IMG/VR virus record: IMGVR_UViG_3300049181_000048
Span: 1 to 47,073 of that record
DNA from: a virus
Direction: 5' to 3' (one strand)
Length of the DNA stretch: 47,073 nucleotides
The number at the start of each line of letters is the position of its first letter. The stretch's first letter is position 1. This document shows, in pieces, positions 1 through 47,073 of this stretch. The position numbers were made by a program, and so were the translations under genes. The notes beneath the pieces are model-generated. The model saw only the letters and a program-made list of their open reading frames with translations, was not told where the DNA came from and did not search any database.

Positions 1-22
1 GTCTCCGCGAGGGAAGATAATC

Positions 23-199
23 ATGGGTGTATCTTTCTTCAGAAACCGGGTTGGAGTTCCGGAGCCGGTGAAGGTTCAACTCAAGCGGAAGGAAACCATG
101 TGGCCTATCGAATTTGAGCGTTGGGCTCAGTCTTACGGCATGGTGAAGAACACGGAGGGAAAAGTTCTGTATGGAAAGGCAGAACAGCATGACGGATGA
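23..199 (+). CDS. small hypothetical protein, first gene of early operon
   Basis: An ATG at 23 opens a 58-codon frame, preceded by the purine-rich GAGGGAAG (9-16) as SD. The frame is also open upstream to base 2, so a longer product across the window edge cannot be excluded. The product is basic near the N-terminus and ends in an acidic, hydrophilic stretch, with no motif I recognise. Its 3' end overlaps the next gene, as is typical of this operon. If the window ends are joined, the promoter at 47033-47062 sits just upstream, making this the first gene of the early transcript. Confidence 0.6.
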   Translation: MGVSFFRNRVGVPEPVKVQLKRKETMWPIEFERWAQSYGMVKNTEGKVLYGKAEQHDG

Positions 200-407
200 A
201 AGACCGGTCTATACTTTCTCCGTGTTCGGTGGAATATACGGAGTTCCATTCACCATGACACTCAACGGACCGGAAGGCGAGCGGAAGGCTCCGGCAGAGT
301 TGGCGCGTAACTGGCATAGGCAAATCATGGAAGTTGCTAAAGGCCCATACCGCAACGCGGTTGTTGAAAGCTACTACCATGAAGCAGAAAAGGAAGAACA
401 GGAATGA
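171..407 (+). CDS. small hypothetical protein
   Basis: This is a 78-residue frame starting with ATG at 171, with GGAGGG (154-159) upstream. A second ATG at 189 with AAAGG upstream gives a 72-residue form with a shorter overlap to the previous gene; I cannot decide between them. The N-terminal half is rich in aromatics and glycine (a VFGGIYG stretch); the C-terminal half is charged and probably helical. No family recognised. It is joined to the next gene by an ATGA overlap, so the two are translationally coupled. Confidence 0.65.
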   Translation: MERQNSMTDERPVYTFSVFGGIYGVPFTMTLNGPEGERKAPAELARNWHRQIMEVAKGPYRNAVVESYYHEAEKEEQE

Positions 408-667
408 GAAAGAGAAGTTTTGAACTCACAGAAGACCAAGGCTTTGCCGTGCTTGCGTCTTGTGTTTCGACCATTGCGGCGGCGGCAACCATTGCTCATG
501 TGATGGATGAACAAGACAAGCGAGCAGTTGAAGACCTCCGTTCCGCAACGGCGGAGATTGCCAAAGGCATGGGCATGACGCTCAATGACCTTGCCAACTT
601 TGCGGCGGCGGGAGGGAGTCCCTCTCCGGAAACGCTCGCTTTTTTCAGAAGGAGGGACGGGAATTGA
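404..667 (+). CDS. small hypothetical protein, paralogue of next gene
   Basis: This is an 87-residue protein starting with the ATG inside the ATGA overlap with the upstream gene. It has an N-terminal FAVLA segment, a central alanine-rich helix, then a GMTLNDLANFAAAG segment and a basic FFRRR tail. The next protein has the same layout (FAVLA, GFTISGLALAAGE, FFEGR), so the two look like a tandem duplication that has diverged. No transmembrane segment is convincing, although the alanine-rich part is hydrophobic. Function unknown. Confidence 0.7.
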   Translation: MRKRSFELTEDQGFAVLASCVSTIAAAATIAHVMDEQDKRAVEDLRSATAEIAKGMGMTLNDLANFAAAGGSPSPETLAFFRRRDGN

Positions 668-909
668 AAAAGAGACTCACGGTTGAAGAACTCTTTGCGG
701 TTCTCGCGGCTATCTCAGACGTGATAACGGAGACTGAGGAGAATGACGGGAGACCGGACACGATTCCGGTTTTGGACTCTGCGGCAGTGAAACTCATTCA
801 AGGGCATGGGTTCACTATTTCCGGTCTTGCGTTAGCCGCCGGTGAATACAAAGGCACTGTTGACGCGGCGGGAGTCGTCACCTTCTTTGAAGGGAGGCAG
901 AAGAATTGA
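664..909 (+). CDS. small hypothetical protein, paralogue of previous gene
   Basis: This is an 81-residue frame starting with TTG at 664, which overlaps the upstream TGA as TTGA. GGAGGGACGGGAA just upstream supplies the SD. It resembles the preceding gene product in order and spacing of motifs, with an acidic insertion (ETEENDG) in the middle. The use of TTG at an overlapping junction recurs several times in this genome. Function unknown. Confidence 0.7.
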   Translation: MKKRLTVEELFAVLAAISDVITETEENDGRPDTIPVLDSAAVKLIQGHGFTISGLALAAGEYKGTVDAAGVVTFFEGRQKN

Positions 910-1577
910 CAAAGGCGGTTTTTCTCTCCGGACCGTTCCGGAGTTCAACGTATTGGGGAGTTGTGCAGAACATCCGAACGGCAGAGTTGTGGTCTCTCTC
1001 CATTTGGGCGGAAGGCGCGGCTTGCCTTTCTCCCCACATGAACACGCAGAACTTTGACGGCGCGTTGCCGGACTCCGTATGGCTCGCGGGCGCAGTTGAA
1101 CTCATGAAGCGTTGTGACTGCGTTGCATTGCTTCCGGAGTGGCGTTCGTCACTTGGCACTATTGCTGAGCGGCTCATTGCTTTGAAACTCGGCATGCCGG
1201 TCTTTGACCTGGGAGAAGAAGCCGATTTGAAAGCCTTCCTCCTGTATCTCCGGACTCCGCAAAAGGAAGGAGAAACGGACCGGGAGGCGCTCAACGCGAT
1301 TGAACTTGAGGAGGCGCTTGCCTATGCTCAGGCGAACGTTATTCTCACTCCCAGACCGGCTCACGGTGAAGCGGTTCATGGTCCGATTGCCGGTTTATTC
1401 ACTCACGCGAGGAACATGAACGAGATTGACCGTATGGGCGGAACGTTGGAACTCCTCCGGCGGCGGTTCATCGGACTGCCGGACCGTGACCCGAACTTTG
1501 AACAGGCAGGGTATTGCGGCATGGAACATCACCCCAAAGACTGCAAATGTGGGGGAGGAAAAGGTATACCCGCATGA
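906..1577 (+). CDS. DUF4406 / nucleoside 2-deoxyribosyltransferase-like protein
   Basis: This 223-residue protein uses a TTG start in a TTGA overlap, with GGGAGG upstream. Residues 5-14 (VFLSGPFRSS) match the nucleotide-binding beta1-loop of the deoxyribosyltransferase/DUF4406 fold. SPHMNTQNF near residue 45 and a segment running from D-x-x-W-L-A-G through CDCVALLPEW to PVFDL give the rest of the Rossmann-like fold. Family members bind or cleave nucleosides or nucleotides. The C-terminal 80 residues are extra, ending in a His/Cys-rich CGMEHH...CKCGGGKG tail that could bind a metal. Substrate unknown; a nucleotide-salvage or signal-nucleotide role is inference. Confidence 0.65.
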   Translation: MTKAVFLSGPFRSSTYWGVVQNIRTAELWSLSIWAEGAACLSPHMNTQNFDGALPDSVWLAGAVELMKRCDCVALLPEWRSSLGTIAERLIALKLGMPVFDLGEEADLKAFLLYLRTPQKEGETDREALNAIELEEALAYAQANVILTPRPAHGEAVHGPIAGLFTHARNMNEIDRMGGTLELLRRRFIGLPDRDPNFEQAGYCGMEHHPKDCKCGGGKGIPA

Positions 1578-1945
1578 AGCTTGAAGAACGAGCAAAAGCC
1601 GCGTTCCTCTCCTGGGATAATGCCTATCAACCGGGCATGGATACCTGGGAGTCAATCACGGAAGCAGACCGTGAGAACTGGCGGAACATAATCCGAGAAG
1701 CGGATAAAGCCGCGTTCAAGATACCCGAAGGGAATGAGTTTGGAGGAGGACAGATAACTCTTGAAGAGTTCCGGCGGGAAGTAAATAAGGGCTATCGCCT
1801 TGACTCGTTCCCTGTTTCGGTTATCTTCGGCATGGACCCGGCGCATAGAATCTACTGGGTAGGAGACGTTGCCTCCTTCAAGATCAATGGAGTCATGCAG
1901 TTCGCTATCATGGTTGTCGAACCTCCGCAGGAGCATAAGGGATGA
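1574..1945 (+). CDS. hypothetical protein
   Basis: The start is the ATG at 1574 overlapping the previous stop (ATGA), with GGGGGAGG nearby; the frame stays open to 1514 but that part lies inside the upstream gene. The product is 123 residues. Its N-terminal half is helical and charged (MKLEERAKAAFLSW) with a WESI/WRNI tryptophan pair. The C-terminal half looks like beta strands (VIFGMDPAHRIYWVGDVASF). No family recognised. Confidence 0.65.
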   Translation: MKLEERAKAAFLSWDNAYQPGMDTWESITEADRENWRNIIREADKAAFKIPEGNEFGGGQITLEEFRREVNKGYRLDSFPVSVIFGMDPAHRIYWVGDVASFKINGVMQFAIMVVEPPQEHKG

Positions 1946-2442
1946 AACGCAGACGGCTCGCAGTTCCGGTATACTGGCGGCTTGAAAAGGTGATTAGCGG
2001 CGGACAGATAGGAGCCGACATTGCCGGACTGCGAGCCGCTCAACGCGCCGGTATCCCAACCGGCGGGTATATGCCTTTAGGGTTCGTGACTCTCTTTGGT
2101 CTGCGTCCGGAATATGCGCGTGAATACGGCATGCAGGAGTGCCCCATAAACGGGTATCGTCACCGGACGTTTGAAAACGTAAGACACTCGGACGGAACCC
2201 TCCGGATTGCTTACCGTTTCAATTCTGACGGTGAGATTTGCACCATGCAGGCAATCCGGCAGATTGATAAACCTTGGCTTGACGTTTCGCCCTCCTGTCC
2301 GGTGAAGCCGCGAGCCGTTGCCTCTTGGCTTGAGTATTACGGAATAAAGGTGTTGAATGTTGCGGGCAATGCCGACATTCACATTGAGCCGTTTGTTGAA
2401 ACCTATCTCGCGGAGGTGTTCAAATGGCTCAAATCGGAATAG
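1942..2442 (+). CDS. MoCo-carrier / SLOG-superfamily-like protein
   Basis: This 166-residue protein starts in an ATGA overlap. Residues 18-26 (ISGGQIGAD) followed by AGL, an alanine-rich helix and GIPTGGYMPLGF reproduce the nucleotide-binding start of the putative molybdenum carrier family (PF12694), part of the wider SLOG/LOG Rossmann group. The C-terminal VLNVAGNADI also fits that family, where it carries another ligand-binding loop. Phage copies of this family are known but their role is not. With the deoxyribosyltransferase-like gene two places upstream it suggests handling of nucleotides or nucleotide-derived signals, which is inference. Confidence 0.65.
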   Translation: MKRRRLAVPVYWRLEKVISGGQIGADIAGLRAAQRAGIPTGGYMPLGFVTLFGLRPEYAREYGMQECPINGYRHRTFENVRHSDGTLRIAYRFNSDGEICTMQAIRQIDKPWLDVSPSCPVKPRAVASWLEYYGIKVLNVAGNADIHIEPFVETYLAEVFKWLKSE

Positions 2443-2657
2443 ACGAGCCTTTCCGTTGCCACTGTTGCGAAGGTTGGGGATTCTTCCCGGCGTTCCATTT
2501 TCGGAAGCGGAATGAGACCGGTGAAGCGGAGTTCTATGTTCACCTTCTCTGCATTGAGCAGTATGCGGAACGGTTTGAACCGGAGCAAAAGGAAGAACTC
2601 CTCATGATAGCAGAGAGTTTGAAACAGGCTTTGATTGAACACGAGGAGAGAGAATGA
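2424..2657 (+). CDS. small Cys-containing hypothetical protein
   Basis: This 77-residue frame begins 19 bases inside the preceding gene, with CGGAGG (2411-2416) upstream as SD. Residues 12-15 (CHCC) and a later histidine and cysteine (VHLLC) could form a small zinc site; the C-terminal 30 residues form an acidic, probably coiled helix. It overlaps the methyltransferase start by ATGA. Function unknown; a zinc-ribbon adaptor is one possibility. Confidence 0.6.
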   Translation: MAQIGIDEPFRCHCCEGWGFFPAFHFRKRNETGEAEFYVHLLCIEQYAERFEPEQKEELLMIAESLKQALIEHEERE

Positions 2658-3736
2658 GAAGGCGTCTTGTTGCTCCGGTAGAGTTTCAGCCTCACCGATT
2701 CATTCACGGAAGCATACTCACGGCGCTCAGGAGCCTCAAGAGAGGCTCCGTTCGGATTGTGGTGACTTCTCCCCCATACTACGGTTTAAGAGCGTATGGA
2801 ACCGTTCCGGAGATATGGGGAGGGCGTGAGGGTTGCGTTCATCAATGGACTTGCTACCTCCAAGGCAAGCGCCAAAGGTGGGGAGACACTTCAACCCTTT
2901 CAAAGAAACAGGCGTCAAATCGCGGCTCACTCTCAAACGTTGCGGCGCTTGAAAGAGACGGCGGGAGATACTGCTTTAACTGTAACGCATGGGAGGGAGA
3001 GTTAGGGCAGGAGGCTTGCGTCAAAGACTACGTGAATCATCTTGTTGGAGGACTTGAAGAGGTTCGCAGCGTTCTCTCTGAAGATGGAACCATGTTCCTC
3101 AACCTGGGAGACAATCACTGTTTTGGAGCGGAAGGAGACTGCAAACCCAAAGACTTGTTCGGAGTGCCTTGGAGCGTTGCCTTTGAACTCCGGCGCAGAG
3201 GTTGGTATCTTCGGAACGCTATTGTGTGGGAGAAGCCGAACACCATGCCGCGTTCGATTGAAGACTGCTTCACTCCATCTTATGAAATGGTGTTTATGCT
3301 TTCCAAAAGTTCAAGATACTATTTTGACTTTGAAGCGGTCATGGAACCGGTTGCCGCAGACACAAATGCAAGATACGCACGAGCGGAAATGAGACAGGTT
3401 TCAAGTAGTTCCGTAAAACGAAAGAATGACCCAATCATAACGCTGAGTAGGCGCAAACCGGCAGACAAACGGCGTAAGCGTGACGTATGGCATATCAACA
3501 CGAAGGGATACCGTAAGAACGGGATTCATTATGCTACGTTCCCTGAGGCGCTCGTTGAGCCGTGTATACTCGCGGGCAGTGAACCGGGAGACGTGGTATT
3601 AGACTGCTTTGCCGGTATCTGCACAACGGCGGCGGTTGCGGCTCGCCTTGGTAGAAGATCGGTGAGTCTTGACTTGAATGAAGACTTCCTAAAGTTGGGA
3701 AGGGAACGAGTGAGGGAGGTTTTAAGTGAGCGATAA
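2654..3736 (+). CDS. DNA methyltransferase, amino-type (N4-cytosine or N6-adenine)
   Basis: This 360-residue SAM-dependent DNA methyltransferase has catalytic motif IV TSPPY at residues 38-42, ahead of the SAM-binding motif near residues 313-325 (VVLDCFAG), so the order is beta-class. The SPPY form is more usual in N4-cytosine enzymes. A Cys/His pair (CVHQW, CFNC...W) in the insert and LNLGDNH are shared with many phage methyltransferases. Motif I is odd: the usual FAGSGTT reads FAGICTT, with the second glycine replaced by cysteine. A lone phage enzyme without a nuclease usually protects the genome from restriction. No nuclease gene is seen next to it. Confidence 0.85.
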   Translation: MRRRLVAPVEFQPHRFIHGSILTALRSLKRGSVRIVVTSPPYYGLRAYGTVPEIWGGREGCVHQWTCYLQGKRQRWGDTSTLSKKQASNRGSLSNVAALERDGGRYCFNCNAWEGELGQEACVKDYVNHLVGGLEEVRSVLSEDGTMFLNLGDNHCFGAEGDCKPKDLFGVPWSVAFELRRRGWYLRNAIVWEKPNTMPRSIEDCFTPSYEMVFMLSKSSRYYFDFEAVMEPVAADTNARYARAEMRQVSSSSVKRKNDPIITLSRRKPADKRRKRDVWHINTKGYRKNGIHYATFPEALVEPCILAGSEPGDVVLDCFAGICTTAAVAARLGRRSVSLDLNEDFLKLGRERVREVLSER

Positions 3737-4091
3737 ATCAAAGCGGTTCAACACGCGGAGACGGCGGCGGGTTACCGCTCCGGCTCACCTTCAGAATGAT
3801 CCTGTCATGGTTGACGAGTTGATTGTTTATGACAACGCATGGGGACCGTTCTTGAACGGCTCGTGTCACCTAACCTGCCGCGACATTGAGAAGCTTCACC
3901 GGTTCGCGGCGGAGATAGGTTTGAGGCGCTCATGGTTCCAAGATAAGCACGTAAGGCCGGACTTGTGGCATTATGATCTTACTCCGGGAATGAGAAGGCG
4001 AGCCATTGAACATGGAGCCGTGTTCGTTCCAATCATGACGCAGGCGCGTGCTATGGTTGCTCGTTGGGATGAAGAGAAGGGGAAGGGTTAG
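3726..4091 (+). CDS. DUF4031 family protein
   Basis: The start is a GTG at 3726, 11 bases inside the methyltransferase gene, with GGGAGG upstream. The 121-residue product has an arginine-rich N-terminus, then the DUF4031 layout: VYDN, CHLTCRDIEKLHRFAAEIGL, SWFQ, a central HYDLTPGMRRRAIEHGA segment and a short tail. DUF4031 proteins are small and widespread in phages and bacteria; their biochemical role is not established. It sits between the methyltransferase and the replication protein in the same operon. Confidence 0.75.
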   Translation: MSDKSKRFNTRRRRRVTAPAHLQNDPVMVDELIVYDNAWGPFLNGSCHLTCRDIEKLHRFAAEIGLRRSWFQDKHVRPDLWHYDLTPGMRRRAIEHGAVFVPIMTQARAMVARWDEEKGKG

Positions 4092-4095
4092 AGTC

Positions 4096-6303
4096 ATGGC
4101 TAGTAAGGAGGGAAAGGCGCTCATTCCCTTTGAAGCGTTAGGGTTCGCCTATGTCTCACAAATCGGTGACGAGGTATACGGAGACTGTCTCTTTTGCGGA
4201 GGCAGGCGCAAGCTATACGTGAACGTTGATTCCGGTCAATGGCATTGCAAGGCCGGACGTTGTGAGACCGAAGGCGGCAACCTTATCAACTTCCTTGAGA
4301 CATGGGTTGAGCAGAAGCGGGCATGGAATGACGCGAACCCTCCGGATTGGGATTCAATCTCTGAAGACAGAGGGTTCCCGGTTGATATTCTTCAGAATAC
4401 CGGAGGCGTGGTCTTTGACGGTTTGAAATGGGTGATTCCCATACGCAACCGGAACGGGCGAATCTGCACCCTGAGACTGTGGAAACCCGGAGACATTAAC
4501 CGGGCATTGAAAGGACCGGAAACCCAACTTTGGGGTATCCATGAACTGTATGACCCGAAGAAGAAGGCATGGCCGGTCTGGTTGGTTGAAGGCGAATGGG
4601 ACAGGCTTGCAATGATCCTGCTCCTTCGTAAAGCGAAGAAGTTGAAAGTGATTGTTGTATCGGTTCCCGGAGCCGGAGTCTTCAAAGAGGAATGGGCGGA
4701 GGCACTCGCGGAACGTGACGTTATGGTTTGCTATGATGCAGACACAGACGGCAGGAAAGGCGTGAGGCGTGCTTATGCGCGATTGGTGGAGTCCGGTCTG
4801 GTCAACTCCTTCAAGTATGTTGCATGGCCGGAGACCACGCCAGACGGCTTTGACGTGCGTGACTTCTGGAATCAATTCGCCAACCTCAAGACGCTTGAAG
4901 AACTGCTTGCCGACTATGAACCGGAAGACTCTGCCGACATAGTTGAAGCGCAGGCGAAGAAGGCGGTTGAAGACTTCCCGCTTTTGAGCAGTGGGGAGAG
5001 ACCGTCTTTTGAAAGTTGCCTTGACATATTCCGCGAACACCTTGAAATGACACAAGACGCGGAGGACGCCTTACGGGTTATCGCGGCAGTCATCATGGCT
5101 CAGCAGATTGACGGTGATTCCTTGTGGGTCCATATCTGCTCACCTCCTGGCGGAACCAAGACGGAACTCCTCATGGCGTGTTCGGAGGCGCGTTCCGTGG
5201 TCACGCGGTCAACGGTTACCGTTCATAGTCTGGTGAGCGGCTTCAACCTGAAGGGAGACCGTGACCCTTCGTTGATTCCCAAGTTGAACGGCTCAACCTT
5301 CATCCTGAAAGACTACACAGAGATTCTTGATATGCCTGCCGCGATACGGCATGAGATTTTCGCAATCTTTCGCGGCGCGTATGACAAGCGGGTTGAAAAG
5401 ACGTTCGGCAACGGTGTTGCTCGCCTATACCGTGACGTGAGTTTCAACATGCTCACCGGAGTCACTCCTGCCATTTTCAGAGAGTCCGGCGCTTCCCTCG
5501 GTGAACGGTTCCTTATCTACCACATGAACCAAGGAGTCGGTGAGGATTGGTCTGAAATGGTCTGGAGTGCTTTCCTCGCGGTTGGCACGGAGACCGGCTT
5601 CCGGGAAGAACTGGCGGCAACTATGAAGCGGTTCCTTGAGTTCCGTATCACTCCGGCAGACGTTCCCAAGGTAACCCGTGAGCAGGCTTCCCGGCTCGTT
5701 AACTTGGCGCAGTTGGTTGCCATGCTCCGTGCCAACGTTGAGAAGGACTTCACCCGCGAGCGGCTCCTATACAAGCCTCAGCATGAGGTTGGAACTCGTC
5801 TGGCGAAACAACTTCACAAGCTTGTTCTTGCTCTTGGCATGCTCAACTATCCGGCGGAGATAGGGGAAAGGGAACTTCAGATTGCTTCCCGCGTTGCTTT
5901 GAACTCCTGTATGGGGTGGAATTTGGACGCGCTGAAGGCGCTTGTTTCACTTGAAGGCCGGACCGTTGGCGAGGTTGCCGCATCTTCTGGAATACCTGTA
6001 AGCACCCTCCGGGAACGTTTGGAGGATCTTTTCATGCTCGGAGTTTTGCGGAAGGAGACTAATAAACACGGTGAGGGAGTCGGGAGAGGCGCGGCGCGAT
6101 ACTTCGTCACCGATATTGTGAAACAGTTTTGGGAGGGCGCAGGCATACGAATCGAGTCCAAGAACGGGAAGGTTGACCGTCTAAATACCCTCGTGTATAA
6201 GCCGGTTTTACCTTCAAACCGTGTCAATTCGGTCCAACGAAACGGGAAAACTCCGGAGCCGCTGGTTCCTATGATTAGAAGAAAAAAACGGCGGGTTGTT
6301 TAG
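4096..6303 (+). CDS. primase-helicase-like replication protein (CHC2 zinc finger, TOPRIM, P-loop, C-terminal HTH)
   Basis: The ATG at 4096 is chosen because GAAGGGGAAGGG lies just upstream and the zinc finger follows at the expected distance; the result is 735 residues. Residues 31-56 hold CxxC...HC...C of a DnaG-type zinc finger. Residues 160-220 form a TOPRIM domain (WLVEGEWDRL with catalytic Glu, then CYDADTDG with the metal-binding Asp pair). Residues about 340-480 look like an ATPase with a degenerate Walker A, SPPGGTKTE, at 349-357. The C-terminus has a winged-helix look (VGEVAASSGIPVSTLRERL). It probably primes and unwinds phage DNA, and ends the early operon. Confidence 0.8.
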   Translation: MASKEGKALIPFEALGFAYVSQIGDEVYGDCLFCGGRRKLYVNVDSGQWHCKAGRCETEGGNLINFLETWVEQKRAWNDANPPDWDSISEDRGFPVDILQNTGGVVFDGLKWVIPIRNRNGRICTLRLWKPGDINRALKGPETQLWGIHELYDPKKKAWPVWLVEGEWDRLAMILLLRKAKKLKVIVVSVPGAGVFKEEWAEALAERDVMVCYDADTDGRKGVRRAYARLVESGLVNSFKYVAWPETTPDGFDVRDFWNQFANLKTLEELLADYEPEDSADIVEAQAKKAVEDFPLLSSGERPSFESCLDIFREHLEMTQDAEDALRVIAAVIMAQQIDGDSLWVHICSPPGGTKTELLMACSEARSVVTRSTVTVHSLVSGFNLKGDRDPSLIPKLNGSTFILKDYTEILDMPAAIRHEIFAIFRGAYDKRVEKTFGNGVARLYRDVSFNMLTGVTPAIFRESGASLGERFLIYHMNQGVGEDWSEMVWSAFLAVGTETGFREELAATMKRFLEFRITPADVPKVTREQASRLVNLAQLVAMLRANVEKDFTRERLLYKPQHEVGTRLAKQLHKLVLALGMLNYPAEIGERELQIASRVALNSCMGWNLDALKALVSLEGRTVGEVAASSGIPVSTLRERLEDLFMLGVLRKETNKHGEGVGRGAARYFVTDIVKQFWEGAGIRIESKNGKVDRLNTLVYKPVLPSNRVNSVQRNGKTPEPLVPMIRRKKRRVV

Positions 6304-6394
6304 GTTTTGAAGAGTTTCGTGCCTGTGAAGGCTTATGACACTATATCGGAACGTCCGTTTATTTTCAGGAAATAGGGCAAAAGGCTTTCAAAGG

Positions 6395-6422
6395 GTGAAA
6401 ACCGGTTTCGGTTTCGTATAAA
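6395..6422 (+). promoter_or_regulatory. candidate promoter upstream of structured element copy 1
   Basis: GTGAAA (6395-6400), a 16-base spacer and TATAAA (6417-6422) resemble a sigma70 promoter pointing into the hairpin element. The -35 is weak (4 of 6). TTTCAAAGGGTGAAA overlaps it and is a loose palindrome of the TTTTCAA/TTTGAAAA type seen in the other phage promoters. Copy 2 of the element lacks an equivalent -10. Confidence 0.3.
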
Positions 6423-6424
6423 AT

Positions 6425-6567
6425 AAACGGAGGTTTCACATGGGTATAGTGTCCCTCTTTTTCTCTCTGTATTTATTTTACTCTTGAGAAGGTATAGCTT
6501 TCTTTTTTCTTATACTAAGAAGGAGATTCATTGACTATATACCCATGTGGAATCACCGTTTTTTTTA
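6425..6567 (+). repeat. structured intergenic element, copy 1 (long hairpin with buried SD and ATG)
   Basis: The left arm 6425-6448 contains AAACGGAGG and CACATGGG and pairs with the right arm 6538-6561. Of 24 pairs, 21 are Watson-Crick, two are G-U and one is a mismatch, followed by eight T residues. The loop carries a conserved block (TTTACTCTTGAGAAGG, then TATAGCTTTC and T6) that is shared exactly with copy 2 at 40527. The left arm contains an SD and ATG that open a 15-residue hydrophobic frame, MGIVSLFFSLYLFYS. The whole gap 6304-6626 holds no other convincing gene. It could be a terminator, a regulatory RNA or a leader-peptide device. Confidence 0.7.
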
Positions 6568-6626
6568 TCCGGAAAGTCCTTAACGATTCCGAGTGCTTTT
6601 TAGGGCAAAGTGAGAGGAGTTCAAAG

Positions 6627-6755
6627 GTGAGACTGTTTGGCGCAGTTCTGGTTTTCTTCGGTATCGGGTTGATTTGGGGAAACGCGGTCTATTCGGGAAT
6701 CGCGTCCGTTCTGGCAGGGTTGCTTGTGTTTGGCTCAACGTTCCTGAAGGATTGA
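6627..6755 (+). CDS. small membrane protein
   Basis: The GTG at 6627 is chosen because GAGGAG (6614-6619) sits 7 bases before it; the frame extends back to a TTG at 6531, but that part lies inside the hairpin element. The product is 42 residues and almost wholly hydrophobic: VRLFGAVLVFFGIGL and a second segment AGLLVFGSTFL separated by WGNAVYSG. Two short transmembrane helices, or one hairpin, are likely. It could be a membrane-active accessory protein; no family recognised. Confidence 0.55.
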   Translation: MRLFGAVLVFFGIGLIWGNAVYSGIASVLAGLLVFGSTFLKD

Positions 6756-6761
6756 AAAGGT

Positions 6762-6977
6762 ATGAGTAAGCTTGTGAGGTTTGAGAACTTCCGGACCGAT
6801 GAAGAAACGCCTAAGGCCGTTTATGGCGTTGACGCGGATTCGGTCGAAACGGTGACCACGTTTGAAATGGACGGGAAAGGAGCCTCTCATATCCGGATGA
6901 AGTCCGGTGAAGTGATTCTTGTGAGTGACCAAGACATGAAAGCGCTCACGATTCTAAATGAGGCTCGTTCCGGATAG
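6762..6977 (+). CDS. small hypothetical protein
   Basis: The ATG at 6762 opens a 71-residue frame 6 bases after the previous stop, with AAAAGG as SD. The sequence predicts mostly beta strands (VRFENF, VYGVDADSVETVTTFEM, GEVILVSDQDM). The layout resembles short regulatory or decoy folds, but I recognise no family. It is part of a small operon with the neighbours on both sides. Confidence 0.6.
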   Translation: MSKLVRFENFRTDEETPKAVYGVDADSVETVTTFEMDGKGASHIRMKSGEVILVSDQDMKALTILNEARSG

Positions 6978-7031
6978 TTGGCGGAGTTGGCGAAGTTGGC
7001 GCATAAAGCGAACACGGAGGAGAGAACGCGA

Positions 7032-7400
7032 ATGAAACGAGGAGGGCAGGCATGGAGTCCGGACGCGGTTGAGCGGCTCCGGCAAAAGTTGCTCACGGAA
7101 GAGGAGAAGAAGAAACGGAACCGGGAACGGTTTCCTTTGATTTTGGCTCCTTCCGAACGGGCGGCGGGTTTCACGGATTCGGTTCCGTGGTCTGCGGTTG
7201 AAAGGCTCAGAGACTTCCTTGAAGTGCAGTATAATAAGCGGCTTGAACAGTTGGCAGACGCGGGCGGTTTGACCATTGCTGAGTTATGGGTTGCTACTCA
7301 AGGACTTCAACGGAGCAACGCGGCAACGGTCGAACTTGACCGGAGGCGGAGAAGGCGCTTTTTGGCCGGTCTTCACCCGAAACCAGAGGCGCAGGAATAG
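7032..7400 (+). CDS. basic hypothetical protein
   Basis: The ATG at 7032 is preferred because GGAGGAG (7016-7022) precedes it at 9 bases; the frame runs back to a TTG at 6978 directly after the previous stop. The product is 122 residues, strongly basic and helical, with clusters such as EEEKKKRNRERF and a run of arginines near the C-terminus (DRRRRRRF). A DNA- or RNA-binding role is plausible. No family recognised. Confidence 0.6.
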   Translation: MKRGGQAWSPDAVERLRQKLLTEEEKKKRNRERFPLILAPSERAAGFTDSVPWSAVERLRDFLEVQYNKRLEQLADAGGLTIAELWVATQGLQRSNAATVELDRRRRRRFLAGLHPKPEAQE

Positions 7401-7458
7401 CCGCAGAACCTCACAGGAGCCGATTCCTGCCGTATTTGGCCTAAATCTGGCGGAAACG

Positions 7459-7488
7459 TTGGCAGAAGGCGGAAAATGCGGCTAGAAT
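7459..7488 (+). promoter_or_regulatory. sigma70-like promoter inside a 10-bp inverted repeat
   Basis: TTGGCA (7459-7464), an 18-base spacer and TAGAAT (7483-7488) make a plausible promoter in the 160-base gap 7401-7560. GAGCCGATTC at 7417-7426 and its exact reverse complement at 7485-7494 flank it, the right arm covering the end of the -10. This could be an operator-controlled start for the block beginning at 7561. Confidence 0.4.
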
Positions 7489-7560
7489 CGGCTCGTTGAG
7501 GGTAAAAAGAGGTTTGACGGTAGAACCGGACGTTTGAAAGATTTTGAGGTTTAAGAGGAA

Positions 7561-8439
7561 ATGCCTGCGCGAAGTGTAAACGGTCTGCCGAAGGCTCCAA
7601 ACGGTGACGTTGCGGTTGAGGTTTTGCCCAACGGAACGCCTGTCTGGGGCAAGAATGAGAAGGGAAAACCGGTCTGCAATTCCCCTAAAAGATGCGGGCG
7701 CGGAAGATGCAAAATCAGCGTTGGCCTATATCCAAACGGAAGGTGTGAAGACCACGGAGGCAAAGCCGTGAGCGGCGTTGAGGCTCCGGCTTTCAAACAT
7801 GGGAAGCATACCCGATATAGGCATGCACTTTCCGGGAAACTCGCGGAAGCTTATGACCGGATAGCCGAACAAGAGAACTATTTAACGCTTGAGCATGATA
7901 TTCGCTTGACTGCGGCGCGTGTTGAACTCCTGCTTGGCAAATACGGTGAACTTGAGGAAGCGAACCTCTCAACGCTCCGGGAGATTGCCGAACGCGCCGG
8001 TGACGTGCTTTTAGGTGAGTATGACGAAACCGACCTTGAAGAACTGCTCAAGGAGTTCATTGACGCGGTTGAATTGATCGGAGTCCGGAACGAAAAAGGC
8101 AAGGAGTTGGAGCGAACGCAAGAGCATTTGCGGAAGTTGGTTGATACGGAGTCGAAACGTATCACGAACGAACAAGACCAACTTCCGGCGGCAAAGGCAT
8201 GGATTCTCTTTGGTATGCTCCGGGAATCGGTCCGGACTCACGGTTGGGCGTTTATGAAATTCCTTCAGGAGAATCACCCGGAGGTTTTGAAAGACCCGCG
8301 CAGACCGGACATGATGCGAGGAATCGCGGGAGATATTGCCTCCATGCAGTCAACGCGAGCCGGACGCAGGCAGGAGGAACCAGACATAATTGACGCGGAG
8401 GTTGTTCCGGACACGTCCGGCGCGATTGTCCGAAAGTAG
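7561..8439 (+). CDS. HGG-motif protein, candidate small terminase subunit
   Basis: This is a 292-residue protein. The N-terminal 80 residues carry CNSPKRCGRGRC, then a C-x-x-H-G-G motif (CEDHGGKAV) and FKHGKHTRY. Zinc-knuckle segments ending in HGG and a GKxxRY turn are common in phage proteins annotated as small terminase or packaging-associated. The remainder is a long helical region (residues 90-260) with an acidic ELEELLKEF part. The large terminase is 8 kb downstream, which is unusually far, so the packaging role is uncertain. AAGAGGAA directly before the ATG acts as SD. Confidence 0.5.
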   Translation: MPARSVNGLPKAPNGDVAVEVLPNGTPVWGKNEKGKPVCNSPKRCGRGRCKISVGLYPNGRCEDHGGKAVSGVEAPAFKHGKHTRYRHALSGKLAEAYDRIAEQENYLTLEHDIRLTAARVELLLGKYGELEEANLSTLREIAERAGDVLLGEYDETDLEELLKEFIDAVELIGVRNEKGKELERTQEHLRKLVDTESKRITNEQDQLPAAKAWILFGMLRESVRTHGWAFMKFLQENHPEVLKDPRRPDMMRGIAGDIASMQSTRAGRRQEEPDIIDAEVVPDTSGAIVRK

Positions 8440-8450
8440 AACTTTACGCG

Positions 8451-8463
8451 GAAAGGAGGTGAT
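8451..8463 (+). promoter_or_regulatory. near-full-length Shine-Dalgarno
   Basis: GAAAGGAGGTGAT is complementary to thirteen bases of the canonical bacterial 16S rRNA 3' end, four bases before the ATG at 8467. Similar 12-base matches precede the genes at 13635 (13617-13628) and 42917 (42901-42912). It fixes the starts of these genes and shows the host has a canonical anti-SD. Confidence 0.8.
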
Positions 8464-8466
8464 ACC

Positions 8467-8760
8467 ATGCCAGACGCAGAAGGAAGAATGAACCCACAAG
8501 ACGCAGACCGGCTCCGGGAGATAATTGAGTCACCGATTGGCACAACGTCTGATGACGAGTTCCCGGTATTCGGTCCGAGGGATTGGGAACGGCTCCGGAA
8601 CGGTGACCCGGATGAATACCGGCGGCTTTACGAGTCGAAACCTCCGGAGGTTGACCCGGAAGAACTCGCGTTCAACGTTGAGCAGGAACGGAAGCGAGCC
8701 GCAGAAGTCAAGAGGCTCACCGGCGGAACCAAGGTGACCGACAAAAGGAGGTTCCGTTGA
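8467..8760 (+). CDS. acidic hypothetical protein
   Basis: The start is fixed by the very strong SD. The 97-residue product is charged and poor in hydrophobic residues, with a WERLRNGDPDEYRRLYESKP segment reminiscent of small linker proteins near phage packaging genes, and a basic C-terminus. It is coupled to the next gene by a TTGA overlap. No family recognised. Confidence 0.65.
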   Translation: MPDAEGRMNPQDADRLREIIESPIGTTSDDEFPVFGPRDWERLRNGDPDEYRRLYESKPPEVDPEELAFNVEQERKRAAEVKRLTGGTKVTDKRRFR

Positions 8761-9254
8761 GACTACTTTTCAAAGCGGAGGGAGAATTCAATCCCTTTGT
8801 GTTTCTTGCAGGAGCGGCGGCAATCGCGGGTTTTGCTATCCTGCATAACCGATTAACCCGCATGGAGCATGACATGGCAGAACAGGAAGAACTCCTCACC
8901 GTCACGAAGGATGACGTTGAGCGGCTTGAGGTAACCGTTGACACGTTGGCGGCAGGCGTCCGGCGCGGAGTCGCCAAGCTTGGCGAGATTCAGACGGAGT
9001 TGGAGCAGTTGAAAAGCAAACCGGCTCCTACGTTCCGCGACCTTGACCCGATTATCACGAAGGCACAGGAAGCGGGCGCGGAACTCTCTGCCGCGTTGCC
9101 GGAGAATCAGCCGGAACCTGAGCCTCCGGTTGAGGAGCCGGTTGACCCGGAGCCGGTGACCGAACCGGAACCCAATCCGGCAGAAGAACCGGACGTTGAC
9201 CCGGATGACGCTCCGGCGGAAGAGGAGACCGGCGAGGAGGAGCCGGAAGAGTAA
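8757..9254 (+). CDS. membrane-anchored coiled-coil protein with acidic Pro/Glu tail
   Basis: This 165-residue protein has a TTG start overlapping the previous stop and AGGAGG upstream. Residues 12-29 form a hydrophobic helix (NPFVFLAGAAAIAGFAIL), followed by a coiled coil to about residue 90 (LEVTVDTLAAGVRRGVAKL). The last 55 residues are almost entirely P, E, D and V (PEPEPPVEEPVDPEP). The layout suggests a membrane anchor with a soluble rod and a disordered tail. It could be a lysis-associated or structural accessory protein; neither is proven. Confidence 0.6.
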   Translation: MRLLFKAEGEFNPFVFLAGAAAIAGFAILHNRLTRMEHDMAEQEELLTVTKDDVERLEVTVDTLAAGVRRGVAKLGEIQTELEQLKSKPAPTFRDLDPIITKAQEAGAELSAALPENQPEPEPPVEEPVDPEPVTEPEPNPAEEPDVDPDDAPAEEETGEEEPEE

Positions 9255-9283
9255 CCTCCGGCGCGTTCCGTTGGCTCACTTGA

Positions 9284-9336
9284 AAAGGCCGGAGTTTCAT
9301 CTTCAGAGAGAGGGTGAGGCTCCGGCTTTTGCTTTT
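9284..9336 (+). terminator. candidate intrinsic terminator
   Basis: AAAGGCCGGAG (9284-9294) pairs with CTCCGGCTTTT (9320-9330) through 11 pairs including one G-U, and TTTTGCTTTT ends the structure. The 25-base loop is longer than usual. The next SD (GAAAGG) follows at once, so it may attenuate rather than stop transcription. Confidence 0.45.
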
Positions 9337-9349
9337 GAAAGGTGTCATT

Positions 9350-9790
9350 ATGAGAGTTGAACCTAAACCTAGTCTGGTTCTAACCGTTGGTCTCCCTCGT
9401 TCCGGGAAGTCAACATGGGCAATGCAGACCGGTTTCCCGGTTGTCAATCCGGACTCTATCCGGTATGCGCTTCACGGTCAACGGTTCATTCCGGAGGCTG
9501 AGCCTATGGTCTGGGCAATGGCGCGTTACATGGTCCGGAGCCTGTTCATTGCCGGTCACTCTATCGTGATACTTGACGCAACCAATACCAAGGTTCACCG
9601 GCGGGAGGAGTGGCAGGCTCACGAATGGGAAACCTTTTATAAGTGCTTCCCTACTCCGGCGGAGGAGTGTATCCGGCGAGCCTTGGCGCTTGACGATTCG
9701 TATATCATTCCCGTTATCGAACGCATGGCGGCGGAATGGGAAGGACTCACGCAAGAAGAGGAATGGAGGGTTTTCAATGCTTTGGGATAG
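9350..9790 (+). CDS. P-loop kinase, polynucleotide-kinase-like (AAA_33)
   Basis: The ATG at 9350 has GAAAGG upstream; the open frame begins further back at 9314 without an SD. The 146-residue product has a Walker A GLPRSGKST at about residues 14-22 and a strand ending ILDATNT near residue 71, the pattern of the 5'-polynucleotide kinase/zeta-toxin-like AAA_33 group. There is no phosphatase domain and no RNA ligase nearby, so it is kinase-only. It may phosphorylate nucleic acid 5' ends or a small substrate. Confidence 0.75.
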   Translation: MRVEPKPSLVLTVGLPRSGKSTWAMQTGFPVVNPDSIRYALHGQRFIPEAEPMVWAMARYMVRSLFIAGHSIVILDATNTKVHRREEWQAHEWETFYKCFPTPAEECIRRALALDDSYIIPVIERMAAEWEGLTQEEEWRVFNALG

Positions 9791-10430
9791 ATGCGGCGCG
9801 GCTTCACCGGATGATAACGCGCTAACCTGCATACTTGAAGACGGTCACAACGGAGACCACGCAAGCGGAACCGGCGCAACCTGGGAGAAGGCTCCGGAGC
9901 CGGATACCCGGAGTCAGTTTCAACGGTTGATTGACCTCCGCTCCGGAGCCGACATGCCCAAATGGGCAAAGGACGTGTTCACGGCGCGGCATACCGTCAA
10001 CTTATCCTTTTGGGACCGGCTCAAGGTGTTGTTCGGTTGGAGCCTTGAGGTTCATACGGCAACGGCGCTTGAGTTCCCGATTGGAAGGGAAGAGACTCGC
10101 TCCTGTGTTCACCTGTTCAAGCCTGCATGGTTGGTTAGGTGTCACCGGAGACACGGCGACATGCAAGCCTTTGCCGGTGAGGTTTTCTCCCAGGAACCGG
10201 CGCGAAAGAACCATGTCTGTATCTGCGTTGTTCACGGTCCGGTATACGGGATTGACATGGCGGATTGGAGACCGTTTCAAACCGGACCGTTGGCCGGTAA
10301 GAAGGCGCAGAGAAATTGCCGGTTCTGCGCCGGTGAGGGTATGATTGATCTTGACACGGCGGCGGCTATCCGGCGAGAACAGGAATCAACCGAAAGGCTG
10401 ATAGAGGAGTCAGAGGAACATGGCATCTAA
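9777..10430 (+). CDS. Cys/His-rich hypothetical protein with zinc-knuckle motif
   Basis: The ATG at 9777, inside the end of the kinase gene, has GGAGGG just upstream, giving 217 residues. The N-terminus carries C-x13-C-ILEDGHNGDH, one of six C-x5-H-x3-[H/C] motifs in this genome. The middle has FWDRLKVLFGWSLEV, and the C-terminal part has further Cys/His pairs (HVCICVVHG, NCRFCAGEG) that could form a second zinc site. The tail is an acidic helix. Function unknown; two structural zinc sites are inferred. Confidence 0.6.
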   Translation: MLWDRCGAASPDDNALTCILEDGHNGDHASGTGATWEKAPEPDTRSQFQRLIDLRSGADMPKWAKDVFTARHTVNLSFWDRLKVLFGWSLEVHTATALEFPIGREETRSCVHLFKPAWLVRCHRRHGDMQAFAGEVFSQEPARKNHVCICVVHGPVYGIDMADWRPFQTGPLAGKKAQRNCRFCAGEGMIDLDTAAAIRREQESTERLIEESEEHGI

Positions 10431-10728
10431 GACGGTGAAGGAGTTAGAAGCAGAGGTTGAGCGGCTCACGGTTCAAAACCGGGAACTCGCGGCGCAGGTT
10501 GAAAGGCTCGCTCAACCGGTCTGGGTTGACCAAGGCGCGGAGGAGTTTGCTCAGTATCTGTATGACCGCATGCCGGGTTTGAAAGTGTCAACCTTCCTCG
10601 GAGGTCCGAGTCTTTCGGCTCCGGTGAAGGTAATGACCGGCAAGCGGTCTTCAATGCTCATGCACATGAGCACAACGGACGGCAGGGTATACGTGGTTGA
10701 AGTATACCGCACAGGAGAGAAACCATGA
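10420..10728 (+). CDS. coiled-coil hypothetical protein
   Basis: This 102-residue product starts at an ATG overlapping the previous gene by 11 bases, with GAGGAA upstream. Residues 4-33 form a leucine-heptad coiled coil (VKELEAEVERLTVQ), likely to dimerise. The remaining 65 residues look like an alpha/beta domain (FAQYLYDRMPGLKVS, VYVVEVYRTGE). It is joined to the next gene by an ATGA overlap. No family recognised. Confidence 0.65.
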   Translation: MASKTVKELEAEVERLTVQNRELAAQVERLAQPVWVDQGAEEFAQYLYDRMPGLKVSTFLGGPSLSAPVKVMTGKRSSMLMHMSTTDGRVYVVEVYRTGEKP

Positions 10729-12011
10729 GACTCACGGCAGACATGCCAGAAGGCCGGAACTATTACGTGTATTTCAACGGTGAACGTGAACAACGCGCCG
10801 TTGCCGCAGACGACTCGGAAGGTTGGGTTGACGTGTTCAAGAACGGGAACGCGGGTTTATTTGAGACGGAGCCGCCCCTTGAACGCCTTACCGGTCTGGT
10901 GCAGTTCCTCCGGGTTGGTCTTGAAGACCGGGTTGAGCCGCTCCGGAACTCCATGATTGAAACGTTTCAACGGCTCAAGGTTCTCCCGTTGGAGTTGTCC
11001 GAAAGCCGGAGGGCACAGGTTGAGAAAGACTTCACGGCGCTTGCCGTTCACGTCTTGAGCCTTCCCGCTTGGACTTCTCCGGAGACTCCCAGGTATACGG
11101 AGGCGGAACTTGACGAATTTGTTGAACACGTCAAAACCAATCTTCCGGCTCCTTCTCAAGTTGGGTTTGATCCTGCCGAACCGGGCAACTTCCGGACGGT
11201 TCTCGTTGTGGGAGGGCGCAACATTGGGCGGCGGCTTCTCGCGGCTCATGTTATCGCGCAGTTCCTCCGCTCCAATCCGGAGGCGCTCACCCTCAACGCG
11301 CCGGTTCCTATGGTTGGCGAACCGGTTGAAGATGACTGCCGGACAAAGGCGCGTGAGTTCCTCGCGGCTCACCCGGTTGCCGCAACGTTCATGGATGAAG
11401 ACCAACTCACGAACGTATTCCGCAGTATGGGCATGCGTTCCATGAACGTTACGGTTCCGGGTGAGTTGATTCCTAAGGGACTGTTTGACGAACTGCGCCG
11501 GAATCTGGCAACGGGAAAACTTGAATTCATGCCGAACGCGGAACCTTGGGAAGAGGTGAACTATTCCGAGTATGAGCGGCTGAATCACCGTCTGCCCGAA
11601 GGCCGGAAGATCGACTCCCCAACTATACGGAACCTGCGGGCGCGGCAAAGAGCAACACAAGGGCGATACCGCGAAACGTTTGAACCGCACCGTTGCCGGA
11701 TGACGGATAACGGCGGCTTGCCGAGTGGTCTGCGTTGTATCTTCTCCGTTGGTCATGCGGGAGACTGCTCCTTTGAACAGGTGAGCGAGGAGACCACGGA
11801 AGAAGCCTCTCCGGAGGATGATATAGAGGAGCGGCGGCGGCTCGTCTCTCGTTGTGGTGAGCCGGAACCCTACGGTGAAACCGACTGCACCATGCCGAGT
11901 GGTCATGCCGGTCCCCATTTGGCCGGTGAGGGTGAAACCGCTCGCGTCTGGCCGCAACATTTCAAAACCTCGTTTCCGGCTTATCTCAACCCATACAGTG
12001 AAGAAGAGTGA
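10725..12011 (+). CDS. large hypothetical protein with two C-terminal zinc-knuckle motifs
   Basis: This is a 428-residue protein. The first about 65 residues (YYVYFNGE...DSEGWVDVF...LTGLVQFLR) resemble the whole 77-residue protein encoded next, so this domain is duplicated. The middle is helical with VLVVGGRNIGRRLLAAH near residue 160, which looks like a nucleotide-binding turn but lacks a full P-loop. The C-terminal third carries CIFSVGHAGDC and CTMPSGHAGPH, both C-x5-H-x3-[H/C], each with an upstream cysteine. Function unknown. Confidence 0.65.
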   Translation: MRLTADMPEGRNYYVYFNGEREQRAVAADDSEGWVDVFKNGNAGLFETEPPLERLTGLVQFLRVGLEDRVEPLRNSMIETFQRLKVLPLELSESRRAQVEKDFTALAVHVLSLPAWTSPETPRYTEAELDEFVEHVKTNLPAPSQVGFDPAEPGNFRTVLVVGGRNIGRRLLAAHVIAQFLRSNPEALTLNAPVPMVGEPVEDDCRTKAREFLAAHPVAATFMDEDQLTNVFRSMGMRSMNVTVPGELIPKGLFDELRRNLATGKLEFMPNAEPWEEVNYSEYERLNHRLPEGRKIDSPTIRNLRARQRATQGRYRETFEPHRCRMTDNGGLPSGLRCIFSVGHAGDCSFEQVSEETTEEASPEDDIEERRRLVSRCGEPEPYGETDCTMPSGHAGPHLAGEGETARVWPQHFKTSFPAYLNPYSEEE

Positions 12012-12241
12012 CTCTATTCATCCGTGACCCGAAAGCCTCAGAGTATCACTGCACCCTCAACGGGCGAATCGTTGAGGGTTGGGTTATTGCTTCTGAGGCT
12101 GAGGGTTGGGTTGCGGTTCAAAGGTTTCCGAAGGGTTGGGAAGTGGGAGACGTAGTTCCTGCCGAACTGCTCATTGAGGGTATCGTTAAGTTCATCCGGA
12201 AGGACGGAGGGCAGGCTTCTCTTCCGGGTTTGGAGTTCTAA
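12008..12241 (+). CDS. small protein, paralogue of N-terminal domain of preceding gene
   Basis: The GTG start lies in a GTGA overlap with the upstream stop. The 77 residues form a compact beta-rich domain: EYHCTLNGRIVEGWV, EGWVAVQRF, GIVKFIRK. Position by position it follows the start of the preceding protein (NGEREQ, EGWVDVF, GLVQFLR). This points to an in-place domain duplication. Function unknown. Confidence 0.65.
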   Translation: MTLFIRDPKASEYHCTLNGRIVEGWVIASEAEGWVAVQRFPKGWEVGDVVPAELLIEGIVKFIRKDGGQASLPGLEF

Positions 12242-12243
12242 CC

Positions 12244-12948
12244 ATGCGAGAAGTTGAATTGAGTGAGGTTCCGGACAGGTTCACTGTCTCTCTTTCAGAA
12301 GATGCGGCTTTTCAAAGCGCAACATCTTTTGAGAGTGTCTCTCCAACCGCTCAGGAAGGCTCAGAACTGCACTCTAACCTGAGCATGGGCGTTTCGTTCC
12401 AGACGGCGGCTCAACTCGGTTTGAAAGGCCGCGTTGTATGGGCAGTCTTCAACTTGGGAAGGAACCCACTGCTCACCCGTGTCTTTGAAAAGGCACAAGA
12501 CCCGCAGGCAGAGAGACCGGACACGCGAGAGGCGTTCAACCGGATTGTTCGGGAACTCGTCTCTGAAAGGGTTCTTGACCTCCTGCCGCCGGACCGTTGC
12601 CGCATGGCGCTCAACTCTCCGAACGCTTCTATTGCCTGCCGTTGCTCCTTCTGTCCGGAGACGGCTCCGGCGGCTAAAGGTAAGGAAGAAGCCAAAAAGA
12701 AGGCGCTTGAAGCCGGTTTTGTGTTCATTGAGAACGGCGGGAAGGTATACTGCTTGTGTCCGGCGCATAGGGAAACGGCGCGGCTCGTTCCGGGAGGTCC
12801 GGCGCTCAACCCGGTTTATCAGGCTCCGGCTCCTGGGAAAGAGAATTGGGCGGCTCGCAAGAGGCGGCTCAAAGCGGCGCGGAAGGCCTCCCAGGTTGCG
12901 CCGGTGAGCGAACCGGAAGGCGAGCCGTTCCGGACTAACACCTTATGA
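12244..12948 (+). CDS. Cys-rich hypothetical protein
   Basis: This 234-residue protein starts two bases after the previous stop. Residues 1-110 are mixed, with a GRVVWAVFNLGRNPL strand-helix. Residues 118-180 hold many metal-ligand candidates (DRCRM, IACRCSFC, VYCLCPAHRE), fitting one or two zinc sites with a lysine-rich helix between. The C-terminal 50 residues are basic and Pro/Ala-rich (ARKRRLKAARKAS), likely disordered and nucleic-acid binding. No family recognised. Confidence 0.6.
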   Translation: MREVELSEVPDRFTVSLSEDAAFQSATSFESVSPTAQEGSELHSNLSMGVSFQTAAQLGLKGRVVWAVFNLGRNPLLTRVFEKAQDPQAERPDTREAFNRIVRELVSERVLDLLPPDRCRMALNSPNASIACRCSFCPETAPAAKGKEEAKKKALEAGFVFIENGGKVYCLCPAHRETARLVPGGPALNPVYQAPAPGKENWAARKRRLKAARKASQVAPVSEPEGEPFRTNTL

Positions 12949-13130
12949 CACGCGGCATTGAATACCATGCGGGTTGTGTAAACCGTTGGCGTGAAAAGTA
13001 TCTGCTCGCGGAGGAACTCGGAGACGAGGGACTCATGGATTGCGCCATGCAGTCATACCAGATTCACATGGTCATGCTCGCCTATCTTATCAACCCGGAA
13101 CTGTTTCCGAACGTGAGGGTTTTGAAATGA
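12945..13130 (+). CDS. small hypothetical protein
   Basis: This 61-residue frame starts in an ATGA overlap. It is predicted to be all helical, with a hydrophobic C-terminal helix (HMVMLAYLINPELF) and cysteines at about 11 and 33. It is coupled to the next gene by ATGA. The size and arrangement suit a small adaptor; nothing more can be said. Confidence 0.55.
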   Translation: MTRGIEYHAGCVNRWREKYLLAEELGDEGLMDCAMQSYQIHMVMLAYLINPELFPNVRVLK

Positions 13131-13312
13131 GACGGGTTCCCTTTGGTGACAACAAAACCGTTGAACTCATGAAGGGTGAAGTCATTCCGGTCAAATGCCC
13201 TTGCGGTTGTATCTATCAACCGGCGGAGGGTTCGGAGCGTTCCGAGTGTCCGGAGTGCCATACAGTCAACCTGCATGGTGAGCAGGAATGGAAACCGCTT
13301 CCCGCGAATTAG
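13127..13312 (+). CDS. zinc-ribbon protein
   Basis: The ATG at 13127 overlaps the previous stop (ATGA), which selects it over the upstream start at 13040. The 61-residue product contains KCPCGC and, 17 residues later, ECPECH: two CxxC-type knuckles as in small zinc ribbons. Such proteins often bind nucleic acid or RNA polymerase, but no specific family is evident. Confidence 0.65.
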   Translation: MRRVPFGDNKTVELMKGEVIPVKCPCGCIYQPAEGSERSECPECHTVNLHGEQEWKPLPAN

Positions 13313-13587
13313 GAGCCGCTCCGGTGATTCCAAGAGTTCAAAGTATAGTTCTCACTTTTGACGAAGGTGAGGGAGTCTGGAGAGACGGAGAAGAAGACCT
13401 CCTCTGTAAAGACTCTTTGCTTCAAGCCGCTCTTAATGAGTTGGGGCGCAGTGGGTTCTATGTCTGCGCCTCCGGCGGCTCAACTGCTTCCGGTTTCGGT
13501 CCAACTCGTCTCTTTCTCATGCGTCCGATCTTTGAAGAACCGGAGCCGGAGAAGCCGCGCAAGCGTTGGATAGGGGATGACGAGTAG
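13288..13587 (+). CDS. hypothetical protein
   Basis: This 99-residue frame starts at an ATG inside the end of the previous gene, with GAGCAGGA upstream. It shows a beta strand (IVLTFDEGEGVW), a helix (DSLLQAALNELGRSG), then YVCASGGSTASG and a Pro/Glu-rich basic tail (PEPEKPRKRW). No recognised motif. Confidence 0.6.
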   Translation: METASRELGAAPVIPRVQSIVLTFDEGEGVWRDGEEDLLCKDSLLQAALNELGRSGFYVCASGGSTASGFGPTRLFLMRPIFEEPEPEKPRKRWIGDDE

Positions 13588-13634
13588 GAGACCGGTTCCG
13601 TTCTTCAACCCGAATAGAAAGGAGGTGAAAGCAA

Positions 13635-13931
13635 ATGAGTATTGCAACTCTCCGCATGCCGGAAGGACCGATTGAAACAGGCGTTCCCTGTGACATTGGC
13701 GTTGTGCTTGACGTTGCTTCCGATTGGGATGAAACGTATACAATCGAATATGACAACGAGCAAGGCATGGACGCGGCTCCTCGGACTATAACCGTTGAAG
13801 AGGGACAGGTTCAACGGTATGAGACGTTTACTCCGGGAGTCTCTCCCGGTCCTAACGCAGCAGTGACCGGAACCCTGTTCAAGAACGGTCAACCAACCGG
13901 AGACTCCGCTCAGGCGCTTTGGGCAGACTAA
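13635..13931 (+). CDS. beta-rich protein, possible decoration domain
   Basis: The start is fixed by the 12-base SD at 13617-13628. The 98-residue product has no long helix and alternates strand-like segments (CDIGVVLDVAS, TYTIEYDNE, RTITVEEGQVQRYETF, NAAVTGTLFKN), which suggests an immunoglobulin-like sandwich. Phage decoration or adhesion domains have this look, but there is no sequence signature to prove it. The strong SD implies high expression, in line with a structural role. Confidence 0.55.
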   Translation: MSIATLRMPEGPIETGVPCDIGVVLDVASDWDETYTIEYDNEQGMDAAPRTITVEEGQVQRYETFTPGVSPGPNAAVTGTLFKNGQPTGDSAQALWAD

Positions 13932-14017
13932 CCCGGCGCGTTCAAACCAGATAGAAAACCCGTAAGGGATTGAGTTAGGATTTGGGCACATTCAACACCT
14001 AAAGGAGACAACCGCTC

Positions 14018-14527
14018 ATGAGTCCTACAGTTGAGACCGCATTTGCCGGACTGCTGGGAGGGAATCCGTTCCTCCTCATTCTCGGCAAACTGCTTGACAA
14101 GTCAACGGATTGGAAAAAGGTTCTGCTTGAGGAAGGCGCGGCAGTGGTCAAGACCCGTCTTCAAACCCTCTGGAAAAAGAAAGGCACTCCGGCGCGGCTC
14201 GCCAAGATGACGGCGAACATGCAGGCAGAGGGCTGGAGTTGGGCGGCGGCAGGGAACGCGGAGTTCCTGAAGAAGCAAAAGGTTCAAATCTCTGCCGCAG
14301 ACCGGGCGAAGTATGGGGAGAAGGTGAACGGGTTCATAATCTCCCGTGACGCGGTATACCGGCAACTCGTCATGACCGGCGCAAAGGGAGGCGCAATCAT
14401 TGACGGTTGGAGAGACGTAGTTGACAACGCGGCATGGGAGAAGATCATGGACCGCGTTGACGCTTCAACGCCACTCCAGACCATTGTGACGCTCACCTTT
14501 GAGGAGTTGGTTCGCGTGGTCTTGTAA
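14018..14527 (+). CDS. hypothetical protein
   Basis: AAAGGAGA (14001-14008) precedes the ATG at 9 bases. The 169-residue protein has an N-terminal GLLGGNPFLLILGKLL hydrophobic segment, a basic middle (VVKTRLQTLWKKKG) and a helical C-terminus (IDGWRDVVDNAAWEKIMDRV). The N-terminal segment might be a membrane-associated helix. It is followed by convergent transcription from the minus-strand genes. No family recognised, and not an endolysin of any type I know. Confidence 0.6.
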   Translation: MSPTVETAFAGLLGGNPFLLILGKLLDKSTDWKKVLLEEGAAVVKTRLQTLWKKKGTPARLAKMTANMQAEGWSWAAAGNAEFLKKQKVQISAADRAKYGEKVNGFIISRDAVYRQLVMTGAKGGAIIDGWRDVVDNAAWEKIMDRVDASTPLQTIVTLTFEELVRVVL

Positions 14528-14556
14528 GACCGGACCGGCGCGGAACCAGACACGAG

Positions 14557-14594
14557 GAAAGGGAGGGACCGTTTCAAAGCGGCTCCTCCCTTTC
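14557..14594. terminator. candidate bidirectional hairpin between convergent genes
   Basis: GAAAGGGAGGGACCG (14557-14571) and CGGCTCCTCCCTTTC (14580-14594) pair except for two central bases, with an 8-base loop. It sits exactly between the plus-strand stop (14527) and the minus-strand stop (14615). There is no long T run on either side, so it may act as a hairpin block rather than a classical terminator. Confidence 0.45.
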
Positions 14595-14614
14595 GGCTCA
14601 CCTGGGTTGAAAAG

Positions 14615-15244
14615 CTAAACCTTCCGATTTACTCCGGGGAACCCTTCGTTGAGCCGTCGGAGTTCTTCTTCAGGAATCCAACGCGCATGTTGGCTCATTT
14701 TACTAAAACCTATTTCAACTCCGGTCTGGCGGCAGAAGCGGAACTCTCCCAGGACTCCGTTAAAGGACAGAACGAGCCATGTCTTGGTTGTGCGGTTCAA
14801 CCATGCGGCTTGCGTTCCGTCATTGTTGCCCCTCCCGCGAACGTATGTCTTGGTGGAAGGCTTACCGTAAGAAGTGACCGTTTCCGGCGCGTTCACTCGG
14901 ATACACCAATAGGACTGAGAGAAGTCCGGAGTGAATTGAGTTGCTTCTTCGGCAGTGAGCGGGATGAAAACCCGGTTATGGTCTCCCATGTGAACGGTCT
15001 GGCGCGTTGGCGGGAAGTCATTAGCGCGGCAAGTGTCAACCGACATGGGCAGTATGTCTCTTGTGACCATTTCTCCCATGACGTATTCAACGCCCTCCGA
15101 GTAGTTATTCAAGTATTCAAGCCGTATAGTTGCGGCTCGCTCACTAAAGAACAGTTCCCGGATAGTTTCAAACCGTTCCCGTCCTCCCGCGTTACAACTC
15201 GGAAGATACCAGACAACGCTGATAGTGTAAATCTTGGTTCCCAT
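14615..15244 (-). CDS. hypothetical protein on the minus strand (second of pair)
   Basis: Read on the minus strand, the ATG at 15244 follows AAGGA 9 bases upstream. The 209-residue protein has beta-rich N-terminal segments (YTISVVWYLPS), an aromatic middle (FTPDFSQSYWCIRV) and TKTWLVLSFNGVLGEF. It has a balanced composition and a proper SD; the long plus-strand frame over the same bases lacks one. No family recognised. With the next gene it forms the only minus-strand unit in the window, typical of a moron-like cassette. Confidence 0.65.
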   Translation of the reverse strand: MGTKIYTISVVWYLPSCNAGGRERFETIRELFFSERAATIRLEYLNNYSEGVEYVMGEMVTRDILPMSVDTCRANDFPPTRQTVHMGDHNRVFIPLTAEEATQFTPDFSQSYWCIRVNAPETVTSYGKPSTKTYVRGRGNNDGTQAAWLNRTTKTWLVLSFNGVLGEFRFCRQTGVEIGFSKMSQHARWIPEEELRRLNEGFPGVNRKV

Positions 15245-15304
15245 GTCATTGATCCTTTTGAAAAGCGGAAGGCGGTTGTGAGCCGCCCTCCTGGGTTGCG
15301 TGGT

Positions 15305-15910
15305 TTAGTGGTTTGCTTTCCACCAAGTATTAAACTGTTCAACCGCAGATTTTTTAGTTGTTCCGTTGAACGAAGGTGTCATTCGGTCATTGCAGGTTAT
15401 TTCCCATTCATAACCCGGAGTTGCGCCGGTCCGATTGTTTACCAGATTTGCGGTATGGGTTCCGTCAAGGTCGGCAACATAATACCCGGCGCAGGATTTT
15501 TCAAATGTGGGAGGTGTTACCGGAGCCGGAGGCAGTTTCTCGGAACCGGGCGCGTTGCTCAACGGCTCACCCTCAAGGCGGAACGTGGTCAACCCGTCCT
15601 CCGCCGGAGTGGTTTCTTCTTCAGAAGCCGGAGCCTCTTCAAAGAGCGGCAAGCCGTCTGCGTGAACGCGGCGGAGAAACGTTTCACAGGCGTCAACTAC
15701 GTTCATGGCGTCTTGTCGGATGTTCTCAACCCAACCGGTGAGTTCCGAAGAAGGAACAATGAAACCGTCACCGTCAAACAGAACGTGATTGAGACCGGGG
15801 CAGTTGAACCGGGAAGCGACAAGACAGGTTATCGCGGCAGACTTGTCGGCAAACTTGAAGGTGCAAACCGGAGTGTTCGGGTTGGATGTGAAGGATACAA
15901 CGGTATACAT
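15305..15910 (-). CDS. hypothetical protein on the minus strand (first of pair)
   Basis: The start is the minus-strand ATG at 15910, preceded by AGGAGACC, the same SD form used by many plus-strand genes here. The product is 201 residues: an N-terminal domain (TVVSFTSNPNTPVCTFKF), a central Glu/Pro-rich linker and a C-terminal domain ending EQFNTWWKANH with YEWEITCN. No family recognised. Its promoter at 15937-15974 has the start motif CGTAAGCAGTT found in the 41-46 kb region, so it is regulated with those genes. Confidence 0.7.
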   Translation of the reverse strand: MYTVVSFTSNPNTPVCTFKFADKSAAITCLVASRFNCPGLNHVLFDGDGFIVPSSELTGWVENIRQDAMNVVDACETFLRRVHADGLPLFEEAPASEEETTPAEDGLTTFRLEGEPLSNAPGSEKLPPAPVTPPTFEKSCAGYYVADLDGTHTANLVNNRTGATPGYEWEITCNDRMTPSFNGTTKKSAVEQFNTWWKANH

Positions 15911-15936
15911 GGTTTTGGTCTCCTCTTGAAGTGGTC

Positions 15937-15974
15937 AACTGCTTACGTGCTTAGTATAGGGAAAGGATTGAAAG
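15937..15974 (-). promoter_or_regulatory. phage-type promoter for minus-strand pair
   Basis: On the minus strand the order is CTTTCAA (15968-15974), nine bases, TATACT (15953-15958), then CGTAAGCAGTT (15937-15947). The layout matches the plus-strand promoters at 40721, 41421, 43963 and 46194, including the CGTAAGCAGTT block at the expected start point. Confidence 0.65.
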
Positions 15975-15976
15975 CC

Positions 15977-16207
15977 GTGAATACTCCAAAAGATGGAAAA
16001 TCAAAGGTTGACGTTTCCAAGATCATGGTTCCGGCTCCGGAGTATGAACCTCCGGCGCTTGACGAGTGGTTGCCGGGAAACCGGGTTGAAGCCGTAAGGG
16101 ATGAAGACGATTTCACAACGATTGAATTCGTCACCGGTCACCGGTTGGAGATACTTAAAGGCTCAATGGTCATTATTCATCCGTCTCATGAGACGTTTCC
16201 CAACTAA
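15977..16207 (+). CDS. small hypothetical protein
   Basis: GTG at 15977 is chosen, with AAAGGA 9 bases upstream; a TTG at 15968 in the same frame is the alternative. The product is 76 residues, with a charged N-terminus, a Pro-rich segment (VPAPEYEPPALDEWLPG) and a beta hairpin-like end (TTIEFVTGHRLEILKGSMVIIH). It is divergent from the minus-strand pair and lies 11 bases before the terminase gene, so it may be a packaging accessory. No family recognised. Confidence 0.6.
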   Translation: MNTPKDGKSKVDVSKIMVPAPEYEPPALDEWLPGNRVEAVRDEDDFTTIEFVTGHRLEILKGSMVIIHPSHETFPN

Positions 16208-16218
16208 CGAGAGAAGCC

Positions 16219-17940
16219 ATGCCTGCCGTTTCCCGCTTGCCGGTTGTGCCTGCCGGTCAGACCCTTGAAGAGGCGATTTTAGAAGACTTTGCCTTAGGTA
16301 TACTTGACCCTCCGGACGAGTTCAACATAAAGCCGGAGCCAAACCCATATTCGGACTATGCCGGAAAACCGATTCAGTTCTGCCGTGACGTTCTCAACGT
16401 GCAGTTTACTGAAGACGTTGAAGACATGCTCACGGAGGCGCAGAACACTCCTTCAACGCTCGCCAAGAGTGCCAACGGAGTCGGTAAGACGTTCGCGGCG
16501 GCATGTTTCGTGGTCTATTGGTTCCTTGTCTATGATGACGCGCAGGTTTATACGCTCGCGGCTCCTCCTGAAGACAACCTCAAGCTTCTCCTGTGGGGAG
16601 AGATTGGCGCGATAGTTGAAAAGCACCCTCACCTTTTCCTTGGTTTTCAGGTGAGTCTGGCGAGCCTCTCCATTCGCAGGAACCGGAAGAGTTTCGTTGT
16701 TGGTCTGGCGATTCCGCAGTCGGCTGATACGGCGCAGTTGAAAAGCCGGTTCTCCGGCAAGCACGCGCCCAAACTCTTGTTTGTGGTTGACGAAGGTGAC
16801 GGCGTTCCGGCGGCTATCTATGAAGCCATTGAGTCATGCATGTCCGGCGGCATGGCTCGCATGTTGGTTCTCTTCAACCCGCGAGCAGAAGCCGGTCCGG
16901 TTTTCCAAATGGAGCAGAAGCGGGAAGGCGTGGTTGTTAACCTCACGGCTTTCAATCATCCCAACGTTCTAACCGGAAAGGATTTGATTCCCGGAGCCGT
17001 CACGCGGGAAACCGTTGTCAGACGTATTCACCTTTGGACCGTTCCGCTAAACCCAGGTGAGAAGCCGGAGTCGGACTGCTTTGAGGTTCCCGCGTTCCTC
17101 GTGGGATACGTTGCCAGAGACCGGGCAAACAACCCGCTTCCGCCCCTGAAGGCCGGTTGGCGGAAGGTTGTTGAACCCTCGTTTTCTTATATGGTCTTGG
17201 GGCAGTATCCGGCGGCGGGTGAGAATCAGTTGATAAGCGGCGCATGGGTTGACGCGGCTTTTGCCCGGTTTGAACTGTGGGTTGCTCGTTACGGAATGAG
17301 ACCTCCGGCAGTAAGACCGGCTTTGAGTTATGACGTTGCGGAATTGGGGCAAGATCAAAACTGCGTAACTCTCTGGTATGCTAATTGGGTTCCTCCTCAG
17401 ATACTTTGGGGAGGGGTTGACGTTTTGAAAGGCGGAGATACGGCGGCAGATATTTACTTCAACAACGTCTGCGATTGGGCGAGCGTTGACGCAACCGGAG
17501 TCGGCGCAGGCGCATGGGCGCAAATGAAGCGGCGCGGTTGTATCGCTCACCGTATCATGGTGGGTTCAACAAAGGCGTTGAAAGAGAAGAACAAAGAACA
17601 GGAGTTAGAGGAGGACCCGGACTTAGAAGGGTTTGACCGTATCCGTTCACAAATGCTTTGGGACCTTGCCATGTGGTTGCGTAATGACCAAGGAGCCATG
17701 ATAGCACCATGCAAGGAACTACGTGAGGAACTCGTTGCTCCTACGTATTCAAAGAATGTCAAACAGCAGATTTGTATTTGCTCAACGGACGTGATGAAAG
17801 AGAAGTTAGGACGTTCTCCAGACCGACTCATGAGTATGGGGTTGAGGTTTGCCAGAAGACCGAAAGAGACGGCGGGAGAAGTGACACAAGAGTCTTACGT
17901 CAACACAACGAGCCGGAACGGTTCACACAGAGGCAAGTGA
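16219..17940 (+). CDS. terL: terminase large subunit
   Basis: This 573-residue packaging motor cuts concatemeric DNA and pumps it into the prohead. The ATPase domain has Walker A SANGVGKT (residues 84-91) and Walker B LLFVVDEGD (186-194) with the catalytic Glu after the Asp. The nuclease domain starts near residue 371 with SYDVAELGQD, where an RNase H-like acidic residue is expected, and continues with VDATGVGAG near 423. The first 80 residues are a linker with no clear motif. GAGAGAA precedes the ATG. It begins the morphogenesis block. Confidence 0.92.
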   Translation: MPAVSRLPVVPAGQTLEEAILEDFALGILDPPDEFNIKPEPNPYSDYAGKPIQFCRDVLNVQFTEDVEDMLTEAQNTPSTLAKSANGVGKTFAAACFVVYWFLVYDDAQVYTLAAPPEDNLKLLLWGEIGAIVEKHPHLFLGFQVSLASLSIRRNRKSFVVGLAIPQSADTAQLKSRFSGKHAPKLLFVVDEGDGVPAAIYEAIESCMSGGMARMLVLFNPRAEAGPVFQMEQKREGVVVNLTAFNHPNVLTGKDLIPGAVTRETVVRRIHLWTVPLNPGEKPESDCFEVPAFLVGYVARDRANNPLPPLKAGWRKVVEPSFSYMVLGQYPAAGENQLISGAWVDAAFARFELWVARYGMRPPAVRPALSYDVAELGQDQNCVTLWYANWVPPQILWGGVDVLKGGDTAADIYFNNVCDWASVDATGVGAGAWAQMKRRGCIAHRIMVGSTKALKEKNKEQELEEDPDLEGFDRIRSQMLWDLAMWLRNDQGAMIAPCKELREELVAPTYSKNVKQQICICSTDVMKEKLGRSPDRLMSMGLRFARRPKETAGEVTQESYVNTTSRNGSHRGK

Positions 17941-17947
17941 GGAGACT

Positions 17948-19537
17948 ATGAGAAGGCAGAACACGGAGATTGAAAAGGGACCGGTGACCACTCCGGCAAC
18001 CCATGCGGAAATGACAAAGGACCGGTTGAGTTATCTTCCGGAAGGTGAATCGGTTCAACAGTATCGTGATTACTGCGAGGGTAAGCACGCCTTACAGTTG
18101 ACCGAAGATCAAAAGACCATTCTTGAAGGGTTGACCGGGAACAAGTTCTCAGACAACCTCGCGGCAATGATTTGCGCTCAGGCGCGTGACCGGCTCCGGT
18201 TCCTGCGTTGGGAATGTAAACACGCAGGAGTGAAGGAGCGACTTGCGAACCTGTTCACGCTTGCGGGCATTAAGGAACGCCAAGGCAAGATTCACTTCGA
18301 TACGCTCCGGGATGGAAACCATGCCGTTGCCGTTGCTTGGAGCAATGAAGACCGCAGAGTCCAGATTCACCGTGAAAATTGGTGGAATGGGGAGGAAGGC
18401 GTTTTCATTGGTTACGGTCCGAACGACAAAGCCGTATACGCGGTCAAGGAATGGTTTATAACCGAACGTGACGCGAGCGGCAAAGAGAAGGGAACCCTCC
18501 GGCGGCGGGTTGTCTACTATGACGATAGATTTGAACGTTGGGTAAGCAGTGACAACGGCAATTCCTGGGAACCGTTCAAGCTTCCGGGAGACGAAGGAGT
18601 CTGGCCGCAACCTTGGAAACGGTTGGATGAAACGCCAATCGGAATCCCTATAGTTCATTTCAGGAATAGCGGGCAGGGTGAATCAGTATACGGTTCGTCG
18701 GAGATTGCTTTCGGAGCAATCGGGTTGATTGACCATATCCTTGATCTTCACTATGTTCTCTCAGGCGCGGCGCGTATGGAAGGGTATCAAATACTTTGGG
18801 CGGCGGGTATTGATCCGGGAACGGACAGAGCAACCGGCGAGTCGAAGAAGTTGAAAGTTGCTCCGGGAACCCTTCTGCACTCAAAAAGCACTGACTTTAA
18901 AATGGGTGCGGTTGGCTCCGGCAATCCTGAAGGAGTTCTTGCGATTCGCAAAGACAAACTTCAGGCGCTTGCCCAAATGACCAAGACTCCGCTTCACTCA
19001 ATCACGGGCGGAGATTGGCCCTCCGGTGAAGCTTTACTCCGCGCAGAACAACCGGCGGCAGGCAAAGCGGAAACGCAGAGGGACACGTTTGAGCGAGTCT
19101 GGACGGCGGTTGGGCATTTGGCTATCGTGGTTGAAAACCGGTTCGGAACGGAAGCTAAGTTGCCGGAGGACGTGAAAGAAGCAACGATAGAGGCAATCTT
19201 CGGACCGGTTGAAAGGCGTGACGCTCTTTCGGTTTCCGTTATGCTCAACAACCTGGGAGACGTTCTCTCCCGTATGGAGAAGTTGCGGCTCCTGGGTTAC
19301 ACAGACGAGGAAGCGAAGAAGATACTTGCCGAAAAGGAAGCGGAAGCAATGGCAGACGTTGAGCGGCAGAACGTTCTCTTTTCTCGCGGAGTAGGACCCG
19401 GAACCCAACTGCCGGGAAGAGGACCGGCGGCGGGTGAGGAGGATGACGAGGAAGACGATAAGAAGCCGCAAGGCAACGGCGCAGGCGCTCAAAGCCGGAC
19501 CGGAGGAAACGGCTCGCGGCAACGTTCGCAGAGGTAA
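17948..19537 (+). CDS. portal protein (SPP1 gp6-like)
   Basis: This 529-residue protein follows the terminase by seven bases. Segments typical of gp6-like portals are visible: QYRDYCEGKHAL near the start, a central PIGIPIVHFRN with GSSEI, and IDHILDLHYVLSGAARM, followed by a long helix. The C-terminal 60 residues are Gly/Glu/Arg-rich (EEDDEEDDKK) and probably disordered. The dodecameric portal forms the DNA gate at one capsid vertex. Position and length suit this family; no frameshift is seen. Confidence 0.88.
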   Translation: MRRQNTEIEKGPVTTPATHAEMTKDRLSYLPEGESVQQYRDYCEGKHALQLTEDQKTILEGLTGNKFSDNLAAMICAQARDRLRFLRWECKHAGVKERLANLFTLAGIKERQGKIHFDTLRDGNHAVAVAWSNEDRRVQIHRENWWNGEEGVFIGYGPNDKAVYAVKEWFITERDASGKEKGTLRRRVVYYDDRFERWVSSDNGNSWEPFKLPGDEGVWPQPWKRLDETPIGIPIVHFRNSGQGESVYGSSEIAFGAIGLIDHILDLHYVLSGAARMEGYQILWAAGIDPGTDRATGESKKLKVAPGTLLHSKSTDFKMGAVGSGNPEGVLAIRKDKLQALAQMTKTPLHSITGGDWPSGEALLRAEQPAAGKAETQRDTFERVWTAVGHLAIVVENRFGTEAKLPEDVKEATIEAIFGPVERRDALSVSVMLNNLGDVLSRMEKLRLLGYTDEEAKKILAEKEAEAMADVERQNVLFSRGVGPGTQLPGRGPAAGEEDDEEDDKKPQGNGAGAQSRTGGNGSRQRSQR

Positions 19538-19543
19538 AAGAGC

Positions 19544-19786
19544 ATGATTCATGGAAGAGAAGACTACGCCTGTATTCATGATGCGGGCGGAATCATCGGA
19601 GAAGATGAACCGGTCATGTTGTTTCGCGCAAAAGATAAACACATGCTCACGGTCATGCAGTTCTACGCAGGTTTAATTGCCGCAGACCCACATGGAGATT
19701 TAGGCACAATCGAAAATCTTCAGACACACATGAAGCGCGTTCAAGAGTGGCAGTCTGAAAATGGATGTAAAAGGCCGGACGTATGA
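19544..19786 (+). CDS. small hypothetical protein between portal and morphogenesis gene
   Basis: This 80-residue frame lies just after the portal gene and overlaps the next gene by ATGA. AGGTAAAAGAGC precedes the ATG, a weak SD. The sequence begins MIHGREDYACIHDAGG and continues with a helix (MLTVMQFYAGLIAADPHG). Small proteins at this spot are common in actinobacterial and other siphoviruses; the function is unknown. Confidence 0.6.
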   Translation: MIHGREDYACIHDAGGIIGEDEPVMLFRAKDKHMLTVMQFYAGLIAADPHGDLGTIENLQTHMKRVQEWQSENGCKRPDV

Positions 19787-20889
19787 GCAAACTGAGCCGG
19801 GCGGCAGATAAGTTCCGGCGGCAAGTTCTGAAGAGAGAGGAGCAGGCTTCAACCCGTTTAGTGAAAGCTTACGGGAACGTCTATACTCTTCTCTCTTCAG
19901 AATTGAACGCAGTGACGGCGCAGATAATCGAACTTCAAAAGGCCGGAGCGGAGATAAGTGAGAACCTCATTTATACGCGAACGCGGCTTTTAAGTCTGCT
20001 TGACTTGGTTGAAGTTCAAATCAACGAGTTCTCACGAACGGCAGAGGCGAGTGTATCCCTAACGCAAGCTTTTGCCGTTGAAGCCGCTCAAGTTCATGCG
20101 GCTTCTCTAATCCTTACGGCAATGGGACCGATTCCAGACGGCTTCTCAGTTCCTGCCAACTTCACCCGGTTCAACCCGCGAGCCGTTGAAAAGTTAATAG
20201 GCCGGAGTTCCAACGGCTCACCGTTGCGTGAGTTGTTCTCAAGCCTCTCCGTTGACCCGGTGACCGGTTTGAGTATGCCGGAGAAGGTTCAAGACATATA
20301 CGTAAAGGGAATCGTTAAAGGGTTGAACCCTCTTGAAATGGCGAGGGAACTCCGGGATGAATTCAAGGTTCCTTTAGCACGCGCCCAGACTATTTCAAGA
20401 ACGGAGGTGTTGAACTCTTACCGTGAAGCTAACCGGGAATACTACGCACAGAACACAGACGTTGTTGAGCGTTGGCGTTGGCAAGCGGCTTTTCAAAGCC
20501 GGACTTGTGCCATGTGCTTGGCAATGGACGGCAGAGAGTTTGACACAAAGGTTCCTATGGGAAGTCATCCTAATTGCCGTTGTGTTCTCGTTCCCGTTTC
20601 AAAGTCCTGGGAAGAACTCGGTTTTGAGGGAATTCCGGATACCAGACCGGCTCCGGGAGAGACAGGAGAACAGTGGTTTGCTCGCCAAACCGAGGAGGTG
20701 AAGCTTGGCATATTAGGACCGGCAAAGTTAGCGCGGTATAATGAAGGAAAGTTGACACTTCGGGATACGGTGGGCTATCGGAACGACTCGGAATGGGGTC
20801 CTAACCGGTGGGAAAGGAGCCTCATACAGATTGACGCAAAGAAGCATGTGCAACGCGGGAGGAATTGGGGTAAGATGCAGGAAAGTTAG
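19783..20889 (+). CDS. Mu gpF-like head morphogenesis protein
   Basis: This is a 368-residue protein. The long N-terminal helical region ends near residue 190. The diagnostic part is SRTEVLNSYREANREYY at about residue 205, then CAMCLAMDG (about 242) and GSHPNCRCVLVPV (about 265), with Cys and His as metal-ligand candidates. This is the pattern of the Mu F/SPP1 gp7 family (PF04233), minor capsid proteins that associate with the portal and are delivered inside the prohead. The start is set by the ATGA overlap. Confidence 0.87.
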   Translation: MSKLSRAADKFRRQVLKREEQASTRLVKAYGNVYTLLSSELNAVTAQIIELQKAGAEISENLIYTRTRLLSLLDLVEVQINEFSRTAEASVSLTQAFAVEAAQVHAASLILTAMGPIPDGFSVPANFTRFNPRAVEKLIGRSSNGSPLRELFSSLSVDPVTGLSMPEKVQDIYVKGIVKGLNPLEMARELRDEFKVPLARAQTISRTEVLNSYREANREYYAQNTDVVERWRWQAAFQSRTCAMCLAMDGREFDTKVPMGSHPNCRCVLVPVSKSWEELGFEGIPDTRPAPGETGEQWFARQTEEVKLGILGPAKLARYNEGKLTLRDTVGYRNDSEWGPNRWERSLIQIDAKKHVQRGRNWGKMQES

Positions 20890-20898
20890 GCGGCAGTG

Positions 20899-20986
20899 GG
20901 CAACCTCTCTAAGTCCGCTTGAACCGGCAAGCGGCTCCTTTCTCCCAGGAGAAGGGACTTCAAAACCGGGTTGAAGAGAGGTTGCC
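20899..20986 (+). promoter_or_regulatory. RNA stem sequestering the scaffold Shine-Dalgarno
   Basis: GGCAACCTCTCT (20899-20910) is the exact complement of AGAGAGGTTGCC (20975-20986), which contains the AGAGAGG SD of the scaffold gene. A nested perfect hairpin, CCGCTTG/CAAGCGG (20915-20934), sits between the arms and is followed by CTCCTTT. Folding would hide the ribosome site until it is disrupted, for example by transcription-translation coupling. Confidence 0.6.
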
Positions 20987-20990
20987 GCTC

Positions 20991-21674
20991 ATGTTCGTTG
21001 ACGGGTTTTTTGTATTCTTTGCGCCAGACGAAGGGGGAGGCTCCTCCGGCGGTTCCGGCTCCGGTGACGGCGGAGAAGGGACCGGCGGGAATACCGAAGG
21101 CGACAAAGAAAAAACGGATACCGGAACCGACAACTCCGGGAAGGGTGACGGCGGCTCCTCCGCCGGTGACAAGGGCAAAGACGGCGAAGGCGGTTCAAAG
21201 GATACCGGCAAGAAAAAGGTTGAATTCACGCCTGAGCAGCAGGCAGAACTTGACCGGATAGCCGGAGAAGCTCGCAAGCAAGGCCGCAAGGCCGCGCAGG
21301 ATGAAGCCAACAACGCCAAGCTGAAGGAAGAAGGCAAGTTCAAGGACCTCCATGAGGCGCTTGAACAAGAGGTTGAAACCAATCTCAAGCCCAAAGCCGC
21401 TCTTGCCGACAAGCTTTCAAAGCGAATCAACGATACTGTGACGGCAACTGTCAAAGGTTGGCCGGACGCTTTGAAAAAGCAGGACCCAGGACCGGACAAC
21501 GTTGAGGCTCGCCTTGACTGGTTTGACCGTTCCCAGGACCTTGCAAAGGAACTCCTTGCCAACAAGAAGGCTCCGGACACGGAGTCCGGCGGAGGTTCCG
21601 GCGGAGGGAGTTCAAAGACTGCCGCGCAGGTTGTGACGGGCGGATTTAGAAACCCGCGAGCCGTGAAGAAGTGA
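20991..21674 (+). CDS. capsid scaffold protein
   Basis: The ATG at 20991 is chosen because AGAGAGG lies nine bases upstream; a longer frame from 20919 has no good SD. The 227-residue product begins with a hydrophobic MFVDGFFVFFAPDEG and a Gly/Ser/Asp-rich low-complexity region. A long charged coiled coil follows (EQQAELDRIAGEARKQGRK to about residue 150), with a basic C-terminal GGFRNPRAVKK. Helical, charged, low-hydrophobic proteins between the morphogenesis and capsid genes are typical scaffolds. There is no protease domain, so the scaffold is probably expelled or cut by another protein. Confidence 0.75.
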   Translation: MFVDGFFVFFAPDEGGGSSGGSGSGDGGEGTGGNTEGDKEKTDTGTDNSGKGDGGSSAGDKGKDGEGGSKDTGKKKVEFTPEQQAELDRIAGEARKQGRKAAQDEANNAKLKEEGKFKDLHEALEQEVETNLKPKAALADKLSKRINDTVTATVKGWPDALKKQDPGPDNVEARLDWFDRSQDLAKELLANKKAPDTESGGGSGGGSSKTAAQVVTGGFRNPRAVKK

Positions 21675-21705
21675 GACCGGCTCCGGGTGATACGGAGACA
21701 AACGC

Positions 21706-22644
21706 ATGGACGTTGGAACTTATAGCCCAATCGTCTCAGGGAATCCGACATGGTTGAAAGAGTTTGCAGGAAGGGACTGGATTCTCCCGGAGCCTGCAAA
21801 ACTCTTACCGGCGGAGTTCCCAGACGTTGCGGCGGTTCGGGTGAAGGTGAACTCACCCGGCGGAGTATTGGCAGGCGTCAACGAGGTTCAAACAATCACG
21901 ATTGACGCAACCGGCGGAACCTTCACCGTTGCCGTTGGCGCTCAGGTTACCGGCAACATTGCCTATAACGCTTCTGCGGAAACGCTTGAAGCCGCCCTTG
22001 AGGGACTTTCAAACGTTGCTCCGGGTGACGTTCAAGTAACGAAAGCCGGAAGCGTTTTCACCCTCACCTTCGGCGGCGCATACGGCAAGCAGAACGTTGC
22101 TCCGGTTGTGACAGACCCGGCGCTTCTTACCGGAGGCGCTTCAACGGCGGTTGTTGCAACCCAAACGGCAGGCGTTGCGGCGGCAACCGCTATTCCCGTT
22201 GACGCAACCCTTGGACCGATACCGGCGGGAACGCCGCTCCGGTTCGCGGCGGGAATCATGGCATACGTGACGGCGGCGGCGGTAACCGGAGCAACCTCGC
22301 TCACCGTTGACGCAATCACTGCCGACATTCCAGACGACTCCGTTGCCTACTATTCCCGAACCGGGAAAAAGCAAGTCGTCTCCGGCTCGCTCATTGGGCG
22401 AACCCTCGCGGAACGAAACGCTTACACGGCATACGGTCTGGCGGCGGAAGCCGATGATGAAATCTATTTCATCCCGTTTGACGTGGTTGACGCCAATACA
22501 AACGCGGATTGCGAGAAGGTGAGACACGGCGCGACAATCGCGGAGAATCACCTTCCTCTCTCTGTCCGTGAACACCTTGCCGCGAACGCCGGACTTATGA
22601 CCAAAGTTCGGACGCTTTACAACATGATCAACGCGGAAGCGTAA
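21706..22644 (+). CDS. head decoration or stabilisation protein with Ig-like/phage repeat domain
   Basis: This 312-residue protein lies just upstream of the major capsid gene. Residues about 58-158 contain NEVQTITIDATGGTFTVAV...NIAYNASAETLEAALEGLSNV..., a domain found repeatedly in phage tail and head proteins. The same domain appears in the tail tube gene (residues about 173-272), with one stretch of 21 identical bases. The rest (PIPAGTPLRFAAG, RNAYTAYGL) is less distinctive. In related siphoviruses this position codes for a decoration or head fibre protein. The exact role is inferred. Confidence 0.65.
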   Translation: MDVGTYSPIVSGNPTWLKEFAGRDWILPEPAKLLPAEFPDVAAVRVKVNSPGGVLAGVNEVQTITIDATGGTFTVAVGAQVTGNIAYNASAETLEAALEGLSNVAPGDVQVTKAGSVFTLTFGGAYGKQNVAPVVTDPALLTGGASTAVVATQTAGVAAATAIPVDATLGPIPAGTPLRFAAGIMAYVTAAAVTGATSLTVDAITADIPDDSVAYYSRTGKKQVVSGSLIGRTLAERNAYTAYGLAAEADDEIYFIPFDVVDANTNADCEKVRHGATIAENHLPLSVREHLAANAGLMTKVRTLYNMINAEA

Positions 22645-22659
22645 GGAGCAAACCACCAA

Positions 22660-23760
22660 ATGAACATTCAACAGTTGGTTGACCTCCTCATGGCAGACGC
22701 GGCTTTCCTTGAACTCATGAATAACCCCTTGGCGCAGTTCGGAACCGAATCCGAACCGCTCCTTGGCGCGGAACTCATGCCGGAGCGACTCGTTGACGAG
22801 AACTCATGGGTTGAGGAAGGCATTGAATACGTTTCCGTTATGGCGAATGACGGAACGCGGTATTCACCCGTGCAAATCAAAGAAGGTGTGAGAACCGGAA
22901 GCTTTCAGGTTCTCCTCGGGAACTCGGATATTGGTTCCGCGTTCACCGGGCAGCAATATGACACCCTCCTCCGCATCATTTCCCGCCTGTCTCCGGGTTC
23001 AAAACCCACTATGGAGCAAGTCCGGAACCTCATTGATTGGGTGAACCTCACCCTCAACATGCCGCTCCGGATGAAGAACGAATATCAGCGTTGGCAGGCA
23101 ATCGTTAACGCTCAAATCGTCCGGACCGGTGACGGCAATTATCGTGAGACGGTTACCGTTCCGAATCCCGCCGGTCACCGGGTAGGAACCGGCGGAACGT
23201 GGTCTGACGATTCATATGATCCTTGGCCGGAACTCACGGGCATGGTGGGTTTCCTTCAGGGAAAAGGCTTCAAAGTTCTCCGCATGATCGGTCCGACGAT
23301 TGTGAGAACTATCCTCTCCGGCAACCTCAAGGTTCGGCAACGCGGCGGAATCGTTTCAATCATCGGCGGTTCGGTGGTTGGGCTTCCCGGCGCGTTGAGC
23401 AACGAACAACTCAACTCCATGCTTGCGCGTGACGGAATCCCTCCGTTTGAAACGTATGACGCGCAATACCGGACGCAGACCGGCTCCGGGTATTACCTTG
23501 ACCGTGACGCGCTTGTATTCTTCTGTGCAACCGGACGGCAGGAGAACGCGGTTCCGCTGGACTCGGAGCCGGTTGTTCTCTCAAACACAATCGGTTACAC
23601 GGGAATCGGGAGGCCAACCGGCGCAAGCACTCCGGGAAGGGTTCTCTACATTGAACCGAAGGGTGACAAGCCTCCGAGGGTTCGCGGAGAGGCATGGCAG
23701 ACCTCCGGACCGATCATTTACAAGCCGGAAGGCATGGGCGTCATTACCGGAATCGAATAG
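22660..23760 (+). CDS. major capsid protein
   Basis: This 366-residue protein is preceded by AAGGAG and ACCACCAA. The sequence fits the E-loop/HK97-fold group related to lambda gpE: an N-terminal helix (LVDLLMADAAFLEL), PVQIKEGVRTGSF, LPGALSNEQLNSMLARDGIPPFETYDAQY and a C-terminal VLYIEPKGDKPPRVRGEAWQ. It follows the scaffold and decoration genes. No cleavage site is obvious; the protein is not especially long, so a separate scaffold rather than an N-terminal delta domain is consistent. Confidence 0.85.
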   Translation: MNIQQLVDLLMADAAFLELMNNPLAQFGTESEPLLGAELMPERLVDENSWVEEGIEYVSVMANDGTRYSPVQIKEGVRTGSFQVLLGNSDIGSAFTGQQYDTLLRIISRLSPGSKPTMEQVRNLIDWVNLTLNMPLRMKNEYQRWQAIVNAQIVRTGDGNYRETVTVPNPAGHRVGTGGTWSDDSYDPWPELTGMVGFLQGKGFKVLRMIGPTIVRTILSGNLKVRQRGGIVSIIGGSVVGLPGALSNEQLNSMLARDGIPPFETYDAQYRTQTGSGYYLDRDALVFFCATGRQENAVPLDSEPVVLSNTIGYTGIGRPTGASTPGRVLYIEPKGDKPPRVRGEAWQTSGPIIYKPEGMGVITGIE

Positions 23761-23779
23761 TTCCCTTCAGGATAGGCGC

Positions 23780-23823
23780 AGGAGCCGCGCAGAAGCGATT
23801 TTGACGCGGTTCCGGCTCCTTTC
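23780..23823 (+). terminator. hairpin downstream of major capsid gene
   Basis: AGGAGCCG (23780-23787) pairs with CGGCTCCT (23813-23820), followed by TTTC. An inner CGCG/CGCG pair extends it. The T run is short, so it may attenuate readthrough rather than terminate, lowering expression of genes after the capsid. It belongs to the GGAGCCG hairpin family of this genome. Confidence 0.5.
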
Positions 23824-23837
23824 AAACGGAGATACCC

Positions 23838-24512
23838 ATGAGTAAGAGTAGAAGGACAGTGACGGCTCCGGCAAACGCTTCTCCGGCTTCACCCTCTGAA
23901 ATTGAAGAGGAAGAAACCCAGGAAGAAGCGGGAACCGGCGAGCCGGAAGAAGACGAGGAAACCATGCCAGATACGAACGCGGCAGAGAGACCGGAGCAGG
24001 CTCCGGAGCCGGAGGCAGGCGCAGAAGCGGGAACCGTTGAGGTTCCGGCGGATACGCTCAACGCCCTCCTTTCGGAACTGCGTGAACTGAAGGCGAAGGT
24101 TGCGAGCGTTGAAGACGCGCAAGCGGCAAACGCGGCGGCGGCAGTGAACGCGGCTCCTCCGGTTGCTCCTCCGGTTGAGAACATCATTCACAACGCAACC
24201 GAAACCGGCAAGGGCATGGACGTGAAGACGCTCAATCTTCCGATCATGTTTGGATATGAGAAGATTCGCGTTGGACCCGGCGAGGTGAAGATGAACGTTG
24301 CAGACCCGGAAGGGTTGCGAATGTTCAACTCACTCACCAAGTCGGTTGAACGGACGAACAAGCGGGAGGAGCGGCGGGAGGCGGAGATTCGGGCGCAAGG
24401 CGCGGCTCCGGCTCCGGTTCCGATTCACTTCGCAATCACAGACCCGGAGACGATTGCACGCATGACGGTTCAACCGGAGGACAAACGGAGCGAGGGAAGA
24501 GTCGGCATGTAA
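23838..24512 (+). CDS. acidic hypothetical protein of the head-tail region
   Basis: This 224-residue protein is preceded by CGGAGATACCC. Residues 1-70 are very acidic and Pro/Ala-rich (EIEEEETQEEAG, PEQAPEPEAGAE). The middle forms a helix (LSELRELKAKVASVEDAQ) and a loop (NLPIMFGYEKIRVGPGEV). The C-terminus is basic (RTNKREERREAEIRAQG). No conserved domain recognised. Lying between the capsid gene and the terminator, it could be a chaperone-like accessory or head protein; that is inference. Confidence 0.6.
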   Translation: MSKSRRTVTAPANASPASPSEIEEEETQEEAGTGEPEEDEETMPDTNAAERPEQAPEPEAGAEAGTVEVPADTLNALLSELRELKAKVASVEDAQAANAAAAVNAAPPVAPPVENIIHNATETGKGMDVKTLNLPIMFGYEKIRVGPGEVKMNVADPEGLRMFNSLTKSVERTNKREERREAEIRAQGAAPAPVPIHFAITDPETIARMTVQPEDKRSEGRVGM

Positions 24513-24564
24513 GTTTCGGCGGCTCACCGGAGAACGAGTGAAAACCTTCTCTGCGCCGGAATAG

Positions 24565-24613
24565 AAGAAGCCTCCGGAGTCCTGTTTGAGCGGCATACTC
24601 CGGAGGCTTCTTT
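24565..24613 (+). terminator. 16-bp hairpin terminator/attenuator
   Basis: AAGAAGCCTCCGGAGT (24565-24580) pairs perfectly with ACTCCGGAGGCTTCTT (24597-24612), with a 16-base loop. Only two or three T residues follow. The stem is the longest perfect one in the head genes, so it is probably an attenuator or a processing site between head and connector genes. Confidence 0.65.
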
Positions 24614-24634
24614 GAACATTTGGAGACCACGAAC

Positions 24635-25054
24635 ATGGCATTAACACAAGATCAAATGAAAACATTGCTCGTTGCCGAAACCGGCGCGGCAGAGTTTCAA
24701 AGTGACATTGATACACTTTGGCCCTTGTGGTGGGATTTATACTCCGGAGAAACCAACGCGAGCGTTCAAGAATTGCTTTTGAAACGGCGCTTGCTCATGT
24801 TCCTGCAAGGTGAATACCTGGGAATCTATAACGTCAAACAAGGCAATGAAAGCCGTGAGGCTCGCGTTAAATATGACCGCGTGACGGCTCAACTGTTGAG
24901 GGTAGAAACCACGTTAGGACCGGCGGCAGTGGTTGATACAACGCCAATCCTCAACGCGACTCAAATGGCTCCAAGACCGGCGGTTTGCAATCCTTACCCG
25001 GTTTATGAGCCGGGTTGTTCCTCGCCTTGGAACCGTGAGAGAGGAAAGCCATGA
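24635..25054 (+). CDS. head-tail connector-like protein
   Basis: The ATG at 24635 follows GGAGACCACGAAC, a leader identical at 41522 and 41870. The 139-residue product is helical at its N-terminus (TLLVAETGAAEF, LLKRRLLMFLQ), then disordered with Pro/Cys (VCNPYPVYEPGCSSPW). Position after the capsid block and before the closure protein, and the helical start, suit an adaptor that docks onto the portal. The family is not certain. Confidence 0.55.
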   Translation: MALTQDQMKTLLVAETGAAEFQSDIDTLWPLWWDLYSGETNASVQELLLKRRLLMFLQGEYLGIYNVKQGNESREARVKYDRVTAQLLRVETTLGPAAVVDTTPILNATQMAPRPAVCNPYPVYEPGCSSPWNRERGKP

Positions 25055-25419
25055 ACGCAAGATTGCTTGCGTCAATGCGAGCCGATACCCTCCGGGATTT
25101 AGAGGAAACGGAAGTTCTCGCAACGGTCCGGACGGCAGTTGAAACCGATACGGAGATAGGCGGAACTTCAACCGTTGTGAGTGACGGCGCTTCCTATCCG
25201 GTGAACTTGCAGGAAGATACCACACAACCGCGTGAGGCTCCGGCTCCGGGAGGAAACCGGGTTGCCTATAGTCGGTATATGGCTTTCCTACCTTGGAACG
25301 CGGAGGTGAGTGAGAAGGACGTTTTAAGGGTTCAAGGTGTTGATTATCAAGTAATAGGAACCAACTCCGGAGAACTCAACCGTTTTTCTCTGCGCGTTCG
25401 TTTGATCTTGGCGGAGTGA
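25051..25419 (+). CDS. head closure/stopper-like protein
   Basis: This 122-residue product starts in an ATGA overlap. It begins with a helix (LLASMRADTLRDLEE) followed by beta segments (YPVNLQED, RYMAFLPWNAEVSEKDVLRVQGVDYQ and SLRVRLILAE). The WNAEVSEKD...GVDYQVIG pattern resembles the SPP1 gp16/FII-like stoppers that seal the portal after packaging. Its place between connector and gp10-like genes supports this. Confidence 0.6.
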   Translation: MNARLLASMRADTLRDLEETEVLATVRTAVETDTEIGGTSTVVSDGASYPVNLQEDTTQPREAPAPGGNRVAYSRYMAFLPWNAEVSEKDVLRVQGVDYQVIGTNSGELNRFSLRVRLILAE

Positions 25420-25423
25420 GTCC

Positions 25424-25855
25424 ATGCCTACTTCTTCAGGAACTCCGGCAACTTATGGATTGGTTGGGAGTATAGGACCCGGAGGGAAGTTTGTCAATTT
25501 CACTCTTGAAGCAGACTTTTCACTTTTGGACCGGCTTGAGGAGAACGTATTAAAGAACGTTCGTATAGTGGTAAAGAAGGCAGAGACAGACGCGATAGCC
25601 GCGATACTGAAGAACATTCACAGTAGGAAGTTAATCAAAACCGGTAACCTTCTCGGAAGCGTGTCTGCGCTTCCTATGTCTTCAGACGGTTTGAACGTGG
25701 TGATTATAGTTGGAGCCTATTACGGTATCTTTCTTGAATTCGGAACGAGCCGCATGGCGGCAAAGCCTTTCTTCGGTCCGGCTATTGACTCTATAGGACC
25801 GGGATTTATTGCCGGAGTTGCAAAAGCGATTCAGGATGGAGCGGCAGGAAAATGA
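25424..25855 (+). CDS. HK97 gp10-like tail component
   Basis: This 143-residue protein starts at 25424 with GGAGTGAG upstream. The middle contains KTGNLLGSVSALP, IVGAYYGIFLEFGTSRMAAKPFFGPAID, close to the HK97 gp10 family signature (YxxxxExGTxxxxxxPFxxPA). This family is needed for tail assembly or for joining head and tail. It is coupled to the next gene by an ATGA overlap. Confidence 0.85.
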   Translation: MPTSSGTPATYGLVGSIGPGGKFVNFTLEADFSLLDRLEENVLKNVRIVVKKAETDAIAAILKNIHSRKLIKTGNLLGSVSALPMSSDGLNVVIIVGAYYGIFLEFGTSRMAAKPFFGPAIDSIGPGFIAGVAKAIQDGAAGK

Positions 25856-26307
25856 ACCCACTTCCGAACGTTGAAAAGTTCATAGTATCAACGCTAGTGA
25901 ACAACGGAGCCGTTGCCGCTCTTGTGGGGAATCGTGTCTATTCCGGCAAGCCGCCGGACAAACCCACCTCCGGCAATGCAGTGATTTTCCCTTGTGTTGT
26001 CTTCAATCTTTACTCAGGCATGGGCGTGACGGCTTTGAACGAAACCGACAACCGAGTCCTTGAACTTCCTGTGTATACGGTGAAGGCAGTCACTCAGTCA
26101 GAAGACTATGGAGGCGCTCATGAAATAGCGAACGCGATAGATGAAGCCTTGAAAGCGGCTCGCGGCGCAGTCACTTACGCAAGCCGGACCGTTCAAGTTC
26201 AAGGCTTGCGTAAACAGGAATGGATTGCTTATCAGGAGCCGGATGAAGCCGGGAGACGAACGAATCACGTAGGAGCGAATTACCGGGCCTTCGTGTCCGG
26301 AGTTTAG
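25852..26307 (+). CDS. tail terminator/completion protein (DUF3168-like)
   Basis: This 151-residue product starts with ATGA overlap. The layout, an N-terminal helix (VEKFIVSTLVNNGAVAALV), GNRVYSGKPPDKP, VFPCVVFNLYSG, and a helical SEDYGGAHEIANAIDEAL followed by a strand, fits the minor tail/completion family that caps the tail end proximal to the head. Position right after the gp10-like gene supports it. Confidence 0.75.
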   Translation: MNPLPNVEKFIVSTLVNNGAVAALVGNRVYSGKPPDKPTSGNAVIFPCVVFNLYSGMGVTALNETDNRVLELPVYTVKAVTQSEDYGGAHEIANAIDEALKAARGAVTYASRTVQVQGLRKQEWIAYQEPDEAGRRTNHVGANYRAFVSGV

Positions 26308-26319
26308 GAGACTCTTCTA

Positions 26320-27615
26320 ATGACCATGCCTGCATGGGAACGCGCAAGCGTTTTTGAGACAACACAGATAGGAGTTGAAGCGCTCGCCACTCCGGGAACT
26401 ATCGTTCCGGCGCTCAGGCGGCTTCTCTGCACAACGATACGACTCAACCCGAACATTCCGGTTGAGCCATACACTCCGCAGGGTTCAAAGGCCGCAACCA
26501 CGGCAACCCATGCGAAGGAATGGACAACGGGAGACGTTGAAGGGAGGGGTTGTTTCAATGATCTTGCCCTCCTGCTCACGGCAGGACTCTGCGTTCCAAC
26601 GATAACCTCACCCGGAGCCGGAACGGTGAGGCGTTGGAACTTCAAGCCAAAGACATGGCAACCCGACTCCTTCCGGACATGGACGCTTGAACGCGGCTCC
26701 GGCGCAGGATACGCGGAACGTGCCGGATACATGCTCTTGAACTCCTTTGGTCTCCGGCTCACTCCGGAGGAGGCGAGTGTCTCCGGGAACATCCTTGCAC
26801 AGGAACCGGATTATACGGCGCAGTTGTCAACCAACGAGCAACAGAGGGTGAACCTTGACGGAGCAACCGGCGGAACCTTCACCCTTGCGTTTAACGCGGT
26901 TGTCACCGGCAACCTTGCGTTCAATATCACGGCTTCCGCCCTCCAGACGGCGCTTGAGGCGCTTTCAACGGTAGGAGCCGGGAACGTATACGTGACCGTT
27001 GTTTCACCTGGGTTGTATCAGGTGGAATTCCGGCGAGCATTGGGACAAACCAACGTTGCCTCCCTGGTTTTGGATGATACGCTCCTCACCGGTGACGGCG
27101 GAGGCGCGGCAGTGACCACGTTGACGGCAGGCGTTCCTCCGGTTGACGTTGCGGAGGTCCCATTCGATACCGACCAAGTGAGCATTTGGACCGGAGTCGA
27201 CGTTGCCGGACTCGCAAGGCTCCGGCGGGTTGCTGAGTTTGAATGGGGTTGGAGTGACCGGTTCACCGGGCAGTTCACCTTAGATGACGAGGAGGACTCT
27301 TTTTCAACGGCGGTTGAAAAGGCTCCGTCTTGGGGCGCTCAGGTGACCATGCAGAGGAACGCGGACTTTCAGGAACTCCTCGGATACCTCCGCGCAAAAA
27401 CGACTCGGTTCTGGCGGTTGCAGGTTCTCGGTCCGGTGATTGAAAGCGGGTTCCCTTACCGGTTCTCGCTCACCTTCCCGGAAAAAAGCCGTGACCCGCG
27501 ACACGGAAGCAACCAAGACGTTGAAAGCGGGCAGTTTGAACTCTTCAACGTTTACGACTCCGTTTTTGCCGGGTTCGTAGAAGTTGAAATTGACTGCACG
27601 TTGACCGGACCGTAA
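26320..27615 (+). CDS. tail tube (major tail) protein with inserted phage repeat domain
   Basis: The start is ATG at 26320, with AGGAG nine bases upstream; a second ATG at 26326 is the alternative. The 431 residues make this larger than most tail tube proteins (about 200-300). The excess comes from an inserted domain at about residues 173-272 (LDGATGGTFTLAFNAVVTGNLAF...), which also occurs in the head protein at 21706. The flanking parts (WTTGDVEGRGCFND and QFELFNVYDSVFAG) look like a tube fold. The insertion may decorate the tail surface. Confidence 0.75.
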   Translation: MTMPAWERASVFETTQIGVEALATPGTIVPALRRLLCTTIRLNPNIPVEPYTPQGSKAATTATHAKEWTTGDVEGRGCFNDLALLLTAGLCVPTITSPGAGTVRRWNFKPKTWQPDSFRTWTLERGSGAGYAERAGYMLLNSFGLRLTPEEASVSGNILAQEPDYTAQLSTNEQQRVNLDGATGGTFTLAFNAVVTGNLAFNITASALQTALEALSTVGAGNVYVTVVSPGLYQVEFRRALGQTNVASLVLDDTLLTGDGGGAAVTTLTAGVPPVDVAEVPFDTDQVSIWTGVDVAGLARLRRVAEFEWGWSDRFTGQFTLDDEEDSFSTAVEKAPSWGAQVTMQRNADFQELLGYLRAKTTRFWRLQVLGPVIESGFPYRFSLTFPEKSRDPRHGSNQDVESGQFELFNVYDSVFAGFVEVEIDCTLTGP

Positions 27616-27674
27616 AAGGCCGCGCAACGCGCCAAGAGGAGCCTCACGGCTCATACAGAAGGAGACAGGGTAGA

Positions 27675-28196
27675 ATGTCGCTCAAGAGCAAAGAACAAGC
27701 AGGAGAAGCCGCGCAGAAGCCGGTGACGCTTTCCAGCGTTCGGAAGAAGCGGGTTTCCTTTGAAGCGAGGGTTGAAGTTGATACTCCGGAGGGGTTCGTC
27801 ATCATTCCGGGAACCTTCAACCCTCGCTCCTATACTCCGGTTCGTCTTCAGGAGTTAGACCAACTCACAGACGCAGACCATGACGGGTTGGCGCAGATTC
27901 TCGCGGGCGGCTCAACTCCGCTTCTCACCTCCTGGGAACTCGCCTATGGAGAGGAGGACGCGGAAGAGGGAATTTGCACAACGGAGCAGGTTGGTTCCCT
28001 CGTTCCTATCGACGTTGAGGCACTTTCAAAGCTTCCCGTTGAAGTGCTTTCGGCAGTGGTCTCCGCGATAGTGGGGAACGCTCGCCCAAACTCCCAGACT
28101 CCCTCGGAAAACCGCTCAGAGTCTTCCTCGTCTCTGAAGGAAGAAGAGGGGTCTGTCCTTACGAATACCGACTTGTTAAGGCCGCTAGATACTTAG
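27675..28196 (+). CDS. tail assembly chaperone, short form (G-like)
   Basis: This 173-residue zero-frame product is preceded by AAGGAGACAGGGTAGA. It contains FEARVEVDTPEGFVIIPGTFNP and LLTSWELAYGEED, then a helix (VEALSKLPVEVLSAVVSAIVG) and a Ser/Glu-rich tail. Such proteins bind the tape measure before and during tail assembly. About 80 percent of the way along is the slippery site at 28085-28091, where part of the ribosomes should shift to make the longer form. Confidence 0.8.
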   Translation: MSLKSKEQAGEAAQKPVTLSSVRKKRVSFEARVEVDTPEGFVIIPGTFNPRSYTPVRLQELDQLTDADHDGLAQILAGGSTPLLTSWELAYGEEDAEEGICTTEQVGSLVPIDVEALSKLPVEVLSAVVSAIVGNARPNSQTPSENRSESSSSLKEEEGSVLTNTDLLRPLDT

Positions 28197-28330
28197 GCGT
28201 TGCGCCTTGGGAACTGGCGGAAATGCCGGTCTATTGGATGGATCTTGCAACCGTTCTTGAATCTGCTGAGCAGTGGGCGGAAACGGAACGGGTGAAGCGG
28301 TCAAGACGGCGGAGAACAGGATTCAGGTAA
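27675..28330 (+). CDS. tail assembly chaperone, -1 frameshift form (GT-like)
   Basis: A -1 shift on CCCAAAC after Asn139 continues in the overlapping frame, which is open from 28043 to a TAA at 28328-28330, two bases before the tape measure start. The added 79 residues include VFLVSEGRR, YRLVKAARYLGVAPWELAEM and WMDLATVLESAEQWAE, the typical T-domain pattern (aromatic, LGV.PWEL). The total is 218 residues. Family practice and the canonical heptamer make this well supported, but the shift was not measured. Confidence 0.8.
28085..28091 (+). promoter_or_regulatory. -1 ribosomal slippery heptamer CCCAAAC
   Basis: In the zero frame the codons read CCA and AAC, preceded by C, so the heptamer has the X-XXY-YYZ form and both tRNAs can re-pair after a -1 shift (CCC, AAA). 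It lies inside the stretch where both frames are open (28043-28196). Confidence 0.8.
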
Positions 28331-28331
28331 C

Positions 28332-31300
28332 ATGGCTATTACCGTTGCGTCACTTAGGGCATTAATCGGATTGGACGCTTCCGGGTTTTCATCCGGAGTG
28401 AACGCGGTCAAGTCCGGAGCCGCAGACGCGGCGGGAAGCATGAGCCGACTGCGGGAGGCCTTGAACGACACGGGCGCAGGAATGGAGTCCGTGAGTTCTG
28501 CGGTTGAAAAACTGAAGAACAGTGTTTCAAGTGCCTCCCCTTCCGTCACCAAAGCCGCGACCGATCTTCAAAAAGCGGCAAACGCGGCGGATAAATGGCT
28601 CACCGAGATAAAGCAACTTGACGCGGAATCCGGCAAGGCGGGAGAGGCGCTTAAGAAGACCGGTGAAGGTGCCAAGAAAGCCGCGAGTGACTTAGACAAG
28701 CTTGACGCGGCGGCTAAGCGGGCAAAGGCAGACCTCCGGGAACTGCAAGCCAACGCCATGACGGTGGGGAGTTTCCTTCAGGGAATGGGCGCGGCTTTAA
28801 CTGCCGGTCTCACCCTCCCCATAGTTGCCGCCGGAGTTGCGAGCGTAAAAGCCGCAACGGATTTTGATTCCCTTCAACGCGGTCTGGTTGCCGTTGCCGG
28901 TTCCGCAGAAGAAGCGGCATACCAAACGCGGCGGCTCCGGGAAGTTGCCAAACTCCCAGGTTTAAGCTTTGAAGACGCATTGAGAGGCGCAATCAACCTG
29001 CAAGCCGCCGGTATAAATGCCTCACTCGCGGAACGGTCTTTGAAAGCCTTTGGCAACGCCCTTGCAACGGTAGGCAAGGGAAAAGCCGACCTTGACGGAG
29101 TGAACATTGCCCTTGTTCAAATTGCGAACAAAGGCAAGGTCATGGCGCAGGATATACGGCAGTTACAGGAACGGGTTCCGCAAATCTCGGAAGCAATGCG
29201 GGCGGCATTTGGAACCGCGAACACTGAAGAACTTCAGGCGCTTGGTTTAACTTCAAAGCGGTTCATTGCTGAAATTGTCAAGGAACTTGAGAAGGCTCCA
29301 AAGGTTGCCGGAGGCGCGTTGACCTCCTTTGAAAACCTCGCGGACTCCGTGAAGATTGCCTTTGGTGAGATTGGCAAAAGCATCCTCCCGACTCTTGTTC
29401 CGATTCTTGGTGCCCTTGCCGCAAGCGCTGAGTATGTCGCAAGAATCTTCACGCAACTTCCGGAGCCGGTAAAGGCAACGATTATCACCCTGAGTCTTCT
29501 GCTCGCGGTTGCCGGTCCCCTTGTGGTTGTGGTGGGGACTCTCATTGCCGCAGTGGGTAACGTGTCTCAGGCATGGGTTGCCTTCGTTGCTTTGAAACCG
29601 GCAATCTCCGCATTTTTCGCGCAGGCAACGACTCAATGTATCGGTTTGAACATGAGCCTTGTTCAAAATGCCGTTGCATTGAATACCGCTAAGGGCGCAT
29701 GGCTTGCTTTCGGAGCCGGTCTGGGCGCGGCTCTTGCCGGTATCACAATCGGAACGATAATCAATGACGCTTTTATCACGTCTATTGACCGGGCGCGGCA
29801 GAAGGTTGAAGACGAAACCAAGGCTCAACTTGCCTCTATTCCTTATCTTGAAAAGGCATACAACGCGAGGAAAAAGCTTGCTGATTTAGACCGTATCATT
29901 GCCGAAAGCGGAGACGTTGGTCTGCGTAACTCCAACCGTTACAAAGAGGTTCAAAAGGCGGCAGAGTTCTATACAGAGGAATACCAAAAAGCCGCAGACG
30001 CCATGAAGCGAGAGTTTGACTCTGCGGCGGAGAAAATGGCGGCGGAGAACGCGGAGAGACTTGCCAAGTCAAAGGAGAAATTTGCTAAGGCGGTTGCAGA
30101 CGCTAATGAAGAACTTGCTAAACTGAAGGTTCCGGATATTCTCGGTAAGCTGAAGATTGAAAACCCGGATATAGACGAAACGGAAGTCAAGAAGCTTGCC
30201 GTGATAAAGGAGCAGATTGAAGCAACCAAGAAACTCCAAGAGGCACAGAAGCAGGCAAGAGAAGACGCGGCAAGAAGCCTCAAGCAATTCAAGGATCAAA
30301 TAGCGGAAGCCAAACAGGATATTGCCGAACTGCGAGCCGGTTCAACTTATGAGCGGATAAAGGCAACGGCTCCAAAGGGAACGCCAGACGCGCTAATTCG
30401 TGAATTGGCGGCTTTGAAAGACCAAGCAGAGGCACTCAAGAAAGCCAAAGAATCACGGGATGAAGAACGGGAGAAAATTGAAGACGTTCAAAAGAAACTT
30501 GACGCATTGAACGGAACCATGCGCCGGTCCTCCGGAGCAATTGACGGCTTCAATACTTCTCTTCAGAATCTCCGGGTTATGGCGGCAACGCCTCCGGCTT
30601 TCGTTGGACCTCCGGCGGGTTTGCTTGCGCCTCCCGTTTCTCTTCCTTCGGCTCCTGGGAGGCGGCTTCCGGCGGCAAGGCCGGTGAGCGGCGGATATTC
30701 AACCGCGACTCCGTTGGCTCGCCAAGACCGCTCATGGCGTTCCTATAATGGCCCTCCGCTTCCCGACATATACGGCGGCGGAGGCGGCTCACAGTTGGCT
30801 GAGCAGACTACCGTGAGCGTTCAAAAGATGACTCCGGCAGTCACGCAGGCAACGGCGGCAGTGAAGGCACTCGGAGCGGCGGCAGGCGTGACCGGTTCTG
30901 TTCTCGTGAAAGAACTTGGCGCGGATACTGCGGAAAAGGTAATTGAAAACGTTTCCTCTCTCAAGCGGGAACTCGGCATATTGACGGCGCAGGGTGACAA
31001 GAACAAGGTTGCCTTTGAACTCACCGGCAAAGCGTATGACGATTTAGGAGAAGCCTCACGCGGTCTTATAGACCGGTCATTGAGTCTCCGGCGAGCCATT
31101 GCCGCGCATGGGGAACTAAAGAAGCTTGGTGACGCATGGAACGAGCAGAGAATCGCCATGCTCAAGAACGCGGCAACCTCTGAAGAACAGAGGATTGCTC
31201 TTGACGTTATGAAGCGGTCTTTCGTTTCCCTTGGACCGGACATGCAACTCCGTATCCGGGAAATGGCGGATTGGAAGCGGCAGACCGATGAAGCGAAGAA

Positions 31301-32819
31301 GGCGCAGGATCAATTAACTAAGACTCAGGAAGCCGTCTCCGGCGCGTTGGTTGACGCTCGGACGCGCCAACTTGAAGCCGGATACGCAACGGACGCTCAC
31401 CGGGTAGCAATGGGGTTTTTCAAGGACCGGCTCAAGGAAGTCCCTCCGGAACTCACAACTATTCAAAGCGTTCTCGGTTACCTGAAGACAAACTTGAAGG
31501 TGAACACGGATGAAGCAATCAAAACGGCGGAAGCGATTGCCAAAATCAACGCGGAACTTCTGAAGGATGAAGCCGCAAAGAAGTTCACCGAAGGACTTGA
31601 GAAGGCAACTTCCTCCGCCAGACTGAAGTTCCTTCAGTTCAAAGCCGCAACGGAAGCGGAGAGTATTGCCCTTGGATTCTTTGAAGACCGGCTCAAGGAC
31701 TTGCCTGCAAGCGTGACCACTGCGGCGCAGGCGCTTGACTTCCTCTCCCAAGCATACGGAAAGGACGTTGAAGCGGCGCGGAAAGCCGGAGCGGAAATTG
31801 AGAAGTTCAACAAGGGAACAAAGACGTTCAACGCAAAGGACTTCATTCCCAATCTTCAAGAGGTTGCGAAGTGGTTTGACAACCTGGGAAAATCGGTCAA
31901 GAACTTCCAAGAAGACATGGCGCAGAACCTCGCAACGGCGCGGCGGCATATCAGCGGCTTGTATGAGAGTGACCCGGCGCAAGCGGCATGGCTTGATTAT
32001 CTTGAGAAGAACAAGACCCTTGCAGAAGCTATCAAGAACGGCTTCATTGACGCAGGAGCGGCGCAGAGAGACTTTAAGACACAGTTTGAAGCCGGACGGC
32101 TCGCGGAGGTTATGACCACTCTCCGCCAGAAGCAAGCGGAAGCAAACAAGGAACTCCGGGAGGCACAAGGACCGGTAAGCGAATACAACCGTATTCTTCA
32201 GGAGTTGGGTTTGACTGCGGGTATGGTCGATTCCCGTGTTGACGCCATGATTCAATCTATCGTCAAGACGCGGCAGGAGGCGCAGAGACTCGCGGAACTG
32301 AAGGAGATTTTCAACAAGGTTGCTCAGGACTTGAGCGGTATCTTTGAGAACGCTTTGGGGCAACTTTACGAGAACGGTTTCAAAGGCTTCTTCGACTCGG
32401 TTATCTCCGGGTTCACGCAAATGTTGAACCGCATGGCGGCGGAGTTCCTCGCGTCTCAACTTCAGAAGTTGCTTCTAAACTTCATAGGTTCCGCTCTTGG
32501 CGGTCTGGGCGGAGGGGGAGGAGCCGGAAGCGGTCTGGGTGACTTCAACTCCGGAGCCTTTGCCGGTTATGCGGCTAATGGCGGTCCGGTTGTCTCCGGC
32601 AAGTCATACATGGTTGGGGAACGCGGTCCGGAAATGTTCGTTCCTCCGTCCTCCGGCAGGATAATTCCCAACCATGAACTTGGCGGTTCAACAGTTATCA
32701 ACTACTCCCCAACGTATCATATTGAAACGCCAGACGCGAATTCCTTCCGGCGCTCACAGAGGCAGTTAATGGATGACGGTTTGCGGCAGGCTCAACGTTT
32801 AAGGAAACGGAACGGGTAA
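28332..32819 (+). CDS. tape measure protein
   Basis: This 1495-residue protein has VGSFLQGMGAALTAGLTL near residue 150, then the tape-measure domain: DFDSLQRGLVAVAGSAEEA, LPGLSFEDALRGAINLQAAG, NKGKVMAQDIRQLQERVPQI. Two hydrophobic stretches (about residues 385-410 and 465-485) may insert into the host membrane. Long coiled regions and repeats of about 85 residues (MGFFKDRLKEVPP / LGFFEDRLKDLPA) follow. The usual 0.15 nm per residue predicts a tail near 220 nm, which is inference. It begins one base after the chaperone TAA. Confidence 0.92.
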   Translation: MAITVASLRALIGLDASGFSSGVNAVKSGAADAAGSMSRLREALNDTGAGMESVSSAVEKLKNSVSSASPSVTKAATDLQKAANAADKWLTEIKQLDAESGKAGEALKKTGEGAKKAASDLDKLDAAAKRAKADLRELQANAMTVGSFLQGMGAALTAGLTLPIVAAGVASVKAATDFDSLQRGLVAVAGSAEEAAYQTRRLREVAKLPGLSFEDALRGAINLQAAGINASLAERSLKAFGNALATVGKGKADLDGVNIALVQIANKGKVMAQDIRQLQERVPQISEAMRAAFGTANTEELQALGLTSKRFIAEIVKELEKAPKVAGGALTSFENLADSVKIAFGEIGKSILPTLVPILGALAASAEYVARIFTQLPEPVKATIITLSLLLAVAGPLVVVVGTLIAAVGNVSQAWVAFVALKPAISAFFAQATTQCIGLNMSLVQNAVALNTAKGAWLAFGAGLGAALAGITIGTIINDAFITSIDRARQKVEDETKAQLASIPYLEKAYNARKKLADLDRIIAESGDVGLRNSNRYKEVQKAAEFYTEEYQKAADAMKREFDSAAEKMAAENAERLAKSKEKFAKAVADANEELAKLKVPDILGKLKIENPDIDETEVKKLAVIKEQIEATKKLQEAQKQAREDAARSLKQFKDQIAEAKQDIAELRAGSTYERIKATAPKGTPDALIRELAALKDQAEALKKAKESRDEEREKIEDVQKKLDALNGTMRRSSGAIDGFNTSLQNLRVMAATPPAFVGPPAGLLAPPVSLPSAPGRRLPAARPVSGGYSTATPLARQDRSWRSYNGPPLPDIYGGGGGSQLAEQTTVSVQKMTPAVTQATAAVKALGAAAGVTGSVLVKELGADTAEKVIENVSSLKRELGILTAQGDKNKVAFELTGKAYDDLGEASRGLIDRSLSLRRAIAAHGELKKLGDAWNEQRIAMLKNAATSEEQRIALDVMKRSFVSLGPDMQLRIREMADWKRQTDEAKKAQDQLTKTQEAVSGALVDARTRQLEAGYATDAHRVAMGFFKDRLKEVPPELTTIQSVLGYLKTNLKVNTDEAIKTAEAIAKINAELLKDEAAKKFTEGLEKATSSARLKFLQFKAATEAESIALGFFEDRLKDLPASVTTAAQALDFLSQAYGKDVEAARKAGAEIEKFNKGTKTFNAKDFIPNLQEVAKWFDNLGKSVKNFQEDMAQNLATARRHISGLYESDPAQAAWLDYLEKNKTLAEAIKNGFIDAGAAQRDFKTQFEAGRLAEVMTTLRQKQAEANKELREAQGPVSEYNRILQELGLTAGMVDSRVDAMIQSIVKTRQEAQRLAELKEIFNKVAQDLSGIFENALGQLYENGFKGFFDSVISGFTQMLNRMAAEFLASQLQKLLLNFIGSALGGLGGGGGAGSGLGDFNSGAFAGYAANGGPVVSGKSYMVGERGPEMFVPPSSGRIIPNHELGGSTVINYSPTYHIETPDANSFRRSQRQLMDDGLRQAQRLRKRNG

Positions 32820-32823
32820 AGGC

Positions 32824-35187
32824 ATGGCAGTCTCACCTTCGACTCAATGGGAAGATCGGGCAACCGGGAACTCAGCTAACAACGGCTCCGGTTTTGACGC
32901 CATATATGGAGGCGTTGACGCTTCCCAGCAAGACGCGCCAACTCACGTATACACAGACCTTGTGAGCGGTCTCATGCCTGCTCCGGCGGCTCCTACCGTT
33001 GCGGCTTTGGCCGGAGGCGGAACGATTCCCGCAAATACCTATTACGTCTGCATATCCTACTTCAACGCAGACGGCAACCATGACTCTGCTCTTTCGGCTC
33101 AAACTGCGGTTGTTGTTGGAGCCAACGGGCGGATACAGGTTGACACTCCTCCCAGCGTTGGCGGTTGCGAGCATTTCCGGGTTTGGATTAGCACGGTGAG
33201 CGGTTCCGGTTACCGGCTCCAGACCACGCCTAACAACCCTTCTCAGTCGGCTCAAGACTTGGGGACGAATTCAATCTTCACGGCTTATAACGCGGGAACC
33301 GCAACCTTTCCCGGAGGAACTCTCTTTAATCAGTTGAGTTCTGCCGCAAGGCCATTTGTGGCGAATGACAAGGGAAACGTTTTAACAACCACCTCCGCCG
33401 GTTCGGGCGCGTTCCTGTTTATCAACCGGTTTCAAGTTCAAAACGTCATAGGCGGAGTTGCAACCATGTCTTCACGGATTGCAACGGCTTCCGGAGCGAC
33501 AGGAGGAGCGGCAAGGTTAGGCGGAGGCGCCTCCGGCGGCGCAGGATCATTCAACTCAGGCGTGAGAGGTTCTAACACGGTCTGGGTAAAAACCGGAAAG
33601 ACCGTAACGAACGGCTCAACGGGTTGGATTCTCGCCTATACCGGGCAAAAAGGCCGTCACGTTCGTCTGTTTGGGTATGGCGCGGCGCGTGGTGACAATC
33701 AGGTTGCAACGTTGAACGGACATGTGAACAATACAACCTCATGCGTGAGCATAGGCGGAACTTCCATACATGTGAAAAATATCAACTTCCTGGGAACCGG
33801 TCCAACTGCAACCGGAATCGCGGTTGACAACACGGCAACCGGAATCATATATGAGAACTGCATCTTTCAAAACAAGAACAATGGCGTAAGAATCGCTTCC
33901 GGTCCGGTGATTTTCCACAAGTGCATGACGAAAGACACGTCTGCAGTTGGGTTGACTTCTACCGGCTCCGGCGGCTTCTTTCAACCCATATACGTAAACT
34001 ATTGCCGGTTCACTGCCGCCGGAGCGAGCGGCGGAACGGGATACGGAGTCTGGGACCTTGACGGAGGCCTTTCAATCCGTAACTGTATCATTGACAATTG
34101 CAAGTTCGGAATCAGGCATGAAACTTCCCGTTTCTATACGCAGGTTCAAAACTGTACAATTGACAACAACTCAACGGCGGGAATCCAGATAGGAAACTCA
34201 GTCAACGGTGACGGGAACAATTTTGACGCCTATGATACTCTCTTCTTCAGAGAGAACGTTTTCAGTCGGAACGCGATTGCTATAAAGAATGACACGCGGT
34301 TCAATTACGGAGCAACGTATCAAGAGACTCATTACTCATGCAATGCCTTCTGGAATAACACGGCGAACTATTCAAATCTTACGGCGGCTCCGGATGACGT
34401 TGCCTTGACCGTTGACCCGTATGAAAACCTCGCAGGCGGCAATTACGCTTTGAACAACCTCTCCGGCGGCGGGTTGGATGTTAAGGCCATGCTTTGTCCG
34501 GGAACGTTTGCAGACGGCGTAAACGTTATGAACGGGTTTGTTGGGTTTGGAGGCGTTGCGGCGGTTGTTATTGAATCGGACGCAGACGCGCCCATACAGA
34601 ACTTTGTTGAGGAGCAGTTCCCTACAGACATATCACGCGGCGCAAAAGGAGGACCGGCTTTTAAGACCACGGTGACCATGACCGGAGGGCAGTCCGAACA
34701 ACGTATTGCTCATTGGTCTGACCCGATACGTTCATGGGACGTGAGCATGGGCGCAAGATCGGCGGCTCAGGCTAAGGTGCTTGTGTCGTTCTTCCTCGCG
34801 GTCATGGGTAAAGCAACCGGGTTCCGTTTCAAGGATTGGCAAGATTATGAAATAGAGACGGCTTCAAACGCAACGCTTCTCACGGCAACAACGTTCCAAA
34901 TTGTGAAACGTTACACCTTCGGAGCAGTGACCAAAACACGGAGCATTAAAAAGCCGGTCACCGGAACGGTTCACGTATGGAACGGAGGCGTTGAGGTTCT
35001 CGCGGGTTGGACCGTTGACACAACAACGGGAATCATAACCTTTGCAGTCGCTCCGGGTTATACTCCTTCTGTCACCTGTGAGTTTGACGTTCCGGTTCGG
35101 TTTGACACGGATGAAATGGAACTCGTTCAAGAAGACATTGACATTAGGAATTGGGAAGGTATCCGAGTCGTTGAACTGAGGTATTAA
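32824..35187 (+). CDS. fusion: right-handed beta-helix (receptor/depolymerase-like) plus DUF2460 distal tail domain
   Basis: This 787-residue protein has an Fn3-like start (PAAPTVAALAGGG, YYVCISYFNADGNHDS). From about residue 290 to 560, short repeating strands (IHVKNINFLGTG, IYENCIFQNKNNGVRI, IRNCIIDNCKFGI, VQNCTIDNNSTAGI) look like a pectate-lyase-type beta-helix. From about residue 593 (EEQFPTDISRGAKGGPAF, SWDVSMGARS, FFLAVMGKATGFRFKDWQDYE and FDTDEMEL) the C-terminus matches DUF2460, the distal tail protein of the RcGTA tail tip. DUF2460 proteins are usually about 200 residues. The fusion puts a binding or cutting module on the tail tip itself. Confidence 0.8.
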   Translation: MAVSPSTQWEDRATGNSANNGSGFDAIYGGVDASQQDAPTHVYTDLVSGLMPAPAAPTVAALAGGGTIPANTYYVCISYFNADGNHDSALSAQTAVVVGANGRIQVDTPPSVGGCEHFRVWISTVSGSGYRLQTTPNNPSQSAQDLGTNSIFTAYNAGTATFPGGTLFNQLSSAARPFVANDKGNVLTTTSAGSGAFLFINRFQVQNVIGGVATMSSRIATASGATGGAARLGGGASGGAGSFNSGVRGSNTVWVKTGKTVTNGSTGWILAYTGQKGRHVRLFGYGAARGDNQVATLNGHVNNTTSCVSIGGTSIHVKNINFLGTGPTATGIAVDNTATGIIYENCIFQNKNNGVRIASGPVIFHKCMTKDTSAVGLTSTGSGGFFQPIYVNYCRFTAAGASGGTGYGVWDLDGGLSIRNCIIDNCKFGIRHETSRFYTQVQNCTIDNNSTAGIQIGNSVNGDGNNFDAYDTLFFRENVFSRNAIAIKNDTRFNYGATYQETHYSCNAFWNNTANYSNLTAAPDDVALTVDPYENLAGGNYALNNLSGGGLDVKAMLCPGTFADGVNVMNGFVGFGGVAAVVIESDADAPIQNFVEEQFPTDISRGAKGGPAFKTTVTMTGGQSEQRIAHWSDPIRSWDVSMGARSAAQAKVLVSFFLAVMGKATGFRFKDWQDYEIETASNATLLTATTFQIVKRYTFGAVTKTRSIKKPVTGTVHVWNGGVEVLAGWTVDTTTGIITFAVAPGYTPSVTCEFDVPVRFDTDEMELVQEDIDIRNWEGIRVVELRY

Positions 35188-36060
35188 ATGCCGCTCCGTG
35201 ACATAACCGCAGAACTTCAAGACCACTTAGGCGGCTCCGTTCTTTCCCTCGCCTTATGCGTGAAGTTCACCCTCATGAACGGAACAATCATGGGTTTCAC
35301 TTCCCATGACCGCAACTTGAAAGTCACCGATGAAGAAGAGGTTGAAACCACGTATGAAGCGCGTTCCTCCGTTGAATCCTCCGCGATACGTCAAGAAGCT
35401 TCCTCCGGAGTTGATAACGTTGAAGTAACCGGACTGATTCAATCGGACCGGATAACTGAGGAGGATATACGCGCCGGACTGTATGACGGAGCGGCGGTTG
35501 AGTTCTTCCTAGTCAATTTCAGAGACTTGAGCATGGGCAGGCTCCTCCTCCTGAAGGGAACTCTTGGCGAAGTCGGACACGGAGACGGCGCGTTTACGGC
35601 GGAGGTCCGGAGCCTGTCTCAACTCCTGTCTCAGCAAATCGGAGAGTTGACCTCCTCAACTTGCCGAGTGAAAGAACTTGGCGACTCACGGTGTAAGATT
35701 GACTTAGCACCTTTCCGTTTTGTCCGGACCGTCTCCGCAGTGGTGAGTATTTACCAACTCAAAGCCGCAGACGCTCATGCGGCAGACTACTATACATACG
35801 GGAAAGTTGAAGTAACCTCCGGCGCGAACGCAGGGTTGAGCCGCGAGGTTAAAGACCATACAGTAAGCGGCGCAGACGCAGTTCTAACGCTTCAAGAACC
35901 TTTTCCGTATGCCTTTGTAAACGGTGACGGTCTGGTATTAGAAGCGGGTTGTGACCGGCAGAAGGCAACCTGTAAAGACAAGTTTTCAAACCTCGTGAAC
36001 TTTAGAGGTGAGCCGCATATACCCGGAACAAGTAAGATTTTGAAACGCGGTAGAAGATGA
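35188..36060 (+). CDS. tail tip hub protein, DUF2163 (RcGTA gp13-like)
   Basis: This 290-residue product starts at the ATG one base after the previous stop. Signature segments include LALCVKFTLMNGTIMGFTSHDRN, EASSGVDNVEVTGLI, DRITEEDIRAGLYDGAAVEFF, LSQQIGELTSSTCRVKELGDSRC and CKDKFSNLVNFRGEPHIPG, the DUF2163 plus Phage_BR0599 arrangement. In the RcGTA tail the equivalent forms the hub between distal tail and peptidase genes. The Cys pairs may hold a metal, as in the family. It overlaps the next gene by ATGA. Confidence 0.88.
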   Translation: MPLRDITAELQDHLGGSVLSLALCVKFTLMNGTIMGFTSHDRNLKVTDEEEVETTYEARSSVESSAIRQEASSGVDNVEVTGLIQSDRITEEDIRAGLYDGAAVEFFLVNFRDLSMGRLLLLKGTLGEVGHGDGAFTAEVRSLSQLLSQQIGELTSSTCRVKELGDSRCKIDLAPFRFVRTVSAVVSIYQLKAADAHAADYYTYGKVEVTSGANAGLSREVKDHTVSGADAVLTLQEPFPYAFVNGDGLVLEAGCDRQKATCKDKFSNLVNFRGEPHIPGTSKILKRGRR

Positions 36061-36461
36061 ACGGTGAAGACATAGTTGAGAAAACCCGCGAGTTCATAGG
36101 CGTTCCGTTTCGGCATTGGGGAAGAGACAGGAACGGCGTTGATTGTGTGGGTTTGGTTATCGCGGCGGCTCGTGAACTCGGAGTCACGCAGTATGAGCCT
36201 CCGCCATACTCGCGGCTTGTTGACCCGGCGAGCCTCCGGAGCCAACTTGAGAAGGCTTGCGTTGAGGTTCCTTTTCAGGAGATACAAGCCGGAGACGTTC
36301 TACTTTTGAAAGTGCTTGGTTTGCCGGTTCACCTGGGAATCTATACCGGCTCAACTCTCATACATGCCTTTGAGACGGCAGGCAGAGTCGTTGAAGTGAA
36401 CTTCTCGGAATATTGGCATGATCGGATTGAAGCCGCGTTCCGGTGGAAAGGCTTAGTATAA
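36057..36461 (+). CDS. NlpC/P60 family cell wall peptidase of the tail tip
   Basis: This 134-residue protein starts in the ATGA overlap. The active cysteine lies in GVDCVGLVIAA (about residue 31), and the histidine in PVHLGIYTG (about residue 94), followed by TLIHAFETAGRVVEV. This is the NlpC/P60 endopeptidase pattern, as in RcGTA gp14, which cuts peptidoglycan during entry. No separate endolysin is recognised elsewhere, so it might also serve release, but its place in the tail tip argues for entry. Confidence 0.88.
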   Translation: MNGEDIVEKTREFIGVPFRHWGRDRNGVDCVGLVIAAARELGVTQYEPPPYSRLVDPASLRSQLEKACVEVPFQEIQAGDVLLLKVLGLPVHLGIYTGSTLIHAFETAGRVVEVNFSEYWHDRIEAAFRWKGLV

Positions 36462-38755
36462 TGGCTCAGTTAGTTCTTGGCGCAGTCGGAGCCGGAATAG
36501 GCGCGGCTTTCGGAGGTCCGGCAGGCGCGGCTTTGGGTTGGTCTGCCGGTAACCTTCTCGGAGGTATTGTCTTTCCACCAAAGGGAACGGCGCAGTCACG
36601 CGGGCGGATAGATGATTTGCAAGTGACCGGTTCCGGATACGGCGCAATGATTCCGCAGATTTGGGGCAATGCGAAGGTTGGCGGCAATATTATATGGGCG
36701 CGTGACCTTGTTGAAAGGAAGCGGGAGGAGCAAGCAGGAGGAAAGGGAGGACCGACTCAGGAGATAACAACTTATTCGTATTTTGCAAACTTTGCGGCGG
36801 CTATATGCGCCGGTCCTATTGACGAGGTTTTGAAGATATGGGCAGAAGATACCCTCATATACGATTCAACGGAATCACCTGAGACCAAGTTTGACATTAC
36901 TATATACTTGGGAGACGAAACCCAAACCGCAGACCCGTTCATGGAATCCTTTGAAGGAGCCGGTGAGGTTCCGGCTTATCGCGGGTTGGCCTATGTAGTC
37001 TTCAACATGCTTCCGCTCAAGAAGTTCGGAAACCGTATCCCGAACCTCATGTTTGAAGTGACCACGGGCGCGGAGACCGTTGCCAGTATAGCCGCCGGAG
37101 TGTTCTCCCAGGTTGGCCTATCGGTTGACGAGTATGACACCTCCGGAGCCGCGAGCCGTTCGGTTGAGGGGTTCGTTCTTCAGTCCGTTCAATCCGCTAA
37201 AGATACCGTTGAACCGCTTTTCACTGCGTTCTCTATTGATCTTCTTGAGGCAGACGGCCAACTCCTCACCCTCGCAAGAGGAGGAGCCGTTGAGTTGACT
37301 ATTCCTGAAGAAGACTTAGGGACTCACTTCTTCACAGTTGGGGCGGAACCGGTTGCTCCGGTTCAAACCCGGAGAACGCAGGAATGGGAAATTCCGGCGG
37401 AGGTTAGTGTCACTTACTTTTCATCAGACAAAGGGTATGAGACCGGCTCACAACGCGCCGTGAGGTATACAAAGCCTCACGTTGCGGAGAAGCTTACGGT
37501 GACACTTCCATGTGTTCTCACGGATACACGAGCGAGGAGAACAGCAGAGTCCATCCTGTATGAACAATGGGTTGCAAGAGAACTCTTCAAAATCTTCGTT
37601 GGGCCTAAGTATCTGAAGACACTTCCCGGAACCGTGGTCAATCTCCCGGTTGCCGGTTCAACGGTTAGGTGTAGAGTTGTCGGCATTGATACGGCTTTGT
37701 TCGGTCCCCTTGACATGACGTTAGTTCGGGATGACGCGGAGGTATTGAACCAAGTCATTGAAGGCGGCTCACTCGGAACAATCACCGAATCTCTTGAGAA
37801 CCCAGACACAATCGCGTTTATTCCGTTCTGCTGTAACGCTTTAACCGATGAAGACGCGGACTCCGTTGGGTATTATATGATAGCCGCCGGTGAGCCGGGT
37901 TGGACCGGAGTCAACGTTTATCAAAAGCGTTCCGGCAATGCTTACCGGTTGAAAAGCAATATCTCAGACCCGGCAACGTATGGAACGGCGCTCACGGTTC
38001 TTCCTTCAGGAACTTCAACCGGAATCCTTCAACCTTCAACGGTGAGCGTTGACGTAAGACTAGAAACCGGAACGGTTGAGACAACTTCAATAGATGACGT
38101 TTTGGCAGGCGCAAACGTTGCCCTCCTTGGGGATGAAGTGATTCAGTTTACCACTGCCGTATACCTGGGAGGCGCAGACTACCGGCTTAGCGGTCTTATA
38201 CGCGGCAGGAGAGGCACAGACTACGCATGGGGAGACCATGCCATAAATGAGCGGTTCATCTTGCTCACGGCGGGAACTGTGATACGGGTGAACACTCTCC
38301 GGGATTTGATCGGAAAGACAATCTCATTGAAGGCAATCACGGAGTCGGAACAACTCGCAGACGTTGCGCCGGTGAACTTAGAGATAACCGGACAGGAGTT
38401 GAAACCCTATGCGCCGGTTCATATTACGGGAAGCCGTGACGGTTCCGACAACTTGACAATTGAATGGGTGAGAAGAGTCCGGAAAAACGGAGAACTTCAA
38501 GACTATTCAGACGTTGAGTTAGACCAACCACATGAGCGGTATGAGGTTGAGGTTTGGACTCCTGGGTTTGGCGCTTTGGTTCGCACTATTAGCGGCTTGA
38601 CCGGTCCAACGGCAACGTATACGGCGGCTCAACAAACTACAGACTTCGGCTCACCACAACCGGCGGTTTCGGTTCTCATTTACCAGTTGGGAGACTTCAA
38701 AGCGGAGACCACAACAAGCCGCATGCGAGGTTATCCGGGAGAAGCAGTGATTTAA
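36461..38755 (+). CDS. tail tip central protein, RcGTA gp15 ('megatron')-like, tail-fibre hub
   Basis: The ATG at 36461 shares one base with the previous TAA. The 764-residue protein begins with a Gly/Ala-rich hydrophobic helix (VLGAVGAGIGAAFGGPAGAA), then GSGYGAMIPQIWGNAKVGGNIIW, YSYFANFAAAICAGPIDEVLKIW and YRGLAYVVFNML...FGNRIPNLMFEV. This run is conserved in siphovirus tail tip proteins of the phage-tail_3 type. The C-terminal third has Ig/Fn3-like segments. It plugs the tail end and contacts the fibre. RcGTA gp15 is longer (about 1300), so this lacks some C-terminal domains. Confidence 0.85.
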   Translation: MAQLVLGAVGAGIGAAFGGPAGAALGWSAGNLLGGIVFPPKGTAQSRGRIDDLQVTGSGYGAMIPQIWGNAKVGGNIIWARDLVERKREEQAGGKGGPTQEITTYSYFANFAAAICAGPIDEVLKIWAEDTLIYDSTESPETKFDITIYLGDETQTADPFMESFEGAGEVPAYRGLAYVVFNMLPLKKFGNRIPNLMFEVTTGAETVASIAAGVFSQVGLSVDEYDTSGAASRSVEGFVLQSVQSAKDTVEPLFTAFSIDLLEADGQLLTLARGGAVELTIPEEDLGTHFFTVGAEPVAPVQTRRTQEWEIPAEVSVTYFSSDKGYETGSQRAVRYTKPHVAEKLTVTLPCVLTDTRARRTAESILYEQWVARELFKIFVGPKYLKTLPGTVVNLPVAGSTVRCRVVGIDTALFGPLDMTLVRDDAEVLNQVIEGGSLGTITESLENPDTIAFIPFCCNALTDEDADSVGYYMIAAGEPGWTGVNVYQKRSGNAYRLKSNISDPATYGTALTVLPSGTSTGILQPSTVSVDVRLETGTVETTSIDDVLAGANVALLGDEVIQFTTAVYLGGADYRLSGLIRGRRGTDYAWGDHAINERFILLTAGTVIRVNTLRDLIGKTISLKAITESEQLADVAPVNLEITGQELKPYAPVHITGSRDGSDNLTIEWVRRVRKNGELQDYSDVELDQPHERYEVEVWTPGFGALVRTISGLTGPTATYTAAQQTTDFGSPQPAVSVLIYQLGDFKAETTTSRMRGYPGEAVI

Positions 38756-38756
38756 C

Positions 38757-39383
38757 ATGCCAACCACGAATCATGGCGTTGACTACGTTGAGGAGGCGCA
38801 AGCCTCAAAGGAAGTCACAATCAACGCGGCTTTTGACGCCTTTGACGCTTTGGTTCCGTTCTCCGGAGCCGGTTCACCGGAAGGAGTGACAACCGCGAGC
38901 GTTGGGAACCTATACCGTGACACAACCAACGGCAAGCTTTACCTAAAGCAGTCCGGAGCCGGTAATACAGGATGGAAGGAAGTTCCCGCTTCCGGAACGG
39001 CTCCGGTTTGGGTGAAGGTTTCAAAGGTGTTCGGTGACCTTGCGGCGGCGGCTTTGACGAATGACATTGAAGTTCTGTCACTCGGAGCCGCCGGAGTGAT
39101 TCACGCGGTCAAGATCAAACACTCTGCCGCGTTCACCGGAGGCGCAATAGCAACCTATACCCTGAGCGTTGGGATAGTCGGCAACCTTGTGAAGTATGCT
39201 CCGGCTTTCAACGTTTTTCAGGCTCCGGGAAACACGGTCTTTCAAGTCTCCTCCGTGGTTGGTTCCGAGAATCACGGAGCGGCAACCTCTATCCGACTCG
39301 CGGCAGTCTCAACCGGCGCGAACCTCAACGCGGCAACCTCCGGAGCGGTTGACGTTTGGGCACTCGTTTCCTTCGCTTTATAA
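38757..39383 (+). CDS. tail-fibre-like/receptor-contact protein
   Basis: This 208-residue product starts one base after the previous stop, without a clear SD, so it is probably coupled. It opens with NHGVDYVEEAQASKEVTINAAFDAFDAL, typical of DUF2793-like tail proteins, then SPEGVTTASVGNLYRDTTNGKLYLKQSGAGNTGWKEV, a common phage fibre linker. The C-terminal half is beta-rich (YTLSVGIVGNL, NTVFQVSSVVGS) and may form a host-contact tip. Confidence 0.65.
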   Translation: MPTTNHGVDYVEEAQASKEVTINAAFDAFDALVPFSGAGSPEGVTTASVGNLYRDTTNGKLYLKQSGAGNTGWKEVPASGTAPVWVKVSKVFGDLAAAALTNDIEVLSLGAAGVIHAVKIKHSAAFTGGAIATYTLSVGIVGNLVKYAPAFNVFQAPGNTVFQVSSVVGSENHGAATSIRLAAVSTGANLNAATSGAVDVWALVSFAL

Positions 39384-39393
39384 AGGTGACGCC

Positions 39394-39816
39394 ATGCCTT
39401 TCAAAACACTGCGGTATATCATCATAGAAGCAGACACCAGACCGCTTGAACTCTTCCTTTCAGGATTCTCCGTTGTTTGGGGTTGTTGGCTCACCTTCGG
39501 TTCAATAGGCGTGACCGTCACAACGGCGCAGTTGGTTGAAGCCGTAAGTGAAGCCGGAGGGCACTTTGTCTGGGCAGGTTGGGCATTGGTCAACGGGATA
39601 TTTCAAGGCGTATCCCTCTGGAAACAATACCCCAAGTTCAGACGTTGGGCGGCAACGGTCTCAGCTATCTATTGGATATTCGCGGCTTACTGTCTTTTGA
39701 AATATGATGCGAGAATATTTCAGGGTTACATGGCCGCGTTCTTTGGAACCGGTCAACTTTGGGTTGTCCTCCATAGAAACGCAATCCTTGGAGCGGAGTC
39801 AAAGGAGACTGTCTGA
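39394..39816 (+). CDS. multi-pass membrane protein, holin candidate
   Basis: ATG at 39394 is chosen, with AAAGGTGAC upstream; an open frame from 39196 has no SD and overlaps the fibre gene. The 140 residues show about four hydrophobic helices (LFLSGFSVVWGCWLTFG, VWAGWALVNGIFQGVSLW, VSAIYWIFAAYCLL, YMAAFFGTGQLWVVL). Membrane proteins after the tail genes are often holins, but there is no sequence proof. Confidence 0.5.
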   Translation: MPFKTLRYIIIEADTRPLELFLSGFSVVWGCWLTFGSIGVTVTTAQLVEAVSEAGGHFVWAGWALVNGIFQGVSLWKQYPKFRRWAATVSAIYWIFAAYCLLKYDARIFQGYMAAFFGTGQLWVVLHRNAILGAESKETV

Positions 39817-39817
39817 C

Positions 39818-40276
39818 ATGGGTATTGATTGGGTTCAACTCGGGATAGGAGGAATCATCGGAACGGCGCTCACCGGAGTCGTTTCCGTGGTTGGGCAGTT
39901 GATAAGCCGTTCAACCACGATTGACACGAGCAAGATTGAAGACAGGAGGGAACTCACGAAGGAACTGTTTGAACAACTTGAGCGAACGTTCCTGAAGGTT
40001 GGAGAACTTGAAGGCTCCATGAGTCTGAGCCAACGGAGAGAGTTGGTTTTGGTGAGGGTTCTCCTCAACATAGGAGCGGAACTGAGAATCCTCAACGGGT
40101 TCCTTACGGTTCATGCCTTGGAACTGAAAAAGGATAGCCCAGACTGCGAGGAGTTGAGAGAATCTGCGGCGGCAATGTTGGGCGCGTTGACCCGTATGCA
40201 GTCACTTTTAGAAGCAGAGAACGAATACCTCCAGACCGAATTGAGGAAAAAAGACGAGCCTGCAAAGCCAAACTAA
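39818..40276 (+). CDS. membrane-anchored coiled-coil protein, lysis accessory candidate
   Basis: ATG at 39818 follows AAAGGAGACTGTCTGAC, one base after the previous stop. The 152-residue product has one N-terminal helix (LGIGGIIGTALTGVVSVVGQ) and a long charged coil (KIEDRRELTKELFEQLERTFL). The layout would suit a spanin-like or holin-accessory protein. It is the last gene of the late block, before the terminator at 40465. Confidence 0.5.
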   Translation: MGIDWVQLGIGGIIGTALTGVVSVVGQLISRSTTIDTSKIEDRRELTKELFEQLERTFLKVGELEGSMSLSQRRELVLVRVLLNIGAELRILNGFLTVHALELKKDSPDCEELRESAAAMLGALTRMQSLLEAENEYLQTELRKKDEPAKPN

Positions 40277-40464
40277 AGGCGTTTTGTGCCCTATTTACAC
40301 GGTCTGGAATTGAAACCAACGAGCCGGAGCGAGCAGGAAGAGACAGGAGAAAGACTTTCGGAAATTCTTCAAAACTACGTCAAACCGTGTCAATGAGGCT
40401 CCGGCGGCGGAAGTAATAAAAACGGCAAGCAAACCAACCTTTTAAGAGTTTCGTGCCTAATACT

Positions 40465-40498
40465 GGCGGTCTGGCTATGCTCAGACTGCCGTTTTTTT
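40465..40498 (+). terminator. strong intrinsic terminator ending the late block
   Basis: GGCGGTCTG (40465-40473) pairs with CAGACTGCC (40482-40490), with one G-U and an eight-base loop, followed by seven T residues. It is the most classical terminator in the window. The gap 40277-40799 holds this, structured element copy 2 and one promoter; I see no gene in it. Confidence 0.85.
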
Positions 40499-40526
40499 AT
40501 GCATGGCTCCAAACCCGAAACAAAAT

Positions 40527-40652
40527 AAACGGAGGTTTCACATGGGTATAGGGTTCCTATTTTCTTTACTCTTGAGAAGGTATAGCTTTCTTTTTTCTTA
40601 GATCATGAGTAAGGCAGAGACACTATACCCATGTGAAACCTCCGTTTTTATT
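40527..40652 (+). repeat. structured intergenic element, copy 2 (perfect 25-bp stem)
   Basis: Left arm 40527-40551 and right arm 40623-40647 are exact reverse complements (25 of 25), followed by five T residues. The loop of 71 bases contains CTTTACTC pairing with GAGTAAGG, and an apical AGAAGGT/GCTTTCT hairpin with T6. The left arm includes GGAGG and ATG of a 19-residue hydrophobic frame, MGIGFLFSLLLRRYSFLFS. About 80 bases upstream, AGAGTTTCGTGCCT is also shared with copy 1. The loop blocks are kept but the peptide frames differ, so the RNA seems to be the conserved part. Confidence 0.7.
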
Positions 40653-40720
40653 ACGAACCGGGAAACAGGCTCCGGAGCGGTTCGCAGCAGAGACTTTGAA
40701 AGCTTTCGTAAAACATCCAT

Positions 40721-40760
40721 CTAAAGTATGATACAAGGTTTTCAACTGCTGAGCCATACT
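40721..40760 (+). promoter_or_regulatory. phage-type promoter A
   Basis: CTAAAGTATGAT (40721-40732), GGTTTTCAA (40737-40745), nine bases, then CATACT (40755-40760). The first two blocks are shared with the promoter at 46194. The CGTAAGCAGTT start motif is missing here. It drives the gene at 40800. Confidence 0.55.
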
Positions 40761-40799
40761 AAAGACACAAGACGGAGTCGAAACACAGAGGAGACCAAC

Positions 40800-40982
40800 A
40801 TGGGAATCGATGACTTCACCCTTTTCAATACCCGCGAGGAAGCGGAAGCCATTGCTAAGACCAACCGCGAGGAAGACAACGGCATGGCGCTTCCTGCGTG
40901 GTCTTATACCGTGAAGCCTTACGGCTCATACTTCATCATTGAAGTTGCGAACGAAACCGGTGAGGTTCTCGGTAACCTGTAA
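40800..40982 (+). CDS. small hypothetical protein
   Basis: ATG at 40800 follows AGGAGACCAAC; a longer frame from 40728 lies inside the promoter and is rejected. The 60 residues comprise a helix (NTREEAEAIAKTNREED) followed by a beta hairpin (PAWSYTVKPYGSYFIIEVANE). It is the first product of the small-gene region. No family recognised. Confidence 0.6.
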   Translation: MGIDDFTLFNTREEAEAIAKTNREEDNGMALPAWSYTVKPYGSYFIIEVANETGEVLGNL

Positions 40983-40989
40983 TCAACTC

Positions 40990-41012
40990 GGAGCCGGTGA
41001 GGAATCGGCTCC
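40990..41012 (+). repeat. GGAGCCG intergenic hairpin
   Basis: GGAGCCG (40990-40996) pairs with CGGCTCC (41006-41012) with a 9-base loop. It ends upstream of TTCAGGAGAT, the SD of the next gene. It is one of several similar hairpins between small genes. Confidence 0.6.
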
Positions 41013-41039
41013 TAGATTTTCCTTCAGGAGATAGGATCA

Positions 41040-41411
41040 ATGAATCGGCAGGAGTTCACTGAGGCAGTTGGACGCAATCCGGAGGTTGACTCTGAGGATT
41101 GGCAGACCATTCAAACGGTATACAACTTTCACCCGGCGATTCCGGAGGTGGGAGGGAAGGAGAAGATTGCGAGTCTCTTCAACCTGGGAGGCATGGGACT
41201 GCTCCGGGATATGCTCGCAACGGCGCAGGAGGGGCAGGCGCTTGAGGAGAACATTCACGCGAACCGTGAGGCACTCCGGCAGGCTCAACGCGCCTATCTG
41301 GATTCCCGGTTGGCATACCGTGAATGGAAGAACCGGAAAGGGTATCCGCCGGTCAAGGAGGAGCCGTCTGCGGAGTTCCTCCTTCAGGCAGAGATTCGGG
41401 AACTCGGATAG
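41040..41411 (+). CDS. hypothetical protein, helical
   Basis: This 123-residue protein has CAGGAGATAGGATCA upstream as SD. The first half has a short helix (FTEAVGRNPEVDSEDW), then HPAIPEVGGKEKIASLF, then a long helix (ANREALRQAQRAYLDSRLAYREW) likely to be a coiled coil. The last part is acidic and helical. No family recognised. Confidence 0.6.
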   Translation: MNRQEFTEAVGRNPEVDSEDWQTIQTVYNFHPAIPEVGGKEKIASLFNLGGMGLLRDMLATAQEGQALEENIHANREALRQAQRAYLDSRLAYREWKNRKGYPPVKEEPSAEFLLQAEIRELG

Positions 41412-41420
41412 TCCGGAGCG

Positions 41421-41496
41421 GCAGGTTTTCAAACCTCCTACTATCGGATGATAAGGCACCTTTGAAAACCTGCTATAATCTCTAACGTAAGCAGTT
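41421..41496 (+). promoter_or_regulatory. phage-type promoter B with 13-bp inverted repeat
   Basis: GCAGGTTTTCAAA (41421-41433) and TTTGAAAACCTGC (41461-41473) are exact complements. TGCTATAAT is an extended -10 (TATAAT 41474-41479), followed by CGTAAGCAGTT (41486-41496). The right arm ends at the -10, so the palindrome can act as an operator covering the promoter. The loop CCTACTATCGGATGATAAG is identical to that of promoter C. Confidence 0.7.
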
Positions 41497-41521
41497 CACT
41501 ACTACGAAGGAGACCACGAAC

Positions 41522-41803
41522 ATGAGCAACGTTGAACTCAACTGGAAAGAAACCCTCGCGGTTGGTAAGATTGGCCGGACCGGTGTTGAGACTCACGCAA
41601 TCACCTGTGAGGTTGCCGTAAAGAACGAAGGCATGCCTTGGCAGTCAACTGAAGTCCGGAAGGCTCATACCCTCTGCCAAAGCGGGCGCATTGGATACCG
41701 GACTCCCCATTCCATGCGGTTCAACGTTCCCGTGAACTCGGAAACGGTCACCTGTGAACACTGCCGTTCCTTCGGTTGCGTTCCGGCGGTTGAAAGCAAG
41801 TAG
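41522..41803 (+). CDS. small Cys-containing hypothetical protein
   Basis: The start at 41522 follows GGAGACCACGAAC, a leader identical in three genes. The 93-residue product is beta-rich, with cysteines in HAITCEVAV, HTLCQSG and TCEHCRSFGC; the last could be part of a zinc site. No family recognised. Confidence 0.6.
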   Translation: MSNVELNWKETLAVGKIGRTGVETHAITCEVAVKNEGMPWQSTEVRKAHTLCQSGRIGYRTPHSMRFNVPVNSETVTCEHCRSFGCVPAVESK

Positions 41804-41812
41804 TAACGCTCC

Positions 41813-41835
41813 GGAGCCGGAACCTCACCGGCTCC
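41813..41835 (+). repeat. GGAGCCGG intergenic hairpin
   Basis: GGAGCCGG (41813-41820) pairs with CCGGCTCC (41828-41835), 7-base loop. CTTCATCTTCTTCAGGA follows, a tract also present at 44276. It belongs to the GGAGCCG hairpin family. Confidence 0.65.
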
Positions 41836-41869
41836 TTCATCTTCTTCAGGAAAGCGGGAGACCACGAAC

Positions 41870-42424
41870 ATGAGCAGGATTGACATGCGGAACCAAAGCC
41901 TCACCGAACTTCATGCCCGGTTGGGCGCAATGATTGAAGAGAACAATCGGCGCGGTTGGCAGGAACGGAACGAACTTCCGGCCTATATCCAAATCAACCA
42001 AGAAGGCCGGAGGAGTCCGCATTATTTCCCGGTTGCCTTCGTGTCCTCCGCTCAACTCGGTTTCTCGGATAACGAAGGCGAGCCGCTCAAATCGGCATGT
42101 GTGATTGAAACCCATGAGGCTCGCGGAATTAAACCCTACCGCGAACGGAGCCGGAAGATTGCCGAGAAAAGCCGCCGGAGAATTCTCACCGGAATCAAAC
42201 CGGTCATTCATGAACTTGACCGGAGCAAACCGGACGATTCGCCTATCACCTGGGTTGACTTTGGGCAACATGGTCGGACTGCCGCGAAACTCTTTGTTGA
42301 GTGGTTGAAGAAGGAAACGGCATGGACTTCTCCGAAACGGAGCCGTAACGCGCCATACGTCTGGCTTTACGGCGCGGATAAAGCTACTCTTCAGGCGCTT
42401 GTTGACGAGTTCATGGCGCTTTGA
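41870..42424 (+). CDS. hypothetical protein
   Basis: This 184-residue protein starts at 41870 after GGGAGACCACGAAC. It has a helical N-terminus (LTELHARLGAMIEENNRRGW), beta segments (YFPVAFVSSAQLGFSD), a basic stretch (RERSRKIAEKSRRRI) and a C-terminal domain (APYVWLYGADKATLQAL). The basic middle suggests nucleic-acid contact. No family recognised. Confidence 0.6.
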   Translation: MSRIDMRNQSLTELHARLGAMIEENNRRGWQERNELPAYIQINQEGRRSPHYFPVAFVSSAQLGFSDNEGEPLKSACVIETHEARGIKPYRERSRKIAEKSRRRILTGIKPVIHELDRSKPDDSPITWVDFGQHGRTAAKLFVEWLKKETAWTSPKRSRNAPYVWLYGADKATLQALVDEFMAL

Positions 42425-42476
42425 TCTTCTTCAGGAGAGGGAGGCTCCGGCTTCTCTCTCCCCTTGAGGCTTTACA

Positions 42477-42707
42477 ATGGACGCAGAACACGCGCAGGAA
42501 GGCGAGAAGGCCGCTCCGGATGAATTGCCGGAGTTGGAGCCGCAAGCACTGGAAACGGAAGCCAGACGGCTTGCAGAGGAGTTCCGGAAGCTTTGGCATG
42601 CTCCGGGTTGGGAAGATAAGCCTTGGCAGGCATTTATCAATCAAGCCGTGAGGAACCTCACCAAGTCTGCATGGCTCCGGCGAGCCGGAACCCAGGTGAG
42701 GAAGTGA
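42477..42707 (+). CDS. small acidic helical protein
   Basis: The ATG at 42477 follows CTTGAGGCTTTACA, a moderate SD. The 76 residues begin very acidic (AEHAQEGEKAAPDELPE) and become an amphipathic helix with EFRKLWHAPGWEDKPWQAF. It overlaps the next gene by GTGA. No family recognised. Confidence 0.55.
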   Translation: MDAEHAQEGEKAAPDELPELEPQALETEARRLAEEFRKLWHAPGWEDKPWQAFINQAVRNLTKSAWLRRAGTQVRK

Positions 42708-42898
42708 CAAAGGGATTCAAGTTCCTCACCTGTCCGGACTGCGGCAAGAAAGGTGTTTACTTCGCCATGCGTTCTCATGGTGAAGACAACTTCTCATGTC
42801 GTTACTGTGATTTTTACTTCTTCACTCTTTCGGAATCTCCGAGGGACACGAGAGAGGAAGAACGGCTCAAAGCTTCAAACCCAGGTTGTGAACTCTGA
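42704..42898 (+). CDS. zinc-ribbon protein
   Basis: The GTG at 42704 lies in a GTGA overlap and follows AGGTGAGGAA, giving 64 residues. It contains TCPDCGKKG and, 21 residues later, SCRYCDFYFF, two CxxC knuckles as in small phage zinc ribbons. The upstream frame to 42623 is rejected as it runs inside another gene. Possible nucleic-acid or polymerase binder. Confidence 0.6.
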   Translation: MTKGFKFLTCPDCGKKGVYFAMRSHGEDNFSCRYCDFYFFTLSESPRDTREEERLKASNPGCEL

Positions 42899-42916
42899 AG
42901 GAAAGGAGGTGAGGAA

Positions 42917-43093
42917 ATGAAGACAAATGCGGTTCTGTCCGTCCATACGGCGGCAGAGTTGAGGAAGGTTGCCGGAGGTCTGGCGTCTCTCCTTATCACG
43001 AGCGAGAAGGTTCTTGGTGAAGATGACAAGAAGGAGATTCAAGCCGCTCAAGCTATTCTCCTGAAGGTGTCTAACCGCGTTGAGAAGGGGTAG
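42917..43093 (+). CDS. small hypothetical protein
   Basis: ATG at 42917 follows a 12-base near-perfect SD, GAAAGGAGGTGA. The 58-residue product is a single helical hairpin: VLSVHTAAELRKVAGGLASLL and DDKKEIQAAQAILLKVSNRV. The very strong SD implies abundant expression. The alanine/lysine layout resembles small dimeric DNA-binding or antitoxin-like proteins, but this is only a similarity in style. Confidence 0.65.
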   Translation: MKTNAVLSVHTAAELRKVAGGLASLLITSEKVLGEDDKKEIQAAQAILLKVSNRVEKG

Positions 43094-43100
43094 AAACAGG

Positions 43101-43610
43101 ATGAAACCAGAGACACGGAACGCGGTTCAAGCGTTCTTGCAGGTTTGTATGATTGAACAGGTTCTTGAGAAGGCGAAGGAAAACCTTGCTCAAGCTGTTG
43201 CCGGAGCCGCTCCGGAGGATGAACGGGAATACTTCGCAGTCACCGAAGGTATTCAACGGTGTTTCTCCTTTGATCCGCGAGCCAAAGGCGAGATTTGCGG
43301 TATGGTTGTTCCCGGAGTCTCACCGGCGGTTGCGTCAACTGTTGCCGAGTTCTGCGGCTTTGGCAACGCGCCCATTTGCCTTTTGACAGAGGGGCACGAA
43401 GGAATCCATGTCAACGCGATAGGCGAAACTTGGGAGGAGTCAACGCAACGGGTTGAAACCCGAACCTGCGACTCCCTCCAATCCGCTTCAAGTGGTATCC
43501 GTTGCTCACGTCCGAAGGATCATAAGGGACCATGTTCCGGCGGCGGTTTGACTTGGCGGAACCGGTCCGTTGCGCCTCCTCCGGCGCGGAGGGTGAACCG
43601 TCATGCCTAA
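43101..43610 (+). CDS. hypothetical protein with two zinc-knuckle motifs
   Basis: ATG at 43101 is chosen over the TTG at 43080, with AAGGGG upstream. The 169-residue protein has an N-terminal helix, then CLLTEGHEGIH and CSRPKDHKGPC, both C-x5-H-x3-[H/C] with an upstream Cys partner. The C-terminal is basic (ARRVNRHA). It overlaps the next gene by eight bases. The motif is repeated in four proteins here, likely as a small metal site. Confidence 0.6.
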   Translation: MKPETRNAVQAFLQVCMIEQVLEKAKENLAQAVAGAAPEDEREYFAVTEGIQRCFSFDPRAKGEICGMVVPGVSPAVASTVAEFCGFGNAPICLLTEGHEGIHVNAIGETWEESTQRVETRTCDSLQSASSGIRCSRPKDHKGPCSGGGLTWRNRSVAPPPARRVNRHA

Positions 43611-43932
43611 GGTTGAACTTGAACCGGGTGAGCAAGTCACCGTAACGTTCAAAGACTCAGACGGTGAGATTACTGTTGAGTTCCGGGAAGATGCTTTGCT
43701 AGTGACGGCGGATTTACCGGACAGTTCCGGACGGGAAGGGGTCATATACGAGGAGCGTTTCACCGTCACTCAATGCAAACTTCATAAGCGTTGCATACTG
43801 GCAGACGAGCATGAAGGCGGCTGTATCGCGGCGGCAAGAACCGGCAGAACTCCGGCGGCTCCGGAACCGGTTGACTATTCCCAGGACCCGGAAGCCGTTG
43901 GAGAAATGAACCGGCGGCATTTGCTGGGATAG
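43603..43932 (+). CDS. hypothetical protein with zinc-knuckle motif
   Basis: This 109-residue protein has a beta-rich first half (EQVTVTFKDSDGEITVEF, LLVTADLP) and CILADEHEGGC with a cysteine before it (QCKLHKRC). This again fits C-x5-H-x3-[H/C]. The C-terminal part is Pro-rich and disordered. Start overlaps the previous gene. Function unknown. Confidence 0.6.
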   Translation: MPKVELEPGEQVTVTFKDSDGEITVEFREDALLVTADLPDSSGREGVIYEERFTVTQCKLHKRCILADEHEGGCIAAARTGRTPAAPEPVDYSQDPEAVGEMNRRHLLG

Positions 43933-43962
43933 GCTCCGGCGCATAATCGAATAACGGCAGGC

Positions 43963-44042
43963 ATAGGCCGGTTTTCAAACCTCCTACTATCGGATGATAA
44001 GTAAGGTTTGAAAACCGGCCTATACTTATGACGTGAGCAGTT
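43963..44042 (+). promoter_or_regulatory. phage-type promoter C with 19-bp inverted repeat overlapping the -10
   Basis: ATAGGCCGGTTTTCAAACC (43963-43981) is the exact complement of GGTTTGAAAACCGGCCTAT (44005-44023), which includes the first bases of the -10 TATACT (44021-44026). CGTGAGCAGTT follows at 44032-44042. The 23-base loop shares CCTACTATCGGATGATAAG with promoter B. Confidence 0.75.
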
Positions 44043-44069
44043 AGGCTCACCCAGACGAGGAGACCAACC

Positions 44070-44243
44070 ATGAAGACCAAGAGACCGGTGACGGCGGCAG
44101 TAACTCCGGAATACGTTGAATATTGCAAGGCTCACGGCAAGAGCGTGACGGCAATGAAGGAGTATGACCGGAACCGGTTTCCGGGAGGGCACATGGCAGG
44201 GTTCATCATTTGGCGGATACACGGAACCAAAGTCAGCAAGTAG
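44070..44243 (+). CDS. small basic hypothetical protein
   Basis: ATG at 44070 follows AGGAGACCAACC. The 57-residue product is basic (KTKRPVTAAVTPEYVEYC, KSVTAMKEYDRNRF) with a C-terminal hydrophobic GGHMAGFIIWRIHG. It might bind DNA or a host protein; no family recognised. It is the first gene behind promoter C. Confidence 0.6.
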   Translation: MKTKRPVTAAVTPEYVEYCKAHGKSVTAMKEYDRNRFPGGHMAGFIIWRIHGTKVSK

Positions 44244-44252
44244 AAACGCTCC

Positions 44253-44275
44253 GGAGCCGTCAAGACGGCGGCTCC
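44253..44275 (+). repeat. GGAGCCG intergenic hairpin
   Basis: GGAGCCG (44253-44259) pairs with CGGCTCC (44269-44275), with GCCGT/ACGGC as an alternative inner pairing. TTCATCTTCAGGAGATAGGG follows and holds the next SD. Confidence 0.6.
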
Positions 44276-44305
44276 TTCATCTTCAGGAGATAGGGAGAAG
44301 GAATC

Positions 44306-44488
44306 ATGGAACGCATGTTGAAAGTCATGGATACGCTTTGCAAGCTTGGTCTCACCGTCGACTCTGCGGCGGCTATAACGCGAGCCTGCATGGGGCAGAT
44401 TTTGCACTCTACCACTGCGCCGGAAGCGTTGGCGGCGGAGGTCTTGGAATGGGCGAAACCCAGGAGCATGGTTGAATGGGCAAAGTGA
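44306..44488 (+). CDS. small helical hypothetical protein
   Basis: The 60-residue frame starts after AGGGAGAAGGAATC. The sequence is a run of helices (LKVMDTLCKLGLTVDSAAAITRAC). It overlaps the next gene by 13 bases. No family recognised. Confidence 0.55.
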   Translation: MERMLKVMDTLCKLGLTVDSAAAITRACMGQILHSTTAPEALAAEVLEWAKPRSMVEWAK

Positions 44489-44841
44489 AGAAGGAACAAC
44501 CGGCAATGACGCTCACCCAGGTTGAGCGGCAAATTGAGATTTTCAAAGAGGCACTTTCGGAAGCAGACGGCAGGAGCCGACACCGAGTTGCAAAGAAGGT
44601 GATTGAACTCGTGAAGGAGCGGAACGCCCTCCTCAACGCGGAAGGGAAGTCTGCCGGACATGCGGAGTTCATCGGACCGTTTGAGTACTTCTTTCATCCG
44701 AACGGTGACCTCCTACGAGCGGACCGGACAAACCCGCTTGACGTATGGGGATACCGGAGCGGCGGCAGATTTGAATCGACTCCGGTTATGGCTGAGCGTA
44801 TCCTGCAAGCGGCTCGTGAGACTTTCAAAGACTACGAATAA
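44476..44841 (+). CDS. hypothetical protein with coiled coil
   Basis: The start at 44476 lies inside the previous gene, with GGAGCATGG upstream. The 121-residue protein has a coiled coil (LTQVERQIEIFKEALSEADG, VIELVKERNALLNAEG), then an aromatic beta segment (FEYFFHPNGDLLRADR). No family recognised. Confidence 0.55.
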   Translation: MGKVKKEQPAMTLTQVERQIEIFKEALSEADGRSRHRVAKKVIELVKERNALLNAEGKSAGHAEFIGPFEYFFHPNGDLLRADRTNPLDVWGYRSGGRFESTPVMAERILQAARETFKDYE

Positions 44842-44849
44842 ACCTCATA

Positions 44850-44888
44850 CTAAAGTAGTAGGCAGAAGCTTTGAAAAGCGGCTATAAT
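44850..44888 (+). promoter_or_regulatory. phage-type promoter D
   Basis: CTAAAGTAGTAG (44850-44861), then AAGCTTTGAAAAGC, five bases, TATAAT (44883-44888). It is less conserved than the others, with CGTTAGGC in place of the CGTAAGCAGT start motif. Confidence 0.55.
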
Positions 44889-44939
44889 CTTAATCGTTAG
44901 GCAATCAAGCCTAACCAACTCCTGAAAGGAACCGCTCCA

Positions 44940-45260
44940 ATGAAAACCGTTTCCGTCTTCATCCCCACTGTTGAAAATATTGCCGCTCTCGCGGTTGGTT
45001 CGCAGATTCCTAACTGCTTCGGTAAGCTTGCGGAAGTGGTTGAGGTTCGATACAACGGAACGGACGTGAACGGGAAGGCGTTCGTTGGGTTTGCGACTCG
45101 GTTCGGACCGACTTCAACGATAAGCGGCTCCATGAAGGAAGGCGAACTGTATCGGTCATCCAACCTGAGCCGATATTTCACCTCCAACGAACTGCGAGCC
45201 ATTGAAGCAGACATGAACGCGAAGGGTGAAACCGAACGAGAGATAGAAGTTCCGGAGTGA
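44940..45260 (+). CDS. hypothetical protein
   Basis: This 106-residue protein starts after CTGAAAGGAACCGCTCCA. It has beta-rich N-terminal segments (TVSVFIPTVENIAAL, SQIPNCFGKLAEVVEVRYNG) and an acidic helical C-terminus (ELRAIEADMNAKGETERE). No family recognised. It is the only gene right behind promoter D. Confidence 0.6.
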   Translation: MKTVSVFIPTVENIAALAVGSQIPNCFGKLAEVVEVRYNGTDVNGKAFVGFATRFGPTSTISGSMKEGELYRSSNLSRYFTSNELRAIEADMNAKGETEREIEVPE

Positions 45261-45355
45261 GCCGAAAGGCTCCGAAACGCGCCAACGCTCCGGTTCATAG
45301 TCCGGAGGTGAAAGAAAGCGGGTGACGGAGTTCACTTCAAGAGGAGACCACGCGC

Positions 45356-45754
45356 ATGAAGAAACTGACAAAGGCACAACTTAGGACCCGTGACGAACAC
45401 GCATGCAACATTCGGAGTAAGGGTGAAGTACTCGCGGAAGCCGTTCAAGCTTTTAACGAGAAGTTGGAGGCGGCATGGGTTGACGTAGAAGCCGCGAGGG
45501 ATGAACTCAACGAGGAGATAGACAACGCGAATCAGTTCCGTTCTGAAGTCTGGGAGGCGGCGGATTCTTACGCTTCGGACCGGTCTGAGCGTTGGCAGGA
45601 TGGAGACGCAGGACAGGCATATCAGGAGTTCATGGGGCAGTGGGAAGAGGAACTTGAACAGGTTGAGGTTGAACGTCCGGATGACGTGAGCGAGCCGGAA
45701 GGTTGGGAAGCCGCCGCAGACAAGCTTGAGGAATACCCGGAGTCGGTGAACTAA
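45356..45754 (+). CDS. acidic coiled-coil hypothetical protein
   Basis: The ATG at 45356 follows AGAGGAGACCACGCGC. The 132-residue product is one long acidic helix region (EKLEAAWVDVEAARDELNEEIDNA) with an aromatic WEAADSYASDRSERWQDG and a strongly acidic tail. The leader (45301-45350) matches that before the gene at 46823. An acidic coiled coil of this kind could mimic DNA or bind a host partner; this is speculation. Confidence 0.6.
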   Translation: MKKLTKAQLRTRDEHACNIRSKGEVLAEAVQAFNEKLEAAWVDVEAARDELNEEIDNANQFRSEVWEAADSYASDRSERWQDGDAGQAYQEFMGQWEEELEQVEVERPDDVSEPEGWEAAADKLEEYPESVN

Positions 45755-45768
45755 CCCAGGTATGACCC

Positions 45769-45798
45769 GGAGCCGGAACCTCACCGGGAACCGGCTCC
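45769..45798 (+). repeat. GGAGCCGG intergenic hairpin
   Basis: GGAGCCGG (45769-45776) pairs with CCGGCTCC (45791-45798), 14-base loop. CTTCAGGAGAT follows with the next SD. Confidence 0.6.
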
Positions 45799-45819
45799 TT
45801 CTCTTCAGGAGATATGAAC

Positions 45820-46197
45820 ATGGACCTTGAACAGTTGATAAGCCGTATTCAAGAAATGGGTTGCGACTATGCCCAGACTGCCGCAGATACTACGCTCACG
45901 CGGAAAGAGCGGCAGGAAGGCCGGACAGGAGGGCAGGTTGTTGAGCAAGTTCTTGAACTGCTAGGAGAGTTTCAAGACGCGCAACTCCTTCAGGCTCACC
46001 CTCACCAGACTTCAACTCCGTTCCGGTATCGGCTCAACTCCCACTTTCCCGGAGCCGGTTCCTCCGTTCTCGGTGAGACGTGTTCAACTATCTTCCGTGA
46101 CCGGGAATCGGCAGAGGCTTCTTTCAAGCGTCAAGCGGAACTTTCGGCTCAGCCAACGTTGGAACTATGGGAGGAGCGGCTTCTCAAGTCCAACTAA
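45820..46197 (+). CDS. hypothetical protein
   Basis: AGGAGA (45808-45813) directly abuts an ATG at 45814, too close to use, so the ATG at 45820 with 6-base spacing is chosen; 125 residues. It has an N-terminal helix (LEQLISRIQEMGCDYAQTAADT), a middle (EQVLELLGEFQDAQLL) and TSTPFRYRLNSHFPG with a charged C-terminus. No family recognised. Confidence 0.6.
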   Translation: MDLEQLISRIQEMGCDYAQTAADTTLTRKERQEGRTGGQVVEQVLELLGEFQDAQLLQAHPHQTSTPFRYRLNSHFPGAGSSVLGETCSTIFRDRESAEASFKRQAELSAQPTLELWEERLLKSN

Positions 46198-46247
46198 AGT
46201 ATGATGCGGAGGTTTTCAAAACCGACCATACTTAAACCGTAAGCAGT
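46194..46247 (+). promoter_or_regulatory. phage-type promoter E with central palindrome
   Basis: CTAAAGTATGAT (46194-46205), the palindrome GGTTTTCAAAACC (46211-46223), three bases, CATACT (46227-46232) and CGTAAGCAGT (46238-46247). It begins within the last codon of the previous gene. Confidence 0.65.
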
Positions 46248-46283
46248 CGAGACCGGCAAAGCCGGAGAGAGGAACCTAACCCG

Positions 46284-46460
46284 ATGAACGCCCGTGATAT
46301 TAGAGAAGCCCTCCGTGACGGAGTTCACGTCATTGCCCGGTTTCCGGAAGCCGCGAGCGGTTACCGTGTCTTTGACGCCCGTGAGAAGAACGGGATTCTT
46401 GAGGTTAAGGTTTCCTCCGGTTGGCGCGTTGCGAACGGCGCAACCATATATGAGGCTTGA
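46284..46460 (+). CDS. small hypothetical protein
   Basis: ATG at 46284 follows AGAGAGGAACCTAACCCG. The 58-residue product has a helix (ARDIREALRDGVHVIA) and beta strands (YRVFDAREKNGILEVKVSSG). It is the first gene behind promoter E. The composition looks genuine, with no recognised family. Confidence 0.6.
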   Translation: MNARDIREALRDGVHVIARFPEAASGYRVFDAREKNGILEVKVSSGWRVANGATIYEA

Positions 46461-46533
46461 GCCTCTTTCACTCTTCACCCGGAGCCGTCCTAAACCAACG
46501 GCTTCCGGCTCACTCAAACAGGAGACCAGACAC

Positions 46534-46725
46534 ATGTATTGCCAAGACATGAACAACAATGAGGAGTTCCGAGCATGGGCAGTTAAACGGCTCAAGCAGA
46601 GTGACAACGTTGAGGCTCGCAACGATAACCGGCGCAAGGTTGTTATTCTCAAGAATGTCAGTGAGGAACGAGCAGAGGAACTCCGGAAACTTTATCATTA
46701 TTCCTTCTTTGTTCTCGCAGAGTGA
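46534..46725 (+). CDS. small hypothetical protein
   Basis: ATG at 46534 follows AGGAGACCAGACAC; the longer frame from 46294 overlaps another gene and is rejected. The 63 residues are helical and basic (FRAWAVKRLKQSDNVEARND), with VVILKNVSEERAEELRKL and an aromatic end (YHYSFFVLAE). No family recognised. Confidence 0.6.
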   Translation: MYCQDMNNNEEFRAWAVKRLKQSDNVEARNDNRRKVVILKNVSEERAEELRKLYHYSFFVLAE

Positions 46726-46822
46726 GCCTCACGGCTCCGGTAACCCAACTTAGACCGGTCACAAGTCCGGCGGAAGAATTGGCGAGTGACGGAGAGTTTA
46801 CTTCAGAGGAGGAGCGGACAGA

Positions 46823-47032
46823 ATGAACACGGCAACGGTGAGCAATATCGCGGGCGCAGGCTTCTGGATTGAACCGGAAGCCAAGAGTATGAAGGTTGGA
46901 GTCGTTAAGAACCATGACTCTTCTCAAGTTGAAGCGGAGTTGAAGAGGCTCCGGGAACGGCTCCGGCTCGCAGGTTTCAAGGCACGGCTCACCGGCAAGC
47001 ATGTTTTCACCCTCCTGCGTGTTTGGAAATAG
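46823..47032 (+). CDS. small hypothetical protein
   Basis: ATG at 46823 follows AGAGGAGGAGCGGACAGA. The 69-residue product has a beta segment (AGAGFWIEPEAKSMKVGVV), then a helix (AELKRLRERLRLAGF) and ends with a hydrophobic basic stretch (HVFTLLRVWK). Its leader is like that of the gene at 45356. It is the last gene before the promoter at the window end. Confidence 0.6.
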   Translation: MNTATVSNIAGAGFWIEPEAKSMKVGVVKNHDSSQVEAELKRLRERLRLAGFKARLTGKHVFTLLRVWK

Positions 47033-47062
47033 TTGACTTTCCCGAAACTTTCGGCTCATAAT
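47033..47062 (+). promoter_or_regulatory. sigma70-like promoter with operator at the window end
   Basis: TTGACT (47033-47038), an 18-base spacer and CATAAT (47057-47062) form the best -35/-10 pair seen. The perfect palindrome CCGAAACTTTCGG (47042-47054, central C) lies in the spacer. In a circular genome it would transcribe the first gene about 40 bases on, with GAGGGAAG as its SD. Confidence 0.75.
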
Positions 47063-47073
47063 GGTTTCAAGAC

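Follow-up and report, generated by a model that had tools for sequence, protein, structure and literature searches.

What switches on the small orphan genes at the right end of a phage that has no near relative, and do their promoters answer to one regulator? The question is raised by a virus record of 47,073 bp (IMGVR_UViG_3300049181_000048), which was analysed whole and is called the window here. An earlier note had placed promoters at 40721, 41421, 43963, 44850 and 46194 on the plus strand and at 15937 on the minus strand, each with a shared spacer element before its -10 box, and had joined them into one regulon that needs a phage regulator or a modified polymerase. All six (sites A to E, and F on the minus strand) are present at these positions and lie directly upstream of genes. 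They are a real family, far above chance. The six promoters are built on one plan, with one palindrome in place of the -35 box, another beside the -10 box and a shared RNA start, and a single regulator probably switches on their small viral genes as a set.

Six sites form one promoter family

A genome-wide search for TTTTCAA or TTTGAAAA followed by N5-9 and [CT]ATA[AC]T gave 6 matches in the window, whereas 200 dinucleotide shuffles averaged 0.01 and never held more than 1. These matches are the five plus-strand sites and one minus-strand match within site E, the latter arising because the spacer element is symmetric. Equally frequent chance matches inside genes were not found, as 0 pattern matches fall in genes. 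The shared element holds as first described at the plus-strand sites, while site F carries CTTTCAA and not TTTTCAA. A start motif after the -10 box had also been proposed, and CGTRAGCAGT is indeed found 3-7 nt beyond the -10 boxes at 41474, 44021, 46227 and, on the minus strand, 15958. The combination of a -10 box and CGTRAGCAGT occurs 4 times, none in a gene, versus 0 in 200 shuffles. Site A lacks the start motif CGTAAGCAGTT and site D has CGTTAGGCAAT only; a common start-region sequence is present in four or five sites.

An nhmmer model made from the six sites scores 34-65 bits on them. The next best match in the window, at 12.8 bits, is the reverse complement of site C, and scores peak at 7.2 bits in 20 shuffles and at 12.3 bits in 329 kb of other viral DNA. 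Neither the rest of the window nor the 329 kb of control DNA nor 813 kb from distant relatives holds another site of comparable score. When each site was left out in turn, A (E 1.3e-3), B (4.5e-10), C (1e-13), D (1.6e-3) and E (1.6e-9) were recovered, and the minus-strand site F was recovered weakly (E 0.12). Because no relative carries the promoters, the alignment columns come from paralogous sites within a single record, six in number with B and C near duplicates, and not from independent species data. The view that the sites make up one family and one regulon is well supported: left-out sites are recovered, the geometry is fixed, the sites are confined to gene starts, and two canonical promoters of the same record lack the elements.

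Ordinary -35 boxes had been described as missing throughout. This is the case at A, B, C and E, where the best TTGACA match at 16-18 nt reaches at most 2/6 positions; D and F hold -35-like hexamers with 4/6 matches (TAGGCA at 18 and TTCACG at 17, respectively), a level attained by 11% of random positions. TTGACA-like boxes are therefore at chance level in the six promoters. An extended -10 (TGC) is found at site B only, the other five being without one.

Two dyads precede the -10 box

Upstream of the spacer element lies an imperfect 16-bp dyad, U (TCMTACTWWAGTATGA), which the earlier reading had missed and which is present in all six sites (Table 1). U begins 38-39 nt upstream of the -10 box in every site, which places its centre near -43; with the first base of the -10 box taken as -12, it spans about -51 to -36. 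The statistical weight for U is carried by a comparison with 600 null sets, in which the most conserved upstream block of five independent sites (TCCATCTAA / TCCTACTAT / TCATACTAA / TCCAACTAA / TCCATCTTT) reaches 13.6 bits against a null maximum of 10.2-10.8. A pattern of U plus the -10 box finds exactly the six sites versus 0.005 expected, a count that shows specificity and is not an unbiased test, since the pattern was drawn from these same sites. When the whole record was scanned with the U matrix, each site's own 20 bp, read as the reverse complement, took ranks 6 and 8-11 in D, E, A, C and B. U is self-complementary at 5/8 positions in B/C, D and E (P 0.025 each), at 4/8 in A and at 3/8 in F, where it is poor enough for 59 windows to score equally well in leave-one-out.

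The TTTTCAA/TTTGAAAA element is itself a second dyad, O (GGTTTNNAAACC), at about -22 to -25. Its centre lies 9.5-12.5 bp upstream of the -10 box and its orientation may be either way, so that U is placed more rigidly than O relative to the -10 box. O lies in the promoter spacer of all six sites and thus overlaps the core promoter. At B and C another O copy, inverted, stands 35 bp further upstream and turns each of these sites into a long-armed inverted repeat; their upstream regions fold with z scores of -4.2 and -9.4. Distal O copies were rejected as a general feature, being significant at B and C and at none of the other sites. On the minus strand, a -10-like box is found at the O of site E. 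At site F, O overlaps the ribosome site of the gene at 15977, which is read rightward and lies upstream of the terminase.

Hairpins of 6-7 bp stand at the predicted RNA 5′ end of C (44031-44056, GTGAGC/GCTCAC) and D (44895-44915, GTTAGGC/GCCTAAC), different in sequence and alike in form; at the start motif of A, B, E and F no such leader hairpin is present.

Table 1. Promoter features at sites A to F, with positions in the window
Site	Feature	Position	Strand	Remarks
A	U TCCATCTAAAGTATGA	40716..40731	+	
A	O GGTTTTCAACTG	40737..40748	+	right half poor
A	-10 CATACT	40755..40760	+	heads genes 40800-40982, 41040-41411
B	distal second O copy	41424..41435	+	35 bp upstream of proximal O; P about 0.003
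B	U TCCTACTATCGGATGA	41436..41451	+	
B	O CCTTTGAAAACC	41459..41470	+	
B	-10 TATAAT	41474..41479	+	preceded by TGC; heads 41522-43932
B	start motif CGTAAGCAGTT	41486..41496	+	
C	distal second O copy	43970..43981	+	P about 0.004
C	U	43982..43997	+	
C	O GGTTTGAAAACC	44005..44016	+	
C	-10 TATACT	44021..44026	+	heads 44070-44841
C	start motif CGTGAGCAGTT	44032..44042	+	5′ arm of 6-bp leader hairpin
D	U TCATACTAAAGTAGTA	44845..44860	+	flanking 20-mer is the most symmetric copy
D	O GCTTTGAAAAGC	44868..44879	+	
D	-10 TATAAT	44883..44888	+	heads 44940-46197
D	degenerate start motif CGTTAGGCAAT	44895..44905	+	5′ arm of 7-bp leader hairpin
E	U TCCAACTAAAGTATGA	46189..46204	+	overlaps end of gene 45820-46197
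E	O GGTTTTCAAAAC	46211..46222	+	
E	-10 CATACT	46227..46232	+	heads 46284-47032
E	start motif CGTAAGCAGTC	46238..46248	+	
F	weak U TCCATCTTTTGGAGTA	15982..15997	-	
F	O GGCTTTCAATCC	15965..15976	-	
F	-10 TATACT	15953..15958	-	heads leftward 15910-15305, 15244-14615
F	start motif CGTAAGCAGTT	15937..15947	-	

Genes served and neighbouring elements

Sites A-E head runs of small orphan genes in a right-end cluster at 40.8-47.0 kb. Site F points left and heads the sole leftward gene pair, whose members have good ribosome sites; codon scoring and the promoter favour this pair over the overlapping plus-strand ORF 14687-16207, and this 506-aa ORF, opposite the pair within 14615-16207, is probably spurious. 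For the 201-aa protein of operon F no fold is predicted (pLDDT 36).

Two intergenic promoters of canonical form, TTGGCA-18-TAGAAT at 7459-7488 and TTGACT-18-CATAAT at 47033-47062 (the very end of the record), are without U and O; promoters of the phage thus fall into at least two classes. The promoter at 47033-47062 holds a different palindrome, CCGAAACTTTCGG, in its spacer, and would drive the genes from position 23 if the genome were circular. Adjoining paralogous small proteins are encoded at 404-667 and 664-909 (E 2e-5) and are candidates for an early-expressed function; the protein of 664-909 is predicted to form four helices (pLDDT 87.5) and has no significant fold match.

Other repeated elements were observed in the window. 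A long hairpin element occurs in two copies 34 kb apart (6412-6574 and 40522-40652), which come after the primase operon and the late operon. Its outer stem is 33 nt; the second copy is 91% paired (z -9.6) and the first has z -4.9. Hidden in the stem are an ATG and a ribosome-site-like GGAGG, on both strands in the second copy; there a hydrophobic reading frame of 19 codons begins on the plus strand. These elements are possibly terminators, or something else. Between right-cluster genes that have no promoter of their own (40990-41012, 41813-41835, 44253-44275 and 45767-45801) lies a conserved hairpin, GGAGCCG...CGGCTCC, with a TTCATCTTCAGGAG-like stretch behind it. The CTCCT of the hairpin can also pair with the AGGAG of the ribosome site that follows, an arrangement that may couple or gate translation. 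Rfam gave no match.

Relatives and the search for a regulator

Among the proteins encoded are a primase, a DNA methyltransferase, a terminase with 37% identity to Salinibacter phage terminases and a tail protein with DUF2460, as in Rhodobacter phages and gene transfer agents. The window holds about three times the expected number of CCGG sites (718 versus 246), in a phage that has a DNA methyltransferase gene. A Cys-His motif, approximately C-x(n)-C-x(3-5)-GH-x-G-x-H/C, recurs in the proteins of 9777-10430, 10725-12011, 43101-43610 and 43603-43932, which are otherwise unrelated to each other.

No near relative was found in any collection tried. Neither the right part of the window (megablast against phages) nor 11 right-cluster proteins (tblastn) had a match. 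In IMG/VR, scans with the portal, the primase, TerL and the 184-aa gene each led to no relative, and a genome-contig scan with the primase gave nothing. Searches for relatives with the promoter pattern returned zero, or chance matches in coding DNA only. Through TerL alignment with a Salinibacter phage, 80 loci were reached (TerL 40-53%); the promoter was not found in them (best E 1.4-2.7, 8-9 bits), early regions being mostly missing there, and the two of these loci that were inspected for promoter repeats, L109 and L032, held none comparable.

The Pfam, PHROG and family searches found no regulator. Searched in six frames, the record gave no match to the Mor/C family (PF08765, at E up to 10), the MotA DNA-binding domain (PF09158), sigma70 region 4 or HTH_3. 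There was no match to a tyrosine or serine integrase in the record, and a simple helix-turn-helix scan did no better than shuffles. A sub-threshold AsiA match (15.5 bits, cut-off 25) was obtained in ORF 7561-8439, in the inner part of a 292-aa protein. Readings that invoke a sigma factor, a T4-type system or a lysogeny repressor are lowered, as far as known protein families go, because sigma region 4, MotA, HTH_3 and integrase were not found.

Possible modes of control

We give a probability near even to the reading in which a dimeric activator bound at U replaces the -35 contacts, the promoters forming a coordinated set read by host RNA polymerase of the sigma70 type. A protein that touches polymerase needs fixed spacing, whereas a blocker or a lone binder does not, which would account for a rigid U and a floating O; the rigid U, taken with the missing -35 box, speaks for an activator that binds there as a dimer. 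Such a protein, small and DNA-binding, would stand in for the -35 contacts and recruit polymerase, so that the leftward pair and the small genes of the right end would be turned on together. The protein may be made by the phage from a canonical promoter (7459 or 47033) or borrowed from the host. Because its distance to the -10 box varies by 3 bp and its orientation flips, O is more likely the site of another, symmetric binder, perhaps a negative one. The start-region motif probably adjusts promoter escape or the 5′ end of the mRNA. Against an activator at U, the extended -10 of B could work without one, U is imperfect and poor in F, and the regulator was not found in the record. The earlier claim that a phage regulator is needed is in this respect plausible, and sharpened by the location of U at a class II activator position, but the gene for such a regulator was not found.

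A repressor regulon, in which O and perhaps U are dispersed operators through which one phage repressor shuts the promoters, is in our estimate rather unlikely. It is favoured by the place of O, since a protein bound in the spacer would block polymerase, by variation in orientation and exact distance that a blocker could tolerate, and by the second inverted O upstream of B and C. The C1 repressor of phage P1 acts at scattered operators. In SPbeta, dispersed repressor sites lie in promoter regions of unknown small genes (PMC10516654). However, a missing -35 box would be unusual in promoters that need only blocking, U is the more rigidly placed of the two dyads, and neither an integrase nor an HTH_3 repressor was found. 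It is quite unlikely, though the most far-reaching prospect, that the sites form a two-dyad promoter class (U at -43, O at about -22, and a common transcribed start) run by a phage protein pair of an undescribed DNA-binding family, one member replacing the -35 contact and the other gating the spacer as an on-off switch for host-takeover genes.

Rigid spacing from U to the -10 box would also be expected if a phage sigma factor or polymerase-modifying protein (AsiA/MotA-like, or an alternative sigma) read U as an extended -35 box, and T4 middle promoters do keep the -10 box and replace the -35 box (PMC2988021). We consider this improbable, even with the AsiA match, which is weak and confined to an inner segment of its protein: neither sigma region 4 nor MotA was matched, and U is dyad-like and begins 38-39 nt upstream, whereas the MotA box is short, asymmetric and 12 bp from the -10 box. 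The modified polymerase of the earlier note is likewise less likely, because the -10 box is ordinary and a sigma region 4 match is absent. There is a slim chance that a host transcription factor binds U or O, with the genes turned on at once by cell state; that no recognisable phage regulator was found points this way, and small orphan genes at a genome end would often be immediate early. It is scarcely credible that the conserved block reflects mainly nucleic-acid structure or bidirectional promoters. The folding of the B and C upstream regions, the C and D leader hairpins and the minus-strand box at site E are consistent with it, but the distal arm is significant in B and C only and four of the sites have no leader hairpin.

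If the reading with an activator at U is true, the switch of an orphan phage's small-gene cluster is defined, and the two short dyads are ready bait for finding a phage regulator.

Comparison with known systems

Repeated sites within one phage are also known as the stoperators of Cluster A mycobacteriophages (PMC9283540). Stoperators are described as asymmetric, bound by a monomeric repressor, spread genome-wide and able to stop elongation, whereas the dyads described here are promoter-linked and occur at six places only. In SPbeta, too, promoter regions of small orphan genes share a short element, SPBRE, to which the MrpR repressor binds; it differs in being a 15-bp element of a temperate phage with a recombinase-like repressor, and an integrase-family match is absent here. 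T4 middle promoters, under MotA and AsiA, resemble the present set in having an element in place of the -35 box, upstream of an ordinary -10 box, at many promoters. Unlike U, the MotA box is asymmetric and lies 12 ± 1 bp upstream of the -10 box; the six-site alignment holds no TGCTT element, a MotA match is absent and the AsiA match is sub-threshold.

Closest in layout is phage Mu. Its Pm promoter has a -10 box, no -35 box and a 16-bp dyad centred at -43.5, where a Mor dimer replaces the -35 contact, and the Mor-related C protein serves four late promoters (PMC4390567, PMC4287176). The promoters described here likewise have a -10 box without a -35 box, a 16-bp dyad at about -51 to -36 in its stead and several copies in one phage; as in Mu, an extended -10 is absent, in five of the six sites. 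Unlike Mu, the record holds no Mor/C family protein, and its promoters add the spacer dyad O and a common start-region motif. With no Mor/C protein in the record, the set is Mu-like in its layout and proposed working and not in membership. If this reading is true, a Mu-like use of a dyad for the -35 box without a Mu-type activator would point to convergent design.
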